Source: Rhodococcus aetherivorans
GTDB lineage: Bacteria; Actinomycetota; Actinomycetes; Mycobacteriales; Mycobacteriaceae
Direction of reading: 5' to 3'
Assembly: GCF_011058165.1 (NCBI RefSeq)
Contig: NZ_JAALEG010000004.1
Span: 1 to 64,000 of the forward strand
DNA: 64,000 bases
The first letter of the stretch is position 1; every line of letters starts with the position of its first letter. Shown piece after piece: positions 1-64,000 of this stretch. Below the pieces are notes generated by a model. The model made no database searches. It saw only the letters and a program-made list of their open reading frames with translations, and was not told where the DNA came from. The position numbers and the translations under genes are program-made.

Positions 1-125
1 CCGACGGGCCGGGGCACGTGGGCATCTACATCGGCGGCGGTCAGATGGTGCACGCCCCGACGTTCGGGGACGTGGTGCGCGTCGGCGCGGTCTTCCCCGG
101 CATGAAGGCCCGGCGCCTGCTCTGA
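1..125 (+). CDS. NlpC/P60-family peptidoglycan hydrolase, C-terminal end (5' truncated by window edge)
   Basis: Only the last 40 codons are present. They read GHVGIYIGGGQMVHAP followed by a short basic tail and TGA at 123-125. The HVGIYIG segment carries the second catalytic residue (His) of NlpC/P60 cysteine peptidases and MVHAP the third polar residue; the catalytic Cys would lie before the window. Family members such as mycobacterial RipA/RipB are secreted D-glutamyl-meso-diaminopimelate endopeptidases that separate daughter cells. The gene faces greA and shares the strong hairpin at 148-180 with it. The family is clear, but the full length and exact paralogue cannot be judged. Confidence 0.85.
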   Translation, partial: DGPGHVGIYIGGGQMVHAPTFGDVVRVGAVFPGMKARRLL

Positions 126-147
126 ACCGCCTGCCCCGGGCGCGCGA

Positions 148-180
148 GAAGGGCCCGACCGGAGACCGGTCGGGCCCTTC
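148..180. terminator. Bidirectional terminator between NlpC/P60 gene and greA
   Basis: A perfect inverted repeat has 15-bp arms (148-162 and 166-180) around a 3-base loop, placed between two converging genes. There is no U-tract, which is common for actinobacterial terminators. Confidence 0.85.
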
Positions 181-218
181 ACGTCGTGCCGGCCGCGCCG
201 CGAGGCGGCTGCCGCCGA

Positions 219-713
219 TCAGCTGTGGTACGGCTCCGCGCTGACGAGCGTCACCTTCATGGTGCTGCCGTTGGGGAGCGTGTACTCGCGGGTCTCGCCG
301 ACCTTCGCGTCGATCAGGGCACCGCCCAGCGGGGAGCTGGGCGAGTAGATCTCGATCTCGTTGCCCCGGGCGCCTTCCTCACGGGTGGCGATGAGGAACG
401 TTTCCTTGTCGCTTTCGTCGCCGTCGTAGTACACCGTGACGACCGAGCCGGGCAGCGCGACGCCGGACTGGGTGGGCGCAACACCGACCTTCGCGTTGTT
501 CAGCAGTTCCTGCAGCTGACGAATCCGGGCCTCCTGCTGACCCTGCTCCTCGCGAGCGGCGTGGTAACCACCGTTCTCCTTGAGGTCGCCCTCTTCACGG
601 CGCTCGTTGATCTCGGCCGCGATGACGGGACGATTCGCGATGAGCTGGTCGAGTTCTGCCTTGAGTCGGTCGTACGACTCCTGTGTCAGCCAGGTCACCT
701 GGGTCTCGGTCAT
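219..713 (-). CDS. greA: Transcription elongation factor GreA
   Basis: This 164-aa protein has the full GreA architecture: an N-terminal coiled-coil hairpin (roughly residues 8-80, including [19 protein letters not shown] with the acidic tip residues) and a C-terminal FKBP-like domain containing [15 protein letters not shown]. GreA enters the secondary channel of RNA polymerase and stimulates cleavage of backtracked transcripts. Length matches the mycobacterial protein. It lies downstream of the DUF4307 gene, as in M. tuberculosis (Rv1080c-Rv1081c). A TAGAAT hexamer at 890-895 suggests its own promoter with a leader of about 170 nt. Confidence 0.97.
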
Positions 714-852
714 CCTCGATCACTTCCTTCGGGTTGGAGCCCCCGGCTCCGTCGACTGGTCGCCGCACTCGCAGCGACGACGGCAACGCGGATCCCTCGA
801 ACGTTCCCCCCAAGCCAGTGGCGAACAGGACCGCACTGCTTCCTATGCAGCA

Positions 853-883
853 ATACACGGCCCCAAAGGGTGGAACCGTGTAT
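853..883 (-). repeat. Inverted repeat at the predicted 5' end of the greA leader
   Basis: ATACACGG (853-860) and CCGTGTAT (876-883) form 8-bp arms with 15 bases between. A TAGAAT-like -10 on the minus strand at 890-895 would start transcription at about 883, placing this hairpin at the very start of the greA mRNA. It may be an RNA leader structure or a protein-binding site. Confidence 0.5.
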
Positions 884-889
884 CCGGCG

Positions 890-895
890 ATTCTA
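890..895 (-). promoter_or_regulatory. Candidate -10 element for greA
   Basis: The minus strand reads TAGAAT here, in the 222-bp gap between greA and the DUF4307 gene. No convincing -35 is seen, as is usual in mycobacteria and rhodococci. Confidence 0.45.
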
Positions 896-935
896 GCACC
901 AACGTGGTCTCCACCACGGAATCCGCAGCGTGCGG

Positions 936-1370
936 TCAGTGTGCGCGCAGGTATTCGGGCACGTCGAAGCTGCAGCCGTACATGTCCGCCATGCCCGGGC
1001 GCTGCGACGTCACCACCGGTGCGTCCATCAGCAGGGTGCCGGACTCGGACGAGGGGATCAGCACCTCGCGGCGGCCCGTCTCGGACCCGTCCTTCGACCG
1101 CGAGCGGATGATGCACACCGCCTCCTGCGACGGATCCTTCCGCGTCACGGTGAACTGCACCTGGACGGTGGAGTCGTCGACGACGGTGTAGGTGACGACG
1201 TCGCTCTCGATCTCCGGGGTGCCGAACTTCTGGTAGAGCAGGAACGCCCCGACCACCCCGACGACGAGCCCGACCGCGACCAGCGCCCACAACCAGGTGC
1301 GGCGGGATCCGCCCGTCGCCGGGTAGCGGCCGGTCGGGTAGCGGTCGATCGGGGTGGTGTCGGTCATCAC
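936..1370 (-). CDS. DUF4307 single-pass membrane protein (Rv1081c-like)
   Basis: This 144-aa protein has a short cytoplasmic N-terminus rich in Arg, Tyr and Pro, one membrane helix (about residues 27-47) and an outward-facing domain with two Cys (in EAVCIIRS and MYGCSFD) that could pair outside the cell. Size, topology and position between greA and mca match the DUF4307 family of mycolata (Rv1081c). Function is unknown. It is divergent from mca, sharing the 1371-1521 region. Confidence 0.88.
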   Translation of the reverse strand: MMTDTTPIDRYPTGRYPATGGSRRTWLWALVAVGLVVGVVGAFLLYQKFGTPEIESDVVTYTVVDDSTVQVQFTVTRKDPSQEAVCIIRSRSKDGSETGRREVLIPSSESGTLLMDAPVVTSQRPGMADMYGCSFDVPEYLRAH

Positions 1371-1410
1371 ATTTACTTTCGTGCACCCGCGAAGGCCGCG
1401 GGGGCGTGGC

Positions 1411-1441
1411 TGACGATGGACGTGTCAGGTGGAACTATAGG
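1411..1441 (+). promoter_or_regulatory. Candidate promoter for mca
   Basis: TGACGA (1411-1416) and TATAGG (1436-1441) are separated by 19 bases and lie 80 bases before the mca start, in the divergent region shared with the DUF4307 gene. Spacing is slightly long, so this is tentative. Confidence 0.35.
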
Positions 1442-1521
1442 GGAGGAACCCAGGACGCCGGCTCGCAGTGCCGGTGGTCCGGGCCGCGACGATGCAGCCG
1501 ACGGCGAGGTGGAGGAAAGAC

Positions 1522-2400
1522 GTGAGCGGACTACGGCTCATGGCCGTGCATGCCCATCCCGATGACGAGTCGAGCAAGGGTGCCGCCACGACGGCCCGCT
1601 ATGCCGCGGAAGGGCACGAGGTGCTGGTGGTCACCCTCACCGGGGGTGAACGCGGCGACATCCTCAATCCCGCCATGGACATCCCCGGGATCCAGGACCG
1701 CATGCCCGAGGTCCGGCGCGAGGAGATGGCCGCGGCCGCCCGCATCCTCGGCGTGCAGCACCGCTGGCTCGGCTTCGTCGACTCCGGGCTGCCGGAGGGC
1801 GACCCCAAGCCGCCGCTGCCCGAGGGCTGCTTCGCGCTGGTGCCCCTCGAGGAACCGACCCGCAAGCTCGTCGAGGTGATCCGCGAGTTCCGGCCGCACG
1901 TGATGACCACGTACGACGAGAACGGCGGCTACCCGCACCCCGACCACATCCGCTGCCACGAGGTCTCCGTCGCGGCGTACGAGGCGGCCGGCGACCCGGA
2001 TCGGTTCCCCGAGGCCGGCCCGGCGTGGAAGGTGCAGAAGCTGTACTACTCGCACGGGTTCATCCGCAAGCGCCTGGAATTGTTCCGCGAGGAGTACGAG
2101 CGGCGCGGCGAACCGTTCCCCATGGAGGAATGGCTCAAGCGGTGGCGCACCGAGCAGGGCGACATCATGGCGCGGGTGACCACGCAGATCACCTGCAGCG
2201 ACTACTTCCCGAAGCGGGACGACGCACTGCGCGCCCATGCGACGCAGATCGACCCCAACGGCTCCTTCTTCGCCGTGCCGCTGGACATCCAGCAGAAGGT
2301 GTGGCCGACGGAGGAATTCGAATTGGCCAAGACCCGCGTGCACACGGCGATCCCCGAAACGGATCTGTTCGCGGGCCTCGAGGACGGACAGGTGAGATGA
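1522..2400 (+). CDS. mca: Mycothiol S-conjugate amidase
   Basis: Mca cleaves mycothiol S-conjugates of drugs, toxins and alkylating agents into a mercapturic acid, which is exported, and GlcN-Ins, which is recycled. The GTG start at 1522 is chosen because GGAGG lies 6 bases upstream and the product then begins [18 protein letters not shown] like the M. tuberculosis protein; it is 292 aa. Zinc-site motifs of the MshB/Mca/LmbE family are visible: AHPDDE (residues 11-16) and GYPHPDH (about 136-142). The gene overlaps the next one by ATGA, indicating translational coupling. Confidence 0.96.
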
Positions 2401-2672
2401 CGGTAGGCATGCTGGCGGCCGAGGTTCTGGCCCAGGACCCCACCGGCCCCGAATTCGGTAAGGCGTCGCCGCTCGGTCTCGCGCTCATCGTGATCCTGCT
2501 CGTGGCGACCGCCCTGCTGATCCGCTCGATGAACAAGCGGCTCGGCAAGCTGCCCGAGACGTTCGAGCCCGAGCATCCGGAGCCGGACCAGGCCGCGGAC
2601 GAGGGGACCGATCGCGGGGCCGCGGAGAGCCGCAAACCCGACCACCCCCAGCCCCCGATGGCCACCAACTGA
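2397..2672 (+). CDS. Small single-pass membrane protein (Rv1083-like)
   Basis: This 91-aa protein starts at the ATG inside the mca stop (ATGA overlap). A hydrophobic helix spans about residues 24-43 ([17 protein letters not shown]), followed by basic SMNKRLGKL and a charged, Pro/Glu/Asp-rich tail that is probably cytoplasmic. A similarly small membrane protein follows mca in M. tuberculosis (Rv1083). No catalytic motif is seen. Coupling to mca suggests a membrane role near mycothiol detoxification, but that is inference only. Confidence 0.85.
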
Positions 2673-2682
2673 CGGGCGCGTC

Positions 2683-4707
<2,025 letters not shown>

Positions 4708-4719
4708 GCGGTCCGGGGC

Positions 4720-5634
4720 TCAGCCGGCGCGGGACGGGGTGAGCAGCGCCGGCAGCGGAGCGTCGATGCCGTTGCCGTCGAACGCCTCGAGCACCGCGCG
4801 GGCGATCGCCCGCTGCACGGCCCACTGCTTGCCGGCACGCGTGCGCACGGTGATCCGCAGCGTCACCGACTCCGGGGTGACGGAGTTGACGCCGAGCATC
4901 TCGGGCGGCTCGAGGATGTCGCCGGCCAGGTCGTCGCGTTCGACCGTCTCGAGGGCCGCGCGCAGGGCCACCTCGCAGGCCCGGTGCACGTTGGCGGCGT
5001 GGGCGATGGGGGAGTCGACGACGGCGACGGCGTAACCCTGGCTCATGTTGCCCACGCGCAGGATCTCGCCGTTGCGGCAGTACCAGAGGGTGCCGCTGAT
5101 GTCGCGGACGGTGGTGACCCGCAGGCCGACGGATTCGACGGTGCCGACCGCGTCGCCCAGGTCGACGACGTCGCCGACGCCGTACTGGTCCTCGAGCAGC
5201 ATGAACATTCCGGAGATGAAGTCACGCACCAGGTTCTGCGCACCGAAACCGAGGGCGACGCCGACGATGCCGGCGGACGCGATGAACGGCGCGACGTTGA
5301 GTCCGAGCGTGCCGAGGATCTGCAGGACGCACCAGACGAGAACCACGACGGAGACGCCGGACTTGAGCACCGAGCCGATCGTCTCGGCGCGCTGCGTGCG
5401 CCGCTCGTTGACCAGCACGCCCGGCAGGCCCCTGGGGGCGCGTTCCTGGAAGGGCCGGAGCAGGCCGGGTTTGCCGTTCTGGTGCCGCGGCTTCGTCATC
5501 CGGTCGATGAACCGGTGCAGCACATACCTCAGGATCAGCGCTGCCACGAGGTATCCCGCGATCGTCAGCGGCCGCTCGACGAGCCACTCCCGGTTGGTTT
5601 CGGTCAGTTCGAATGCCAGTCGCTGAACAGTCAT
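4720..5634 (-). CDS. Small-conductance mechanosensitive channel (MscS family)
   Basis: This 304-aa protein begins MTVQRLAFELTET. It has membrane segments at about residues 24-42 and 95-135, then the pore-lining region GIVGVALGFGAQNLVRDFISG (glycine/alanine packed, as in the TM3 helix of MscS) and a beta domain starting DQYGVGDVVDLG. The cytoplasmic domain is complete. The family opens under membrane tension to release solutes during osmotic downshock. ATG at 5634 is preferred because the protein then begins directly before the first membrane helix. It converges with the YyaL-type gene with a 12-bp gap. Confidence 0.92.
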   Translation of the reverse strand: MTVQRLAFELTETNREWLVERPLTIAGYLVAALILRYVLHRFIDRMTKPRHQNGKPGLLRPFQERAPRGLPGVLVNERRTQRAETIGSVLKSGVSVVVLVWCVLQILGTLGLNVAPFIASAGIVGVALGFGAQNLVRDFISGMFMLLEDQYGVGDVVDLGDAVGTVESVGLRVTTVRDISGTLWYCRNGEILRVGNMSQGYAVAVVDSPIAHAANVHRACEVALRAALETVERDDLAGDILEPPEMLGVNSVTPESVTLRITVRTRAGKQWAVQRAIARAVLEAFDGNGIDAPLPALLTPSRAG

Positions 5635-5696
5635 CCCGGCCGAGTCTACGGATCCGTGCCGCGACTGCCACCGATGTGATCTTCGTCCGAACGGGT

Positions 5697-6365
5697 TTAC
5701 CCGAACACCACCAGCCACACGGCAACGGCATGGCACAGCGCGGCGAGCACGGTCGCCGCGTGGAAGAACTCGTGGTAGCCGAAGACGTGCGGCCACGGGT
5801 CGGGCCACTTGGTGGCGTAGAGGATAGCGCCGATGCTGTAGAGGATGCCGCCGACGAGCAGCAGCACCATCGGGACGATGCCCGCCTCGTCGATCAGCTG
5901 ACCGGCGACGGGGACGATTGCCCAGCCGAGCAGCAGGTACAGCGGGACTCCCACCCAGCGCGGCGCGGTGGGCCAGAGCATCTTCAGCGCGACCCCCGCG
6001 AGGGCGCCGGCCCACACCACGAACAACAGGGTGCGGCCGGTCTCCGGCGGCAGGGCGAGCGTCGCGAAGGGGGTGTAGCTGCCGGCGATGAACAGGAAGA
6101 TCATCGAGTGGTCCGCACGCTTCATCCACGTGCGTGCCCGCGGATTGTGCCAGTGGACGCGGTGATAGAGGGCGCTCACGCCGAACACACCGCAGACGGT
6201 GAGGCTGTAGATCACCGTCGACCAGCCCGCGGGCGGATCGGCCACGGTCTGCGACAGGACCACCAGCGCGATGCCGGCCACCACTGCGACGCCGAACGCC
6301 CACAGATGGATCCAGCCGCGCATCCGCGGCTTCACGGGCAGTTCGTCGATCCCGAAAACCGTCAT
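5697..6365 (-). CDS. Hemolysin III / TrhA (PAQR-like) family membrane protein
   Basis: This 222-aa protein has seven predicted membrane helices and the conserved family stretches SALYHRVHW, KRADHSMIFLFIAGSYTPF and HEFFHAATVLAALCHAVAV; the conserved His and Asp residues would build the metal site shared with PAQR receptors. A homologue lies at the same place in M. tuberculosis (Rv1085c). The hemolysin name comes from a Bacillus cereus gene; a role in membrane lipid homeostasis is more likely. It is divergent from the prenyl synthase gene at 6531. Confidence 0.94.
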   Translation of the reverse strand: MTVFGIDELPVKPRMRGWIHLWAFGVAVVAGIALVVLSQTVADPPAGWSTVIYSLTVCGVFGVSALYHRVHWHNPRARTWMKRADHSMIFLFIAGSYTPFATLALPPETGRTLLFVVWAGALAGVALKMLWPTAPRWVGVPLYLLLGWAIVPVAGQLIDEAGIVPMVLLLVGGILYSIGAILYATKWPDPWPHVFGYHEFFHAATVLAALCHAVAVWLVVFG

Positions 6366-6530
6366 GGTCGGGGCCTCCCTTCGATACCGAAGAGTAACCT
6401 ACGCTTCCGTAACTTTCGCGGTGTGCCGGATCCGCGGCGGGGCGGAGGCCGGCGCGCGGGCGTCGGCCACGACCGCCGCTGCGACCGGAGACGACCGTGA
6501 GCGTAATGTGACCCGCGTGGTGATCTCGGG

Positions 6531-7298
6531 GTGAACGCGCGCGGCCTGCTGTATCAGCTCTACGAACGACGGCTGCTGAGCAAGCTGGACGGCGCGCAGC
6601 ATCCCCGGCACGTCGCCGTGATGTGCGACGGCAACCGTCGCTGGGCCCGCGAGAACGGGTTCACCGACGTCAGCCACGGGCACCGCATGGGCGCACTGAA
6701 GATCGCCGAACTGCTGAGCTGGTGCGACGCCGCCGGCATCGAGAGGGCCACCATCTACCTGCTCTCCACGGAGAACCTGCAACGTGAGCCCGAGGAACTC
6801 GAGGCGCTGCTCGAGATCATCACCGACGTCGTCGAGGAGATCTCCGGGCCGGAGCAGAACTGGAGCGTCAAGATCGTCGGCACGCTCGACCTGCTGCCGG
6901 ACGAACTGGGCCGGCGGCTGAGCGAGGCCGCCGAGCGCACGCAGGGGCGCACCGGCACCCACGTCAATGTCGCGGTCGGCTACGGCGGCCGGCAGGAGAT
7001 CGCCGACGCCGTGCAGGCCCTGCTCCGGGCCAAGCAGGCCGAGGGGCTCGACGGCGAGGGCCTGGTCGAGGCCGTCACGGTCGAGGCCATCAGCGATCAC
7101 CTCTACACCTCGGGGCAGCCCGATCCCGATCTCGTCATCCGGACCTCCGGCGAGCAGCGGCTCTCGGGCTTCCTGCTCTGGCAGAGCGCGTACTCCGAGA
7201 TCTGGTTCACCGAGGCCTACTGGCCGGAGTTCCGCCGCGTGGACTTCCTTCGCGCCCTGCGCGACTTCGCGGCGCGGCACCGCCGGTTCGGGACGTAG
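6531..7298 (+). CDS. Short-chain Z-isoprenyl diphosphate synthase ((E,Z)-farnesyl diphosphate synthase)
   Basis: This 255-aa cis-prenyltransferase carries MCDGNRRWAR with the catalytic Asp (D33), ENLQREPEEL, and the C-terminal diphosphate site DLVIRTSGEQRLSGFLLWQ. At the position of Rv1086 in M. tuberculosis, the orthologue makes omega-E,Z-farnesyl diphosphate, which is extended to decaprenyl phosphate for arabinogalactan and lipoarabinomannan. That specificity is inferred from synteny and relatedness. The GTG start at 6531 lies 22 bases after a TAATGT -10 candidate (6504-6509). It ends at the strong hairpin 7302-7345. Confidence 0.92.
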   Translation: MNARGLLYQLYERRLLSKLDGAQHPRHVAVMCDGNRRWARENGFTDVSHGHRMGALKIAELLSWCDAAGIERATIYLLSTENLQREPEELEALLEIITDVVEEISGPEQNWSVKIVGTLDLLPDELGRRLSEAAERTQGRTGTHVNVAVGYGGRQEIADAVQALLRAKQAEGLDGEGLVEAVTVEAISDHLYTSGQPDPDLVIRTSGEQRLSGFLLWQSAYSEIWFTEAYWPEFRRVDFLRALRDFAARHRRFGT

Positions 7299-7301
7299 CC
7301 G

Positions 7302-7345
7302 CGGTGTGTCCTTCGGGCTGTTTCCGCCGCCCGAAGGACACACCG
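7302..7345. terminator. Bidirectional terminator between Z-FPP synthase and coaA
   Basis: Perfect 17-bp arms (7302-7318 and 7329-7345) surround a 10-base loop between converging genes; the coaA stop follows at 7359. Confidence 0.88.
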
Positions 7346-7358
7346 GCGGCTAAGCCGC

Positions 7359-8291
7359 CTACAGCTTCCGCAGGCGCAGGCGGTTGACCGAATGGTCGGA
7401 GTCCTTGCGCAGGACCAGCGTTGCGCGCGGCCGCGTCGGCAGGATGTTGTCCACCAGGTTCGGCCGGTTGATCGAATGCCAGATCTCCTTCGCGGCCCCC
7501 ACGGCGTCGCGGTCCGACAGGTTCGCGTAGTGGTGAAAATGCGCGTCGGGGTCGGAGAATGCCGTCTTGCGGAGCGCGAGAAACCGCTCGACATACCACT
7601 TCTCGATGTCCTCGAGGCGGGCGTCGACGTAGATCGAGAAGTCGAACAGATCCGAGACCATCAGCCGTGGACCGGTCTGCAGGACGTTCAGGCCCTCGAT
7701 GATGAGGATGTCCGGTTGCCGCACCACGTGGTACTGGCCCGGGATGATGTCGTAGGAGATGTGCGAGTACACCGGAGCGGCCACCTCTGCGGCGCCGGAC
7801 TTGACCTCCGTGACGAACCGCAGCAGCTTGCGACGGTCGTAGCTCTCCGGAAAGCCCTTGCGGTGCATGATGTTCCGACGCATCAGCTCCCGGGAGGGGT
7901 ACAGGAAGCCGTCGGTGGTCACCAGGTCCACCCGGGGATGGTGCTCCCACCGCGCCAACAGTGCCTGCAGCACGCGTGCTGTCGTCGACTTGCCGACCGC
8001 GACCGACCCGGCCACCCCGATCACGAACGGCACCTGCTGGTCCGGGTGCTTCTCGCCGAGGAACGTGGCGGTCGCGGCGAACAACCGCTGCCGCGCGGCG
8101 ACCTGCAGGTGGATCAGACGGGCCAGCGGGAGGTACACCTCCGCCACCTCCGCCAGGTCGATCTGCTCGCCGAGGCCGCGCAGGCCGCGCAGTTCCTCCT
8201 CGGTCAGCACCAGCGGCGTCGACTTGCGCAGCGTCCGCCACTGCTTGCGATCGAACTCGACGTACGGACTCGGCTCGCTCAGACGCGCCAC
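7359..8291 (-). CDS. coaA: Type I pantothenate kinase
   Basis: CoaA phosphorylates pantothenate, the first step to coenzyme A. The product closely follows the mycobacterial enzyme from [13 protein letters not shown] to the C-terminus RLRLRKL. The P-loop [11 protein letters not shown] is at residues 92-102; TTDGFLYP and RKGFPESYD are substrate-site motifs. The start is GTG at 8291 (310 aa), because GGGAG sits 7 bases upstream; a second GTG at 8297 would add two residues but overlap that site. It is monocistronic, converging on the Z-FPP synthase and divergent from the DUF885 gene. Confidence 0.96.
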
Positions 8292-8452
8292 CGGCACACT
8301 CCCGACTCGACGACGGGCCCGGCGGCATACCCCGGGTATGGCTGGCGGCGAAGGATGTCCATATCGGCCGATTGTGCTCGCTGACACATCCGCTCGCCGC
8401 GCGGGGTCCGGTTTCCGGGTTCGCCGGCAGGCACGGGGCCGATCCTGGGGAC

Positions 8453-8458
8453 TAGGGT
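8453..8458 (+). promoter_or_regulatory. Start-proximal -10 (TAGGGT) of the DUF885 gene
   Basis: TAGGGT ends 8 bases before the ATG at 8467, placing the transcription start at or next to the start codon. No ribosome-binding site fits, so the mRNA is probably leaderless. Confidence 0.45.
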
Positions 8459-8466
8459 GCCAGGGC

Positions 8467-9657
8467 ATGGACCCGGACTCGTTGGTGCGCGAATATCTCC
8501 TGCTCGGCCTGGCATTCGACCGGCTCGAGGAGGGTTTCGTCGACGCCTTCACCGGCGACCCCGCCCTGCGTGGCCGGGTGGAGAACGCGCCGGCCCCCGA
8601 TCCTCGTGATTTATCCCACACCGCGCGCACACTGCGGGCCGCGCTGCCCGTCTCCGGGCTCTCCGACGAGCGCACCCGCTTCCTCGACGTGCACCTGCGC
8701 GCCCTCGAATGCTCGGCCCGCAAGTTCGCCGGTGCGGACATCGCCTTCGTCGACGAGGTCGAGGCCTACTTCGACGTGCATATCGACATGGGCGACGAGG
8801 ACGCGTACCGCGAGGCCCACCGCCGCATCGACGCGCTGCTGCCCGGCAGCGGCCCGCTCGCCGAGCGAGTGCAGGCCCACCGCAAGTCCGAGGTCGTCCC
8901 CGCCGACCGCCTCGCCGAGTGTGTCGACGCCTTCTCGAGCGCCCTGCGCGACAGGGTCCGCGCGGTGTTCCCACTGCCCGAGACCGAAACCGTCGAATAC
9001 GAGGTGGTCGGCGACAAACCGTGGTCCGGGTTCAACTACTACCTCGGCAACTACCGCTCCCGCGTCGCGATCAACTCCGACCTCGAACAGCACATGTCCC
9101 ACCTGCCGCGGCTGATCGCGCACGAGTCCTACCCCGGCCACCACACCGAACACTGCCGCAAGGAGGCCAGACTCGTCGCCGGCGGGCACGATGAGCAGAC
9201 CCTCTTCGTCGTCAACACCCCGCAGTGCCTCATGGCCGAGGGGCTCGCAGACCTCGCCCTCGAGACGATCGTCGGGCCCGGCTGGGGACAGTGGGCGCAG
9301 GACATCTACGCCGACCTGGGCCTGCGGTTCGACGGTGAACTCGCCGAGAAGCTGCACGCGGCGTCCGCCGGCCTGCTCGGCGTCCGCCAGGACGCCTCCC
9401 TGCTCCTGCACGACCGCGGCCGCACCGGCGACGACGTCGTCGCCTTCCTGCAGCGCTGGTCGCTGTCGAGCCCGGAGCGGGCCCGGCAGTCGCTGCGCTT
9501 CCTGTCGTCGCCGTTGTGGCGCGCCTACATCAGCACCTACGTCGAGGGTTACCGCCTGCTCGGTGGCTGGCTGGCGCAGGCCCCTGCGGGCGCGGAACGC
9601 ATCGAACGGTTCCGTCGCCTGCTCGACGAACCGCTGGTGCCCAGCGCCCTGCGGTAA
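8467..9657 (+). CDS. DUF885-family putative zinc metallopeptidase
   Basis: This 396-aa, mostly helical protein contains [11 protein letters not shown] (residues 219-229), an HExxPGHH-type zinc-site signature of the DUF885 family, and a downstream Glu-rich helix [13 protein letters not shown] that would supply further ligands, as in thermophilic carboxypeptidase-like enzymes. No signal peptide is seen, so a cytoplasmic location is expected. Substrate is unknown. ATG at 8467 is used because the -10 at 8453 leaves no room for an earlier start. It precedes glyA in the same direction but is separated by 111 bp carrying a promoter. Confidence 0.85.
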
Positions 9658-9697
9658 CGAGCGGGCGTGAGCTGGGCCATTGCCCGAGGGGACCGGG

Positions 9698-9727
9698 TTC
9701 CTCGACCGGGGGTGAGGTTCGTAGACT
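9698..9727 (+). promoter_or_regulatory. Candidate promoter of glyA
   Basis: TTCCTC (9698-9703) and TAGACT (9722-9727) are spaced by 18 bases, about 40 bases before the glyA start. The -10 is good; the -35 is weak. Confidence 0.4.
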
Positions 9728-9768
9728 GGTAGGTGAATTCCTGCCGTCCCCAGCTTGGAGAATCCTCG

Positions 9769-11064
9769 ATGACCGTTGTGCCCGGCACCGACGTCAACAC
9801 CGCCTCGCTCTCAGACCTCGACCCCGAGCTGGCGCAGGCCATGGCCGGCGAGCTGTCGCGCCAGCGCGACACGCTCGAGATGATCGCGTCGGAGAACTTC
9901 GTGCCGCGCGCGGTGCTCCAGGCGCAGGGCAGCGTGCTCACCAACAAGTACGCCGAGGGCTACCCGGGGCGCCGCTACTACGGCGGCTGCGAGAACGTCG
10001 ACATCGTCGAGGACCTCGCCCGCACCCGCGCCAAGGAACTGTTCGGTGCCGAGTTCGCGAACGTCCAGCCGCACTCGGGCGCGCAGGCCAACGCCGCCGT
10101 GCTGATGGCGCTGATGAACCCGGGCGAGAAGCTGCTGGGGCTCGACCTCGCCCACGGCGGGCACCTGACCCACGGCATGAAGCTGAACTTCTCCGGCAAG
10201 CTGTACGACGTCGCGTCCTACGGGGTCAGCAAGGACGACCACCGCGTCGACATGGACGAGGTCCGCTCCATCGCGGTGGCCGAGAAGCCGAAGGTCATCG
10301 TCGCCGGATGGTCCGCGTACCCGCGGCACGAGGACTTCGCCGCGTTCCGCTCCATCGCCGACGAGGTCGGCGCCTACCTGTGGGTCGACATGGCGCACTT
10401 CGCCGGGCTCGTCGCCGCGGGCCTGCACCCGTCGCCGGTGCCGTACGCCGACGTCGTGTCCACCACCGTCCACAAGACCCTCGGCGGCCCGCGCTCGGGT
10501 CTGATCCTCGCCAAGCAGGAGTGGGCCAAGAAGATCAACTCCGCGGTGTTCCCGGGCCAGCAGGGCGGCCCGCTCATGCACGTCATCGCCGCGAAGGCCG
10601 TCGCGCTGAAGATCGCCGCGAGCGAGGAGTTCAAGGACCGGCAGCGCCGCACCGTCTCCGGTGCGCAGATCCTCGCCGAGCGCCTGATGCAGTCCGATGT
10701 CACCGACAAGGGCATCACCGTGCTGACCGGCGGCACCGACGTGCACCTCGTCCTCGTCGATCTGCGCAACTCGCAGCTCGACGGCCAGCAGGGCGAGGAC
10801 CTGCTGCACGAGATCGGCATCACCGTCAACCGCAACGCGGTTCCGTTCGACCCGCGTCCGCCGATGGTCACGTCCGGTCTGCGCATCGGCACCCCGGCAC
10901 TGGCCACCCGCGGCTTCGGGGACGAGCAGTTCACCGAGGTCGCCGAGATCATCGCGGCCGCGTTGACGGGGTCGTCCGACACCGCGACGCTGCGCGGCCG
11001 GGTGAGCAAGCTTGCCGCCGACGCTCCGCTGTACCAGGGTCTCGAGGACTGGAACCTGGTCTAG
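9769..11064 (+). CDS. glyA: Serine hydroxymethyltransferase
   Basis: GlyA converts serine and tetrahydrofolate to glycine and methylene-THF with PLP, feeding one-carbon metabolism. The 431-aa product contains EMIASENFV, the SHMT signature, and [17 protein letters not shown] with the PLP-binding Lys236. The ATG at 9769 is preceded by GGAG at 8 bases, and the length matches the family. As in M. tuberculosis (Rv1093) it lies between coaA and phoH2; the fatty-acid desaturase gene desA2 found next to it there is absent here. Confidence 0.98.
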
Positions 11065-11211
11065 GCGCGACGCCCGGCAATCTGTCCGGATCGTCTCGTT
11101 TACCCAATCTTCACCGACACGCCTCGTCGCTCATCGAGCGGACGGGGCCTGTCGGCGTTAGCGTCGGGGGTGTAGACGGCGCAGTTGCCGGCTACGCGGG
11201 AGGTCCTGATC

Positions 11212-11322
11212 GTGACTGTGACAGGCAGAGCGAGGGGCCGGCACCCGGCCCTCGTGTCCCTCGTGGACACCAGGTTCGACCGGCCCATCGAACGAAGTCT
11301 GTGTGGTGCTGCACAGATCTAG
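11212..11322 (+). CDS. Small ORF coupled to phoH2 (possible PhoAT-type antitoxin or leader peptide)
   Basis: A 36-codon ORF (VTVTGRARG...SLCGAAQI) starts at GTG 11212 with GGGAGG 8 bases upstream. Its TAG stop (11320-11322) overlaps the AGGAG ribosome-binding site of phoH2, whose GTG is at 11332; such stop/SD overlap is typical of coupled translation. Mycobacterial phoH2 is reported to be preceded by a small antitoxin gene, phoAT, and this ORF occupies that place, but I cannot confirm similarity. It could also be a simple leader peptide. Confidence 0.5.
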   Translation: MTVTGRARGRHPALVSLVDTRFDRPIERSLCGAAQI

Positions 11323-11331
11323 GAGCCTCAC

Positions 11332-12687
11332 GTGACTGCAACACGCTCCGTCCCCGCCCGCCGCTCCGGCAGGACCCCGGCGAAGAAACCCGATGTACGC
11401 ACCTTCGTACTGGACACCTCCGTGTTGCTCTCCGATCCGTGGGCGGTGACCCGCTTCGCTGAGCACGAAGTGGTGCTGCCCCTCGTCGTGATCGGCGAAC
11501 TCGAAGGCAAACGGCACCATCACGAACTGGGTTGGTTCGCGAGGGAATCGTTGCGGCTGCTCGACGACCTGCGCCTGCAGTACGGCCGGCTCGATCAGCC
11601 CATCCCCATCGGGACCGCGGGAGGCACCCTGCACGTCGAGCTCAACCACACCGACCCGGAGGTGTTGCCGGCCGGATTCCGCACCGACACCAACGACTCC
11701 CGGATCCTCGCGTGCGCGTTGAACCTCGCCGGCGACGGCCGCGACGTGGTGCTGGTCAGCAAGGACATTCCGCTCCGGGTCAAGGCCGGTGCCGTCGGGC
11801 TGACCGCCGACGAGTACCACGCCCAGGACGTGGTGACGTCGGGCTGGACCGGCATGACCGAGCTCGAGGTGGACAGGGCGCTGATCGACGACCTGTTCGC
11901 CGAGGGGATCGTCGACCTCGACACCGCGAGGGATCTGCCGTGCCACACCGGGATCCGGCTGCTGGGCGGCTCGTCCAGCGCCCTGGGCCGGGTCACGCCG
12001 GACAAGCGGGTGCAGCTGGTGCGCGGAGATCGGGAGGCGTTCGGGTTGCACGGCCGTTCCGCGGAACAGCGGGTGGCGCTGGACCTGCTGCTCGACGAGT
12101 CCGTCGGCATCGTCTCGCTCGGCGGGAAAGCCGGGACGGGCAAGTCGGCGCTGGCGCTGACCGCGGGCCTCGAGGCCGTGCTGGAGCGTCGCACCCAGCG
12201 CAAGGTCGTGGTGTTCCGGCCGCTGTACGCCGTCGGCGGACAGGAACTGGGCTATCTGCCGGGCAGCGAGAGCGAGAAGATGGGGCCGTGGGCGCAGGCC
12301 GTGTTCGATACCCTCGACGGTCTCGCGAGCCCGGAGGTGATGGACGAGGTCATCAGCCGGGGCATGCTGGAAGTGCTTCCGCTGACCCATATCCGGGGCC
12401 GGTCGCTGCACGACTCGTTCGTCATCGTCGACGAGGCCCAGTCCCTCGAGCGCAACGTGCTGCTCACCGTGCTGTCCCGGCTCGGCGCCGGCTCGCGGGT
12501 GGTGCTCACCCACGACGTCGCCCAGCGCGACAACCTGCGGGTGGGCCGCTACGACGGCGTCGCGGCGGTGATCGAGAAGCTCAAGGGACACCCGCTTTTC
12601 GCGCACGTCACCTTGACCCGCAGTGAGCGCTCGCCGATCGCGGCGCTGGTGACCGAGATGCTCGAGGAGTTCGCCCCGGGCGCCTGA
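11332..12687 (+). CDS. phoH2: PhoH2: PIN ribonuclease fused to PhoH ATPase
   Basis: This 451-aa protein has an N-terminal PIN domain ([10 protein letters not shown] with catalytic Asp28, an acidic stretch [10 protein letters not shown], and DIPLRVKA) and a C-terminal PhoH P-loop ATPase with Walker [13 protein letters not shown] (about 264-275) and Walker [10 protein letters not shown]. Mycobacterial PhoH2 (Rv1095) is an ATP-dependent RNA helicase/ribonuclease that behaves as a toxin with an upstream antitoxin. Start GTG 11332 follows AGGAG at 6 bases. It ends at the convergent inverted repeat 12703-12753. Confidence 0.95.
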
Positions 12688-12702
12688 CGCCGTCGGCTGG
12701 TG

Positions 12703-12753
12703 GGCCGAATGTCACACCGGTGCGATGTGATCGACCCGATGTGACATTCGGCC
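12703..12753. terminator. Inverted repeat between phoH2 and the CMD-like gene
   Basis: GGCCGAATGTCACA (12703-12716) pairs with TGTGACATTCGGCC (12740-12753), a 14-bp stem with a 23-base loop, between converging genes. The loop contains GATGTGA, repeated at the right arm edge (GATGTGAC), so smaller alternative hairpins exist. A terminator is the simplest reading. Confidence 0.65.
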
Positions 12754-12772
12754 ACCGCCCCGCGCGAGCGGG

Positions 12773-13183
12773 TCAGTCCTGCGAGGGGCGCGGGCCGAGT
12801 TCGGCCTCGAGAACCTCCTGGACGACGCGCATCGCGGCCAGGCCGGCCGGGGCGCCGCAGTAGGCGCCCGCGTGGATGACCGCCTCGACGATCTCGGTGC
12901 GGGTCAGACCGTTTCGCAGGGCGCCGCGCACGTGCCCGCGCAGCTCGTTCTCCGCGCGCAGCGCGATCAGCATGCCCAGGTTGAGCAGGCTGCGGCTGCG
13001 ACGGTCGAGTCCCGGCCGGGTCCACACCGAGCCCCACACGTGCTCGGTGACGAACTCCTGCATCTCCTCGGAGTCGGTGCCGCGGGCGCGGTCGAAGGCC
13101 CGCTCGACGAAGTCGGCGCCCATCACCTCGCTGCGGACCTGAACTCCGGCCTCGAACGCGGGCGTCCGGTCGGCGTCGGTCAT
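12773..13183 (-). CDS. Carboxymuconolactone decarboxylase family protein
   Basis: This 136-aa protein spans the CMD fold: SRSLLNLGMLIALRAENELRGHVRGALRNGLTR (split over two helices) and EAVIHAGAYCGAPAGLAAM are the PcaC-type conserved segments, including the HxGxYCGxP loop of gamma-carboxymuconolactone decarboxylases. It could be true PcaC (protocatechuate pathway), but no pca genes are nearby, and related proteins are peroxidases (AhpD-like) that need a CxxC not seen here. It stands alone with ATG at 13183. Confidence 0.82.
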   Translation of the reverse strand: MTDADRTPAFEAGVQVRSEVMGADFVERAFDRARGTDSEEMQEFVTEHVWGSVWTRPGLDRRSRSLLNLGMLIALRAENELRGHVRGALRNGLTRTEIVEAVIHAGAYCGAPAGLAAMRVVQEVLEAELGPRPSQD

Positions 13184-13235
13184 CGTCGTGCTCCCTGCCT
13201 CGTCGCCGTCGAACGGTTCGGCGGCCGGGGAGATT

Positions 13236-13661
13236 CTACGACCGGCGCAGCACCGCCCGGAGCGCGCCGGCGCCCAGTGCGCCGACGATCGTGCCGACGT
13301 TGTAGTGGTCGTCCCACACCGCGATCTTCCCGTCGCGCAGTTCGAACGTGCCGCACACCCAGAACCGGGTGGAGACGGGGCCGAGGCGCAGGACGTCGGT
13401 GCGCTCGGTGAGCACCACGTTTCCGGTCGCGGCGATGTGATGGATGGTGACGTCGAAGCCCAGCGACGGCCGGCGCAGGCCCTCGAGGATGCGCCGCACG
13501 CGGGGCAGGCCCCGCACGGTCGGCAGCGACGTGTTGTGCCAGGCGATGTCCGGGTCGAGGAGGGCGACGGCGCGCTCGACGTCCTCGGCGACCATCGCGT
13601 CGAGGAACTCGCGGACGACGGCGACGGACTTCTCGTCCACGGAGGTGTGCGGCTCGGTCAT
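13236..13661 (-). CDS. Limonene-1,2-epoxide hydrolase-like (SnoaL/NTF2-fold) protein
   Basis: This 141-aa protein has the alpha+beta cone of the NTF2 superfamily. The pieces VLTERTDVLRLG and FELRDGKIAVWDDHYN align with the Arg-x-Asp and distal Asp that form the catalytic triad of limonene epoxide hydrolase, an enzyme first known from Rhodococcus erythropolis and with a mycobacterial homologue (EphG, Rv2740). Hydration of small epoxides is therefore possible; the substrate is unknown. Its ATG overlaps the stop of the upstream serine hydrolase gene by 4 bp, so the two are co-translated. Confidence 0.75.
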   Translation of the reverse strand: MTEPHTSVDEKSVAVVREFLDAMVAEDVERAVALLDPDIAWHNTSLPTVRGLPRVRRILEGLRRPSLGFDVTIHHIAATGNVVLTERTDVLRLGPVSTRFWVCGTFELRDGKIAVWDDHYNVGTIVGALGAGALRAVLRRS

Positions 13662-15268
13662 GACGCTCCTGTTCGGGTGAAGGTTCCCAGGCCGTTCTCG
13701 TTCCAGTACTCGAACGTGACGCCGTCGGGGGTGAAGGTGGCCGTGGAGATCGTCCCGTCCGGGGCGTTCTCACCGCCGTCGATCGGGAAGGTGAACACGT
13801 CGCCGTCCCAATGGTCGAGCCGGTAGGTCTGCCCGGCGGGACCGATGGTGAGCACCAGTGTGCCGGCGCGATCGTCGATCCGCGCGGGACCGTAGTACTC
13901 GCTGGTGTAGACGCCGGTGTACTGCCCGAGGGGGCGGGCCGGGGCCGGATTCGTGGGAGCGGGGCGTCCGACGAGCGAGCCCTTCGGGTCGTCGAACGAT
14001 GCGAACGCCTTCTCGTAGAGGGCGAACCAGTCCTCGCGGATCTCGCCGAACTGCACGAGATCGGCGAACTCGGCGGCGAGGGTCTCCGGCACGCCGATCG
14101 GGGCGGCGTTGGTGAGCGCGACGATCGCGACGTCCGCCGACGGCAGGGCCGTGAACGCGGTCGCGGCACCCAGCGAGAACGCCCCGGAATGGCTCAGCGT
14201 CACCCGCCCGGCCGGGCTCGTGCCCACATTGAACCCGTACCCGTAGAACCCCGCCCGGCTGTCGACGGTGCCCGGCGGGCTCGACACGGCCTGCGGGGAC
14301 ACCGCCGGCAGCAGGGCGTCCGCGTCGACGATGCGCCGGCCCTGGTACTCACCGTCGCCGAGCAGCATGGTCAGCCACCGCGCGACGTCGGTGACCGAGG
14401 CGCTCACCCCGCCGGCCGGGGACTGGGCGTCGGGATCGCGGACGGCGCGCGCGACGTAGTCGCCGTCGACGAGCTGATGACCCACGGCCCGGTTGGGCCG
14501 GGCCTCGTAGTCCTCGAATCGTGAACTGGTGGAGGTCATTCCGAGGGGTTCGTACAGCACCCGTGCCGACAGGTCCGCCCAGTCGGCCCCGGACGCGTCG
14601 GCCACCGCCTGCGCCGCGGCCGTGAGCCCGAAGTTGGTGTACTCGTAGGAATCCCGGAACGGCCCGAGCGGCAGCAGGCGGAACCGGTCGAACACCTGCT
14701 CGCGGTCGAAACCGAGATCCTCGAGCTCGTCGCCGGCGTGGTCGGGAAGCCCGGAGCGATGGGCGTAGAGATCGCCGACAGTCACGCGGCTCGTCACGTA
14801 CGGGTCCGCGAGGGCGAAGCCCGGCAGGCGTTCGATCACCGGGGTGTCCCAGCCGATCACGCCCTCGCCGACCTGGTGTGCGACGACGGTTGCGCCGAGC
14901 GGCTTCGACATCGACGCCAGCTGGAAGACGGTGTCGGCATCCACTGCGGCGTCGCGGCCGGCCTCGCGCACACCGAACCCCTTCGCGTACACGATCTCAC
15001 CGCGGTGCACGACCGCGACGGCCATCCCGGGGATGGCGGTCCGATCCATCAGTTCGCGTGCGAGGTCGTCGAGGCGGGCGACGGCGTCGTCGACCTGCCC
15101 GTCCGGGATGTCGACGCCGGCAACCTGCGGGGGAGTGAGCGACCGGGACTCCGGCGAGGCCGGTGCCGAGGACGTCGGGGAATCGGTGTCGACCGAGACG
15201 CACCCGGCCGACAGGGTCGCCACGAGGGCGAGGGCGGCGCCGATCCGGCGACGACGGGGTGCGCGCAT
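13658..15268 (-). CDS. Beta-lactamase-fold serine hydrolase lipoprotein
   Basis: This 536-aa protein begins with a basic stretch, hydrophobic helix and lipobox LSAGC (Cys23), so it is a secreted lipoprotein. The catalytic core shows SMSK (Ser119-Lys122), YTN (Tyr210-Asn212) and HSG (360-362), the three motifs of class C beta-lactamase/DD-peptidase/esterase EstB enzymes. The region after about residue 400 resembles the beta-barrel (DUF3471-like) domain found in the same family. It is likely an esterase or peptidase rather than a true beta-lactamase. It forms an operon with the epoxide-hydrolase-like gene. Confidence 0.88.
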   Translation of the reverse strand: MRAPRRRRIGAALALVATLSAGCVSVDTDSPTSSAPASPESRSLTPPQVAGVDIPDGQVDDAVARLDDLARELMDRTAIPGMAVAVVHRGEIVYAKGFGVREAGRDAAVDADTVFQLASMSKPLGATVVAHQVGEGVIGWDTPVIERLPGFALADPYVTSRVTVGDLYAHRSGLPDHAGDELEDLGFDREQVFDRFRLLPLGPFRDSYEYTNFGLTAAAQAVADASGADWADLSARVLYEPLGMTSTSSRFEDYEARPNRAVGHQLVDGDYVARAVRDPDAQSPAGGVSASVTDVARWLTMLLGDGEYQGRRIVDADALLPAVSPQAVSSPPGTVDSRAGFYGYGFNVGTSPAGRVTLSHSGAFSLGAATAFTALPSADVAIVALTNAAPIGVPETLAAEFADLVQFGEIREDWFALYEKAFASFDDPKGSLVGRPAPTNPAPARPLGQYTGVYTSEYYGPARIDDRAGTLVLTIGPAGQTYRLDHWDGDVFTFPIDGGENAPDGTISTATFTPDGVTFEYWNENGLGTFTRTGAS

Positions 15269-15594
15269 GTCACGGCCTTTCTCGTCCGTCGCATGGTAAG
15301 CCCTGCGTCCGTGGCGCGGAAGCGTTCTGTTCCGCGTCACGGGCGCCGGTGACGGCGACGGACGCCGGTCGCAGCCTCGTTCGCCGATCGTTGTCCGACT
15401 GTGACGAGGAGAGCGGTCCGGGACGGTCGAACCGCCGCACCGGGCGCGACCTGCGCCGATGCTGCGATCGCGGCGGGGCGCGGACGGGCACCGGCCGCGC
15501 GGTCCGGTCCGGCGCGAGGAAACCGCCGCACGGGACGGCACGGGATGGTTAGCGTCGAGGGGCCGGTGTTCGGATGCCAACGAGGAGTGATCCC
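15269..15594. other. 326-bp divergent intergenic region
   Basis: The region lies between the serine hydrolase (leftward) and LGFP lipoprotein (rightward). It contains a possible -10 TTAGCGT at about 15549-15555 for the rightward gene, and AACCGCCGCAC appears twice (about 15429 and 15520). No credible ORF was seen. Confidence 0.5.
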
Positions 15595-16185
15595 ATGAAT
15601 CGAATCCCGCGTCGTTCTGCCACTGTCGCCGCGGCCGTCGCCGCTGCAGGGCTGGTACTGGCCGGCTGCAGCAGCGACGACGGCACCACCGCAGAGGATG
15701 TGGTCGGCAGCGCCACGAGTGCAGCGCAGTCCGCGGTCGAGGGGGCAACGTCCGCCGCCCGGTCCGCGGTCGAAGACGCCACCGGAACCGGAGGCCCCAC
15801 GGAACCGGGCGCCTCCGTGGAGGAGACGACCACGCTGCCGGGTGCGGGCGGCGCCGAGTACACCATCAGCGGGCCGATTCTCGCGAAGTACAACGAGATC
15901 GGCGGGGCGAACAGCCCCCTCGGGGCGCCGACCGCGGATCAGCAGGACGTCGGCGACGGCTACATTGCGGAGTTCGAGGGCGGCATCATCGCCTGGAGTC
16001 CCGACACCGACTCGCACGTGGTGTGGGGCGAGATCCGCACCGCCTGGGAGGCCCAGGGCGGCGCGGAGGGTGAACTCGGCTTCCCGATCAGTGACGAGCG
16101 CCCGATCCCGAACGGCCTGGAGAGCGAGTTCGAGATGGGCACCATCACCTACGTCGCGGGTGCGACGCAGGTGATCCCGAAGTAA
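15595..16185 (+). CDS. LGFP-repeat lipoprotein
   Basis: This 196-aa protein has a lipoprotein signal peptide ending LVLAGC, a flexible Ala/Ser/Glu linker with repeated SA-AQSAVEGATSAARSAVE, and a C-terminal part with two LGFP repeats (SPLGAPTADQ and GELGFPISDE), each followed by aromatic FEGGIIAWS / FEMGTITY. LGFP repeats occur in surface proteins of mycolic-acid bacteria and are thought to anchor or bind the cell wall. ATG at 15595 follows GAGGAG at 7 bases. It ends against the quinone oxidoreductase gene. Confidence 0.88.
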   Translation: MNRIPRRSATVAAAVAAAGLVLAGCSSDDGTTAEDVVGSATSAAQSAVEGATSAARSAVEDATGTGGPTEPGASVEETTTLPGAGGAEYTISGPILAKYNEIGGANSPLGAPTADQQDVGDGYIAEFEGGIIAWSPDTDSHVVWGEIRTAWEAQGGAEGELGFPISDERPIPNGLESEFEMGTITYVAGATQVIPK

Positions 16186-16196
16186 CCCGTCCCGAT

Positions 16197-16214
16197 GTAG
16201 CCCGCGCCGGCTAC
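16197..16214. terminator. Weak convergent hairpin
   Basis: GTAGCC and GGCTAC form a 6-bp stem with a 6-base loop across the end of the converging oxidoreductase gene. Confidence 0.3.
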
Positions 16215-17194
16215 GGCTGGAACACGAGCCGGCCGACGGTGTGCCCGTCCCCGAGGCGGGCCACCCCGTCGGCGACGTCGTCGAGGGAGAGCCGCTCGCT
16301 GATCAGCGGCTTGATGGCGCCGTCGTCGGCGAGGCGGCACAGTTCCTCGTGGCACGCCTCGATCGCGGCACGGTTGTACTGCCGGTACAGGCCCCAGTGC
16401 AGGCCGATGATCGAGTAGTTCTTGATGAGCGCGTGGTTCAGCGCCGGTTGCGGGATGGTGCCCCCGGCGAACCCGATCACCAGGATGCGGCCCTCGAACG
16501 CGATGCACTTGGTGGAGCGGTTGTACGAGTCGCCGCCGACGGGGTCGTAGATCACGTCCGCGCCGCGGCCGGCGGTGACGTCCTTGACGACGTCGACGAA
16601 GTCCTCGCGGTGCCGGTCGACGACGACGTCGGCGCCGAGAGCCCGGCAGTAGTCGGCCTTCTCGGCGCCGCCGACGACACCGATCACGGTGGCCCCGGCG
16701 GCCTTGCCGAGTTGCACTGCGGCACTGCCGACCCCACCGGCGGCAGCGTGCACGAGCAGGGTCTCCCCGGCCCGCAACTGCGTACGGCGGTGCAGGGCGA
16801 ACCACGACGTCTGGTACCCGATCGACAGCGCCGAGGCCTCGGCGTCGTCGAGGGACGCCGGAGCGCGGTAGGCGTCCTCCTCCGGAACCACGGCGAGCTC
16901 GGCGAATCCGCCGAAGGGGAACTCGGGATTGCCGATGATCCGGTCGCCGACGGCGAAGCGGGTGACGCCCTCGCCGGCCGCGACGACGGTCCCGGCGAGT
17001 TCGACGCCCGGTGTGAAGGGCAGTTCCGGCTTCAGCTGGTACTGCCCGCGGCACAGCAGCACGTCGGGGAAGTTGGCCGGCGCCGCGGCGACGCGCACGA
17101 CGAGCCGTCCGGGCCCCGCCTCGGGGTCGGGGACGTCCATCAGCTGCAGCGCTTCCTTGGGCTCGCCCACTTCGTGAATTCGCCAGGCCTTCAT
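16211..17194 (-). CDS. Zinc-independent MDR family NAD(P)H:quinone oxidoreductase-like protein
   Basis: This 327-aa protein starts MKAWRIHEVGEPKEAL. It has the GroES-like N-domain (FTPGVELAGTVVAAGEGV) and Rossmann domain with AAAGGVGSAAVQLGKAAG (about 140-160). The structural and catalytic zinc Cys clusters of alcohol dehydrogenases are absent, placing it with QOR/enoyl reductases of the MDR family. It would use NADPH to reduce quinones or an activated double bond. It is the last gene of a leftward operon after an SDR and an acyl-CoA dehydrogenase, so an enoyl-CoA-type or carbonyl substrate of that pathway is plausible. Confidence 0.88.
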   Translation of the reverse strand: MKAWRIHEVGEPKEALQLMDVPDPEAGPGRLVVRVAAAPANFPDVLLCRGQYQLKPELPFTPGVELAGTVVAAGEGVTRFAVGDRIIGNPEFPFGGFAELAVVPEEDAYRAPASLDDAEASALSIGYQTSWFALHRRTQLRAGETLLVHAAAGGVGSAAVQLGKAAGATVIGVVGGAEKADYCRALGADVVVDRHREDFVDVVKDVTAGRGADVIYDPVGGDSYNRSTKCIAFEGRILVIGFAGGTIPQPALNHALIKNYSIIGLHWGLYRQYNRAAIEACHEELCRLADDGAIKPLISERLSLDDVADGVARLGDGHTVGRLVFQP

Positions 17195-17234
17195 AGGGTT
17201 ACCTTTCGCTCGAGTTCGGTGTGCGGAGGTGCGC

Positions 17235-18029
17235 TCAACGGGCGGCGACGCCGGCCTCGGCTGCGGCGGCGGTACCGAGCATCGCTCCACCGTCGACGAC
17301 GAGGGTCTCGCCGGTGATCCAGCTCGCCGCGTCGGAGGCGAGGAAGGCCACCGCCGAGGCGATGTCGGCCGGCTCGCCGATCCTGCCGAGCGGCAGGGCC
17401 GCGTCGAGCCGGTCCTCGTGGTCCTTCCACAGGGCCTCGGCCAGGCGGGTGCGCACGACGCCCGGGGCGACGGCGTTGACCCGCACCCGCGGCGCCAGCT
17501 CGAGGGCGAGCTGGCGGGTGAGGTGGATCAGCGCCGCCTTCGAGGCGTTGTAGAGGCCGATGTTCGCTTCGGGTGCCATCCCGCCGACGGAGGCGGTGTT
17601 GACGACCGCGCCCCCGTGCTCGCCCATCCACTCCCGCACGGCCAGGGAGGTCCACAGCACCGGACCCCACAGGTTGACGTCGAAGGTCTTGGCGAACCGG
17701 GCGTGGTCCTGGGCGATCACCGGGCCGAACGCGGGGTTGGTGCCGGCGTTGTTGACGAGGATGTCCAGGCGCCCGAACCGCTCGACGGTGAGTTCGACGC
17801 ACCGCCGGGCCGCGTCCTCGTCGACCGCGTGCGCGCCGACACCGAGTGCGGTGCCCCGCACCCCGGCCGCGGTGACCTGCGCGGCCGCGGCGTCGGCCGC
17901 GTCCTGCTTGCGGGAGGTGAGCACCACGTTCGCGCCGGCCGCCGCGAGGTCCCGGGCGACGGCCAGGCCGATACCGCGGGACGCCCCGGTGACGATCGCG
18001 GTGCGGCCGGTCAGATCGAGTCCGGTCAT
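17235..18029 (-). CDS. Short-chain dehydrogenase/reductase (FabG-like)
   Basis: This 264-aa classical SDR has the cofactor motif TGASRGIG (14-21), NNAG, and the catalytic Ser with YNASK. The Arg after TGAS and SRK later suggest NADP(H) or dual use. Sequence resembles 3-oxoacyl-ACP/CoA reductases, so a hydroxyacyl-CoA dehydrogenase role in the cluster is possible. Only 3 bp separate it from the acyl-CoA dehydrogenase, and 40 bp from the oxidoreductase, so all three are one transcription unit driven from the 19290-19458 region. Confidence 0.92.
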   Translation of the reverse strand: MTGLDLTGRTAIVTGASRGIGLAVARDLAAAGANVVLTSRKQDAADAAAAQVTAAGVRGTALGVGAHAVDEDAARRCVELTVERFGRLDILVNNAGTNPAFGPVIAQDHARFAKTFDVNLWGPVLWTSLAVREWMGEHGGAVVNTASVGGMAPEANIGLYNASKAALIHLTRQLALELAPRVRVNAVAPGVVRTRLAEALWKDHEDRLDAALPLGRIGEPADIASAVAFLASDAASWITGETLVVDGGAMLGTAAAAEAGVAAR

Positions 18030-18032
18030 GGG

Positions 18033-19289
18033 TCAGCCCACCGTCACCTTGTGGCCGTTGACCGACGGGGCGCCGGCGGGAGCGGTGCGGTACTTGCGCA
18101 GCTCGGCGACGGCGATGGAGCGCTTGTGCACCTCGTCGGGGCCGTCGGCGAGGCGCAGCGTGCGCATGTGTGCGTACATCATCGCGAGCGGGAAGTCGTC
18201 GGTGACGCCGCCGCCGCCGTGCACCTGGATGGCACGGTCGATGATCTTCAGCGCCATCGTCGGGGCGGCGACCTTGATGGCCGCGATCTCCATGCGTGCC
18301 TGCTTGTTGCCGACGGTGTCCATCAGGTGCGCCGCCTTCAGGGTGAGCAGCCGGGTCATCTCGATCTCGATGCGGGCCTCGGCGATCCAGTCCTGGATGT
18401 TGGCGCGCTCGCTGAGGGGCTGACCGAACGTCACCCGGCTCGACGCGCGCCGGCACAGGAGCTCGAGGGCCCGCTCGGCCATGCCGATGGCGCGCATGCA
18501 GTGGTGGATGCGGCCGGGTCCGAGCCGGGCCTGGCTGATCGCGAAGCCCTCGCCCTCGCCCGCGAGGACGTCCTTGCTCGGCACCCGCACGTTCTCGAAG
18601 GTGATCTCGGCGTGGCCCTCGCGGTCGGCGTACCCGAAGACCGGCAGGTTGCGCACCACTGTCACGCCGGGGGCGTCGATCGGGACGACCATCATCGACT
18701 GCTGGCGGTGCGGGGCGGCGGTGGGATCGGTCTTGCCCATCACGATGAGCACCTTGCAGTTCTTGTGCATCGCGTTGGAGGCGAACCACTTACGCCCGTT
18801 GAGGACGTACTCGTCGCCGTCCCGGACCATGGACAGCTCGATGTTGGTGGCGTCGGAGCTGGCGACGGCGGGTTCGGTCATCGCGAACGCCGAGGCCATC
18901 GTGCCCTCGAGCAGCGGGCGCAGGTACTTCTCCTTGTGCTCGTCGGTCCCGAAGAGGGTGAGCACCTCCATGTTGCCGGTGTCGGGGGCGTTGCAGTTGC
19001 ACGCCTCGGAGGCGATGTGGCTGCGGCCCATGATCTCGGCGAGGGGCGCGTACTCGAGGTTGGTCAGACCCGGGCCCCAGTCGGGGTGGGGGTGGAAGAG
19101 GTTCCACAGGCCACGCCGGCGGGCCTCGGCCTTGAGCTCCTCGAGGATCGGGGGCTGGAAGTGCGGGTCCCCGGAGGCGCGCATCTGCTCCTCGTACACC
19201 GCCTCGGCGGGGTAGACGTGCTCGTCCATGAAGGCGAGCAGGGTGTCGCGGTACTGCACGGTGCGCTCGGACATTTCGTAGACCGACAT
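18033..19289 (-). CDS. Acyl-CoA dehydrogenase, ACAD10/ACAD11-like
   Basis: This 418-aa flavoprotein has the complete ACAD fold: [17 protein letters not shown] and [10 protein letters not shown] for FAD contact, and [20 protein letters not shown] followed by [13 protein letters not shown] at the C-terminus. The stretch [14 protein letters not shown] is typical of the ACAD10/11 branch, which acts on 4-hydroxyacyl-CoA (after phosphorylation by a linked kinase domain in known cases); no kinase gene is seen here. Start ATG 19289 is preferred over GTG 19295 since AGGAG lies at 19295-19299. It is the first gene of the leftward operon. Confidence 0.9.
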
Positions 19290-19387
19290 GGTCACTCCTG
19301 GCGGAAGGGGGGCAGGGCTGGGATCGCCCGTCGTCGAAGGCGGTGCGTCGCGAAGAGGATGGTGACGGACGTCTCCCTCTCTGTATA

Positions 19388-19405
19388 GTTGAACGCGGTT
19401 TCAAC
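19388..19405. promoter_or_regulatory. Operator 1: GTTGAA-N6-TTCAAC inverted repeat
   Basis: GTTGAACGCGGTTTCAAC has 6-bp arms with a 6-base centre and contains the core TGAA-N6-TTCA. It sits between the divergent acyl-CoA dehydrogenase operon and the MaoC gene. The same core recurs at 21432-21445 and 24102-24117. Confidence 0.65.
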
Positions 19406-19458
19406 TTCAAGTTTTGATTCGGCGCGAGTCGTTCCGGCCGCGCGGAGAGGAAGCATCC

Positions 19459-19935
19459 ATGACCGACGACATCACCACTCTGCCCGTGCGTCCCACGGGC
19501 CTCGACGACCTCCAGGCCCTGGTGGGACGGGATATCGGGCCGACGGACTGGGTGCCGGTCACCCAGGAACTCGTGAACGCCTTCGCCGAGGTCACCGACG
19601 ACCACCAGTGGATCCACGTCGACCCCGAGCGCGCCGCGACGAGTCCTCTGGGCACGACGATCGCGCACGGTCTGCTCGTGCTCTCGCTGGGGCCGGGACT
19701 GTCCTACAAGCTCATGAGCTTCGACGGGTTCGCCCACGGGCTCAACTACGGCTACGACAAGGTGCGCTTCGTCTCGCCGCTGCCGGTGGGCTCCCGCATC
19801 CGGATGCGCATGCAGGTTCTCGGGGCCGAGGCCGCCGGCGGCGGCATCCAGATCCGGACGCTGCAGACGTTCGAGCGCGAGGGGCAGGAGAAGCCGGTCG
19901 CGGTGGCCGAGTCGCTCGCCCGCGTCGTCGCCTGA
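19459..19935 (+). CDS. MaoC-like (R)-specific enoyl-CoA hydratase
   Basis: This 158-aa hot-dog protein carries the hydratase-2 motif around Asp48 and His53 (TDDHQWIHVDPERA), then GTTIAHGLLVLSL, as in PhaJ and mycobacterial MaoC proteins. It would hydrate trans-2-enoyl-CoA to (R)-3-hydroxyacyl-CoA. ATG at 19459 follows AGAGG at 8 bases. It is transcribed divergently from the acyl-CoA dehydrogenase, which makes enoyl-CoA, and shares operator 1, so a consecutive step in one pathway is likely. Confidence 0.92.
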   Translation: MTDDITTLPVRPTGLDDLQALVGRDIGPTDWVPVTQELVNAFAEVTDDHQWIHVDPERAATSPLGTTIAHGLLVLSLGPGLSYKLMSFDGFAHGLNYGYDKVRFVSPLPVGSRIRMRMQVLGAEAAGGGIQIRTLQTFEREGQEKPVAVAESLARVVA

Positions 19936-19952
19936 GGGGTATACGGCAAAGA

Positions 19953-19992
19953 TGCTGCCGGCCTCCACGAGTGATCGTGGAGGCCGGCAGCA
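19953..19992. terminator. Bidirectional terminator between MaoC and MFS genes
   Basis: 18-bp perfect arms (19953-19970 and 19975-19992) with a 4-base loop GTGA, between converging genes. Confidence 0.9.
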
Positions 19993-20002
19993 CCCGTTCC
20001 GG

Positions 20003-21385
20003 TTACCGTGCGTGGGCGATGCCCGGGACGGCCTTCGGGTCGCGGCGCACCGCCGCGGGGTTGGTCTCCTTCAGCACCCACGCCGAGAACAGCGTGAGGG
20101 CGCCCATCAGGGCCACGAACACCGAGACCCACGTCGTCGTGCCGGTGTTGGCGATCAGGGCGGTCATGATGAACGGCGTGCCACCGCTGACGGTGACGGC
20201 GGCGAGCTGGTAGGCGAGCGACGCGCCCGAGAGCCGGACGTTCGGTTCGAAGAGCTCGCCCAGGTACGCCGCCAGTGGGCCGTACGTCATGGACTGGAAG
20301 ATCGAGCCGACCGTGACGGCCACCGCGAACAACACGAGATTCGCGGTGTTGACGAGCCAGAAGTAGGGGAAGGCCCACAGCACGAGCGCCGCTGCCCCGA
20401 TCATGATCATCGGCCGGCGGCCGACGCGGTCGGAGATCCACCCCGACCACAGGATGAACCCGAGACCCACCAGCGAGCTGGCCAGCGACACGGCCAGGAT
20501 CGAGTTGCGGTTCATGCCGAGTTCGGTGGTGCCGTAGCTCAGGACGCCGGCGATGCTGATGTAGAACAGCGAGTTCGTCGCGGCGAGCAGGCCGCAGCCC
20601 AGCAGGATCTTGCGCCAGTGGGTGCGGATCGCTTCGGCCAGCGGGGCCTGGACGACCTGCTGCTCGGGCCGGGTGGCTGCGACTTCGGCCTGCAGTTCCC
20701 GGAATTCGGGGGTGTCCTCCACCTTGGTCTGGATGTAGAGGACGACGGGGAACAGCGCCGCGCTGGCGAGGAACGGGATCCGCCAGCCCCAGTCGAGGAA
20801 CACCTCGTTCGGCATCGCGGCCGTCGCCGTCAGGAAGGCGACGTTGCCCAGGATGACGCCGCACGGCACACCCATCTGCCCGAACGTGCCGGCGAAGCCG
20901 CGCCGCTTGGGATCCGCGGACTCGGTGAGCAGCAGGACGATTCCGCCCCACTGTCCGCCGCAGGCGATGCCCTGCAGGAAGCGCAGCGTCACCAGGAGGA
21001 TGGGGGCGAGGACGCCGATGGAGGCGGCGGAGGGCAGGCAGCCGATGAGGAACGTCGCCAGGCCCATGAGCAGCAGGGAGACCACGACGACGGGTTTGCG
21101 GCCGTAGCGGTCACCGAAGTGGCCGGCTACGAGTCCGCCGATGGGACGGGCCACGAATCCGGCCCAGAAGGTGCTGAAGGACAACAGCGTTCCCATCAGG
21201 GGTGAGCTGTCGGGGAAGAACACGTGCGGGAAGACCAGCGCCGCGGCGGTGCCGTAGAGAAAGAAGTCGTACCACTCGATCGAGCTGCCGATGAGCCCGG
21301 CGGCGAGCAGCTTACGATGAGCGCGCGTGTGGTGCGACGTGCCGGCGGGCGCGATGCCGGTCGGACTCACGGATGACGATGTCAC
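20003..21385 (-). CDS. MFS transporter, metabolite:H+ symporter (MHS) family
   Basis: This 460-aa protein has twelve predicted helices and the MHS-type signatures SSIEWYDFFLYG in TM1, ARPIGGLVAGHFGDRYGRKP between TM2 and TM3, and RFLQGIACGGQWGG in TM4. The family (ShiA, ProP, KgtP, citrate carriers) imports carboxylates and zwitterions with protons. Next to an acyl-CoA ligase, the likely cargo is an organic acid. Start GTG 21385 has GGAGG 9 bases upstream. It is divergent from the ligase gene with operator 2 between them. Confidence 0.93.
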   Translation of the reverse strand: MTSSSVSPTGIAPAGTSHHTRAHRKLLAAGLIGSSIEWYDFFLYGTAAALVFPHVFFPDSSPLMGTLLSFSTFWAGFVARPIGGLVAGHFGDRYGRKPVVVVSLLLMGLATFLIGCLPSAASIGVLAPILLVTLRFLQGIACGGQWGGIVLLLTESADPKRRGFAGTFGQMGVPCGVILGNVAFLTATAAMPNEVFLDWGWRIPFLASAALFPVVLYIQTKVEDTPEFRELQAEVAATRPEQQVVQAPLAEAIRTHWRKILLGCGLLAATNSLFYISIAGVLSYGTTELGMNRNSILAVSLASSLVGLGFILWSGWISDRVGRRPMIMIGAAALVLWAFPYFWLVNTANLVLFAVAVTVGSIFQSMTYGPLAAYLGELFEPNVRLSGASLAYQLAAVTVSGGTPFIMTALIANTGTTTWVSVFVALMGALTLFSAWVLKETNPAAVRRDPKAVPGIAHAR

Positions 21386-21431
21386 AGATCAATTCCTCCG
21401 GTCGGACGGGCCGAGAAACAGCACTCAAACA

Positions 21432-21445
21432 TGAATTCGGGTTCA
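21432..21445. promoter_or_regulatory. Operator 2: TGAA-N6-TTCA
   Basis: TGAATTCGGGTTCA lies in the divergent region between the MFS transporter (start 21385) and acyl-CoA ligase (start 21537). Its spacing is identical to operators 1 and 3. Confidence 0.6.
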
Positions 21446-21536
21446 GGCTGTGGTGCTAGTCTGGGGCATCCGTCATGTGATGTCAATCACGAGCGGGCCT
21501 CCCCCCAAAATGTCACTCGACGAAGGGAAACCAGTC

Positions 21537-23054
21537 ATGGCCAGTGTTCTCGACCCCGTCCTCGCCCATGCGGACGCGGCGCCGGAACGCATCGCCCTGC
21601 GCACGCAGGACGGGCAGCGAAGCTATCGCCGGCTTCGCGACGACGCGCTGCGCTACGGCGCACTGCTCCGCGGTCGCGGCGTCACCACCGGCGACCGGGT
21701 GCTCCTGCTCGCCCCGTCGGTACCCGAATTCGTCTTGGCTTACCTGGGCATCCAGGCGGTCGGCGCCGTGGTGGTTCCGGTGAACACCATGTCCACCGCG
21801 GCCGAGCTGAGCTATACGCTCGGGGACTCGCGGGCCGTGCTCGCGATCGCCTGGCACGGCGCCTCCGCCTCGGTGGCCGAGGCCGCGGAGGGTCTCGGCG
21901 TGCCGTGGCTGCCGCTGGAGCCGGGCGCCGCGGTCGAGGAGGACCCCATCGACCCCGTCGACCGTGCCGACGGCGACATCGCGGCGGTGCTGTACACGTC
22001 GGGCACCACCGGCCGCCCCAAGGGGGCCCAGCTCACCGTCTCGAATCTGCTGTCCGCGGGCCGTATTTCGTGCACATTGTCCGGATCGGGACCCGAGGAC
22101 CGCGTGGGGACCGGATTGCCGCTGTTCCACATCTTCGGCCAGGCCTCGGTGATGATGTCGGCGTTCACCGCCGGATCCTCCCTGTCCCTGCTGTCCCCGT
22201 TCGACCCGGCGGCGATGCTCGATCTCGTGGTCCGGGATCGGCTGACGGTGGTGTGCGGGGTTCCGACCATGTGGAACGCGATGCTGCATGCCGAATCGCC
22301 CTACGGCCCGGCGGATTTCGAGGGGCTGCGGCTGGCGGTCTCGGGGGGAGCGTCGCTGCCGGGTGAGGTGGCCCGCGACTTCGGGCAGCGCTTCGGCTGC
22401 ACCATCCGGGAGGGCTACGGCCTGACGGAAACCACGGCCATGGCGACCTTCTCATGGGGGGACGTCCCGGCGCGCATCGGGTACAGCGGAACCGCGGCCC
22501 CGGACATCGAGGTCGAGGTCTACGGGCCGGACGGTGCCCCGTGCGGGCCCGGCGAGGTGGGGGAGGTGTTCGTCCGCGGACCCGTCGTCATGGCCGGCTA
22601 CTGGCAGCGCCCGGCCGACACCGCGGCCGTGCTCGACGAGCAGGGCTGGTTCCGCACCGGCGACCTCGGAGAGTTCGACGAGCAGGGCCGGTTGCGCATC
22701 GTCGACCGCGTCAAGGACCTCGTCATCCGCGGCGGCTACAACGTGTACCCCAGCGAGGTGGAGGAGGTGCTCTACGAGCATCCCGACGTCGTCGAGGCCG
22801 CCGTGGTGGGCGTCCCGGACCGGCACTACGGCGAGGAGATCGCCGCGGTGGTCGTGCTGCGCGACGGCGGCGGCGCCGACGCCGAGGACGTCGTGCGATG
22901 GTGCCGGGAGCGGTTGTCCGCCTACAAGGCACCCCGCATCGTCCGCTTCGTCGACGCACTGCCGAAGGGGGCGTCCGGGAAGATCCTCAAGCGGGCCATC
23001 GACCGGGACGAGTTGTCCCGGTTCGTCGTACGCCGCTCCGAGTCGGCGGTGTGA
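21537..23054 (+). CDS. AMP-forming acyl-CoA ligase (FadD/QsdC-like)
   Basis: This 505-aa ANL-superfamily ligase shows the phosphate loop YTSGTTGRPKGAQ, YGLTETT, WFRTGDLG, DRVKDLVIRGGYNVYPSEVEE and the C-terminal catalytic lysine in PKGASGKILKR. It would adenylate a carboxylic or hydroxy acid and transfer it to CoA. ATG at 21537 (SD GAAGGGA) is chosen over upstream ATGs at 21480 and 21510. In R. erythropolis a fatty acyl-CoA ligase (QsdC) follows the QsdA lactonase in gamma-lactone catabolism, and the next gene here is a lactonase-type enzyme. Confidence 0.93.
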   Translation: MASVLDPVLAHADAAPERIALRTQDGQRSYRRLRDDALRYGALLRGRGVTTGDRVLLLAPSVPEFVLAYLGIQAVGAVVVPVNTMSTAAELSYTLGDSRAVLAIAWHGASASVAEAAEGLGVPWLPLEPGAAVEEDPIDPVDRADGDIAAVLYTSGTTGRPKGAQLTVSNLLSAGRISCTLSGSGPEDRVGTGLPLFHIFGQASVMMSAFTAGSSLSLLSPFDPAAMLDLVVRDRLTVVCGVPTMWNAMLHAESPYGPADFEGLRLAVSGGASLPGEVARDFGQRFGCTIREGYGLTETTAMATFSWGDVPARIGYSGTAAPDIEVEVYGPDGAPCGPGEVGEVFVRGPVVMAGYWQRPADTAAVLDEQGWFRTGDLGEFDEQGRLRIVDRVKDLVIRGGYNVYPSEVEEVLYEHPDVVEAAVVGVPDRHYGEEIAAVVVLRDGGGADAEDVVRWCRERLSAYKAPRIVRFVDALPKGASGKILKRAIDRDELSRFVVRRSESAV

Positions 23055-23059
23055 TCCGC

Positions 23060-23098
23060 GCCGTCCGCTGCCGGGTGCCACACCCGGCAGCGGACGGC
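23060..23098. terminator. Bidirectional terminator between acyl-CoA ligase and lactonase-like gene
   Basis: 18-bp perfect arms (23060-23077 and 23081-23098) with a 3-base loop, between converging genes. Confidence 0.9.
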
Positions 23099-23105
23099 AC
23101 CCGAC

Positions 23106-24080
23106 TCAGTACGTGTCGCGGCGTTCGAAGATCTCGCGCGGGTTGTCGATCAGCATCCGGTCGATGTCCGCCTCGCTCACCCCGGCCTCCCGCAGGGCGG
23201 GCAGCACGTCGTTGTGCAGGTGCATGTAGCTCCACCGCGGCGTCTCCACGGCGAGCATCTTCGGATCGAGCCAGTCGTTGAGGGTGGCGTAGTCCTGCGA
23301 CAGCAGCATCCGGCCGGCATAGCCGCGCTCGACGAGGGTCGCGATGGTCTTCACCCGCTGCTCGAATCCGAGGTAGACGTCGACGCCGCAGCGGTCCATG
23401 CCGATGTACGACCCGGCGTCCATCAGCGACGTGAGGTAGCCGATGTCGTCGGAATCGCCGCTGTGGCCGACGATCACACGGGAGAGGTCGACACCCTCCT
23501 CGGTGAACAGGCGCTGCATCACCAGCCCCGACTCGGAGTGGGCGTGGGTGTGCACGGTGATCGGCACGCCGGTGCGGCGGTGGGCGACCGCCACGGCCCG
23601 GGCCGTGCGCTCGACGCCTGCGGTCAGGCCCGGGGCGTCGATGGCGCACTTGAGCATTCCGGCGCGCACTCCGGAATCGAGGATGCCCTCCTCGATGTCG
23701 CGGACGAAGAAGTCCACCAGGGGTTCCGGGCCACCGAACAGGGTGCCGGAACCGCGGTAGTGGAAGTAGTGCGGCAGGTCCATGTAGGTGTAGAGACCGG
23801 TCGCCACGACGATGTTCATGTCGGTGGCCTCGGCGACCCGCCGGATCAGGTCGATGTTGCGGCCCGTGCCGACCACGGTGAGGTCGACGAACGTGTCGAA
23901 GCCGGCCGCGTGCACCTCCCGGACGCGGTCGATCGCCTCCGCGACCGCCGCGTCGAGGTCGACGCCGATGTCCCAGTTGCCGTGCAGTTCGGGGGAGAGG
24001 ACGAACAGGTGCTCGTGCATCAACGTCCGGCCGAGGCTGCCGCTGTCGACGGTGCCGGTGACGGTGGGGACGGTGGTCAT
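23106..24080 (-). CDS. Phosphotriesterase-like lactonase (QsdA-type PLL)
   Basis: This 324-aa TIM-barrel hydrolase keeps all metal ligands of the phosphotriesterase family: His22 and His24 (LMHEHL), the carboxylated Lys144 (GMLKCAID), His177 (VHTHAH), His206 (VGHSGD) and Asp263 (LSQDYA). The segment GLYTYMDLPHYF, with a Tyr at residue 97, matches the lactonase-type (PLL) loop rather than true organophosphate hydrolases. It resembles QsdA of Rhodococcus erythropolis, which opens N-acylhomoserine lactones and gamma-lactones. A perfect 16-bp palindrome lies 22 bp upstream. Confidence 0.9.
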   Translation of the reverse strand: MTTVPTVTGTVDSGSLGRTLMHEHLFVLSPELHGNWDIGVDLDAAVAEAIDRVREVHAAGFDTFVDLTVVGTGRNIDLIRRVAEATDMNIVVATGLYTYMDLPHYFHYRGSGTLFGGPEPLVDFFVRDIEEGILDSGVRAGMLKCAIDAPGLTAGVERTARAVAVAHRRTGVPITVHTHAHSESGLVMQRLFTEEGVDLSRVIVGHSGDSDDIGYLTSLMDAGSYIGMDRCGVDVYLGFEQRVKTIATLVERGYAGRMLLSQDYATLNDWLDPKMLAVETPRWSYMHLHNDVLPALREAGVSEADIDRMLIDNPREIFERRDTY

Positions 24081-24101
24081 GGCGTCTCGCTTCCTGAAGA
24101 C

Positions 24102-24117
24102 CTGAATTGGAATTCAG
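24102..24117. promoter_or_regulatory. Operator 3: perfect palindrome CTGAATTGGAATTCAG
   Basis: The 16-bp palindrome contains TGAA-N6-TTCA and lies 22 bp upstream of the lactonase start (24080), where a repressor would block transcription initiation. Confidence 0.7.
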
Positions 24118-24175
24118 CTTCATATGAGACCACGATGAGACGCCTGTCACAAGACCCCACCGGCGTCGGGCGCAG

Positions 24176-25585
24176 TCAGCCCTGCGGCTCGACCCGCGTC
24201 ATCGCCAGCACGTCGAGCCGCCGGTCCAGCTCCTCCTCGCTCAGGCCGTCGCCGATCAGGCCCCGGTCGATCACCGCCTGCCGGATCGTCTTCTTCTCCC
24301 GCAGCGCCTCCTTCGCGACCGCGGCGGCCTCCTCGTATCCGATCGCCGAGTTCAGCGGCGTCACGATCGACGGCGACGACTCCGCCAGGGTGCGCAGGTG
24401 CTCGGTGTTCGCCACGAGACCGTCGACGCACCGCTCGGCGAACAGGCGCGAGACGTTGGCCAGCAGGCGCAACGACTCGAGCAGGTTGCGGGCCATCATC
24501 GGGATGTACACGTTGAGCTCGAACGCGCCCGCGGCGCCGCCCCACGCCACGGCCGCGTCGTTGCCCACGACCTGCGCCGCCACCTGGGTCACCGCCTCCG
24601 GCAGCACGGGGTTCACCTTGCCCGGCATGATCGAGCTGCCCGGCTGCAGGTCCGGCAGCTGGATCTCGGCGAGACCCGTCAACGGACCCGACCCCATCCA
24701 CCGGATGTCGTTGGCGATCTTCGTCAGCGAGACCGCGATGGTCCGCAGCGCCCCGGACGCCTCGACCAGGCCGTCGCGCGCGGCCTGCGCTTCGAAACTG
24801 TTCTTCGCCGGCGTCAGCGCCTCCACCCCGGTCGCGCGCACCAGTTCGGCGACGACGCGGGGGCCGAACCCCTCGGGGGCATTCAGGCCCGTGCCGACGG
24901 CGGTGCCGCCGATGGCCAGCTCGCCGAGCCGCGGCAGCGTCGCCTGCACCCGCTCGATGCCGGCCTCGATCTGCCGGGCGTAGCCCCCGAACTCCTGCCC
25001 GAGCGTGACCGGCACGGCATCCATCAGATGGGTCCGGCCGGACTTGACGACCCGCTTCCACTCCTCCGCCTTCGCGGCGAGGGACGCCCGCAGCTGGTCG
25101 AGGGCCGGGATGAGATCCTTCACCGCCGCCTCGGTGGCGGCGACGTGCGTCGCGGTGGGGAAGGTGTCGTTCGACGACTGCGACATGTTGACGTGATCGT
25201 TGGGATGCACCGTCACCCCGCGCTGCGCGGCGAGGCTCGCGATGACCTCGTTGGCGTTCATGTTCGAGCTCGTGCCCGAACCGGTCTGGAACACGTCGAT
25301 GGGGAACTGGTCGTCGTGCAGGCCCTCGGCGATCTCGGTAGCGGCGGCGACGATCGCGTCGGCCTTCTCCGCGTCGAGCAGGCCCAGGTCCTGGTTGACC
25401 CGGGCACACGCCGCCTTGAGCAGGCCCATCGCGCGGATCTGGGTGCGTTCGAGGCCGCGGCCGGAGATCGGGAAGTTCTCCACGGCCCGCTGGGTCTGAG
25501 CGCGCCACAGGGCGTCGGCCGGGACCCGGACCTCACCCATGGTGTCGTGTTCGATTCGGAACTGCTGCTCGGGATTTTCGGCCAT
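24176..25585 (-). CDS. fumC: Fumarate hydratase, class II
   Basis: This 469-aa enzyme interconverts fumarate and L-malate in the TCA cycle without iron-sulfur clusters. Signatures seen: [15 protein letters not shown], the catalytic His in [17 protein letters not shown], and the superfamily signature [11 protein letters not shown] with the mobile-loop Ser. The length matches Rv1098c. glpX lies just upstream in the same direction, as in M. tuberculosis, with an 84-bp gap. Confidence 0.97.
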
Positions 25586-25669
25586 GGCTTCACAGTAGGC
25601 GGCTCGCGCCGCAGGGGCGCCCCTTCGGACCGGCGGAGATCCGAAAGGACACCACGACCGCGAAGCGGG

Positions 25670-26707
25670 TCACGGCATGGGAGGAACGGCCCCCGCGACG
25701 CCGTGGAAATCGATCGACGTGAACTCGCTGAGCTTCTTCAGACGGTGGTACGCCTCGACCATCCGGACGGTGCCGGACTTGCTGCGCATCACGATCGACT
25801 GCGTCGTCGCGCCGCCGCCGTAGTAGCGGACACCCTTGACGAGTTCGCCGTCGGTGACGCCGGTCGCGCAGAAGAAGATGTTCTCGCCCTTGACCAGGTC
25901 CGTGGTGGTCAGCACGCGGCCCGGTTCGTGGCCCGCGTCGATCGCCTTCTGCCGCTCCGCGTCGTCCTTCGGCGCCAGCCGGCCCTGCAGCGCGCCACCC
26001 ATGCAGCGCATCGCGGCCGCGGCGATGATGCCCTCCGGGGTGCCGCCGATGCCGAGCAGCATGTCGACACCCGAACCCGGGCGCGCCGCGGCGATCGCGC
26101 CGGCGACGTCACCGTCGGAGATCAGGCGGATGCGCGCGCCGGTCGCGCGCACATCGCTGATGAGCTGCGCGTGCCGGGGACGGTCGAGGATCGTGACGGT
26201 GATGTCGGAGATCTCCGAGTGCTTCGCCTTCGCGACCCGGCTGATGTTCTCGGCGACGGGCGCGGTGATGTCGATGACGTCCGCGGCCTCCGGGCCGACG
26301 GCGATCTTGTCCATGTAGAACACGGCGGACGGGTCGAACATGGCGCCGCGCTCGGCGACGGCGAGCACCGCGATGGAGCCGGGCGCACCCTTCGCCATCA
26401 GGGTGGTGCCGTCGATCGGGTCGACCGCCACGTCGCACAGCGGACCGTCGCCGTTGCCGACCTCCTCGCCGTTGTAGAGCATGGGCGCCTCGTCCTTCTC
26501 GCCCTCACCGATCACGACGACGCCGCGCATCGACACCGAGCTGACCATGTGACGCATGGCGTCGACGGCGGCGCCGTCGCCGCCTTCCTTGTCACCGCGG
26601 CCGACCCAGCGGCCCGCAGCCATCGCCGCGGCCTCGGTGACACGCACCAGCTCGAGGGCGAGATTGCGGTCCGGGGCCTGGCGGCGGGTCGGGGTGCTGG
26701 CCGTCAT
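25670..26707 (-). CDS. glpX: Class II fructose-1,6-bisphosphatase
   Basis: This 345-aa GlpX protein has the metal-binding [18 protein letters not shown] and [12 protein letters not shown] motifs of the inositol-phosphatase fold, and [14 protein letters not shown] near the sugar-phosphate site. It supplies the only FBPase activity of gluconeogenesis in mycobacteria (Rv1099c). Transcribed with fumC; ATG at 26707. The divergent gap to the DUF4245 gene carries its promoter, which I could not define. Confidence 0.97.
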
Positions 26708-26885
26708 GGGCTACTGCCTCCTGATGCAGTCGGTCGGCGCGGACGCCGACGCGGGACGGCCGCCGAGGGGACAGCCGCCGGGTTCCGATGGTTTCGAGTG
26801 GTAATTCTCTCATCACCGCCCCGTCGGCGGGGCTCGGACCCGGCCACGTGCGGGTATCGGTGCGGACGGCTGTCAGACTGGAAGC

Positions 26886-27455
26886 GTGGCCTCCCAGAAA
26901 CCCCGCATTCTCCACGACACGCGCGACATGGCGTGGTCGCTGATCCCGCTTCTGCTGATCATGGTCGTCGTGGCCGCGATCGCCAGCCAATGCTCCTTCA
27001 GCCCCGGCGGCCCCACGGCGGGACCCGTGCCCAGCTTCGACGTCGACGCCGGCCTGAAGTACGACGCCCGCGAGCTGGACTTCCCGATCCGGCAGCCGAA
27101 GGTGCCCGAGGACTGGCAGGCCAACTCCGGCAGCCGCAGCATCATCACCGGCGAGCAGGGTGGCGATTCGAGCACCGTCGGATTCATCACCCCTGACGGC
27201 CGGTACGTGCGGTTCACCCAGTCGAATGCGGGGGAGGACGAGCTGGTGCGGTTCGTCGCCGGGGAGCCGCGCACCGCGACCGGGGCGCAGAGCCTCGCCG
27301 GCCGCGACTGGGTGGTCTACGGCGGCGAGGGCGTCGAACCGCTGTGGGTGTCCGACTTCGGCGACGTCCGGATCCTCATCGGCGGCTCCGGCGACGAGGC
27401 CGAGTTCCGCGAGCTGGCGACCGCCGCGGGTGCGGCCGAACCGCTGCAGCCCTAG
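26886..27455 (+). CDS. DUF4245 membrane-anchored protein
   Basis: This 189-aa protein has a short cytoplasmic start, one membrane helix (about 17-34, SLIPLLLIMVVVAAI) and an outside domain with DFPIRQPKVPEDWQ and SLAGRDWVVYGG, matching the DUF4245 family that sits next to glpX in mycolata (Rv1100). Function is unknown. The GTG at 26886 follows CAGACT at 26874-26879 by 6 bases, suggesting a leaderless transcript. It converges on xseB with a 12-bp gap. Confidence 0.88.
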   Translation: MASQKPRILHDTRDMAWSLIPLLLIMVVVAAIASQCSFSPGGPTAGPVPSFDVDAGLKYDARELDFPIRQPKVPEDWQANSGSRSIITGEQGGDSSTVGFITPDGRYVRFTQSNAGEDELVRFVAGEPRTATGAQSLAGRDWVVYGGEGVEPLWVSDFGDVRILIGGSGDEAEFRELATAAGAAEPLQP

Positions 27456-27467
27456 CAGCCGCTCCGC

Positions 27468-27764
27468 TCACTCCTCGTCGTCGTCGGCGTGCGACAGCGC
27501 GGTCTCCACACGCTGCCGGGCACCGGCGAGATGCTCCTCGCAGCGCCGCGCGAGCGCCTCGCCCCGTTCCCACAGCGCCAGCGAATCGTCCAGGTCCAAG
27601 CCACCCTGTTCGAGCATCTTGACCACGTTGACCAGTTCGTCGCGCGCACGCTCGTAGCCGAACTCCGCCACGTCGTCGTTCGGGCCGCTCGCGGAGGTGG
27701 TCTTCGGGCCGCTCGCGGCCGTGGTCTTCGGGCCGCTCGCGGCCGTGTCCTTCGTCTCGCTCAT
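27468..27764 (-). CDS. xseB: Exodeoxyribonuclease VII small subunit
   Basis: The conserved XseB core [45 protein letters not shown] (in three helices) occupies residues about 35-80 of 98. It binds XseA, which degrades single-stranded DNA. The first 30 residues are an extra low-complexity tail made of an ASGPKTTA-type octapeptide repeated three times, encoded by a 24-bp DNA repeat at 27679-27750 and unusual for XseB. Only 10 bp separate it from xseA upstream. Confidence 0.95.
27679..27750. repeat. 24-bp tandem repeat, three copies, inside xseB
   Basis: Units at 27679-27702, 27703-27726 and 27727-27750 begin TTCGGGCCGCTCGCGG and differ at only a few positions. The unit length keeps frame and encodes the octapeptide repeats at the XseB N-terminus. 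Confidence 0.9.
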
Positions 27765-27774
27765 CCGTTCCCCG

Positions 27775-29022
27775 TCACTTCTCTCGTCCGATGACGGCGG
27801 CGCGCAGCGCCCCGTCGGTGACCCGCACCCGCAGCTGGGTGCCGGGCGGTGCGTCGCCGGCCGACCGCAGCACCTCCGGATCCCCGTCGGGGACCACCCG
27901 CTGGACCACCGCGTAGCCGCGGGCGAGGGTGGCGGCGGGACCGAGGGTCGCGAGCCGCGCACCGAGGTGCTCGATCCGGGCGGCCTCGGCGTCGATCGCG
28001 CGGGTCACGTCGCGACGGGCGCACTGCCGCAGCCGCTCGATCTCCTCGCTTCGCCGGTCGACGGTGCTCAGGGGGTCTGCGAGCACCGGCCGGCTGCGCA
28101 ACTGCTCGATCACGTGCTCCTCCCGGCGCACCCAGTTCCGCAGCGCCGCCGCCGACCGCCCTCGTAGCTCGTCCACCAGGTCCTGTTCGGCCACCGCGTC
28201 CGGCACGATCCGTTTGGCGGCGTCGGTGGGGGTCGCCGCCCGCAGGTCGGCGACGTGGTCGGACAGCGGGCTGTCCGGTTCGTGCCCGATGGCGCTGACC
28301 ACCGGCGTCGTGCACCGGACGATCGCGCGGCACAGCGCCTCGTCCGAGAACGGCAGCAGGTCCTCCACGCTGCCGCCGCCGCGCGCGAGCACGATGACGT
28401 CGACGGACGGGTCGGCGTCGAGTTCCTCGAGCGCATCCAGGATCTGCGGGACCGCGGTGGGCCCCTGGACGGCGGTGTTGCGGATCTCGAAACGGACGGC
28501 CGGCCATCGGCGCTGCGCGACGCTGAGCACGTCCCGCTCGGCGGCGCTCGCGCGCCCGGTGATCAGACCGATCCGCTGCGGCAGGAACGGCAGGGGCCGC
28601 TTGAGCCGAGGGTCGAACAGTCCCTCGGCCGCGAGCAGCGCACGCAGCCGCTCGATGCGGGCGAGGAGTTCGCCGATACCGACGGCGCGGATCTCGGTGA
28701 CCCGCAGGGCGAGGGTGCCGCGGCCGGTCCAGAACGACAGCTTGCCGAACATCACCACCCGGCTGCCCTCGGTGAGCGGTACGGGGGAGTTCTGCACCAG
28801 TTGCGGCGAGCACGTCACCGACAGCGACATGTCCGCCGACGGATCCCGCAACGTGAGGAACGCGGTGCGGGTGCCGGGACGCACGTTGAGCTGGGTGATC
28901 TGGCCCTCCACCCAGACCGAACCGAGCCGGTCGATCCAGCCGGCGACCTTCTGCGAGACGGTCCGGACCGGCCACGGATGCTCCGCGGAGTTGGACGGGG
29001 TGACCGTGGGCGCGGAGGTCAC
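27775..29022 (-). CDS. xseA: Exodeoxyribonuclease VII large subunit
   Basis: This 415-aa protein has the OB-fold domain at the N-terminus ([22 protein letters not shown]) and the catalytic domain with [32 protein letters not shown] and [20 protein letters not shown], the conserved XseA blocks. It forms the ssDNA exonuclease with XseB. The GTG start at 29022 overlaps the stop of the preceding lipid-droplet-like gene by 4 bp, giving a three-gene operon. Confidence 0.96.
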
Positions 29023-29753
29023 TTGGTGCTTGCGTTCGCGATCCGGTTGGACAGCATGGTCTCGAACGGGTCGCGTGCGCGCGTGGCGCTCTCGTACTCG
29101 AGCAGCGCCCGCAGGTCCTCGACCGACAGGGTGCGCATCCGGGCCCGCAGCTGTGCCAGGGTCAGCGACGGGTAGTCGAGCAGTTCGACGATCTCGGGCA
29201 CCTCGGATCCTGCCGCGCTCCCGGCGGCCGTCTTCTTCGCCGCCTTCTTCGCGGATTTGCCCCCGGCCGCGTCGGCGCCGCCGACGGCGGTCTTGCCGGC
29301 GCTGATCTTCGCGGCGGTGGACTCGGCGGGCGACCCGGTCTCGGCGGCGCCGGAGCCGGCGGTCTCCGTCTCGGCGACGGGGGACTTGCCCGCGTTCGGG
29401 CCGGCGGCCACCGGCACCGCGGCCTCCGCGGCCGGCGGCATCGAGTAGAGCGCGAACCGCCCCGGCGCCGCGGCAGTCGACATCTCGGCAGTGCCCGCCG
29501 GCACCTCGGCGTCGTCGTCGAAGGTGGCCCACGACGGCTCCTCGGCGGGGGCCGCGCCGAGCAGCTCGAACAGCTGGTCGCCCTTGATGGCGAGCGACGT
29601 CATCGTCTGCTGGATCCGCATCGTTGTCTGAAGGATCTGGCTGACCGTGGTCATCGGCAGCGCGACCGCGGTGGACGGCAGCTTGAGGGTCTCTTCGTAC
29701 GCGGTGACGGCCAGCCCGGCCGCCACCCGCGCCATGAACGGTGGACGGATCAT
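29019..29753 (-). CDS. Lipid-droplet-associated-type protein (Rv1109c-like)
   Basis: This 244-aa protein has an apolar helical start (about 1-65), an Ala/Gly/Ser/Thr-rich middle, a Lys-Ala stretch [13 protein letters not shown] and a final helical part [20 protein letters not shown]...LRALLEYE. This layout and place beside xseA and ispH match Rv1109c-type proteins that are annotated as lipid-droplet associated in rhodococci and mycobacteria. The Lys/Ala block recalls HBHA and TadA proteins. The exact function is not proven; membrane or triacylglycerol-surface binding is the best inference. Confidence 0.72.
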
Positions 29754-29820
29754 GAGAAACAGACTGCCTCACGTGCCGCCCGATTGGTAGCCGACGAGGG
29801 CCGACCCCGCGAACGGCCCG

Positions 29821-29826
29821 TACCCT
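29821..29826 (+). promoter_or_regulatory. Start-proximal -10 (TACCCT) of ispH
   Basis: TACCCT ends 6 bases before ATG 29833. GGAG at 29827-29830 is too near the ATG to act as a normal ribosome-binding site, so a leaderless mRNA is likely. Confidence 0.45.
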
Positions 29827-29832
29827 GGAGGC

Positions 29833-30834
29833 ATGTCTGCGCCTGTTCCCCTCGAAGTCGGAATCACTCGGTCGGCCGGTTCACCTGCTGCCGGTAAGCG
29901 CGTCCTGCTCGCCGAGCCGCGCGGGTACTGCGCCGGCGTCGACCGGGCCGTCGAAACGGTGGAGAAGGCACTCGAGAAGCACGGTGCCCCGATCTACGTC
30001 CGCAAGGAGATCGTCCACAACCGTCACGTGGTCGAGACCCTCGCCGAGCGTGGCGTGGTCTTCGTCGACGAGACCGACCAGGTGCCGGCGGGCGCGGTGC
30101 TGGTGTTCTCGGCGCACGGTGTCTCGCCCGCGGTGCACGCCTCCGCCGCCGAACGCAACCTGCGCACCATCGATGCCACGTGCCCGCTGGTGACGAAGGT
30201 GCACCAGGAGGCCAAGCGCTTCGCCCGCGACGACTACGACATCCTGCTCATCGGTCACGAGGGTCACGAGGAGGTGGAAGGCACCGCCGGCGAGGCTCCC
30301 GACCACGTCCAGCTCGTCGACGGGCCCGACGCGGTCGACCACGTCACCGTGCGCGACGAGGCCAAGGTGATCTGGCTGTCGCAGACCACCCTCAGCGTCG
30401 ACGAGACCATGGAGACGGTCCAGCGGCTGCGCACGAAGTTCCCCCTGCTGCAGGACCCCCCGAGCGACGACATCTGCTACGCCACCCAGAATCGGCAGGT
30501 GGCGGTCAAGGCGATGGCGCCCGAATGCGACCTCGTCATCGTCGTGGGCTCGCGCAACTCGTCGAACTCGGTGCGGCTCGTGGAGGTGGCGCTGGGTGCC
30601 GGTGCCCGGGCCGCGCATCTCGTCGACTACGCCCGCGAGGTCGACCCGGCCTGGCTCGAGGGCGTGCAGACCGTCGGGATCACCTCGGGCGCATCGGTGC
30701 CGGAGGTTCTGGTGCGCGGCGTGATCGACCTGCTCGCCGAGCACGGCTTCGCCGACGTGCAGTCGGTGACCACGGCCAACGAGACCCTGGTGTTCGCGCT
30801 GCCCCGGGAACTGCGCTCCGCGCGGCGCGCCTGA
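29833..30834 (+). CDS. ispH: 4-hydroxy-3-methylbut-2-enyl diphosphate reductase
   Basis: IspH (LytB) is the last enzyme of the non-mevalonate pathway, forming IPP and DMAPP with a [4Fe-4S] cluster. The three cluster cysteines are present: Cys33 ([11 protein letters not shown]), Cys117 (DATCPLVTK) and Cys215 ([11 protein letters not shown]), as are the substrate motifs SAHGVSP and GSRNSSNS. 333 aa, matching Rv1110. It is divergent from the xse operon and converges with the DUF6542 gene. Confidence 0.97.
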
Positions 30835-30844
30835 TCGGGCACGC

Positions 30845-31780
30845 TCAGTCCTCGTACCGGTCCCGGTAGCGCACCCGGGGCCGCCGGTATTCCGGGGTCT
30901 CCGGAACCGGGGACTGCCTGCGGGGCGGCGGGGGAACATCGCCCCGCTCGTAGGGCCGGTCGGTGCGGGTCCGGTGGTCGCCGCGCCGGTCGTATTCCCG
31001 GCGGGCCTCGGCGGCCCGTCGCGGTGCCGGTTCGCTGCGCCGCGGCCGGTCGGCGACGTCACGTGCCGCGGCCGGTTCGGTTGCGCCGCGACGGACCGCG
31101 TCCGGAGCCGGGGCCGGGGCGGTGGTGCGGCGCCGCACCACCGGGTTGTCGCGCGTGTCCGCCACCTGCCGCACGCTGGCCTTGGTGGAGGCGGGCGGCC
31201 GCGCGGCCGGGCGCCCGCGACGGCCCCGCGCCGGCTTCGCGGGCACGGTGGTGTCGCGGTCCTGCTGCGCGGCCCGCGACGGGGCCTTGGCCGCACGCGC
31301 TGCCGCGCGTGCGCTCCTCCTGCCCGCTCGGGCCGGAGCCGGCACGGGGGGCCGGCTCAGGAAGATCCGCAGGCCGCCGACGACCAGGACCGCCACCGTG
31401 GCGGTGAGCATCACGGGGAAGCGGTTCACCAGCGGATACGCGACGTTGAGCGCCAGATCCTTCAGGCCGCCGCCGCCGGATTCGACGAGGAACTCCTGCG
31501 CGATCGGGACGGCGACGAGGAGCAGCAGCGGCGGCTGCGCCATCGCCGTGAACAGCGCCCGGTGCTGCACGGCCGCCACCGCCGCGATGCATCCGAGCAC
31601 GTAGAACGCGGAGAACGCCGAGCCGAGCTCGTTACCGCGTGCCGCGTCGATGAGGAAGCCGAGCAGGGTCGAGCCCGCCGCGACGAGGATCGCGCCCCAC
31701 CACGGGACGCCAGGCACAGTGGGCGCCACCGACCGCATGTCGAGCGGCACCGCCGAGCGAGCACGTTGCGTTGCAGACAC
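30845..31780 (-). CDS. DUF6542 membrane protein with long basic tail
   Basis: This 311-aa protein has four predicted membrane helices in the first 145 residues (WWGAILVAAGSTLLGFLID, FSAFYVLGCIAAVAAV, LLLLVAVPIAQEFLV, LTATVAVLVVGGLRIFL), then about 165 residues of disordered Arg/Pro/Ala-rich tail ending in RYRDRYED. It is at the position of Rv1111c. Function is unknown; the tail could bind nucleic acid or acidic partners. GTG start at 31780. Confidence 0.85.
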   Translation of the reverse strand: MSATQRARSAVPLDMRSVAPTVPGVPWWGAILVAAGSTLLGFLIDAARGNELGSAFSAFYVLGCIAAVAAVQHRALFTAMAQPPLLLLVAVPIAQEFLVESGGGGLKDLALNVAYPLVNRFPVMLTATVAVLVVGGLRIFLSRPPVPAPARAGRRSARAAARAAKAPSRAAQQDRDTTVPAKPARGRRGRPAARPPASTKASVRQVADTRDNPVVRRRTTAPAPAPDAVRRGATEPAAARDVADRPRRSEPAPRRAAEARREYDRRGDHRTRTDRPYERGDVPPPPRRQSPVPETPEYRRPRVRYRDRYED

Positions 31781-31803
31781 ATGTCGACACTAGACCCATC
31801 GGG

Positions 31804-33003
31804 TCAACTTGCTTCGTCGACAGGACCGCCGGACTCGGAGATGTCGGTCGGAGTCGTGCGGCGCGGCCACGCGTCGACCGGTCGCACCTCCGGATGCTCG
31901 CCGTCGAAGATCTCCAGTTCGCTCAGCTTCCGCGCCGTCACCGCCACCCGGGATTCCATCGACGCGACGGTCAGATTGAACGAGTCGACGGCCTTGCCCA
32001 GCTGGGATCCGAGCCGATCGAGGTGCCCCCCGACGACGCCGATCCGCTGGTACAGCTCCCGGCCGAGCTGGTGGATCGTCGCGGCCTCCTTCGACAGGGC
32101 CTCCTGCCGCCACGTGTGCGCGATGGTGCGCAGCAGCGCGACGAGGGTGGTAGGTGTGGCCAGGATCACGTTCCGGGCGAACGCGTACTCGAGCAGCTCC
32201 GAATCCGCGGCCAGCGCCGCATCGAGGAACGGGTCGCCGGGGACGAACAGCACCACGAACTCGGGCGTCGGATCGAACGACTCCCAGTAGGCCTTCGCCG
32301 AGAGCTGATCGATATGCGTGCGCACCTGGCGGGCGTGCCGCACCAGGTGCTGGTCCCGCCGGGCGACGTCCTCCTCCTGGGCGGCGTCGAGATAGGCGGC
32401 GAACGGCACCTTCGCATCCACGACGATCTGCTTGCCGCCGGCGAGATACACCAGCAGATCCGGGCGCACCCCGTCCTTGGCGACCTGGGTGTCGAAGTCG
32501 CAGTGCCGCACCATCCCGGCGAGCTCGACCACGCGTTCGAGCTGGATCTCGCCCCATCGTCCGCGCACCTGCGGGGCGCGCAGGGCCGTCACCAGCTGCT
32601 GCGTCTGCGTCGAGAGCAGCTGCGAGGCGCGGTGCATGCCCTCGACCTGCTCGGTCAGGCCGGCGTAGGCGTGCACCCGGTTCCGCTCGACGTGCTCCAC
32701 CTGCCGCGCGAGGGCTCCCACCGCCTCCTGCAACGGCCCGACGAGACGTGAGACCTGCTCGCCGATCGCACCGGAATGCCGGCGGGCGGAATCCTCGCTC
32801 ACGGCACCGAGCGCCTGCCGCAGTTGCGCTTCGTTCTCGCGCAGGGCCGCGAGCTGGGCCTCCGCCCGCGCGGCGCGGTCGCCGCTGCGCGCGGCGTGCA
32901 GCAACCAGCCGAGAACCGCGCCGAGTGCGAGGGCGGCGAGCAACGCGAGTGCCGTGAGTGCCGTCATGGTGCGCATGATGCCCGAGACGACCGACAGGCT
33001 CAC
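31804..33003 (-). CDS. rmuC: DNA recombination protein RmuC
   Basis: This protein of up to 399 aa has an N-terminal membrane helix (ALTALALLAALALGAVLGWLL), a coiled coil of about 100 residues, and the RmuC core RGRWGEIQLERVVELAGM, VDAKVPFAAYLDA and PGDPFLDAALAADSELLEYA. RmuC has a PD-(D/E)XK-like nuclease fold and limits inversions between short repeats. The start is uncertain: GTG 33003, ATG 32976 and ATG 32967 are all possible and none has a clear ribosome-binding site. It is divergent from sbcD, with which it may share recombination control. Confidence 0.9.
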   Translation of the reverse strand: MSLSVVSGIMRTMTALTALALLAALALGAVLGWLLHAARSGDRAARAEAQLAALRENEAQLRQALGAVSEDSARRHSGAIGEQVSRLVGPLQEAVGALARQVEHVERNRVHAYAGLTEQVEGMHRASQLLSTQTQQLVTALRAPQVRGRWGEIQLERVVELAGMVRHCDFDTQVAKDGVRPDLLVYLAGGKQIVVDAKVPFAAYLDAAQEEDVARRDQHLVRHARQVRTHIDQLSAKAYWESFDPTPEFVVLFVPGDPFLDAALAADSELLEYAFARNVILATPTTLVALLRTIAHTWRQEALSKEAATIHQLGRELYQRIGVVGGHLDRLGSQLGKAVDSFNLTVASMESRVAVTARKLSELEIFDGEHPEVRPVDAWPRRTTPTDISESGGPVDEAS

Positions 33004-33037
33004 CCGGACCGGGAGATGCCGTGTCGGTGAGCTGCTC

Positions 33038-33043
33038 TACGGT
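33038..33043 (+). promoter_or_regulatory. Start-proximal -10 (TACGGT) of sbcD
   Basis: TACGGT ends 8 bases before ATG 33052 with no ribosome-binding site between, consistent with leaderless transcription. Confidence 0.4.
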
Positions 33044-33051
33044 CTGACGGC

Positions 33052-34227
33052 ATGCGGATCCTGCACACCTCGGACTGGCACATCGGCCGCACCTTCCACG
33101 GCGTGGACCTGTTGTCCGACCAGGCGCAGGCCCTCGCTGCCCTCGCCGACCTCGTCGCCGAGCGGCGCGTCGACGTGGTGGTGGTGGCCGGCGACGTCTA
33201 CGACCGGTCCATCCCGAGCGCGGATGCCGTCGCGGTGTGCAACGCGGGACTCGAGGCGATCCGCCGGGCCGGCGCCGTCATCGTCGCGACGTCCGGCAAC
33301 CACGACTCGCCCGTCCGTCTCGGCGCCGCCGCGGCATTCGCCGCCGAGGGCGGGCTGCACCTGATCACCCGGGTCTCCCAGGTCGACCGGCCCGTCCTGC
33401 TCGACGACGCCCACGGCACCGTCGCCTTCTACGGCATCCCCTATCTGGAGCCGGAGATCACCCGCGCCGAACTGGGGGTGCCCGAGGCCCGCTCGCACGC
33501 GGAGATCCTCGGGGCGGCGATGGACCGGGTCCGCGCCGACGCGCGCGCCCGCGGCGTTCGCGCAGTGGTGCTCGCCCACGCCTTCGTCGTCGGCGCCGAG
33601 GCCGCCGGCTCCGAACGGTCGATCTCGGTCGGCGGCGTCGAAACCGTCCCGGCGTCGGCGTTCGACGGCGTCGACTACGTCGCGCTCGGTCACCTCCACT
33701 CCCCACAGACCGTCGCCGAGCACATCCGCTACTCGGGCTCGCCGCTGCCGTACTCGTTCGGCGAACGCACCCACCGCAAGGCCGTGTGGCTCGTCGATCT
33801 GGACGCCACCGGGCGGGCGGCCGTCGAGCGCGTCGACCTGCCGGTCGTGCGGGGCCTGAGCCGTCTCACCGGCGTCCTCGACGACCTGCTCACCGACGTC
33901 GCGCACACCGGGGCGGAAGACCACTACGTCTCGGCCGTCCTCACCGACGCCGTGCGCCCCCTCGACGCGATGCGTCGGCTGCAGTCCCGTTTCCCCCGTG
34001 CCCTCCACGTCGAGTGGGAACCGCCCGTCGCGGCATCGACCGTCACCTACCGGCAGAAGGTGCGCGGCCGAAGCGACCTCGACGTCACCCGCGGATTCCT
34101 GGCCGATGTGCGATCGGAGCCGTCCGAGCGGGAGCTGCGCTGGGTGCAGCAGGCGCTGCGCGACGTCGACCGTGCCGCGGGCGTCGGGACCGAGCAGACC
34201 GTCGCACCGGGGGAGGCGTCCGCGTGA
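33052..34227 (+). CDS. sbcD: Exonuclease SbcD (Mre11-type nuclease)
   Basis: This 391-aa protein shows all calcineurin-like phosphoesterase motifs of Mre11/SbcD: HTSDWHIGR (residues 5-13), AGDVYDR, TSGNHDSP, LAHAFV and ALGHLHSPQ. With SbcC it forms an ATP-dependent double-strand nuclease that opens hairpins and protein-blocked ends. It overlaps sbcC by GTGA. Confidence 0.97.
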   Translation: MRILHTSDWHIGRTFHGVDLLSDQAQALAALADLVAERRVDVVVVAGDVYDRSIPSADAVAVCNAGLEAIRRAGAVIVATSGNHDSPVRLGAAAAFAAEGGLHLITRVSQVDRPVLLDDAHGTVAFYGIPYLEPEITRAELGVPEARSHAEILGAAMDRVRADARARGVRAVVLAHAFVVGAEAAGSERSISVGGVETVPASAFDGVDYVALGHLHSPQTVAEHIRYSGSPLPYSFGERTHRKAVWLVDLDATGRAAVERVDLPVVRGLSRLTGVLDDLLTDVAHTGAEDHYVSAVLTDAVRPLDAMRRLQSRFPRALHVEWEPPVAASTVTYRQKVRGRSDLDVTRGFLADVRSEPSERELRWVQQALRDVDRAAGVGTEQTVAPGEASA

Positions 34228-37199
34228 GGCTGCACCAGCTGGAGATCACCGCGTTCGGGCCGTTCGCCGACACCGTGCGGGTGGACTTCGACGAGCTCGG
34301 CGCGGACGGGCTGTTCCTGCTGCACGGCCGCACCGGCGCCGGCAAGACCTCCATTCTCGACGCGGTGGCGTTCGCCCTGTACGGCACGGTGCCCGGAGCC
34401 CGCGCCGACGGACGCCGGCTGCTGTCGGACCACGCCCCCGCCGGCACCGCACCGCAGGTGAGTCTCGAGGCGACCATCGCGGGCCGGCGGCTGCGGATCG
34501 TGCGCAGCCCCGACTACGAGCGCCCGAAGCTGCGCGGGACCGGGACCGTCAAGCAGAATGCCAAGGCGAGCCTGACCTGGCTCGACGGCTCGGGCGAGCA
34601 CCTCTCGCGGCTGCCCGACATCGGGGAGGCCGTCCGGCGCCTGCTCGGTATGAGTGCCGAGCAGTTCTTCCAGGTGGTGCTGCTGCCGCAGGGCGAGTTC
34701 GCGAAGTTCCTGCGCGCCGACAGCGAGGACCGCGGCAAGCTGCTCGAGCGGCTGTTCGACACCACGCGATTCGGCTCCGTCGAGCGCTGGTTCAAGGACC
34801 GCCGCAGCACCGCCGCCAAACGCCTCGAAGAACAGCAACGCGCCGTCGACCTGCTGCTCGCCAAGGTCAGCGCCGCGGCCGGCCTCGAGGCCGGCGCCGA
34901 CGCCGAACCGGTCGTGTGGGCGCACCGGCTGCGCGACGACGCCGCCGAGAGCCGCGATCTCGCGCTCGCGGCGCTCGACGTCGCGCGCGCCGACGACACC
35001 CGCGACCGGGCGGTCCTCGCCGAGGCGACCGAGCTGCGACGGTGCCAGGAACGACGCGCCCGCGCGGTCGCCGAACTCGCCGACCTCGATGCCGCGGCCG
35101 GCGAGCTGCAAACCCTGTCCACGGAACTCGAGACGGCCCGGCGGGCGGCGCCGGTCGTCGACGTCGCCCGCGACGCGCACCGCGCCGCGGAGGCCGCCGC
35201 CGCCGCACACGCCGCCGCGGTGGCCGCGGCCGCCCCGCTCGCCGCCGACGGGGAGGGACAGGCCCTCGTCGCCGAGCTCGACGGTTCCCCCGCCGAAACC
35301 GACCGCGCTCTGATCCGCCCCCACGAACAGCGGTGGTCTGCAGAGGTGGTCCGCCTCGACGCCCTGCTCGAACAGGAGCAGCGCCTGACCCGGCTCGAGG
35401 CCGACCGCGTCGCCCTGCAGCAGCAGCGGCGCGACCTGGCCGTGCGCGCCGAGCGGATCGCCGCGGAACTGGAGGGACTTCCGGGCCGCCGCGACGCCGC
35501 GGAGGAGGCCGCGCGCCGGTCCGAGCGGGCCGCGGCCACGCTGCCCCGGCTCGAGGCCGAACTGGCGCGGGCCACCGACGCCCTCGCGGCCGCCACCGAA
35601 CTCCAGGACCGGGCCCCCCGGCTGCGACGCCTCGAGGACGAGGTCGTCGCCCTGCGCGACGCACACCACGACGCCCGCACCGCCCTGCTCGACGTGCGCG
35701 AGCGCCGCATCGCCGGGATGGCCGCCGAGCTGGCCACCGATCTGGTCGACGGGCGTCCGTGCGTGGTGTGCGGAGCCACGGCGCACCCGAACCCGGCCCG
35801 GCCCGCCTCGGACACCGCGACCAAGGCGGACGAGGACGCCGCCCGGGAGGCCGAGCAGCGAGCCGCCGCGGAACTGACGCGGGCGCAGGCGGCGGTCGCG
35901 GACGCGGCCAACACCGTCGCGGTGCTGCGGCAGCGCTGCGGTGACGCCGGTCTCGACACGCTCACCGAGATGCGGGCCGCGGCCGCCGCCACGCACGCCG
36001 CGACGGCGGCCACCGCCGCCGAACGCGAGCGCCATCGCGGCGAGATCGCCCGGCTGCGCGGGCTCGACGCGGACCTGCGCGAGCAGGCGCACGCGGTGGA
36101 CGTCGAAGCCGCCCAGGCCGCGCACCGCGAGGAGAGCGCCGCGGCAGAGGCCGACGAGATCCGCACCCGCATCACCGCGGCGGCCGGTGCCGAGGACTCC
36201 CTCGCCGCCCGCCGACGTCGGATCGCGGCGCTCGCCGGTGCCGCGGCGAACCTGCTCGACGCCCGGGTGCGGGCCGCGAACGCCGCGACGGTCGCGCGCG
36301 AGCGGGCCCAGGAGGCGGCGGCAGCCGCCGAACGGGCCGGGTTCGCGAGCATCGAGCAGGCACTCTCGGCGGTGCGCCCCGATTCGCGCCTCCGCGAGAT
36401 CGAGCAAGCCCTGCGCGCGGCGGCGGACCGGCGTGCGGCCGCGCAGGCCGTGCTCGACGACCCGGACACCGCCCGGGTCGGCGACGACCCGGTGGACCTG
36501 ACGGAACCGGAGGCGGCGGTCACCCGGAGCGCGGCCGCGCTGGCCGCGGCGGTGTCCGCGGCCTCCGAGGCCGAGCGGCGCCACGCCGACATCGAGAAGT
36601 TCGCGGCGCGCCTCGAAGAGGAGTACGCCAAGCTGGTGCCGCTGCGGGACGAGCAGGCCGAACTCGCAGCGCTCGCCGACGTCGTCGCGGGCACCGGGCA
36701 GAACACGCGCAAGATGTCGCTGCGCTCGTACGTCCTCGCGGCTCGCCTCGAGGAGGTGGCCGAGTCGGCGTCGGTGCGGCTGCGGCGCATGTCCGGCGGC
36801 CGCTACGAGTTCGTGCACACCGATGCCGCCGGCACGCACGGCAAGCGCGGCGGCCTCGGCCTCGACATCCACGACGAGTACACCGGTGCGGTGCGGTCGA
36901 CGAAGACCCTCTCGGGCGGCGAGTCGTTCCAGGCGTCGCTGGCGCTGGCCCTCGGGCTCGCGGACGTCGTCGCCGCCGAATCCGGGGGACTGGTGCTCGA
37001 CACGATGTTCATCGACGAGGGGTTCGGCACGCTCGACGCCGACGCGCTCGACGCGGTGATGGGGGTGCTCGACGAGCTACGCGCCGGCGGCCGCGTCGTC
37101 GGCGTGGTCAGCCACGTCGACGAGATGCGTCAGCGCATCCCCAGCCGCCTGCACGTCGTGCGCGGCCGCACCGGATCCACGGTGGAGATCGCGAGCTGA
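34224..37199 (+). CDS. sbcC: Exonuclease subunit SbcC (Rad50-type ATPase)
   Basis: This 991-aa protein starts at GTG 34224 (GGGAGG 8 bases upstream) inside the sbcD stop. Walker A is GRTGAGKTS (about residues 35-43); two long Ala/Arg/Glu-rich coiled coils flank a zinc hook CVVC (Cys513, Cys516) at the middle; the C-terminal part has the ABC signature LSGGESFQ, Walker B LDTMFIDEGFGTLD and VVSHV. It is complete and of usual length. The unusually Ala-rich coils keep a very long open frame on the opposite strand, which is not a gene. Confidence 0.97.
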   Translation: MRLHQLEITAFGPFADTVRVDFDELGADGLFLLHGRTGAGKTSILDAVAFALYGTVPGARADGRRLLSDHAPAGTAPQVSLEATIAGRRLRIVRSPDYERPKLRGTGTVKQNAKASLTWLDGSGEHLSRLPDIGEAVRRLLGMSAEQFFQVVLLPQGEFAKFLRADSEDRGKLLERLFDTTRFGSVERWFKDRRSTAAKRLEEQQRAVDLLLAKVSAAAGLEAGADAEPVVWAHRLRDDAAESRDLALAALDVARADDTRDRAVLAEATELRRCQERRARAVAELADLDAAAGELQTLSTELETARRAAPVVDVARDAHRAAEAAAAAHAAAVAAAAPLAADGEGQALVAELDGSPAETDRALIRPHEQRWSAEVVRLDALLEQEQRLTRLEADRVALQQQRRDLAVRAERIAAELEGLPGRRDAAEEAARRSERAAATLPRLEAELARATDALAAATELQDRAPRLRRLEDEVVALRDAHHDARTALLDVRERRIAGMAAELATDLVDGRPCVVCGATAHPNPARPASDTATKADEDAAREAEQRAAAELTRAQAAVADAANTVAVLRQRCGDAGLDTLTEMRAAAAATHAATAATAAERERHRGEIARLRGLDADLREQAHAVDVEAAQAAHREESAAAEADEIRTRITAAAGAEDSLAARRRRIAALAGAAANLLDARVRAANAATVARERAQEAAAAAERAGFASIEQALSAVRPDSRLREIEQALRAAADRRAAAQAVLDDPDTARVGDDPVDLTEPEAAVTRSAAALAAAVSAASEAERRHADIEKFAARLEEEYAKLVPLRDEQAELAALADVVAGTGQNTRKMSLRSYVLAARLEEVAESASVRLRRMSGGRYEFVHTDAAGTHGKRGGLGLDIHDEYTGAVRSTKTLSGGESFQASLALALGLADVVAAESGGLVLDTMFIDEGFGTLDADALDAVMGVLDELRAGGRVVGVVSHVDEMRQRIPSRLHVVRGRTGSTVEIAS

Positions 37200-37209
37200 G
37201 CCCCGCCGA

Positions 37210-38397
37210 TCAGGCCGGGCCCGGCTCGGCTGCCGCCGGTCCCGGCGGCAGCGCCGGGGTCTCCTCCCCGGCAGTTTCGGGCTCCTCCGGCGCGGCGCTG
37301 CGTTCGTCGATCTGCTCGCCGACGTAGCGCAGCACCACCGCGGCGACGGCCGCGACGGGGACGGCGAGGAACGCGCCGATGATCCCGAACAGCGACGTCC
37401 CGGCGGTGACGGCGAGCAGCACCACCACCGCGTGCAGGTGCATGCTGCGTGACTGCAGCACGGGCTGCAGCACGTTCCCCTCGAGCTGCTGCACCGCGAT
37501 GATGATGACGAGAACGATGATCGCGGTGGTCAGACCGTTCGCGACCAGCGCCACGAGGACGGCGAGCGCTCCGGCGACGAAGGCACCCACGATCGGGATG
37601 AACCCGCCGATGAACGTGAGGATCGCCAGCACGGGCGCGAGGGGCACCCCGAGGATGACCAACCCCAGGCCGATGAAGAACGCGTCGATGAAGCTGACGA
37701 GCGCCTGGGTGCGGATGAAACCGCCGAGGGTGTTCCACATCCGGATCAGCACCTCCTCGAGGTGCCGCCCGGCGCGACCGCCGCCGACGGCGTGCACCCA
37801 CGGGATGAACCGCGGGCCGTCCTTGATGAAGAAGAACACCAGGACGAGTACCAGACCGATCGTCACCAGCAGGGAACCGGCCGTGCTGACACCGGTGAAC
37901 ACGCCGCTGGCGATGGTCGCGCCGCTTTCCTGGACCTTGTCGATCACCACCTGCGTCGCGTTCTCGAGCTGCTCGTCCTTCAGGTTGACCGGGGGGCCCT
38001 GCACCCAGTCCAGCACCTTGTTGATGCCGTCGGTGGTCTTGTTCGCAAGCTCCGGCGCCTGCGCCACCACCGACGGGACGATGCCGGCGATGATGCCGCC
38101 GAGAATCGCGAAGAACAGGAACAGGGTCAGGCCCGCCGCGGCCGCCGGCGGCACGCCGCGCTTCATCATGCCGCGGGTGGGCGGCCACAGCATCGTGGCG
38201 ATGACGATCGCCAGCGCCACGGGCAGGACGATCACCCACATCTTCTCGATGATCCAGCCGATGACCAGTGCGCCCGCCGCGATCACCACCAACGCCGCCG
38301 ACCACTTCGCCAGCGTCAACCCGCCGGAGGCGATCAGCGTGGTGCGGTCCGGTTTCGGTGCCGGTGGCTTCCGCTCGGTGCTCTGCACATCGCTCAA
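37210..38397 (-). CDS. AI-2E family transporter (UPF0118)
   Basis: This 395-aa protein has eight predicted helices with the family pattern: paired helices at the start, a long outside loop (about 110-165), then FFFIKDGPRF, the helix-rich SFIDAFFIGLGLVILGVPLAPVLAIL...PIVGAF and LEGNVLQPVLQ near the end. The family includes TqsA (AI-2 efflux) and Na+/H+ antiporters, so substrate cannot be named. N- and C-termini are disordered and Pro-rich. It converges with sbcC with a 10-bp gap. Confidence 0.9.
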   Translation of the reverse strand: MSDVQSTERKPPAPKPDRTTLIASGGLTLAKWSAALVVIAAGALVIGWIIEKMWVIVLPVALAIVIATMLWPPTRGMMKRGVPPAAAAGLTLFLFFAILGGIIAGIVPSVVAQAPELANKTTDGINKVLDWVQGPPVNLKDEQLENATQVVIDKVQESGATIASGVFTGVSTAGSLLVTIGLVLVLVFFFIKDGPRFIPWVHAVGGGRAGRHLEEVLIRMWNTLGGFIRTQALVSFIDAFFIGLGLVILGVPLAPVLAILTFIGGFIPIVGAFVAGALAVLVALVANGLTTAIIVLVIIIAVQQLEGNVLQPVLQSRSMHLHAVVVLLAVTAGTSLFGIIGAFLAVPVAAVAAVVLRYVGEQIDERSAAPEEPETAGEETPALPPGPAAAEPGPA

Positions 38398-38454
38398 CGG
38401 ACGGTCCTTCCGATGCTCTCGACGACGTGGATCGGGCTCGTCTGCAATCTACGG

Positions 38455-38478
38455 GAACCGCGCCCCGCGGGGCGGTTC
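38455..38478. repeat. Near-perfect inverted repeat in a divergent promoter region
   Basis: GAACCG, then the self-complementary GCCCCGCGGGGC, then GGTTC, with a one-base bulge, form a 24-bp hairpin or operator-like element between the AI-2E transporter and the lipoprotein gene. Confidence 0.5.
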
Positions 38479-38515
38479 ACCGGCGCGAACACCCGGATCG
38501 TGGCAGGCTCTGATC

Positions 38516-38932
38516 ATGAGGAAGCTCACCGCCGTGCTGGCCGCGGGTGCCGCGGCCGTCGTGCTCGTGTCCTGCAGTTCCGGTGACGACGCGTCGAACG
38601 AATCCGATGCGGCGCGCACGACGCTCGGCGGGGCGGCCTCGAGCCTCGCCTCCGCCGCGTCGAGCGTGGCCGAGCGGGCGCGCGGCGCCTTCGACGAAGC
38701 GAAGCTCGCGACGTTCGTCGCCGCGTTCCGCACGGGCTATCCCAACCTCGCCGCCGACCGCGACGACGCCTCCATCGAGGCGATCGTCATCGAGACGTGC
38801 CCACTGATCGACTCCGGCGCGAGCGATCAGGAGGTGATCGCGAAGGTCGGGGAGCTGGCACAGAACGGGGACACCGCTCCCACCGAGGAGCAGGCCGGCC
38901 GGATCTCGCAGCTCGTCCGCGTCGCCTGCTGA
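38516..38932 (+). CDS. Small lipoprotein with DUF732-like domain
   Basis: This 138-aa protein has a signal peptide and lipobox VLVSC (Cys20), a Ser/Ala-rich linker and a helical domain FVAAFRTGYPNLAADRDD...ETCPLIDSG...ISQLVRVAC with two cysteines that could form a disulfide, as in DUF732 proteins of mycolata. The DUF732 assignment is by pattern only. ATG at 38516; divergent from the AI-2E-type transporter. Confidence 0.72.
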   Translation: MRKLTAVLAAGAAAVVLVSCSSGDDASNESDAARTTLGGAASSLASAASSVAERARGAFDEAKLATFVAAFRTGYPNLAADRDDASIEAIVIETCPLIDSGASDQEVIAKVGELAQNGDTAPTEEQAGRISQLVRVAC

Positions 38933-38948
38933 CGCCCGCGGCCCGGGC

Positions 38949-38954
38949 TAGCAT
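38949..38954 (+). promoter_or_regulatory. Start-proximal -10 (TAGCAT) of the first methyltransferase
   Basis: TAGCATCGG ends near ATG 38962, with 7 bases between the hexamer and start. The same TAGCATCGG occurs before the CopG antitoxin gene at 60385. It points to leaderless transcription. Confidence 0.45.
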
Positions 38955-38961
38955 CGGGCCC

Positions 38962-39570
38962 ATGTCCGCGACGCGATGGCAGTCCGAGCGCAGTGCCGGG
39001 GATTCCCGGGCCTACATCGAGCGGTTCGCCGAGCTCGCCCATGCGGGGACGGATCTGCACGGGGAGGCCCGGTTCGTCGACGTGCTCGTTCCGCGCGGCG
39101 CGCGGATCCTCGACGCCGGCTGCGGCACCGGCCGTGTCGGGCTCGAGCTGGCCCGGCGTGGCCACAGCGTGACCGCCGTCGACCTCGACCCGGTGCTCGT
39201 GGAGGAGGCCCGGGCGCACCCGGAGCTGACCGTGCATCTCGCCGACCTGGCACAGCTGGATCTGCCGGGCGAGCGGTTCGACGCGGTGGTCTCGGCCGGC
39301 AACGTGATGGTGTTCCTCGCGCCCGGTTCGGAGCGGACCGTGCTCGAGCGGATCGCCGCGCATCTGCGTCCCGGTGGGGTGTTCGTCGCCGGCTTCACCA
39401 CCGGCGCGGCATACCGCCCGTCGCAGTTCGCCGCCGACCTCGCGGCCGCCGGCCTGAGCCTCGAGCACCGCTTCGCCACCTGGGACCTGCGGCCGTGGCA
39501 CGACGACGCCGAGTGGCTGGTGGCCGTCGCACGCCGTGGGGATGGAAGGGGCGCGACCGCGACCACGTAG
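38962..39570 (+). CDS. Class I SAM-dependent methyltransferase (paralogue A)
   Basis: This 202-aa protein has motif I LDAGCGTGRVGLELA, the acidic VDLDP that binds the SAM ribose, and a post-II strand FDAVVSAGNVMVFLAP. No targeting signal is present, so it is a cytoplasmic small-molecule or protein methyltransferase of unknown substrate. It is clearly paralogous to the gene at 43285-43914; both share Y-ERF, GEARxVD, AGNVMxFLAP and TWDLRP blocks. It ends 13 bp before ychF, whose promoter overlaps its 3' end. Confidence 0.85.
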   Translation: MSATRWQSERSAGDSRAYIERFAELAHAGTDLHGEARFVDVLVPRGARILDAGCGTGRVGLELARRGHSVTAVDLDPVLVEEARAHPELTVHLADLAQLDLPGERFDAVVSAGNVMVFLAPGSERTVLERIAAHLRPGGVFVAGFTTGAAYRPSQFAADLAAAGLSLEHRFATWDLRPWHDDAEWLVAVARRGDGRGATATT

Positions 39571-39573
39571 AAT
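39568..39573 (+). promoter_or_regulatory. Start-proximal -10 (TAGAAT) of ychF
   Basis: TAGAAT overlaps the stop of the methyltransferase gene and lies 9 bases before the GTG start of ychF, leaving no space for a ribosome-binding site. Confidence 0.45.
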
Positions 39574-39582
39574 ATCGATTCC

Positions 39583-40662
39583 GTGAGCCTAACCCTCGGA
39601 ATCGTCGGTCTTCCCAACGTCGGAAAGTCGACGCTGTTCAACGCGCTGACCAAGAACGAAGTGCTTGCCGCGAACTACCCGTTCGCCACCATCGAGCCGA
39701 ACGTCGGCGTCGTCGAACTGCCGGATCCGCGGCTGGAGCGGCTCGCCGAGATCTTCGGGTCGCAGCGGATCCTGCCCGCGACCGTGTCGTTCGTCGACAT
39801 TGCCGGCATCGTCAAGGGCGCCTCCGAGGGTGCCGGGCTCGGCAACAAGTTCCTCGCCAACATCCGGGAGGCCGAGGCCATCTGCCAGGTCGTGCGGGTG
39901 TTCGCCGACGACGACGTCGTCCATGTCGACGGCCGCGTCGATCCGCTCGCGGACATCGAGATCATCGAGACGGAGCTGATCCTCGCCGACCTGCAGACCC
40001 TGGAGAAGGCCCTGCCACGCCTCGAGAAGGAGGCGAAGAAGAACAAGGAACTCAAGCCGCAGTTCGACGAGGCCGTCAAGGCCCAGGGCGTGCTCAACGA
40101 GGGGAAGACCCTGTTCGCGGCGAAGGACTCGCTCGACTTCGGCCTGCTGCGCGAGCTGAACCTCATGACGACCAAACCGTTCCTGTACGTGTTCAACGCC
40201 GACGAGGCGGTGCTCACCGACGAGGCGAAGCAGCAGGAACTCCGCGCGGCCGTCGCCCCGGCCGACTGTGTGTTCCTCGACGCGAAGGTCGAATCCGAGC
40301 TGATCGAACTCGAGCCCGACGAGGCCCAGGAGCTCCTCGAGTCCATCGGCCAGACCGAGCCGGGCCTGCACTCGCTCGCCCGCGTCGGCTTCCACACTCT
40401 CGGCCTGCAGACCTACCTCACCGCCGGTCCGAAAGAGGCTCGTGCATGGACCATCCCGCAGGGTGCAACCGCACCGCAGGCCGCCGGCGTCATCCACTCC
40501 GACTTCGAGCGGGGCTTCATCAAGGCCGAGGTCGTCTCCTTCGAGGACCTCGACTCGGCCGGGTCGATGGCCGAGGCGAAGGCCCGGGGCAAGGTCCGCA
40601 TGGAGGGCAAGGACTACGTGATGGCGGACGGCGACGTCGTGGAGTTCCGCTTCAACGTCTAG
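39583..40662 (+). CDS. ychF: Redox-regulated ATPase YchF
   Basis: This 359-aa Obg-family P-loop protein (prefers ATP) has G1 GLPNVGKST, G3 VDIAGIVKGASEG, the altered G4 FNADE (instead of NKxD, which changes GTP to ATP preference) and the C-terminal TGS domain (PQGATAPQAAGVIHSDFERG). YchF/OLA1 binds ribosomes and affects oxidative stress responses. Position matches Rv1112. A 12-bp hairpin terminator follows. Confidence 0.97.
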   Translation: MSLTLGIVGLPNVGKSTLFNALTKNEVLAANYPFATIEPNVGVVELPDPRLERLAEIFGSQRILPATVSFVDIAGIVKGASEGAGLGNKFLANIREAEAICQVVRVFADDDVVHVDGRVDPLADIEIIETELILADLQTLEKALPRLEKEAKKNKELKPQFDEAVKAQGVLNEGKTLFAAKDSLDFGLLRELNLMTTKPFLYVFNADEAVLTDEAKQQELRAAVAPADCVFLDAKVESELIELEPDEAQELLESIGQTEPGLHSLARVGFHTLGLQTYLTAGPKEARAWTIPQGATAPQAAGVIHSDFERGFIKAEVVSFEDLDSAGSMAEAKARGKVRMEGKDYVMADGDVVEFRFNV

Positions 40663-40685
40663 ATGTATGAGGCCACGACGTTGGT

Positions 40686-40720
40686 GACACCGGCTCGGCG
40701 TCTGCTCACGAGCCGGTGTC
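40686..40720 (+). terminator. Terminator after ychF
   Basis: GACACCGGCTCG (40686-40697) and CGAGCCGGTGTC (40709-40720) form a 12-bp stem with an 11-base loop, 24 bases after the ychF stop. Confidence 0.82.
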
Positions 40721-40886
40721 GGTGACGATGCGGTGGATGTGCCCGATGCCGTGGCCGGCGCGAGGGCGATGCGCCGCGCCGACCGCTTCTTCTCGCGTCG
40801 CAACTGCTCGAGCCGGGCGACGACCTCGGCCGTCGCGTCCACCGGGTTGCCGAGCGCGACGCCACCCGGCCGCACGCGCGCGGCGC

Positions 40887-41864
40887 TCAGCGCCCCGACA
40901 CGGGTGCCTCGCACAGCGTCCGGCGGGTGACGAACCTTCGCGGCGTCCCCGACAGCGGATCGCTGAACTCCAATTCCCGCGCGAGCAATTGGAGTGGGAG
41001 GGAATGATCGTCCGGGGCCTCGGGCAGCAGGTCGGGATACCAACGGTCGCCCAGGATCCCGGCGCCGAGCGCTGCCAGATGCACCCGCAACTGGTGCATC
41101 CGTCCGGTGTGTGGACGCAGAACCGTGTGCAGCACAGCACGTCCGGAGGCGCTCACGCCGGTCCCACTCACATCGACCACCGTCTCGGCGTTGGGCTCAC
41201 GGAAGTTGTCGACGACCACCCGTAACTCCCCGCGCCGCGCCTCGATGTGGTTGCGGTAGACGATGGGCAGGGCGCGCCCGGCAAGCGCCGGTGCGTCCGG
41301 GTCCCACCCGGGCGGTCGCGCCGACACCGCCTCGTAAACCTTCACGACCCGCCGCTTTTCGAACAGCGACTGGTATGCGCCGCGCGTCGCGGGACGGGCC
41401 GAGAACATCACCAGGCCGGCGGTCGCTCGGTCGAGTCGATGGATCGGCGTCAGGTCCGGGTTGTCGAGGCGGGTCCGCAACCGGACGAGCGCGGACTCGC
41501 GCAGGTATCGTCCGCCCGGAGTGGTCGGGAGGAAGTGCGGCTTGTCGATCACGACGAGGTCGTCGTCGACATGCAGGATCTCCTCGTGGAACGGCATCGG
41601 TTCCTCCACCGGCAGATCGCGGTAGTACCAGACGAACCGATGCGCGCCCAGCGCGGTTCCGCGACCGATCGCACTGCCGTCGGAGCCCACGATCTCGCCG
41701 GCGTCGAACCGCCGGTACAGGTCGTCGGCGTCCAGGTGGTCGAACCTCGCGACGACGTACGCGGCGATCGTTGCCCACGGACCGGACGTCGGGACGCGCA
41801 GGCGCGTCGGTCCGACCCCGTTCTTGACGGGGAGCGGTGAGGGCATCGGCACGCCCGTCATCAT
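40887..41864 (-). CDS. RluA-family pseudouridine synthase
   Basis: This 325-aa protein contains the RluA/RluC/RluD signature PIHRLDRATAGLVMF with the catalytic Asp, and HEEILHVDDDLVVIDKPHFLPTTPG before it, plus RPHTGRMHQLRVHLAALG. It isomerises specific uridines in rRNA or tRNA. The N-terminal 90 residues are an S4-like RNA-binding region (AAYVVARFDHLDADDLYRRF). ATG 41864 is used; ATG 41861 and 41846 are alternatives. No partner gene is adjacent. Confidence 0.93.
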   Translation of the reverse strand: MMTGVPMPSPLPVKNGVGPTRLRVPTSGPWATIAAYVVARFDHLDADDLYRRFDAGEIVGSDGSAIGRGTALGAHRFVWYYRDLPVEEPMPFHEEILHVDDDLVVIDKPHFLPTTPGGRYLRESALVRLRTRLDNPDLTPIHRLDRATAGLVMFSARPATRGAYQSLFEKRRVVKVYEAVSARPPGWDPDAPALAGRALPIVYRNHIEARRGELRVVVDNFREPNAETVVDVSGTGVSASGRAVLHTVLRPHTGRMHQLRVHLAALGAGILGDRWYPDLLPEAPDDHSLPLQLLARELEFSDPLSGTPRRFVTRRTLCEAPVSGR

Positions 41865-42165
41865 CCCACCGCCTGCCGTCTCGTCCCGCCGCGGGTCGCG
41901 ACGAGACGTGGGGTGAGGCGGCAGATTCCTCGGTGTGCCGCCGACGTCCGAAACCGGATGCTTCCGGGACAAGGGTGCCCGGGGGTCCTGTGGTTCGTGG
42001 TTGATCCCTTCCGGCACCGGGATTCGCAGCCGGTTGCGCGGTGCGTCGAATCATCCACGTACGCAATGGGACCGGGGGAGATTCCCGCCCGCGCGGGACT
42101 GCCCGGCTCACAAGTGACCGCCGGGCCCCGCGACGCGGAACCCGGCGATCTCCTGGGGCGTGTGA
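41865..42165. other. 301-bp intergenic region
   Basis: No credible gene was seen between the RluA-type gene and the ferritin-like gene, both leftward. GCCGGG (about 42120) and CCCGGC (about 42141) could form a weak 6-bp hairpin after the ferritin-like gene. The rest shows no clear promoter. Confidence 0.4.
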
Positions 42166-43128
42166 TCAGTGGAGCCCGACGACCTCCTGGGCGATGGCGG
42201 CCAGGCGGGTCTGGGCGGCCGACACGACGCCGTGCCGGTTCTTGTGGGCCTCCTCGTACGCGACGATCGCGCGCACGTCGGCCGGTTCGGTCAGTTCCTT
42301 GACGGCGGCGACCGCCTGGGAGACGTTGAGGCTGTCGTAGTCGGGGATCGGGAGTTCCTCGGCAGTGAGGATCCCGGTGGCACTGCGGGCCGTGTGGATC
42401 GCCCGGGCGGTCCCGTCCGCACCTTCGCGGCGGGTGATCCGTTCGGCGGTCTCGAGCGCGGCGTCCCGGCTGGCCGTCAGGGTCTTCGTGGCGACGTCGC
42501 CGGCGTGGGCGCCGCGCGCCAGCAGCGCGCCGAGGGCGGGCCGCGTCGAGCGGGCGGCGTCGATCGCGCGGTCGATACCGCGCGTGGACCACGTCACGGG
42601 CAGGTTGACGATGCGGACCGCGGCGCCCGCGGCGGCCTGCAGCGGGGTGCGCCGCAGCGCGGCGGGTCCGCCGAGCGCATCCTCGGCCAGGACGGTGGTC
42701 AGCCACTCCACGGTCGCGCTGTGGGCGGTGATCAGCCGGTCGGCCAGGCCGACGACCGCGGGGGCCTGGGCCGCCGTGGCGAGGGCCTTGAGGTAGCGGG
42801 CGCGGTCGAGTAGCTGGTGCTCGAGCGCGAGGTCGCCCAGCAGTGCCTCGTCGAACGGCTGGGCCTGTTCGGCCATGGCCTTCACCGCGGCGGCGGCGCG
42901 GCCGACGAACGGGCCGATGACGTCGGGCAGTCCGCCCAGCTCGCGGATGGTGCGCTCGATGGCTTCGGCGCGGGCCCGGCCGTTGGCGGCGTTCTCGGTC
43001 AGTTCGCGGCGGACCGCGTCGGTGCGGGCCTGGGGAATGCGGGTCTCGGCGACCTGGATCTCGGTGTTGGTCAGGTCGAGCAGTGCTCGCAGCTGTGTGA
43101 GCAACGTAGCGGTGTCGGTCTTGGTCAT
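42166..43128 (-). CDS. Ferritin-like-domain helical protein (function unknown)
   Basis: This 320-aa, all-helical protein begins TATLLTQLRALLDLTNTEIQVAETR. The first 150 residues look like a two-helix ferritin-like domain (GELALEHQ-type helix LLGDLALEHQLLDRARYL), which actinobacterial annotations often give to such proteins, but clear di-iron ExxH pairs are not obvious. The C-terminus PIPDYDSLNVSQAVAAVKEL...IVAYEEAHKNR is similar to helical ends of lipid-droplet-type proteins. ATG 43128 has AAGGAG upstream and a candidate alternative-sigma promoter at 43190-43214. Confidence 0.65.
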   Translation of the reverse strand: MTKTDTATLLTQLRALLDLTNTEIQVAETRIPQARTDAVRRELTENAANGRARAEAIERTIRELGGLPDVIGPFVGRAAAAVKAMAEQAQPFDEALLGDLALEHQLLDRARYLKALATAAQAPAVVGLADRLITAHSATVEWLTTVLAEDALGGPAALRRTPLQAAAGAAVRIVNLPVTWSTRGIDRAIDAARSTRPALGALLARGAHAGDVATKTLTASRDAALETAERITRREGADGTARAIHTARSATGILTAEELPIPDYDSLNVSQAVAAVKELTEPADVRAIVAYEEAHKNRHGVVSAAQTRLAAIAQEVVGLH

Positions 43129-43189
43129 CGTGCGTTCGCTCCTTCGGTCGATGTCATCGATGGGGCTCACCGACGTGACACGATTCGGC

Positions 43190-43214
43190 TACCCGGCTCC
43201 TACCGACGGGTAAC
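43190..43214 (-). promoter_or_regulatory. Candidate SigF/SigB-type promoter of the ferritin-like gene
   Basis: On the minus strand GTTA (43211-43214) and GGGTA (43190-43194) are separated by 16 bases, matching the GTTT-N15-17-GGGTA pattern of SigF/SigB-family promoters in actinobacteria. It ends 61 bases before the ATG. A stress or stationary-phase role is suggested. Confidence 0.4.
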
Positions 43215-43284
43215 ACGATGTGAGGGAGGACACATCCAGCGGGATGTGATCGGGGGCCTGCTGGTCCGGCCCCGACGCCGGCGA

Positions 43285-43914
43285 TCAGTCCGCGCGCGAC
43301 ATCACCGCCACCAGGAATTCGGACTCGTCGGTGAACGGGCGCAGATCCCAGGTCGAGAGCTTCAGGTCCACCACGAGACCGTTGGCCGCGGCGTCGGCGA
43401 GGAACTGCGGGAACTCGTAGCCCCGGTTGGCCCCGAACCCCACGACCGCCCGGCCGGTGGGCGCGAGATGACGGGCGAATCCCGCCAGTACCGCGCCCCG
43501 GGTGGACGGCGCCAGGAACGTCATCACGTTGCCCGCGCAGACGATGACGTCGAAGTCGGCCGCGACCCCGCGGGCCGGCAGATCCAGCTCGGCGAGATCA
43601 CCGACGAGCCAGGTCGGGCCGGGATGGTCCTCCTCCGCGGCGGCAATCAGCACCGGATCGACATCGACGCCGACCACCACGTGACCGGCATCGTGCAGAT
43701 AGCCACCGAGCCGGCCCGGTCCGCACCCCGCGTCGAGGACCCGTCCGCCGCGGCCGAGCATCGCGTCGACCAGGCGTGCCTCCCCGACGATGTCCTTGCC
43801 CTCCGCCGCCATCGACCGGAAACGCTCCACGTACCACGTGGAATGCGCGGGATCGGCAGCGGTGATCTCCTCCCACTGGCTGGGGGTGCGATCGCTGGGA
43901 GTACGTGCACTCAT
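43285..43914 (-). CDS. Class I SAM-dependent methyltransferase (paralogue B)
   Basis: This 209-aa protein has motif I LDAGCGPGRLGGYL, VDVDP, and FDVIVCAGNVMTFLAP. It is the sibling of the gene at 38962-39570, sharing GEARLVDA, DPVL, HLAP-G and STWDLRPFTDESEFLVAV blocks. The ATG at 43914 has GAGGAGG about 8 bases upstream. It is divergent from the Ddn-type gene. Substrate unknown. Confidence 0.85.
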   Translation of the reverse strand: MSARTPSDRTPSQWEEITAADPAHSTWYVERFRSMAAEGKDIVGEARLVDAMLGRGGRVLDAGCGPGRLGGYLHDAGHVVVGVDVDPVLIAAAEEDHPGPTWLVGDLAELDLPARGVAADFDVIVCAGNVMTFLAPSTRGAVLAGFARHLAPTGRAVVGFGANRGYEFPQFLADAAANGLVVDLKLSTWDLRPFTDESEFLVAVMSRAD

Positions 43915-44156
43915 CGTCGGTTCCTCCTCGATTCGACCGCGCGGCACGCCGCGGTCACCTGTGCGGCCCACCTTAGGCACCCGGGGCGTCGGCCCGCCGA
44001 TGCCCGCCCGCCCGATGCCCGGTCACCGACCTGTCTCGGGCAGGTTGACATTTCCGCGCCCGGGGGCAAATCTCCGGTGGGACGAATCCGACGACGGCGG
44101 CCGTGGTGGGAGTCGTGCACCCTGCTCGCCCGATCTCCGGCGCAAAGGAGCGCGAT

Positions 44157-44696
44157 GTGAGTTCCCGCGATGTGAATTCCCCTGCCCAGCCCGACCGTCC
44201 GGTTCCGGACGAGGGGCCCGGCGCCGGGAACCGCCCCGGCGCGGCGCGGCCGATCCGCCGGTATCGCAGGGGCCGGGCTCATCGCCTGGAGAACGCCCTG
44301 ATGAGCGCGCTGGTCCGGGCCGGCGTCGTCCCGCACTCGTACCTGCTGACCACCCGGGGTCGTCGCACCGGCCGGAAGCGCGCCAACCCGGTCACGGTCG
44401 TCGAGCATGCGGGCCGACGTTGGCTGGTAGCGCCCTACGGTGTGGTGCCCTGGGTGCTCAACGCGCGCGCTTCCGGCCGCATCGGCCTGACCCGCAGGTT
44501 CCGCACCCGTCACTACACGATCCGGGAGGTGTCGGCGCGGGAGGCCGGACCCGTCCTGCAGAAGTACGTGGCCATCGCATCCGCGACCCGGGACTACTTC
44601 CAGGCCGACAAGAATGCCTCCCCGGAGGAATTCGCGGCCGAGGCCGACCGCCACCCGGTGTTCGAACTCGCCCCGTGCGGGACGTCCGAGGGCTGA
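44157..44696 (+). CDS. Deazaflavin (F420)-dependent nitroreductase/quinone reductase-like protein (Ddn family)
   Basis: This 179-aa protein has an unstructured Pro/Arg-rich start and a split-barrel domain with SYLLTTRGRRTGRKRANPVTVVEHAGRRW (in pieces) and APYGVVPWVLN, the F420-binding layout of the Ddn/DUF385 family. Members reduce quinones or nitroimidazoles with F420H2 in mycobacteria and rhodococci. GTG 44157 is chosen because AAGGAG lies 6 bases upstream. The acceptor substrate is unknown. Confidence 0.85.
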   Translation: MSSRDVNSPAQPDRPVPDEGPGAGNRPGAARPIRRYRRGRAHRLENALMSALVRAGVVPHSYLLTTRGRRTGRKRANPVTVVEHAGRRWLVAPYGVVPWVLNARASGRIGLTRRFRTRHYTIREVSAREAGPVLQKYVAIASATRDYFQADKNASPEEFAAEADRHPVFELAPCGTSEG

Positions 44697-44745
44697 ACCG
44701 AACCTCTTCCGGCACCGAACCTCTCCGGAACCGAACCTCACCGGA
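44697..44745. repeat. 16-17-bp tandem repeat after the Ddn-type gene
   Basis: Three near-identical units of the type ACCGAACCTCTCCGGA start at 44697, 44714 and 44730, directly after the stop codon. Two short symmetric pieces CCGG occur in each unit. It lies in a 250-bp non-coding stretch (44697-44946). Confidence 0.85.
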
Positions 44746-44780
44746 ACCGGGGCGCCCCCGGAGAGGCGCCGGATCCGAGG

Positions 44781-44798
44781 CAGACCCTCCCGGGTCTG
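44781..44798 (+). terminator. Hairpin followed by T-rich tract
   Basis: CAGACCC and GGGTCTG form a 7-bp stem with a 4-base loop, followed by TTATTCATT. This resembles a classical intrinsic terminator for the Ddn-type gene. Confidence 0.55.
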
Positions 44799-44946
44799 TT
44801 ATTCATTCGTGACCGTTTGTTGCCGTTCGGTGATGTCGGCAGGGGTGGGAATGTCACCGTAGGGGGGCATGCTCGAGCACGTCAGGCTCAGGAGCATCAG
44901 CAGCAACGGTCGGGCGACGACTGTGCGGTGCGCACGAGGTTGGGAC

Positions 44947-45195
44947 GTGACCATGGCGACCAGACCGGCATCCCCTACCGTGTCCTCCGAGCGAACCGTG
45001 TCCTCCGAGCGAACCGTGTCCTCCGAGCGGGCCGCCCCGCTCGTCGAGAGCCCCGGGGTCGGGTGGATTCTGTTGACGCTCTTCGGCCTCGGTGGGGGAC
45101 TGGTGGCGGCGTCGATCGCCGGGTCGTTCCTGATCGGGATCTCGGTGGTGCTGCTCGTCGGCGGGCTGGCCGCGGTGCTGGTCGCCGTCGTGTGA
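44947..45195 (+). CDS. Small two-helix membrane protein of unknown function
   Basis: This 82-aa protein has an N-terminal part with three VSSERT hexapeptides, encoded by an 18-bp tandem repeat, and two hydrophobic helices (GVGWILLTLFGLGGGLVAA and FLIGISVVLLVGGLAAVLVAVV) that reach the C-terminus. GTG at 44947 has GAGGT 6 bases upstream; ATG at 44953 is an alternative. I do not recognise a family. It precedes the EAL-DICT gene by 88 bp. Confidence 0.65.
   Translation: MTMATRPASPTVSSERTVSSERTVSSERAAPLVESPGVGWILLTLFGLGGGLVAASIAGSFLIGISVVLLVGGLAAVLVAVV
44980..45033. repeat. 18-bp tandem repeat, three copies
   Basis: GTGTCCTCCGAGCGAACC repeats at 44980-44997, 44998-45015 and 45016-45033 (the last differs by two bases). 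It is in frame and encodes VSSERT repeats. Confidence 0.92.
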
Positions 45196-45283
45196 TCTCC
45201 GGTCCCGGCTGGGGAAGGTCGGGACCGGGCCCGTCGCCCGCACCGGCCTTTGCGCAGCGGGTCGCGCATGCGACGCTGGGGTC

Positions 45284-46507
45284 ATGGTGTTCGTCCTCTC
45301 CGACCCCACCCGGCACGCGGATCCCGAGGCCGCGGGCCTGCAGGTGACGCCGTCCTACGCGCCGGTGCGCCGGCTGGACTCGGGCGCGCTCGCGGCGGTG
45401 GAGGTCCAGTTGCGCGGCCCCGCGGACGGGCCGCTCGCCACCGCGGAGGCCCTGCGGGTCGCGGCGCGGACCATGAGCGAGAAGTGGCACCTCGACCGGC
45501 TCAAGTGGTCGGTCGCGCAGTCGAGGCCGGTCCGGAACGTACCCGCGCTGGTGGCGATGGACCTCGAGTCGGTCGAGAGCCTCGACGTTCCCGATTCGGA
45601 GGGATTGCGGCGCGACGTCGTGGTGATCACGGAGGAGTCCCTGACGGCCAACCCGTCGCGGACGCTGCGCGCGGTGGCCGATGCCCGCCGCAGCGGCAAG
45701 GTCGTCGCGGTCGACGAGGTCGGGTCGCGTCCGCAGTCCCTGGCCCTGTTGCCGCTCGTCGAACCGGACGTGATCATCCTCGCGGCGCGGCTGCTGGCCC
45801 ATCGTGCGGACACGGACACCGCCCGTACCGCGCACGCCGTGGCCGCCCAGGTCGAGCGGACGGGCGCGCTCGTGATCGCGGACGGCGTCGACTCGGAACT
45901 GTGCCGGCGACGGGCCCTGGGGCTCGGGGCCACGTACGGCCTCGGCGCGCTGTACCCCGCCGTCGACACCCCGGAACAACTCGACGAGGAGGGGATCGAC
46001 CCCTTCCCGCCCGCACCCGTCCGCAGCGTCCGCCCGGAGGAGGCGCGCACCCCGTTCGCGATCGCCTCGGTGGGGCGCCGGCCCGTGCGCAGCCTCAAGC
46101 GCCTCCTGGTCGCGATGAGCACGAATCTCGAGAAGCAGGCCGGCGCCGCGGGCCCGGAGACCATCGTGCTCGGCACCTTCCAGTACGCCCGGCACTTCGG
46201 TGAGCGCACCCGCGCGCGGTGGCAGTACATGGCGGACCGGATCGCGTACGCCGGGGTGTACGGCGTGGGCCTCGGGCACTACGCGGAGGCGGGCATCCAC
46301 CACGCGCCGCTCGACCCGGACGACCCGCTCGTCGAGGAGTGGAACGTCGTCGTCCTCGGCCCGCACTTCGCGTGCGTGCTGTCGGCCGTGGACCTGCATC
46401 GCGGCACCGCCGACCTCGACCGCGAGTTCGACTACGTCGTCTCGTACGACCGCGACACCGTGGTGCGCTGCGCCCGCTCGATCATGGACCGGTTCACGAC
46501 GACGTAG
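45284..46507 (+). CDS. Degenerate EAL domain plus DICT sensory domain protein
   Basis: This 407-aa protein has an N-terminal EAL-like phosphodiesterase fold (about 20-230) without its active site: EALLR is VEVQLRG, DDFGTG is VDEVGSR, the lysine strand is DVIILAA, EGVE is ADGVDS and QGY is GLGALYP. The C-terminal part (about 265-407, from PVRSLKRLLVAMSTNLEKQ) resembles the DICT sensory domain found with cyclic-di-GMP proteins. It probably senses or binds rather than cleaves. Its 3' end overlaps the converging AgpS-like gene by 14 bp. Confidence 0.75.
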   Translation: MVFVLSDPTRHADPEAAGLQVTPSYAPVRRLDSGALAAVEVQLRGPADGPLATAEALRVAARTMSEKWHLDRLKWSVAQSRPVRNVPALVAMDLESVESLDVPDSEGLRRDVVVITEESLTANPSRTLRAVADARRSGKVVAVDEVGSRPQSLALLPLVEPDVIILAARLLAHRADTDTARTAHAVAAQVERTGALVIADGVDSELCRRRALGLGATYGLGALYPAVDTPEQLDEEGIDPFPPAPVRSVRPEEARTPFAIASVGRRPVRSLKRLLVAMSTNLEKQAGAAGPETIVLGTFQYARHFGERTRARWQYMADRIAYAGVYGVGLGHYAEAGIHHAPLDPDDPLVEEWNVVVLGPHFACVLSAVDLHRGTADLDREFDYVVSYDRDTVVRCARSIMDRFTTT

Positions 46508-48185
46508 GGCCGTCCGGCGCGGATGCCACCGGGCCGATCAGGACCCCCGGGTTCAGGATGCCCGCCGGATCGAGAGCCGACTTGGCCGCCCGCAGGACCG
46601 CCGCGAACGGCTCGGGGCGTTGACGGTCGTACCAGGGCCGGTGATCCCGGCCGATCGCGTGGTGATGGGTGATCGTGCCGCCCGCAGCGAGGATCGCCTC
46701 CGACACGGCGGCCTTGACGTCGTCCCACTGGGCTACCGTGCTGCCCCACCGGCCCGCGGCGTAGATGCCGAAGTAGGGTGCGGGGCCGTCCGGGTACACG
46801 TGGCTGAACCGGCACGCGATCACCCCCGTCGCGCCCGCCCGGCGCAGCGCGTCGTTCGCGGCATCGTGCACCGCCGCCCGCAGAGAATCGAATGTGTCCC
46901 ACGTGCAGGCGGTTTCGAAGGTCTCGACGATCATCGACCGCGCGGCGAGGGCGTCGCGCAGGTACGGCATGCGCAGGAACGACGACCGCCACCTGCCCGC
47001 GGCGTCCGTGTCCCTCTCGTCGCCGGCCGAGCCGGTGCGCCGCGGCGCCTCCGGCGCGGTGCGCCGCGGCGCCTCCGGCGCGGTGCGCCGCGGCGCTTCC
47101 GGCAGGGTGCCGCCGTGCCCGCGGCACAGTTCGACGGCGCGGTCCATCCAGGCGTCCACGGGATGATCGGCCGACTCGAAGGCGAGCAGGAGGACACCGC
47201 CCCCCGACGGCGTGGCCGCGTTGACGAACGCCTCGACGGGGTCCAGCAACCGGCAGTTGGCGGGCCGGAGACCGGACTGGGCGACGGCGCGGGTCGCCGC
47301 CACCGCCGCTCCGTAGTCGGTGAAGTGCACCGACGCGTCCGCCCGCCACCGGGGGCGCGGATGCAGCCGCATCCAGGCCTCGGTGACGACACCGAGGACC
47401 CCCTCCGAACCGAGGAACAGGCGATCCGGCGACGGTCCCGCTCCCGAGCCGGGCAGGCGACGCGACTCGCACGTGCCCGCCGGGGTGACGACCCGCATCG
47501 ACTCCACCAGGTCGTCGATGTGGGTGTATCCGGTCGCGAAGTGGCCTCCCGAACGCGTGGCCAGCCAGCCTCCCAGCGTGGAGAACTCGAACGACTGCGG
47601 GAAGTGGCGCAGCGTCAGACCGGACGGGCGCAGTTCGTCTTCGAGCGCGGGACCCAGGGTGCCCGCCCCGATGCGGGCCGCCCGGCTCGTGCGGTCGATC
47701 TCCCGAACTCCTTCGAGGGCACCGAGATCCAGGCTCACCGCACCGGAGAAGTCGCCGTCGAGCCGCGGCTCGACACCGCCGACGACGGACGTGCCGCCGC
47801 CGAACGGAATCACGGCGACGTGCACCCGGGCACACCAGTCCAGGACGTCCACGATCTCGCCCTCGACGGTCGGCCGCACGACGAGGTCGGGCGGATGGCG
47901 CAGGTCGCCGAGCAGGTTCCGGACCACATCCCGGAACGCGCGCCCGTGGGTGTGGGCGGCCCGGTCCGTCGGGTCGGAGGAGCACAGCGCCGCAAGGGAA
48001 TCCGGTGGAACGATCCGCGGGGGCGGCAGTCCGAGCGACGGCACGTCGGGCGGCGGGTGGTCCGTGAGGTCGGCGCCGGGCAGCAGGGCCGAGGCACGGT
48101 CGACCAGGTCCCGCAGCTCGGCGCCGCGCACCGCGTCCTCGACCGTGCCCCAGCCCCACCAGGAACGCGTGCCGGATCCCGTCAC
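46494..48185 (-). CDS. FAD-binding oxidase resembling alkyldihydroxyacetonephosphate synthase (AgpS-like)
   Basis: This 563-aa protein has the PCMH-type FAD domain with PFGGGTSVVGGVEP (about 127-140), FEFSTLGGWLATRSGGHFATGYTHIDD (in parts), SEGVLGVVTEAW, and the C-terminal catalytic HHHAIGRDHRPWY, which in ether-lipid AGPS carries the active-site His triplet. A mycobacterial homologue is annotated AgpS (Rv3107c). The substrate could be an acyl-glycerone phosphate or another hydroxy acid. An unusual in-frame (APEAPRRT) triple repeat (near residues 360-384) sits in a surface loop. Confidence 0.87.
   Translation of the reverse strand: MTGSGTRSWWGWGTVEDAVRGAELRDLVDRASALLPGADLTDHPPPDVPSLGLPPPRIVPPDSLAALCSSDPTDRAAHTHGRAFRDVVRNLLGDLRHPPDLVVRPTVEGEIVDVLDWCARVHVAVIPFGGGTSVVGGVEPRLDGDFSGAVSLDLGALEGVREIDRTSRAARIGAGTLGPALEDELRPSGLTLRHFPQSFEFSTLGGWLATRSGGHFATGYTHIDDLVESMRVVTPAGTCESRRLPGSGAGPSPDRLFLGSEGVLGVVTEAWMRLHPRPRWRADASVHFTDYGAAVAATRAVAQSGLRPANCRLLDPVEAFVNAATPSGGGVLLLAFESADHPVDAWMDRAVELCRGHGGTLPEAPRRTAPEAPRRTAPEAPRRTGSAGDERDTDAAGRWRSSFLRMPYLRDALAARSMIVETFETACTWDTFDSLRAAVHDAANDALRRAGATGVIACRFSHVYPDGPAPYFGIYAAGRWGSTVAQWDDVKAAVSEAILAAGGTITHHHAIGRDHRPWYDRQRPEPFAAVLRAAKSALDPAGILNPGVLIGPVASAPDGPTSS
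47034..47105. repeat. 24-bp tandem repeat, three copies, in the AgpS-like gene
   Basis: Units at 47034-47057, 47058-47081 and 47082-47105 begin GGTGCGCCGCGGCGC; the first two are identical and the third has small changes. It keeps frame and encodes octapeptides with APRRT. Confidence 0.92.
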
Positions 48186-48210
48186 CGGACCCGCCTCGCG
48201 GTCCGCAGGG

Positions 48211-49866
48211 TCACGTGGTCTCGTCCGGCGTCGACAGCACGAGGTCGGCGGTGGTGGTGAAGCCGATGGGACCGTGCGGGACCCGGCCGGCCCGTTCCAG
48301 CACCAGATGCGCGGCGCGGCCGGCCAGGCGCAGCGTCGCGATCTGATTGCCGAAGAACGGTCCCGTCGCCTTGGTCCACTCGATCGGCACCGGCGGCACC
48401 TCCGACACGCGCCCGAGCGCGAAGCGCACGGTCCGTTCCATCGCCCGGCTCCAGGAGATGCGGAACACCGCCCGGACCGCGGCGGGCACGTAGTTGTGCA
48501 GCGGCGAGCAGGTCAGCTGGTACACGCGGGTCGGCATCGGATCCGGGAACCGCGCCTGCGCGACGTAGGCGTGGTGCACGTCGCCCGAGAGCACGCAGAT
48601 CGTCGCGGGGGGACGGCCGGACGGTTCGGTGCAACGGCCCCGGCCGATGTCGGCGAAGAGCCGGGCGAGCCGGTCGAACGAGTCGCGGAACGCCGCCCAG
48701 TGCTCGAGATCCGCGCCGCGACGGACGGTCTCCGCCCAGCGGGCGACCCGATTCCCGCGCACCCCGGCGGCGAGCCGCTCGTCCCAGGATTCGAGGTCGT
48801 GCAGCGCCCGCGGCAGCAGCCACGGCAGCGACGTCCCGACGAGCAGGTGGTCGTAGTCGCCCTGGGTCTGCCGCTCGATCCAGGAGAACTCCGGGTCCGA
48901 GACCATCTCCCGCTGGCCGCCGGACAGGACCCGCCCGCACCGCGAGTCGATCACGAGCAGTCGCACCCTCCCGAGGTCGCGCCGGTAGGACCACTGGGCG
49001 CCCTTCGCGCCGTCGGCCTCCTCGTCCGCGGCCGACGCGAACTCGCGCAGCAGCGGCTCGGCGTCCCCGTCTGCCTTCCGGACGCGCTGGTACAGCGCGT
49101 TCTCCGCCAGTTGGACGGGGTCGAGGTTGCCGAGGTGCTGGTACACCCAGTACGACGCCAGCCCGCCGACGATGCGTTCCTCCCACCACGAGGTGGCCTC
49201 GACCTCGTCGCGCCAGGACTGCGAGGTGTTCCAGTCGTCGTGCACGTCGTGGTCGTCGAAGATCATCGACGTGGGGACGGTGGACAGCAGCCACCGCACG
49301 TGCGGATCGGACCACGACTCGGCGTAGAGCCAGGTGTACTCCTCGTAGTTGCGGACCTGCGGGCCGGGAGGCTCGTCGAGGTCGTGGTGTTCGCGGACCC
49401 GCGCGAGGGTCTGTTCGGACAGTTCGTCGGCGTAGACCTGGTCGCCGAGGAGCAGCAGCGCGTCGGGCCACCGGTCCGGGGTCCGGGTCATCATGCGCTG
49501 CGCGTATGCGTCGAGGGCGTCGGCGCCGAGCTTGTCGTCGTTCTCGGTGGCGGACGTGGTGGCGAACCGGCACGAACCGAAGGCCAGTTCGAGCGGCCCG
49601 TCGTCGCTGAGGGTGCGGACGACGGACGCGGGGAAGTCGGGGTGCGGCCAGACCGGATCGCCGTCGAGGCGGACCTCGTACGGAGTGGTCGAGCCGGGCT
49701 CGAGGTCCTCGATCACCACCAGTGCGTAGTGGTGGCCGGCCACGGTCCAGGTGCGCTCCCGGTGGCCGAGAATCTCGACGGTGCACGGGTCCGACGTCTC
49801 CACCCACACGGTGGCGTCGCTGCGACCGACGTGCCGAAGGACCGGGCCCAGGATGAGCTTCGCCAT
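48211..49866 (-). CDS. PhoD-like alkaline phosphatase/phosphodiesterase without export signal
   Basis: This 551-aa metallophosphatase has an Fn3-like N-domain (about 1-85), then the family motifs LAFGSCRF, LLLGDQVYAD, FDDHDVHDDW and LSGDVHHAYV. PhoD enzymes are normally exported by Tat, but here the protein begins MAKLILGPVLRHVG with no twin-arginine motif or signal helix, so it may be cytoplasmic. The C-terminal 90 residues are less conserved. It lies upstream of the AgpS-like gene with 25 bp between, so they form an operon. Confidence 0.88.
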   Translation of the reverse strand: MAKLILGPVLRHVGRSDATVWVETSDPCTVEILGHRERTWTVAGHHYALVVIEDLEPGSTTPYEVRLDGDPVWPHPDFPASVVRTLSDDGPLELAFGSCRFATTSATENDDKLGADALDAYAQRMMTRTPDRWPDALLLLGDQVYADELSEQTLARVREHHDLDEPPGPQVRNYEEYTWLYAESWSDPHVRWLLSTVPTSMIFDDHDVHDDWNTSQSWRDEVEATSWWEERIVGGLASYWVYQHLGNLDPVQLAENALYQRVRKADGDAEPLLREFASAADEEADGAKGAQWSYRRDLGRVRLLVIDSRCGRVLSGGQREMVSDPEFSWIERQTQGDYDHLLVGTSLPWLLPRALHDLESWDERLAAGVRGNRVARWAETVRRGADLEHWAAFRDSFDRLARLFADIGRGRCTEPSGRPPATICVLSGDVHHAYVAQARFPDPMPTRVYQLTCSPLHNYVPAAVRAVFRISWSRAMERTVRFALGRVSEVPPVPIEWTKATGPFFGNQIATLRLAGRAAHLVLERAGRVPHGPIGFTTTADLVLSTPDETT

Positions 49867-50056
49867 GGCGCCACCTACCTCGGGGTTCGGATCGGCGATA
49901 CAGCCATGCGCACGAGCCTACTGGTCCGCGGGGTCTCCGCGGCCCGGCTCGGCCGATTCGTCGGCGGGGGTGGTGCCGGGCGCCGATGCGGAGGATCGTG
50001 AGGGGTGCCGGGCGACCGGCGGCCAGGTGCACCGCGAGGGGATCGGAGCGAAACCG

Positions 50057-50287
50057 TTGAGTACCGAGCACAGGCCCGAGGATCCGCTGGAGAACATCGA
50101 CGAGGACACGAAGCGCCGCGCGAAGGAACAGGCGGAGGAGATGCAGCGCCGGTACGAGCCGGGGGCCCGGCCGACGGTGACGCTGCCCGGGACCGGGGGG
50201 ACGGTGTCGGGCACGGCGTTCGCCGACCTCGTCGACACGGGGTCCGACGAGGTCGACGAGGAGGGCGACACCGCCTCCGGGCGCTGA
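50057..50287 (+). CDS. Small acidic conserved-type hypothetical protein
   Basis: The ORF of 76 aa starts at TTG 50057 (GGAG 8 bases upstream) and reads LSTEHRPEDPLENIDEDTKRRAKEQAEEMQ, a charged helix, then RPTVTLPGTGGTVSGTAFADLV and an acidic tail. GTG at 50024 is an alternative start. Similar short charged proteins occur in mycolata, but I do not recognise a family. Its stop codon lies in the first copy of the 25-bp repeat at 50281. Confidence 0.6.
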   Translation: MSTEHRPEDPLENIDEDTKRRAKEQAEEMQRRYEPGARPTVTLPGTGGTVSGTAFADLVDTGSDEVDEEGDTASGR

Positions 50288-50341
50288 GCCCCGCACCGCG
50301 GGGAGGCGCTGAGCCCCGCACCGCGGGGAGGCGCTGAGCCC
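50281..50341. repeat. 25-bp direct repeat with hairpin, two and a half copies
   Basis: Identical units at 50281-50305 and 50306-50330 and a partial copy at 50331-50341 each begin GCGCTGAGCCCCGCACC. Every full unit contains CCCCGC-ACC-GCGGGG, a small hairpin. They lie between the converging small gene and the SRPBCC gene, so they may act as duplicated terminators. Confidence 0.88.
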
Positions 50342-50349
50342 GACGGCGG

Positions 50350-50832
50350 TCACATCCGGGCGAGCAGCGCGTCCAGCGCGTCGTAGCTCTGGCCGAGACC
50401 CTCGGCCATGCCGGAGTTCAGCATGCCGTCGCGTTCCTCGGGCGTGTGGAACTGCGAGACGGTGACCACGCGGGTGCGGCCGTCGCCGAGGTCCTCGAAC
50501 GTCGCGGTGTCGATGGCGACGTATGCCGGCATCCCGTCCCATTCGAAGGACTGCACAATGCGGTCCTTGGGCGTGATCTCCCGGAATCGCCCTTCGAACC
50601 CGTGGGTTTCGCCGTCGCTGTGCTCGACGAACCGCCAGTGTCCACCCCGTTCGAACTCGTAGCGTTCCACGTCGAGCCGGTTGCCCCGGCCCCACCACTG
50701 GGCGAGCAGTTCGGGCTCGGTGTAGGCGGCCCACACGCGGTCGCGGTCGGCGCCGAAGACGCGCTCGACCCGGATCTCGCGCTCGCTGGGCGTCGTAACG
50801 GCAAGCGGAGCAGAGGGATTCGTGGTGGTCAT
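50350..50832 (-). CDS. SRPBCC (AHSA1-like) domain protein
   Basis: This 160-aa Bet v1-like protein shows the pattern VERVFGADRDRVWAAYTEPELLAQWWG, GHWRFVEHSDGETHGFEGRF and FEDLGDGRTRVVTVSQF of the AHSA1 branch, which binds small hydrophobic ligands. It follows an ArsR gene with a 4-bp overlap, a widespread pairing in which the ArsR-type regulator controls the SRPBCC protein. The ligand is unknown. Confidence 0.9.
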   Translation of the reverse strand: MTTTNPSAPLAVTTPSEREIRVERVFGADRDRVWAAYTEPELLAQWWGRGNRLDVERYEFERGGHWRFVEHSDGETHGFEGRFREITPKDRIVQSFEWDGMPAYVAIDTATFEDLGDGRTRVVTVSQFHTPEERDGMLNSGMAEGLGQSYDALDALLARM

Positions 50833-51161
50833 GACGTTCCTTTCGTTCGGTCGAGGAACTCCGCGAGGCGGTCCATGCGGCCCTCGATCATCTGCTGGTG
50901 GTTGCGGATCCAGTCCGCCTCCCGCTCGAGCGGGTTGGTGCCGAGCCGGCAGTAGCGCACCCGGCCCTTCTTCTCGGTGACGACGAGACCTGCCTCCTCG
51001 AGTAGCCGGACGTGTTTGGTGATCCCGGTCGGCGTCATCCGGTACCGGGCGGCCAGGTCGCTGATCGAGGCCGGTCCGGCACGCAGGTCCTGGAGGATCC
51101 CGCGCCGGGTGGGGTCCGACAACGCCGCGAACGTGGCATCGAGACTCGAATACTGAACCAT
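50829..51161 (-). CDS. ArsR-family transcriptional regulator
   Basis: This 110-aa winged-helix protein has MVQYSSLDATFAALSDPTRRGILQDL, the typical ArsR first helix, and a recognition helix in YRMTPTGITKHVRLLEEAGLV, then GRVRYCRL in the wing. No metal-binding ELCVCDL box is present, so it is the metal-free SRPBCC-paired type. Its start codon lies in a 20-bp palindrome (51152-51171), a likely autoregulatory site. Confidence 0.92.
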   Translation of the reverse strand: MVQYSSLDATFAALSDPTRRGILQDLRAGPASISDLAARYRMTPTGITKHVRLLEEAGLVVTEKKGRVRYCRLGTNPLEREADWIRNHQQMIEGRMDRLAEFLDRTKGTS

Positions 51162-51171
51162 TAGGTTCAGT
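51152..51171. promoter_or_regulatory. 20-bp palindromic operator over the arsR start codon
   Basis: ACTGAACC-ATTA-GGTTCAGT has perfect 8-bp arms around 4 bases, and covers the ATG at 51161-51159. Binding here would stop transcription or leaderless translation of the arsR-SRPBCC operon. Confidence 0.75.
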
Positions 51172-51251
51172 GTTGCATCGGGGCGGAGCCCTGTCAACGG
51201 CGCCGGGAGCGATGGGGCCCTCCCCATTTCCGGCTGCCTCTCGCCTCCGAC

Positions 51252-51257
51252 TACTGT
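51252..51257 (+). promoter_or_regulatory. Start-proximal -10 (TACTGT) of the DUF2505 gene
   Basis: TACTGT ends 6 bases before ATG 51264, consistent with leaderless transcription. Confidence 0.4.
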
Positions 51258-51263
51258 GCAGCC

Positions 51264-51761
51264 ATGGCCAAGGATTTCGTTTTCGTCACCGAACTCGAGC
51301 ACAGCGTGCACGACGTCCATGCAGCGCTGGTCGACGAGCGCTTCTGGCGCGGACGCGAGGAAGGTCGTGATACCTCTTCGACCGCCGTCGAACAGCCCGC
51401 GGGTCCCGGCACCGTGCGGGTGAAGGTGACCGACCAGGCGGACTCGTCCCATCTCCCCGCGGTCGTGCGTGGGATCCTGCGCGGACCCCTGGTGATGGAA
51501 CGCCAGGACGAATGGGGACCCCTTGTGGACGAGCAGGCCGAGGGTGCGCTCGTCGGAGGTGCCGCCGGACTGCCGATCGCGATCGAGGGCCGCTCGGTGC
51601 TGCGCGCGAGCGAGTCCGGGGGCGCGATCATCGACCTTCAGGGGCAGGTTGCCGTCAAGATCCCCCTGCTCGGTGGTCAGATCGAGGGTCTGGTCCACCA
51701 GATGGTCACCCAAATCGTCGAGAACGATCGGACTGCTCTCGACTCCTGGCTGAAGGGCTGA
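51264..51761 (+). CDS. DUF2505 protein
   Basis: This 165-aa protein begins with MAKDFVFVTELEHSVHDVHAALVDERFWRGR. Its size and pattern, with RVKVTDQADSSHLPAVVRGILRGPL and a helical end LVHQMVTQIVENDRTALDSWL, match DUF2505, an SRPBCC-fold family of actinobacteria. Function unknown; ligand binding is likely from the fold. A strong terminator follows, separating it from recC. Confidence 0.82.
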   Translation: MAKDFVFVTELEHSVHDVHAALVDERFWRGREEGRDTSSTAVEQPAGPGTVRVKVTDQADSSHLPAVVRGILRGPLVMERQDEWGPLVDEQAEGALVGGAAGLPIAIEGRSVLRASESGGAIIDLQGQVAVKIPLLGGQIEGLVHQMVTQIVENDRTALDSWLKG

Positions 51762-51767
51762 TTCGCG

Positions 51768-51806
51768 GAGGGTGGTCGGGCGCCGAATCGGAGCCCGACC
51801 ACCCTC
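51768..51806 (+). terminator. Terminator after the DUF2505 gene
   Basis: GAGGGTGGTCGGGC (51768-51781) and GCCCGACCACCCTC (51793-51806) form a 14-bp stem with an 11-base loop. Confidence 0.85.
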
Positions 51807-51876
51807 GACCAGCCGTAAGCGATAGTGTCCGCATCGGCTCCCCGACGTGTCGGGCGATCGTGATAGGACGAGATCC

Positions 51877-54800
51877 ATGTCCGTCGACGGCAGGAGAAGG
51901 GGCGTGCTGACGCTGCACCGCGCCGAGCGCGCCGACACCCTGGCGGCCGCCCTCGCCGACCTGCTCGCCGTGCCCCTCGCCGACCCGTTCGCCCGCGAGC
52001 TCGTCGCCGTCCCCGCCAAGGGGGTCGAGCGGTGGCTGACCCAGCGGCTGTCGACGGTGCTCGGGGGCACCTGCGGCGACGGCGTCGCCGCCAACATCGA
52101 CCACCCGTCGCCGGCACGGTTGGTGGACGAGGCACTGGCCGCCGCCACCGGCCGGGCGGCGGAGGACGACCCGTGGCATCCCGACCGGATGCTGTGGACG
52201 CTGCTCGACGTCGTCGACGACTGCCTCGACGAATCGTGGTGCACCGTCCTCGCCCGGCATCTCGGCCGCGACGGCGTCGATCACCGCGCCGGCCGTCGCT
52301 ACGCCACCGCCGCCCACCTTGCCGGCCTGTTCCGCAGCTACTCCACGCAGCGCCCGGAGATGCTCGTCGACTGGGCCGCCGGACGCGACACGGACGGCAC
52401 CGGCCACGGCCTCGCCGACCACCTCAGGTGGCAGGCACGGCTGTGGCGGCGGCTGCGCGAGCGCATCGGCGACGACAGTCCCGCCGAGCGGCTCACCGCC
52501 GCCTGCGCGCGGTTGCGCGCCGAGCCCGCGCTCGTGGACTGGCCGTCGCGGCTGTCGCTGTTCGGACCCACCCGGCTCACCGTCGCCCAGTGCGCCGTGC
52601 TGTCCGCGATCGCCGCGAACCGCGATGTGCACCTGTGGATTCCGCACCCCAGCCCGGCCATGTGGGAGGGGCAGGCGGCCGCGGAGCCGGTGCGCCGGCG
52701 CGCCGACGACCGCAGCGCCCTCGCGGTGCAGCACCCCCTCCTGGCGAGCCTGGCCCGTGACGTGCGCGAACTGCGCGCGCACCTGGCCGGCCCCGGAGTC
52801 GCCGACGTGCACCACGCCGGCCGGCCCGGCCCCGACACCCTCCTCGGCCGGCTGCAGGACGACCTCCGCGCCGACCGGCCCCCGGCCCGCTCCGCGGTCG
52901 CCGACGGCACGATCCGCATCCACGCCTGTCACGGCCCGGCCCGGCAGGTCGAGGTGCTGCGCGAGTGCCTGCTGCACCTGTTCGCGGACGATCCGGGTCT
53001 CGAACCGCGCGACGTGGTCGTCATGTGCCCGGACGTGGAGACCTACGCGCCGCTCGTGCAGGCCGCCTTCGGTCAGGGCGCCCTCGCCCAGCGCGACGCT
53101 TCCGGACACCCCGGGCACCGGTTGCGGGTGCGTCTGGCCGATCGGGGCCTGCGCCGCACCAACCCGGTGCTGGCGGTCGTGTCGACGCTCGTGGACCTCG
53201 CCGACGCGCGGGTGACCGCCAGCGAGGTCCTCGACCTCGCCGCCGCCGCGCCGGTGCGCCGGCGGTTCGGCCTCGTCGACGACGACCTCGAACGGCTGCA
53301 GGAGTGGACCGCCGCCGCCGGCGCCCGATGGGGCATCGGCAAGGGACAGCGAAACGCCTTCGGGCTCGGGGACTTCCCGCAGAACACCTTCGGCACGGCA
53401 CTGGACCGGATCCTGCTCGGTGCGGCCGCCGACGAGTCGCAGAGCGAGTGGCTCGGGCTCACCCTCCCGCTCGACGACGTCGAGAGCAACGACATCGACC
53501 TGACCGGACGGTTCGCCGAGTACATCGACCGGCTGACGGTGGCGCTGCACGGCCTGCGCGGTCCGCAACCGGCCGCGCAGTGGGCCGCCGCCCTCGCCCG
53601 CGCACTGGACCTGCTGACCGACGTCGAGCCCGCCGACGCCTGGCAGCTCGCCCAGGCGCACCGCGAACTCGCGGCCGCCGTCGAGCACGCCGGGCCGGCG
53701 CCGCTGCGGCTCGCCGACGTGCGGGCCATGCTGGCGGCCCGGCTCGCGGGGCGGCCGACGCGCGCGAACTTCCGCACCGGTGAACTGACCGTGTGCACGA
53801 TGGTGCCGATGCGGTCGGTGCCGCACCGGGTCGTGGTCCTGCTCGGCCTCGACGACGAGGTCTTCCCCCGCGCCGCGCACATCGACGGTGACGACGTGCT
53901 GGCATTGAACCCCTGTCTGGGAGAACGTGATCCGCGCAGCGAGGACCGGCAGTTGCTGCTCGACGCCGTCATGTCGGCGGGGGAGACGCTACTGCTGTTC
54001 TACACCGGTGCGGACCCGGTCACCGGCGCCCGCCGGCCCCCGGCGATCCCGCTCAGCGAGCTGCGCGACGTGGTCGAGACGATGGTCGGACCCGAGGGCA
54101 TGGCCGAGGTCGTCACCCGGCATCCGCTGCAGCCGTTCGATCCGCGCAACTTCCGGCCCGGCCGCCCGCTGAGCTTCGACCGGGCCGCACTCGCCGGGGC
54201 GCGCGCCGCGCAGCATCCGGCGAGGCACCGGCCCGGGCTGCTGCACCGTCCGCTCGCGCCCGTCGCGCGCACCGACGTCGACCTCGCCGACCTCGTCGCG
54301 TTCGTCACCCACCCCACCCAGGCGTTCCTGCGGCAGCGGCTCGGGGTGCGGGTGCCCGACCGGGACGAGGACATCGCGGACGCCCTCGACATCGGGCTCG
54401 ACCCGCTCGCCCGGTGGGACCTCGGCGACCGCATGCTCGAGGCGCTGCTCGCCGGCACGGACCCCGCGGACTTCCGGGCCGCCGAATGGCGGCGCGGGAC
54501 ACTGCCGCCGTACCGGCTCGGCGAGCTCGCGCTCGACGACGTCGCCGGCACCGTGGACGCCCTGGTGGCGGTGTGCCGGCCGATCTACACGGGACCGGCC
54601 GACACCGTCGACGTGAACGTCGACCTCGGCGACGGCCGGCGGCTGACCGGCACGGTCGGCGGGGTCCACGGCACCGTCGTCGCCCGCAGCACCTTCTCCC
54701 GGCTGGCGCCGAAGCACCGCCTCACCGCCTGGGTGCACCTGCTCGCCGTCGCCGCGTCGGACCGGCCGGGGCAGTGGCAGGCGATCACCACCGGCCGCGG

Positions 54801-55200
54801 CCGGTTCCGCAGCACCCCGGCCTGGCGGTCCACGATCAACGCCCCCGCCGACGCGCTCGAGCAGCTCGCCCGGCTCGTGGACCTGCGCGACCGCGGGCTG
54901 CACGAGCCGCTGCCGACGGCCACCGCCGCCGCCGCCGAGTACGCCGAGCGGCGACACCGCGGCGACTCCGTCGAGATGGGCGTCGACGCCGCCGCCCAGG
55001 AGTTCGGCTCCACCTACGGCGAACGCACCGACCGGCACATCGCCTACCTGTACGGCTCCGGCGTGACGCTGCGGGACCTGACCGCCGTCGCCGCCCGCGA
55101 CGACGAGCAGGCGTGGCACGGCGAGCCCACCCGGTTCGGCGCCCTCGCGCGGCGCCTGTGGGAGCCGTTGCTGTCCAACGAGATCCAGGGGCGTCCGTGA
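51877..55200 (+). CDS. recC: Exodeoxyribonuclease V gamma subunit RecC
   Basis: This 1107-aa protein shows the RecC pattern: VAVPAKGVERWLTQRLS near the start, a Chi-recognition helicase-like region without P-loop, LTVCTMVPMRSVPHRVVVLLGLDDEVFPR (split here) and a nuclease-like C-terminal domain without catalytic residues. ATG 51877 gives MSVDGRR; ATG at 51847 would add ten residues. It is the first gene of recC-recB-recD with GTGA overlaps. RecBCD resects double-strand ends and degrades foreign linear DNA. Confidence 0.95.
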   Translation: MSVDGRRRGVLTLHRAERADTLAAALADLLAVPLADPFARELVAVPAKGVERWLTQRLSTVLGGTCGDGVAANIDHPSPARLVDEALAAATGRAAEDDPWHPDRMLWTLLDVVDDCLDESWCTVLARHLGRDGVDHRAGRRYATAAHLAGLFRSYSTQRPEMLVDWAAGRDTDGTGHGLADHLRWQARLWRRLRERIGDDSPAERLTAACARLRAEPALVDWPSRLSLFGPTRLTVAQCAVLSAIAANRDVHLWIPHPSPAMWEGQAAAEPVRRRADDRSALAVQHPLLASLARDVRELRAHLAGPGVADVHHAGRPGPDTLLGRLQDDLRADRPPARSAVADGTIRIHACHGPARQVEVLRECLLHLFADDPGLEPRDVVVMCPDVETYAPLVQAAFGQGALAQRDASGHPGHRLRVRLADRGLRRTNPVLAVVSTLVDLADARVTASEVLDLAAAAPVRRRFGLVDDDLERLQEWTAAAGARWGIGKGQRNAFGLGDFPQNTFGTALDRILLGAAADESQSEWLGLTLPLDDVESNDIDLTGRFAEYIDRLTVALHGLRGPQPAAQWAAALARALDLLTDVEPADAWQLAQAHRELAAAVEHAGPAPLRLADVRAMLAARLAGRPTRANFRTGELTVCTMVPMRSVPHRVVVLLGLDDEVFPRAAHIDGDDVLALNPCLGERDPRSEDRQLLLDAVMSAGETLLLFYTGADPVTGARRPPAIPLSELRDVVETMVGPEGMAEVVTRHPLQPFDPRNFRPGRPLSFDRAALAGARAAQHPARHRPGLLHRPLAPVARTDVDLADLVAFVTHPTQAFLRQRLGVRVPDRDEDIADALDIGLDPLARWDLGDRMLEALLAGTDPADFRAAEWRRGTLPPYRLGELALDDVAGTVDALVAVCRPIYTGPADTVDVNVDLGDGRRLTGTVGGVHGTVVARSTFSRLAPKHRLTAWVHLLAVAASDRPGQWQAITTGRGRFRSTPAWRSTINAPADALEQLARLVDLRDRGLHEPLPTATAAAAEYAERRHRGDSVEMGVDAAAQEFGSTYGERTDRHIAYLYGSGVTLRDLTAVAARDDEQAWHGEPTRFGALARRLWEPLLSNEIQGRP

Positions 55201-58200
55201 CCCGAACCGTGTCGAAGTTCGACCTGCTCGGGGCGCTCCCGACGGGCACCACCGTGCTCGAGGCCAGCGCGGGAACCGGCAAGACCTACGCCATCGTCGG
55301 CCTGGCCACCCGGTTCGTCGCCGAGGGGGCGGCGGAGCTGTCGCAGCTGCTGCTGGTGACGTTCAGCCGCGCCGCGACGCAGGAACTGCGCGAACGCACC
55401 CGGGACCGGTTCGCCGGCGTCGCGCGGGCGCTGGCCGACCCGGAGGCCGCGCGGCACCACCCCGACGAGCTGATCCGGCACCTCGCCGGCGGCGACGTGG
55501 CCACGCACCGGCGCCGGCTGCTGCGGGCCCTGTCCGACTTCGACGCCGCCACCATCGCCACCACGCACGGATTCTGCCAGCGCATGCTCGACGAGCTCGG
55601 TACCGCCGGCGAGCGGGACACCGACGCGGTGCTCGTCGAGGACGTCGACGAGCTGACCATCGAGGTCATCGCGGACCTGTACCTGCGCCGGTACGGGCGG
55701 GCGGACAGGGCACCGATCTCGCATGCCGAGGCCGCGGAGGCCGCGCGCGCCGCGGTCTTCGACCCCCAGGCCGCCCTCGCCCCCGAGGGCGCCGACGGCA
55801 CGCCCGCCGGGGAACGCGTCGAGTTCGCCCGGGCCGTGCGGGCCGAGGTCGACCGGCGCAAGCGCCTCGCGGGCCTGCGGGACTACGACGACCAGCTCGC
55901 GCTGTTGCACGCGGTGCTGACCGACCCGGAGCACGGCGAGGTCGCGTGCCGCCGCATCGGCTCCCGCTTCCGCGTCGTGCTCGTCGACGAGTTCCAGGAC
56001 ACCGACCCGCTGCAGTGGGAGATCCTGCGCAGCGCGTTCCACCGCCGCACGACCCTCGTCCTCGTCGGCGACCCGAAGCAGGCCATCTACGCGTTCCGCG
56101 GCGCCGAGGTGCTGAGCTACCTCGGCGCGATGGAGTTCGCCGACGGCCACCAGGAACTCGTCTGCAACTGGCGCAGCGACGGGAACCTGCTCGCCGCCCT
56201 CGACCATCTGTACGGCGGTGCGGCCCTGGGTGATCCGCGGATCGTCGCGCACCCGGTGGAGGCGGCGCAGCCGGCGTCCCGGATCGCCGGGGCAGCGCCG
56301 CTGCGGCTGCGGCACCTGCCGCGGACCGGGGCCGGCCCGTGCGGCGCCTCCGGTTTCCCGAAGGCCCAGGCGCTGCAGGAACGGGTGGCACGCGATGTCG
56401 CGGCCGACGTCGCGGCCCTGCTCGGTGGCGACGTCACCGTCGACCTCGGGGCCGGCCGCCGGCCCGTCGAACCCGGCGACGTCGCGGTCCTGGTGCGCAC
56501 CAATGCGCAGGTCGCCCTCGTCCACGGGGCGCTCACCGGTGCCGGGATCCCGGCCGTGCTGGCCGGCGGGACGAGTGTCTTCGCGACCCCGGCCGCGCGG
56601 GAATGGCTGCGGGTGCTGCAGGCGCTCGAACAGCCGCACCGCCCCGACCGGGTGCGGTTGGCCGCTCTGACCTCGCTGATGGGCCGCACCGCCGAGGACG
56701 TCGATACCCGGGGCGACGAACTCGTCGCCGCGATCGGCACCCTGCTGCGCGAACTGGACGTCGTGTTCGAGCGGTCCGGCTTCGCCGCGCTCTTCGAGCG
56801 CCTCGCCGCGTTCTGCGACCTCGAACCGCGGCTGCTGGGATGGCCGGGCGGCGAGCGGGAACTGACCGATCTGCGGCACCTCGCGCAACTGCTCGACGAG
56901 ACCGCGTCGGCCGAGGCGCTGGGTGTCACGGCGCTGACCCGCTGGCTGACGGAACGGATCGCCGAGGCGGGCACGGCCCGCGCCGACCGCAGCCGCCGCC
57001 TCGACAGCGACGCCGCCGCGGTGCAGGTGCTCACCGTCCACGCCAGCAAGGGCCTCGAATTCCCCGTCGTGTACGTGCCGTTCGCGTGGGAGTCGGGCGT
57101 CCGGTCGAAACCCGACCGGCTCCTGCTCCACGACGACGACGGCCGCCGCGTCCTCGACGTCGGCGGCGAGGGCAGCGCGGGCTACGGCGAGCGCCGCCGG
57201 CGCCACGACGAGGAGGTGGCCGGCGAGGAACTGCGCCTGCTCTACGTCGCGCTGACCCGCGCCCGCTGTCACCTGGTGCTGTGGTGGGCTCCGGGGTACA
57301 GCACCTCCGGTGCCCCGCTGCACCGCATGCTCTTCGGCCGCGTGCCGGGCACCTCCGAGATCGCCCACAAGGCGCGCGTGCCCGAGGACCCGATCGTGGC
57401 GCAGCAGCTGACCGGGTGGGCCGGCCGGGCCGCAGGCACGGCGTCCGTCGAGGCCGTCGGATCGGCGCCGATCCCCGCCGTCACGTGGGTGCGGCCGCAC
57501 GAGACCGTCGTGGAACTCGAGGCCGCCCGCTTCGACCGCGAGCTCGACGACGCCTGGCGGCGCACCTCCTACACCGCCCTCACCGCCGCTGCCCACGAGG
57601 GGCCCGGCGCGGGCGCCGAGGCCGAACAGCCCGCGAAGACCGACGAACCCGAGGAACCCCCGCTGCTGCCGGCCGACGCGGCGGACGACGGCATCGCGTC
57701 CCCGATGAACCCGCTGCCCGGCGGGGCCGTGTTCGGCACCCTCGTGCACGCGGTGCTCGAGGTCGTCGACACCGCGGCCGCCGACCTCGGGGCGGAACTG
57801 CTGCGCTGTTGCCGCGACACCGTCGCCGAACAATTCTCCGACGTCGACCCCGAGGAGCTGGCCGAGGCCCTGCTGCCGGTCCTGCGCACCCCGCTCGCCG
57901 GGGGCGCGGGCACGCTCGCCGACATCGCTCCCGCCGACCGGCTCGCCGAACTCGACTTCGAGCTGCCCCTCGCCGGGGGTGACGACCCCGTCGCCACCAC
58001 CGTCACCCTCGACGGTGTCGCCCGGCTGCTGCGTGCCCACCTGCCCGCCGGCGACCCGTTCGCGTCCTACGCCGATCTCGTGGGCATCCTCGAGCCGACC
58101 CCGCTGCGCGGCTACCTCACCGGCAGCATCGATTCGGTCCTGCGGATCCACGGCACCGAGCCGCGATTCGTGATCGTCGACTACAAGACGAACCGGCTCG

Positions 58201-58493
58201 GGCCGGAGGAGCTCACCACCGCCCACTACACCCGGGACCGGATGGCCGAGGAGATGCTGCGCGCCCACTACCCGATGCAGGCGCTGCTGTATGCCGTTGC
58301 CCTGCACCGGTATCTGCGGTGGCGGCTGCCCGGGTACGACCCGGCCGTGCACCTCGGCGGCGTGCAGTACCTGTTCGTGCGCGGCATGGTCGGCCCGGAC
58401 ACCCCCGCGGGCTGCGGCGTGTTCGACTGGGCGCCGCCGCCCGCCCTCGTCGCCGAACTGTCCGACCTGCTGGCAGGCAAGGAGGTCCCGTGA
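55197..58493 (+). CDS. recB: Exodeoxyribonuclease V beta subunit RecB
   Basis: This 1098-aa UvrD-type helicase-nuclease has Walker A EASAGTGKT (about 22-30), Walker B LVDEFQDTDPLQWE (about 261), GDPKQAIYAFRG, and motif TVHASKGLEFPVVYVP (about 613). The C-terminal nuclease domain keeps the catalytic FVIVDYKTNRL (about 989). It begins at GTG 55197, sharing bases with the recC stop, and overlaps recD by 4 bp. Confidence 0.96.
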   Translation: MTRTVSKFDLLGALPTGTTVLEASAGTGKTYAIVGLATRFVAEGAAELSQLLLVTFSRAATQELRERTRDRFAGVARALADPEAARHHPDELIRHLAGGDVATHRRRLLRALSDFDAATIATTHGFCQRMLDELGTAGERDTDAVLVEDVDELTIEVIADLYLRRYGRADRAPISHAEAAEAARAAVFDPQAALAPEGADGTPAGERVEFARAVRAEVDRRKRLAGLRDYDDQLALLHAVLTDPEHGEVACRRIGSRFRVVLVDEFQDTDPLQWEILRSAFHRRTTLVLVGDPKQAIYAFRGAEVLSYLGAMEFADGHQELVCNWRSDGNLLAALDHLYGGAALGDPRIVAHPVEAAQPASRIAGAAPLRLRHLPRTGAGPCGASGFPKAQALQERVARDVAADVAALLGGDVTVDLGAGRRPVEPGDVAVLVRTNAQVALVHGALTGAGIPAVLAGGTSVFATPAAREWLRVLQALEQPHRPDRVRLAALTSLMGRTAEDVDTRGDELVAAIGTLLRELDVVFERSGFAALFERLAAFCDLEPRLLGWPGGERELTDLRHLAQLLDETASAEALGVTALTRWLTERIAEAGTARADRSRRLDSDAAAVQVLTVHASKGLEFPVVYVPFAWESGVRSKPDRLLLHDDDGRRVLDVGGEGSAGYGERRRRHDEEVAGEELRLLYVALTRARCHLVLWWAPGYSTSGAPLHRMLFGRVPGTSEIAHKARVPEDPIVAQQLTGWAGRAAGTASVEAVGSAPIPAVTWVRPHETVVELEAARFDRELDDAWRRTSYTALTAAAHEGPGAGAEAEQPAKTDEPEEPPLLPADAADDGIASPMNPLPGGAVFGTLVHAVLEVVDTAAADLGAELLRCCRDTVAEQFSDVDPEELAEALLPVLRTPLAGGAGTLADIAPADRLAELDFELPLAGGDDPVATTVTLDGVARLLRAHLPAGDPFASYADLVGILEPTPLRGYLTGSIDSVLRIHGTEPRFVIVDYKTNRLGPEELTTAHYTRDRMAEEMLRAHYPMQALLYAVALHRYLRWRLPGYDPAVHLGGVQYLFVRGMVGPDTPAGCGVFDWAPPPALVAELSDLLAGKEVP

Positions 58494-60373
58494 CGAACGC
58501 CCAGGTGGCCCAGCGTGGCAAGGGGGCCCTGCGGGTCTTCAACGAGGCCGGGGTGCTCGCGGCCGCCGACGTGCACGTCGCGCTGCGGCTGGCCCAGCTG
58601 TCCGGGGAGACCGCCGAGGACGTGCACCTCGCGACCGCGTTGGCCGTGCGCGCCGTGCGTGCCGGTTCGGTGTGCCTGGACCTGACCCGGTTGCGGGAGG
58701 TCACCGTCGACGAGGCCGCAGAGGTGGATCTCGCGGCGCTGCCGTGGCCGGACGACGACGCCGTCGTCGCCGGGTTGCGCCGCAGTCCGCTCGTCGTCGG
58801 CGGCGACCGCGGCCCGCTGCGCCCGCTGCGCCTGGTGGACACCGCCGACGGTCCGCTGCTGTACCTCGAGCGCTACTTCCGTCAGGAGGAGACGGTCCGG
58901 CAGATCCTCGACGCCCGCGGGCTCGGTCATCCCGTCGTCGACGAGCAGACGCTCGAGCGGGGGCTGCGGGAGCTGTTCCGGGACCAGCACGACCCCGGCC
59001 GCCCGTCCGCCGCACCGGATCGGCAGCGCATCGCCGCGGCGCTGGCCGCCACCGGGTGGACCACGGTCATCGCCGGCGGGCCGGGCACCGGCAAGACCCA
59101 CACCGTCGCCCGGATCCTGGCGCTCCTGACCACGCTGCACGGCCCCGCCCTGCGCATCGGATTGGCCGCGCCCACCGGCAAGGCCGCGGCCCGGCTGCAG
59201 GAATCCGTCCGCGAGCAGGCCGAGCCGCTGGGCCTGCGCGCCGACCTGTCCGCGATGACCCTGCACCGCATGCTCGGCTGGCAGCGCGGCCGCACCCGGT
59301 ATCGCTACCACGCCGGCAACCACCTGCCCTACGACGTCGTGGTCGTCGACGAGACGTCGATGGTGTCGCTGACCATGATGTGCCGGCTGCTCGAGGCCGT
59401 CCGCCCCGGCACCCGCCTGATCCTGGTGGGCGACCCCGACCAGCTGACCTCCGTCGACGCCGGCGCCGTCCTGGCCGACCTCGTCGCCCGTCCCGTCACC
59501 GCCGCGGGAAACCCCGTTCTCGGCCGCGTCGTCGGACCCGACCTCGACGCCGGCGACGACCCCGCCGAGGCGGCGCTCTCGCCGGGGGAACGGAACCGGC
59601 TGCGCGGCGGCGTGATCCGGCTCAGCCGCGGCCGGCGGTTCGGTGGAGACATCGCACACCTGGCCGTCGCCGTGCGGGAGGGCGACGCCGACGCGGTGAT
59701 GCGGATTCTCGGGGGCGGTGGCACCGAGGTGTCCTTCCACGCCCCGAACGACCTGGAGGCCCTGCGGCACGACGTCGTCACCACCGCCGCGACCGTCACC
59801 GCCGCCGCCGTCGCGGGCGACGCCGGGACTGCGCTCGAGCAGTTCGAGACGCACCGCCTGCTGTGCGCGCACCGCGAGGGACCGTACGGGGTGCAGTGGT
59901 GGGCGCGGCGGGCGATGGAGTGGATCGCCACCGACACCGGCCGGCGGCTCGACGCCGAGCGCTGGTACCCGGGTCAGCCGCTGCTCGTCACCGCCAACGA
60001 CCACGAGACCCGCATCTACAACGGCGACACCGGCGTCGTGGTCGTCGACGCCGCCGGCGAACCCGTCGCGGCATTCGCGCGCGGCAGGGAGCCGTTCCGG
60101 CTCCACCCGAGCCAGCTGTCGACCGTGCAGACCGTGTACGCGATGACGATCCACCGCAGCCAGGGCAGCCAGTACGGCACGGTCTCGGTGATCCTGCCCC
60201 CGCCCGAATCCTCGCTGCTGACCCGCGAATTGCTGTACACCGCGATCACCCGGGCGCGCGGTCACGTGCGCCTGATCGGCACCGAGGAAGCCGTCCGCGC
60301 CGGGGTCGAGCGGCGGGTGCTGCGAGCCAGCGGCCTGCGCCGGCAGCTGCCGGGCCCTCGGGCCGTCCAGTGA
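58490..60373 (+). CDS. recD: Exodeoxyribonuclease V alpha subunit RecD
   Basis: This 627-aa SF1B helicase (5'-3') has an N-terminal domain, Walker A AGGPGTGKTHT (about 196-206), Walker B VVVDETSM (about 283), GDPDQLTSVDAG, and the C-terminal motif VYAMTIHRSQGSQYG. The GTG start at 58490 has AAGGAGG 5 bases upstream and overlaps recB by 4 bp. Its stop is directly followed by the operator of the CopG-Doc pair. Confidence 0.96.
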   Translation: MTNAQVAQRGKGALRVFNEAGVLAAADVHVALRLAQLSGETAEDVHLATALAVRAVRAGSVCLDLTRLREVTVDEAAEVDLAALPWPDDDAVVAGLRRSPLVVGGDRGPLRPLRLVDTADGPLLYLERYFRQEETVRQILDARGLGHPVVDEQTLERGLRELFRDQHDPGRPSAAPDRQRIAAALAATGWTTVIAGGPGTGKTHTVARILALLTTLHGPALRIGLAAPTGKAAARLQESVREQAEPLGLRADLSAMTLHRMLGWQRGRTRYRYHAGNHLPYDVVVVDETSMVSLTMMCRLLEAVRPGTRLILVGDPDQLTSVDAGAVLADLVARPVTAAGNPVLGRVVGPDLDAGDDPAEAALSPGERNRLRGGVIRLSRGRRFGGDIAHLAVAVREGDADAVMRILGGGGTEVSFHAPNDLEALRHDVVTTAATVTAAAVAGDAGTALEQFETHRLLCAHREGPYGVQWWARRAMEWIATDTGRRLDAERWYPGQPLLVTANDHETRIYNGDTGVVVVDAAGEPVAAFARGREPFRLHPSQLSTVQTVYAMTIHRSQGSQYGTVSVILPPPESSLLTRELLYTAITRARGHVRLIGTEEAVRAGVERRVLRASGLRRQLPGPRAVQ

Positions 60374-60390
60374 TACCAAAGTGGTAGCAT
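60374..60390 (+). promoter_or_regulatory. Operator and -10 of the CopG-Doc pair
   Basis: TACCA-AAG-TGGTA (60374-60386) is a 5-bp-armed inverted repeat that merges into the -10 TAGCAT (60385-60390), 7 bases before the ATG at 60398. This arrangement fits RHH-antitoxin autorepression of a leaderless transcript. Confidence 0.55.
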
Positions 60391-60397
60391 CGGACTC

Positions 60398-60601
60398 ATG
60401 GCCATGACACTCCGGTTGACCGAAGAGCAGGAGCGAGCACTTGCGCTGTTGGCGGAGGCCGACGGTGTGAGTAAGCACGAGGCGACGGTGCGTGCCATCA
60501 CGGAGGCGGCGGCGCGGCGCGTGCGGGACACGCGGGTGCAGGCGTTGTCCCGTGACGGCCGGGAGCGATACGCTGCGCTGCTCGACCGATTGGCTCAGTG
60601 A
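60398..60601 (+). CDS. CopG-like (ribbon-helix-helix) antitoxin
   Basis: This 67-aa protein has the RHH pattern MTLRLTEEQERALALLAEADGVSKHEATVRAI, with an N-terminal beta strand and two helices, then a helix AAARRVRDTRVQAL that would wrap the toxin. ATG 60398 or 60404 may start it. Its stop overlaps the toxin GTG by 4 bp. The operator in front suggests autoregulation. Confidence 0.85.
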   Translation: MAMTLRLTEEQERALALLAEADGVSKHEATVRAITEAAARRVRDTRVQALSRDGRERYAALLDRLAQ

Positions 60602-60963
60602 ACGTCGAGTACCTGGAACTCGAGGATCTGCTCGCGCTTGCGGCGGATCTGGGAGTGCCGCACATTCGCGATCTCGGTCTCCTGGATTCGGCTGCGCACC
60701 GACCTCGCTCCTCGCTTTTCGGGCGTGATGCCTATCCGTCGATCCACGAGAAGGCCGCGGTGCTGCTCGAATCGATCGCGCGGAACCATCCTCTGGTCGA
60801 CGGCAACACGCGGCTCTCGTGGATGGCGGTGTTCGTCTTCTACGGCCTCAACGGGCTCGATCTCGACGCGCCGGATGACGACGCGTACGACCTGGTGATC
60901 GCCGTCTCTACCGGGACGATCGACTACCGGGCAGCAGCCGAGACACTCGCCGGCTGGACGTAG
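60598..60963 (+). CDS. Fic/Doc-family toxin
   Basis: This 121-aa protein carries the Fic-fold motif as HPLVDGNTR, near residue 63, versus HPFxxGNxR of Fic and HxFxxANKR of Doc, with SIHEKAAVLLESIARN before it and WMAVFVFYGLNG after. Doc toxins phosphorylate EF-Tu and Fic proteins AMPylate targets; which applies cannot be told here. Its last 56 bp overlap the end of the converging monooxygenase gene. Confidence 0.88.
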   Translation: MNVEYLELEDLLALAADLGVPHIRDLGLLDSAAHRPRSSLFGRDAYPSIHEKAAVLLESIARNHPLVDGNTRLSWMAVFVFYGLNGLDLDAPDDDAYDLVIAVSTGTIDYRAAAETLAGWT

Positions 60964-62125
60964 CGTAGGTCCCCGACGAGCCGTGTGAACGGCCGTGCGC
61001 CGGAGCGCCGAGTCGGGTCGGAACCCCAGCGGCGACGGGCGCGCGGTGCTCGACCAGGTGCCGGACGACGTGCCCGGCGTCCGCGCCGGCCCCGCCCACG
61101 AGCATCGAGCGGAACGACGACTGGAAGCACAGCCCGGTGAAGTACAGGCCGGGGATGTCGGTCACCACCCCGTGTTCCTCGAGCGGCCAGCCGTCCGGGC
61201 CGAGCACCGGCAGGTCGATCCAGTCGTAGACCTGGCGGAAACCGGTGCACCACAACACGTTCGTCACGTCGAGGACGCGCCCGCCGGCGAGGACCGGACG
61301 GCCGTCGACGACCCCGGTGACCCGTTCGGTGATCCGTTCGACGCCGAGCTCGGCGAGATCCTCCCGCTTGACCCGCAACAGCGGTGCGCCGTGCCGGCGT
61401 TCGTGTTCACGCACCTTCCGGCCGAGCGGGGTGCGGACGGAGAGCACGTGGCCCCACACGAACCACAGGACCGGGAAGAGCACCCGCATCCGGCGGCTCT
61501 CGATCCGCACCGGGAGCTGCCCGGTGTCGCGGCCGCACAGGATCGTTGGATGCGACGTAGCCACCTCGTAGGCGAGGTCGCCGCCGGAGTGGGAGGCGCC
61601 CACCACGAGCACCGGGCCGTCGATCAGCTGCGTCGGATTACGGTATTCGCTCGAGTGCAGCTGCACGATCCGCGGGTCCAGCTCCGCCGCGAATTCCGGG
61701 ATGCTCGGGGTGCGGCCGAACGTGCCGGTCGCGACGACGACGTTGCCGGCCTCGATCCGCATCTCGCCGCAGTCGAGGAGGAAGCGGTCGCCGTCGCGTG
61801 AGAGCCGACGCACCCGGGTGCCGCCCGCGACGGGGAGATCGAACCGCGCGGCGTATGCCTCGAGATAGTTTGCGACGTCGTCCTTCGTCGGGAACCGGTG
61901 CGGATCGCCGGGGAACGGCATGCCGGGCAGGCCGTCGTATCCGGCGGGGCTGTACAGGCGCAGCGAATCCCAGTGGCTGCGCCAGTTGTCGCCGATCCGC
62001 CGGTTCGCGTCGACGATCAGGAAAGAGCGGCCGCGCCGGGCGAGGTGGTAGCCGGCGGACAGACCCGCCTGGCCCGCGCCGATCACGACGGTGTCGATCA
62101 GTCGGGGTGCACTGTCGGTGGTCAT
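60908..62125 (-). CDS. NAD(P)/FAD-dependent monooxygenase-like oxidoreductase (CzcO/YUCCA type)
   Basis: This 405-aa flavoprotein has the FAD motif VIGAGQAGLSAGYHLA (about 14-29), a second dinucleotide motif VVGASHSGGDLAYEVA for NADPH, and VVATGTFGRTPSIPEF. It resembles single-component flavin monooxygenases of the CzcO/YUCCA group that oxidise amines, ketones or sulfides. ATG 62125 has AGGAG 6 bases upstream. Its C-terminus, past about residue 380, is low-complexity Ser/Arg and runs antisense into the toxin gene, so the native end may be altered. Confidence 0.87.
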   Translation of the reverse strand: MTTDSAPRLIDTVVIGAGQAGLSAGYHLARRGRSFLIVDANRRIGDNWRSHWDSLRLYSPAGYDGLPGMPFPGDPHRFPTKDDVANYLEAYAARFDLPVAGGTRVRRLSRDGDRFLLDCGEMRIEAGNVVVATGTFGRTPSIPEFAAELDPRIVQLHSSEYRNPTQLIDGPVLVVGASHSGGDLAYEVATSHPTILCGRDTGQLPVRIESRRMRVLFPVLWFVWGHVLSVRTPLGRKVREHERRHGAPLLRVKREDLAELGVERITERVTGVVDGRPVLAGGRVLDVTNVLWCTGFRQVYDWIDLPVLGPDGWPLEEHGVVTDIPGLYFTGLCFQSSFRSMLVGGAGADAGHVVRHLVEHRAPVAAGVPTRLGAPAHGRSHGSSGTYATSSRRVSRLLPGSRSSR

Positions 62126-62240
62126 GGGGAACTCCTGGCTCGAGGGGTCTGGACGGACGACGTTAGGCGCCGCCGGCATCGGCCGCGTCGGGCGAACTAT
62201 GTAGCCGGCCCGAGAACCCGGATGGGTAATTCTGTGCAGC

Positions 62241-63869
62241 TCAGAGCAGGTGGTGCTCGTACGCGTATGCCGTCGCGGCCGCCCGGGACGACACGTCGAG
62301 CTTGGTGAAGATGTTGCTCAGGTGCCGCGCCACGGTCTTCTCGCTCAACACGAGTTCACGGGCCACGGCCCGGTTGGTCTTCCCGGTGGCGACGGCCCGC
62401 AGCACTTCGACCTCGCGCGGGGTCAGCCGGCCCCGCGCGGCCGGCCGCGTCGGCACTCGCGCGAGGTCCCGCAGGTCCGGCTCGGCGTGCAGGTCCCGGA
62501 ACGTCGCCGCCGCGGCCTCGTACTCGAGCCGCGCCGACTCGGCATCGCCGAGCGCATCACAGCAGCGGCCCTGCAGCACCCGCACCCGCGCGCACTCGTA
62601 GGGCGCCTCGAACCCGCGCCAGAGCCCGCACGAGCGGCGCAGCCGGTCGAGGGCGGCGCGCGGTGCGCCCTCGGCGAGCAGGACGGCCCCGGTGACCTGC
62701 TCGGCGATCGCGCTCAACGCCGGAGCGTCCTGTTCGCGGGCCAGCGCCGCGAGTTCGTCGGCGCTGCGGCGCGCGGCCGCGACGTCGCCGACGGCGAGCG
62801 CGACCTCCACGTGGCCCGCCAGCAGCCGCGGACGATAGAGGGGAAGCGATTCGCCGAGCGCCCGCCGGATCCCGGCGAGCGCCGCGTCGGGGTCGCCCTG
62901 ACGCAGACGCAACAGCGCCATGCCCGGTTGGATCTCGCGGCCCAGCCGGCCCGCGCGGCGGTAGGCGTCCTCGGCCTCGTCGAACTCGCCGCGCAGCCGG
63001 TGCAGTTCACCCTGTTCGTACAGGGCCATGCCGACGGCCGGTTGCCCCGGTGGGTCCGACAGCCGACGGAACGCGAGCCGGGCCAGGTCCATGGCCTCCG
63101 TCCAGGCGCCCTCCAGTTGCAGGATCTCCGCGCGGTGTACGAGGCACTGTCCACGGAACGGGACGAGGCCGGGCTGGGCGTCGCACCAGCGGCCGAGTGC
63201 CCGCGTCCATTCCCTGGCCCGCTGCAGCTGGAACGTGTCCTGGCAGGCCTCGATCACCGCGCAGTACACCAGGCCGGCCACGACCGGCGAGACCTCTTCG
63301 AGGGTCACGCCGACCATCACCTCGTCCAGCGTGCCGAGACCGCCGGTGACGTCGCCGAGCAGGATGCGGCACTGCCCGATGCCGAGGGTGCTCAGCGCGA
63401 CGAGGTCGGCGTCGCCGCAGGACCGGCCGATTTCCTGGGCGGCGGTGAACGCGGGCAGGGCGTCGGCCGGGCGGTTCGCATGCATGTCCTGCACCGCCGC
63501 CGGCAGCAGCAGGAAGCCGCGCGTCGCGCAGTCCGGGCGTCCGGGCTCGCTCAGGTGCTGGGCCCGGGCGAGCCAGCCGCCGGCGCGCGCCACCTCACCA
63601 CGGTTCATCAGCAGGAAGCAGAGCCAGAAGGCACTGCGTCCGGCCCGCTCGGGGTCGTCGGCGTCGAGATGGGCCGAGAACGCACGTTCGTACAGCGTCG
63701 CGCAGTCGTCGTCCCGGCCGACCAGATACGCCGACCGTGCGAACAGGTCGAGGTCGTCGGCGGTGAGGGGCTCGTGCGCGTCGGCGGCGCGGAACGCGTC
63801 GAACGCCCGCGTCCAGTCCCGCGCGTGGAACGCTGCCCGCGCGTGGTCGAGCACCGTCGACGGGCCCAT
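62241..63869 (-). CDS. LuxR-family regulator with TPR-like sensor domain
   Basis: This 542-aa protein consists of about 470 residues of helical TPR-type repeats (for example AFDAFRAADAHEPLTADDLDLFARSAYL) and a C-terminal LuxR/NarL winged HTH, LTPREVEVLRAVATGKTNRAVARELV...KTVARHLSNIFTKLDVSSRAAA. No P-loop is present, so it is not an LAL-type ATPase. It lies upstream of, and in line with, the monooxygenase gene and may control it. ATG 63869 follows GGGAGCGAGG. Confidence 0.88.
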   Translation of the reverse strand: MGPSTVLDHARAAFHARDWTRAFDAFRAADAHEPLTADDLDLFARSAYLVGRDDDCATLYERAFSAHLDADDPERAGRSAFWLCFLLMNRGEVARAGGWLARAQHLSEPGRPDCATRGFLLLPAAVQDMHANRPADALPAFTAAQEIGRSCGDADLVALSTLGIGQCRILLGDVTGGLGTLDEVMVGVTLEEVSPVVAGLVYCAVIEACQDTFQLQRAREWTRALGRWCDAQPGLVPFRGQCLVHRAEILQLEGAWTEAMDLARLAFRRLSDPPGQPAVGMALYEQGELHRLRGEFDEAEDAYRRAGRLGREIQPGMALLRLRQGDPDAALAGIRRALGESLPLYRPRLLAGHVEVALAVGDVAAARRSADELAALAREQDAPALSAIAEQVTGAVLLAEGAPRAALDRLRRSCGLWRGFEAPYECARVRVLQGRCCDALGDAESARLEYEAAAATFRDLHAEPDLRDLARVPTRPAARGRLTPREVEVLRAVATGKTNRAVARELVLSEKTVARHLSNIFTKLDVSSRAAATAYAYEHHLL

Positions 63870-63957
63870 CCTCGCTCCCTGCGGCGACCGAACGTGCACC
63901 GAGTGGTTGCCTGCGATCCTACGCCCCCCGGCCACCCGGTCCGGGGCGCTGCGGAGA

Positions 63958-64000
63958 TCAGTCCGGCAGGCCGGGCCGGGTACGGACCGGTGCCAGACCG
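63958..64000 (-). CDS. Possible 3' end of a leftward gene
   Basis: A minus-strand open frame enters from the right edge and ends GLAPVRTRPGLPD-stop with TGA at 63960-63958. Third positions are mostly G or C. Only 13 codons are visible, so it may be chance. Confidence 0.3.
   Translation of the reverse strand, partial: GLAPVRTRPGLPD

Follow-up and report, generated by a model that had tools for sequence, protein, structure and literature searches.

A seven-gene cluster of Rhodococcus aetherivorans probably forms part of a gamma-lactone and 4-hydroxy-acid catabolic regulon that would be spread over at least three loci and be homologous to an extended qsd region, a reading to which we assign a probability of about 0.68. 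The cluster lies in a window of 64,000 nucleotides at the start of contig NZ_JAALEG010000004.1. This reading is supported by the gene families, by conserved catalytic and phosphate-clamp residues, by the co-occurrence of homologs in relatives, by sites shared among the promoter regions, and by a kinase and a TetR homolog encoded in trans.

Seven conserved genes in five predicted transcription units

The initial annotation had described seven genes in five transcription units. All seven were confirmed at the described place, between 16211 and 24080, with Pfam matches well above the cut-offs, and the strand pattern agrees with the five predicted units. Three operator-like palindromes were found between or upstream of these genes.

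16211..17194, minus strand: quinone-oxidoreductase-like enzyme of the MDR superfamily, encoded third in the ACAD-SDR-MDR unit
17235..18029, minus strand: SDR dehydrogenase (Pfam match)
18033..19295, minus strand: acyl-CoA dehydrogenase (ACAD) of the ACAD10/11 and LvaC type (Pfam match, clamp residues)
19390..19403, no strand: operator-like palindrome TGAACGCGGTTTCA, between the divergent ACAD and MaoC genes
19459..19935, plus strand: MaoC-domain protein, closest to Rv0130 (2c2i) among solved structures; its family predicts an (R)-enoyl-CoA hydratase
20003..21385, minus strand: MHS-like MFS transporter; best NCBIfam match TIGR00883 (metabolite/H+ symporter), below cut-off
21432..21445, no strand: operator-like palindrome TGAATTCGGGTTCA, between the divergent MHS and ligase genes
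21537..23054, plus strand: acyl-CoA ligase (AMP-binding family); further upstream starts possible
23106..24080, minus strand: phosphotriesterase-like lactonase (PLL); Pfam PTE match, full metal-ligand set
24103..24116, no strand: operator-like palindrome TGAATTGGAATTCA, upstream of the PLL gene

The block and its flanks are collinear in R. ruber, with Ka/Ks values of 0.03-0.11 across the seven genes, which argues that the cluster is not a chance grouping. The flanking genes presumably encode a fumarase, GlpX, a PhoH-like protein and a beta-lactamase-like protein. No Rfam match reached the gathering score between positions 12000 and 28000, and no tRNA was found across the window.

Homology to the extended qsd region

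The qsd cluster is given as three genes plus the neighbouring fadR in the consulted parts of PMC6262395 and PMC6476934. The qsdR-qsdA-qsdC operon of R. erythropolis shares with the window a PLL lactonase and an acyl-CoA ligase, and TetR control would be common to both. We identified a qsd locus in genome G097 (locus L264), in which the TetR encoded next to the PLL matches QsdR (PDB 4za6, E 2e-114). Six of the seven window genes have close homologs in this genome within about 20 kb around qsdA-qsdC (MHS 77%, ligase 63%, MaoC 65%, ACAD 84%, SDR 75%, MDR 73%). The same region encodes an APH-type kinase and another TetR besides QsdR, and three related genomes share the layout. The window neighbourhood is thus homologous to the extended qsd region. 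A PLL-ligase-SDR-ACAD run was also present in two Blastocatellia contigs and, with the six homologs in G097, supports the earlier suggestion of a pathway wider than the published operon.

The comparison covered 13 genomes: 10 of the 21 PLL-matching g24 genomes, and three added because a PLL lay in an ACAD neighbourhood. They are related to each other and were selected by the presence of a PLL or a near ACAD, and the g24 genomes are called rhodococci because of a single match, that of G097 to QsdR. In this set, homologs were found of the ligase and ACAD (12 genomes each), MaoC (11), the SDR (nine, 66-83% identical, several directly 3' of the ACAD and 5' of the kinase), the kinase (nine), the transporter (eight, 76-78%, near the PLL) and the MDR (five, 73-78%), all called by identity and position on simple ORF picks, with trees for PLL and ACAD only.

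The PLL has a PTE-family fold (Pfam score 303 bits) and the binuclear metal ligands of the family, an HxH motif, a carboxylated Lys, two His and an Asp. As the initial annotation had proposed, the ligand set is complete: H22 and H24 (MHEH), K144, H177, H206 and D263 were invariant in an alignment of eight sequences, and the PLL-type stretch GLYTYMDLPHYF was likewise found. From family and ligands, we predict that the protein is a lactonase. Its nearest solved relative is PDB 4if2, a phosphotriesterase homology protein, presumably mycobacterial. Mycobacterial PLLs are 55-59% identical to the window PLL; their neighbourhoods mostly hold one ligase match at about 28-35% and scattered SDR, MHS or MaoC matches, and some hold none of these. 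An ACAD of at least 61% identity occurred in five of 80 PLL loci, many of them represented by short stretches.

The loop around the catalytic Asp has an unusual sequence, SQDYATLNDW. Across 35 compared PLL rows, the residue before this Asp is His in 25 and Gln in 10, and a Cys three residues past it is present in 33, being absent from the window and R. ruber proteins.

The initial annotation had called for comparing the lactonase and ligase with QsdA and QsdC. A direct equivalence was supported for neither. In the tree, the window and R. ruber PLLs form a pair on a stem of 0.48 outside a 20-row QsdA clade (support 95/87) that contains the qsd-locus PLL, so the window PLL was rejected as a QsdA ortholog and is best placed as a separate lineage. 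Because it falls outside this clade and has an altered loop, its substrate may differ. The adjacent ligase was rejected as QsdC: its closest counterpart is a second ligase encoded near qsd (62-64% across qsd-region genomes), and it is only 35-36% identical to QsdC itself; a QsdC-like ligase (48%) is encoded on contig C202 of the same genome. The L264 QsdR query had no match in the window at E 1e-10, so QsdR was discarded as the local regulator; the search within the window gave no divergent QsdR-type TetR adjoining the lactonase. Searches of an open-access paper library listed none recognisable by title and abstract as reporting a kinase, or an enzyme of the ACAD10/11 type, from the qsd region, and a term search of the main text of PMC6498646 on R. 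ruber returned neither qsdA nor phosphotriesterase.

Phosphate clamp of the ACAD and a kinase in trans

Aligned to 8v3u and 2wbi, the window ACAD keeps the clamp Arg/His/Arg and the catalytic Asp of mouse ACAD11, including the LADGPDEVH stretch; in the mouse enzyme these residues are R626/H634/R637 and D753 (PMC12440821, in the part consulted). The clamp residues, which bind the 4-phosphate and are the same in ACAD10/11, predict that the window enzyme turns over 4-phosphoacyl-CoA. The consulted part of PMC11342911 reports that both ACAD10 and bacterial orthologs of LvaA/LvaC process 4-hydroxyhexanoyl-CoA. The lva operon of P. putida and mammalian ACAD10/ACAD11 have in common with the proposed pathway the ligase, kinase and ACAD chemistry on 4-hydroxyacyl-CoA via a 4-phospho intermediate (PMC12440821 and PMC11342911, in part), whereas the window set differs in having a lactone hydrolase, an unlinked kinase, and a MaoC hydratase and MHS-like transporter in the cluster.

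Neither a kinase nor a regulator was found among the ORFs between 12 and 30 kb of the window, three APH kinase queries had no match in the 64 kb, and no fused or adjacent kinase partner of the ACAD was seen within that span. The initial annotation had taken the missing kinase and regulator as a sign of possibly new chemistry. This was not supported: homologs of both are encoded elsewhere in the genome, the kinase on contig C202 and the TetR on C216, and the ACAD clamp is intact. The C202 kinase is 75-81% identical to kinases clustered in rhodococcus-type loci, and eight other APH genes of the same genome are 26-42% identical to them (values from nine of the 13 APH matches). Beside the C202 kinase lie the QsdC-like ligase and homologs (80% and 73%) of two ACADs encoded after the kinase gene of G097.

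We weighed whether the ACAD could act directly on 4-hydroxyacyl-CoA or ordinary acyl-CoA, with no phosphorylation. This would account for a window cluster that lacks a kinase, and the closest paralog of the ACAD (84%, on contig C20) and two Blastocatellia ACADs likewise had no kinase in the compared stretch (in G154, G040 and G289 the stretch stops next to the ACAD, so a kinase may lie beyond it). Kinase linkage also appears labile, with 12 gains or losses on the ACAD tree, a number as low in 91 of 500 label shuffles. Against this, the enzyme nests in a supported clade (99/96) in which 15 of 21 rows are labelled kinase-linked, a label also given to four loci whose kinase lies 3-7 kb away, and the kinase in trans, similar in sequence to the clustered ones, has a conserved site upstream. 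Because the clamp residues are intact and a kinase was found in trans, new kinase-free chemistry was rejected as the leading reading, and we regard it as very improbable.

The C20 paralog adjoins genes for an FMO-like monooxygenase and an alpha/beta-hydrolase, an arrangement that would suit a pathway for delta- or larger lactones, formed from cyclic ketones by Baeyer-Villiger oxidation and giving 5- or 6-hydroxy acids, instead of one for gamma-lactones. We give this alternative little credence: the ACAD10/11 and LvaA/LvaC chemistry is reported for 4-hydroxyacyl-CoA in the consulted parts of PMC12440821 and PMC11342911, and the qsd operon, whose neighbourhood is homologous, responds to a gamma-lactone: qsdA and qsdC are induced by gamma-caprolactone, which is the lactone that 4-hydroxyhexanoate forms (PMC6476934, in part).

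Shared palindromes and candidate TetR regulators

The palindrome TGAA-N6-TTCA had three exact matches in the 64 kb, one per promoter region (shuffled sequences averaged 0.07, and none of 100 reached three), for a pattern chosen after inspecting the three intergenic regions. The arms of all three sites are kept in R. ruber, so that each promoter region has a site conserved between the two species; the R. ruber genome has seven exact palindromes, not above its six reversed controls. In 25 ACAD-relative neighbourhoods we counted 28 sites against none for reversed controls. The g24 qsd loci lack the exact palindrome and carry a half-changed form, which in g24 loci was counted 40 times against four (at least two of the 40 being counted twice in overlapping stretches). 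This form was not enriched in 79 PLL loci (18 against 16) or genome-wide (29 against 39 in R. aetherivorans, 22 against 27 in R. ruber). Upstream of the kinase operon only this half-changed form occurs, as TGAATCTGACGTCA in both genomes.

These sites also bear on whether the cluster serves general short- or branched-chain acid degradation, with the PLL a bystander or active on an unrelated ester or phosphotriester. Clusters for acid degradation often contain ACAD, SDR, MaoC, ligase and MHS genes, 22 of the 25 ACAD-relative neighbourhoods had no PLL within 10 kb, and the PLL lineage is divergent. However, the PLL gene shares the palindrome with the other units, ligase and ACAD homologs accompany a PLL in 12 of the 13 loci (chosen for PLL) and in the two Blastocatellia contigs, and the clamp residues point to 4-phosphoacyl substrates. 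We consider this alternative unlikely, though less so than the two above, and retain the gamma-lactone regulon as the preferred reading.

Expression of the cluster is probably held by a TetR repressor on the TGAA-N6-TTCA sites. Among the TetR_N matches listed, none was on this contig. C216-type homologs were present in all 13 compared loci; in R. aetherivorans no site lies near the C216 gene, and R. ruber has one there. On contig C74, next to an AidB-like ACAD, is a second TetR whose gene start bears the palindrome in each of 18 genus genomes; 4za6 was not among the PDB matches listed for it. This TetR was rejected as the sole candidate, with homologs in none of the 13 compared loci against 13 of 13 for the C216 type. 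The C216 protein is the best predicted candidate, and we favour it with modest confidence; binding by the C74 TetR instead, or a motif common to several TetRs, would also fit.

Proposed pathway

The substrates, the order of steps, the operon structure, the binding regulator and the joint action of all parts are predicted here from sequence. The MHS-like transporter would import the acid, and the PLL would open the lactone to a 4-hydroxy acid, which the ligase would convert to 4-hydroxyacyl-CoA. The APH-type kinase on C202 would then phosphorylate the 4-hydroxyl, and the ACAD10/11-type enzyme would eliminate the phosphate to give a 2-enoyl-CoA. MaoC enzymes act with (R) stereochemistry, and the window protein would hydrate this product to (R)-3-hydroxyacyl-CoA, which the SDR would oxidise ahead of thiolysis, as in beta-oxidation. 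The scheme assigns no step to the MDR. The C216 TetR, acting on the TGAA-N6-TTCA sites in the three promoter regions, would control the cluster.

Implications

At slightly less than even odds, we tentatively propose that these genes represent an undescribed actinobacterial gamma-lactone regulon joining the quorum-quenching lactonase to the kinase/ACAD10-11 route for 4-hydroxy acids, under a dedicated TetR and a TGAA-N6-TTCA type operator. The consulted parts of the qsd papers (PMC6262395, PMC6476934) do not set out what becomes of the hydroxy acid once QsdA and QsdC have acted, and the homologous neighbourhoods provide a complete route that can be tested. This route would match the chemistry of levulinate use in P. 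putida and of mammalian ACAD10/11; it names one kinase, two candidate regulators and one operator for testing, and it may suggest why quorum-quenching rhodococci grow well on gamma-caprolactone. If the proposal is true, the regulon would still work in trans after the cluster broke up, and quorum-signal degradation by QsdA would be a by-product of lactone feeding.

Conserved seven-gene cluster

The window forms the opening 64 kb of contig C161 (158.9 kb) in a 6.43-Mb genome of 216 contigs. ORF and Pfam analysis upheld the seven genes as the initial annotation had read them.

Genes of the cluster
MDR, SDR and ACAD, one run: minus strand
MaoC: plus strand
MHS-like transporter: minus strand
Acyl-CoA ligase: plus strand
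PTE-family lactonase (PLL): minus strand

One flank carries genes resembling fumarase and GlpX (labelled by eye), and the other encodes an LGFP-repeat protein and a beta-lactamase-like protein. In Rhodococcus ruber NBRC 15591, the nearest named relative among the matches listed, all seven genes were collinear with 94–98% protein identity and Ka/Ks of 0.03–0.11, and genes on both flanks were also retained. Near the cluster, at 12773–13661, lie carboxymuconolactone-decarboxylase-like and limonene-epoxide-hydrolase-like genes; weak relatives of the latter type (26–29%) also occur near the PLL in three other loci (L269, L279, L282).

Lactonase and dehydrogenase

With a PTE match of 303 bits, a complete set of metal ligands in the alignment and 4if2 as the closest solved structure (then 4rdy and 2vc5), the lactonase looks like a working PLL. 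Matches at E 1e-100 or better were found in 99 of 301 family genomes (R. ruber 96%, next best 58%), and in public data, of which the best 80 of 550 loci were compared, the closest sequence after R. ruber reached 60%; besides R. ruber, no relative above 60% was seen in either set. Within the genus, a search at E 1e-60 gave matches in 11 of 18 genomes, nine of them at 53–57%. In a 37-row tree, the PLLs of qsd loci fell in a supported 20-row clade (95/87), and the window and R. ruber proteins paired outside it on a stem of 0.48, so that the window PLL was rejected as the QsdA ortholog.

The window ACAD was closest to ACAD11 (8v3u, 2wbi) and 4hr3, near E 1e-129, with the next group of solved proteins near 1e-44. 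In mouse ACAD11 (PMC12440821), the 4-phosphate is bound by R626, H634 and R637 beside the catalytic D753, and changes at these sites stop or weaken the reaction. The window ACAD keeps the corresponding stretches, including LADGPDEVH, and RLGPGR[IV]HH[CA]MR was kept in 43 of 46 gathered ACADs, the three exceptions being distant paralogs from its own genome. Having both clamp and catalytic stretches, the enzyme is predicted to accept a phosphorylated substrate, which would call for a kinase. Its closest paralog in the same genome (84%; contig C20, L039 330–4846) is preceded by FMO-like monooxygenase and alpha/beta-hydrolase genes, an arrangement reminiscent of a Baeyer-Villiger ester or lactone route.

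Candidate kinase in trans

The kinase partner had been described as missing, which was not supported, since contig C202 of the same genome encodes a close relative (75–81%) of the kinases in g24 loci, g24 being a group of related genomes with qsd-type loci. There were 13 APH-family matches in the genome, five of which adjoin other ACAD paralogs (34–53% identity); eight other APH genes were 26–42% identical to the g24-locus kinases. The C202 kinase has a 94% counterpart in R. ruber and lies in the order enoyl-CoA hydratase, kinase, two ACAD homologs (80% and 73%) and QsdC-like ligase (48%), the two ACADs corresponding to those after the kinase in genome G097. This operon adjoins a CoA-transferase gene and the gene of a second APH-type kinase, which is about 40–42% identical to the cluster kinases (L310, 834–3728).

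Around the 25 closest ACAD relatives (73–88%; L237–L261), an APH kinase lay within 2 kb in 14 loci and within 7 kb in 18, several showing the order ACAD-SDR-kinase. The window ACAD nested in a 21-row clade (99/96), 15 rows of which were labelled kinase-linked. The label required 12 changes on the ACAD tree, a number equally low in 91 of 500 shuffles, and thus does not cluster beyond chance. For this reason, we lowered the probability of a gamma-lactone/4-hydroxy-acid pathway with genes spread over several loci from 0.70 to about 0.68.

Homologs of the cluster near qsd loci

The TetR next to the PLL in G097 matched QsdR (4za6) over 186 residues at E 2e-114, which identifies the locus as qsd. 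Homologs of six window genes lie near it within about 20 kb (MHS 77%, a second ligase 63%, MaoC 65%, ACAD 84%, SDR 75%, MDR 73%), together with a kinase, a thiolase and a TetR of the type encoded on contig C216 of the window genome (67%). We compared 13 genomes, comprising 10 of the 21 g24 genomes in which a PLL was matched and three whose ACAD neighbourhood held a PLL.

Homologs in the 13 compared genomes (three stretches stop beside the ACAD, limiting what their counts can show)
C216-type TetR, at least 53%: 13
Ligase, at least 52%: 12
ACAD, at least 76%: 12
C216-type SDR, at least 55%: 12
MaoC, at least 58%: 11
SDR, at least 66%: 9
Kinase, at least 55%: 9
MHS: 8
MDR, at least 73%: 5

Genome G181 held only PLL and TetR of the compared set. 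Of the PLL loci in public data (the best 80 of 550), five had an ACAD of at least 61%. Two contigs from Blastocatellia, outside the Actinobacteria, carried PLL, ligase, SDR and ACAD (62%) on the same strand; in the longer one, beta-oxidation multienzyme and thiolase genes precede the run, with a beta-lactamase-family gene in between. Neither of these stretches, one of them just 6 kb long, yielded a kinase.

Operator-like palindrome and candidate regulators

TGAA-N6-TTCA occurs three times in the window, once per promoter region. One site lies between ACAD and MaoC (95 and 56 bp before them, respectively), one in the gap separating MHS from the ligase and one 23 bp ahead of the PLL. Shuffled windows averaged 0.07 sites and reached three in 0 of 100, but the pattern was picked after viewing these promoter regions, and counts in other loci therefore weigh more. 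The 25 ACAD neighbourhoods held 28 exact sites against 0 reversed controls, distributed over 11 loci. Genome-wide counts were 18 against 4 in the window genome and 7 against 6 in R. ruber, with three sites of each genome falling in the cluster.

No exact site was found in g24 loci; the half-changed TGAA-N6-GTCA numbered 40 there (at least two double-counted) against 4 in the control. In the G097 qsd locus, it is present at the promoters of SDR/MaoC, ligase and MHS, and L269 has it before the PLL as well. This form was not enriched across 79 PLL loci (18 against 16) or genome-wide (29 against 39 in the window genome; 22 against 27 in R. ruber). At the C202 kinase operon, TGAATCTGACGTCA forms part of a more extended inverted repeat, 36 bp ahead of the first gene, and R. 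ruber has the same site at the corresponding place. Exact sites also precede the matched PLL start in Nesterenkonia alkaliphila (L117:9955) and genome G200 (L078:1434), beginning 46 and 67 bp away, respectively; a site of this kind was seen again in L270. Elsewhere in the window genome (C144:28889–34148), five exact sites, three in tandem, lie among other acyl-CoA dehydrogenase genes, perhaps marking another TetR regulon.

Two TetR genes qualified as candidate regulators. The one on contig C74 adjoins an AidB-like ACAD gene (labelled by eye), and TGAA-N6-TTCA stands at the start of its type in 18 of 18 genus genomes (L190–L207), with constant arms and a varying spacer; this TetR was found in 0 of 13 compared loci. 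The C216 TetR is 65% identical to a TetR encoded in the cluster of genome G325, and homologs of at least 45% occur in 15 of the 25 ACAD neighbourhoods. An exact site separates the C216-type TetR from the next SDR gene in R. ruber; the corresponding gap in the window genome is without one. We infer that the C216 TetR is the somewhat likelier regulator. Its presence in the genome, with homologs throughout the compared loci, speaks against the view that a regulator is missing.

Proposed pathway

The named protein families imply a route in which the PLL would open the lactone, the ligase would activate the acid, the kinase would phosphorylate it in trans and the ACAD would eliminate phosphate, followed by hydration and then oxidation; the substrates are predicted. 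Among the open-access papers searched, we recognised none that assigns both a kinase and an ACAD10/11-type enzyme to the qsd region; a gamma-caprolactone pathway study is cited in PMC3689677. In published work, qsdA and qsdC are induced by gamma-caprolactone (PMC6476934), and 4-hydroxyhexanoyl-CoA undergoes phosphorylation and processing by ACAD10 and bacterial LvaA/LvaC orthologs (PMC11342911). This CoA ester would form from gamma-caprolactone.
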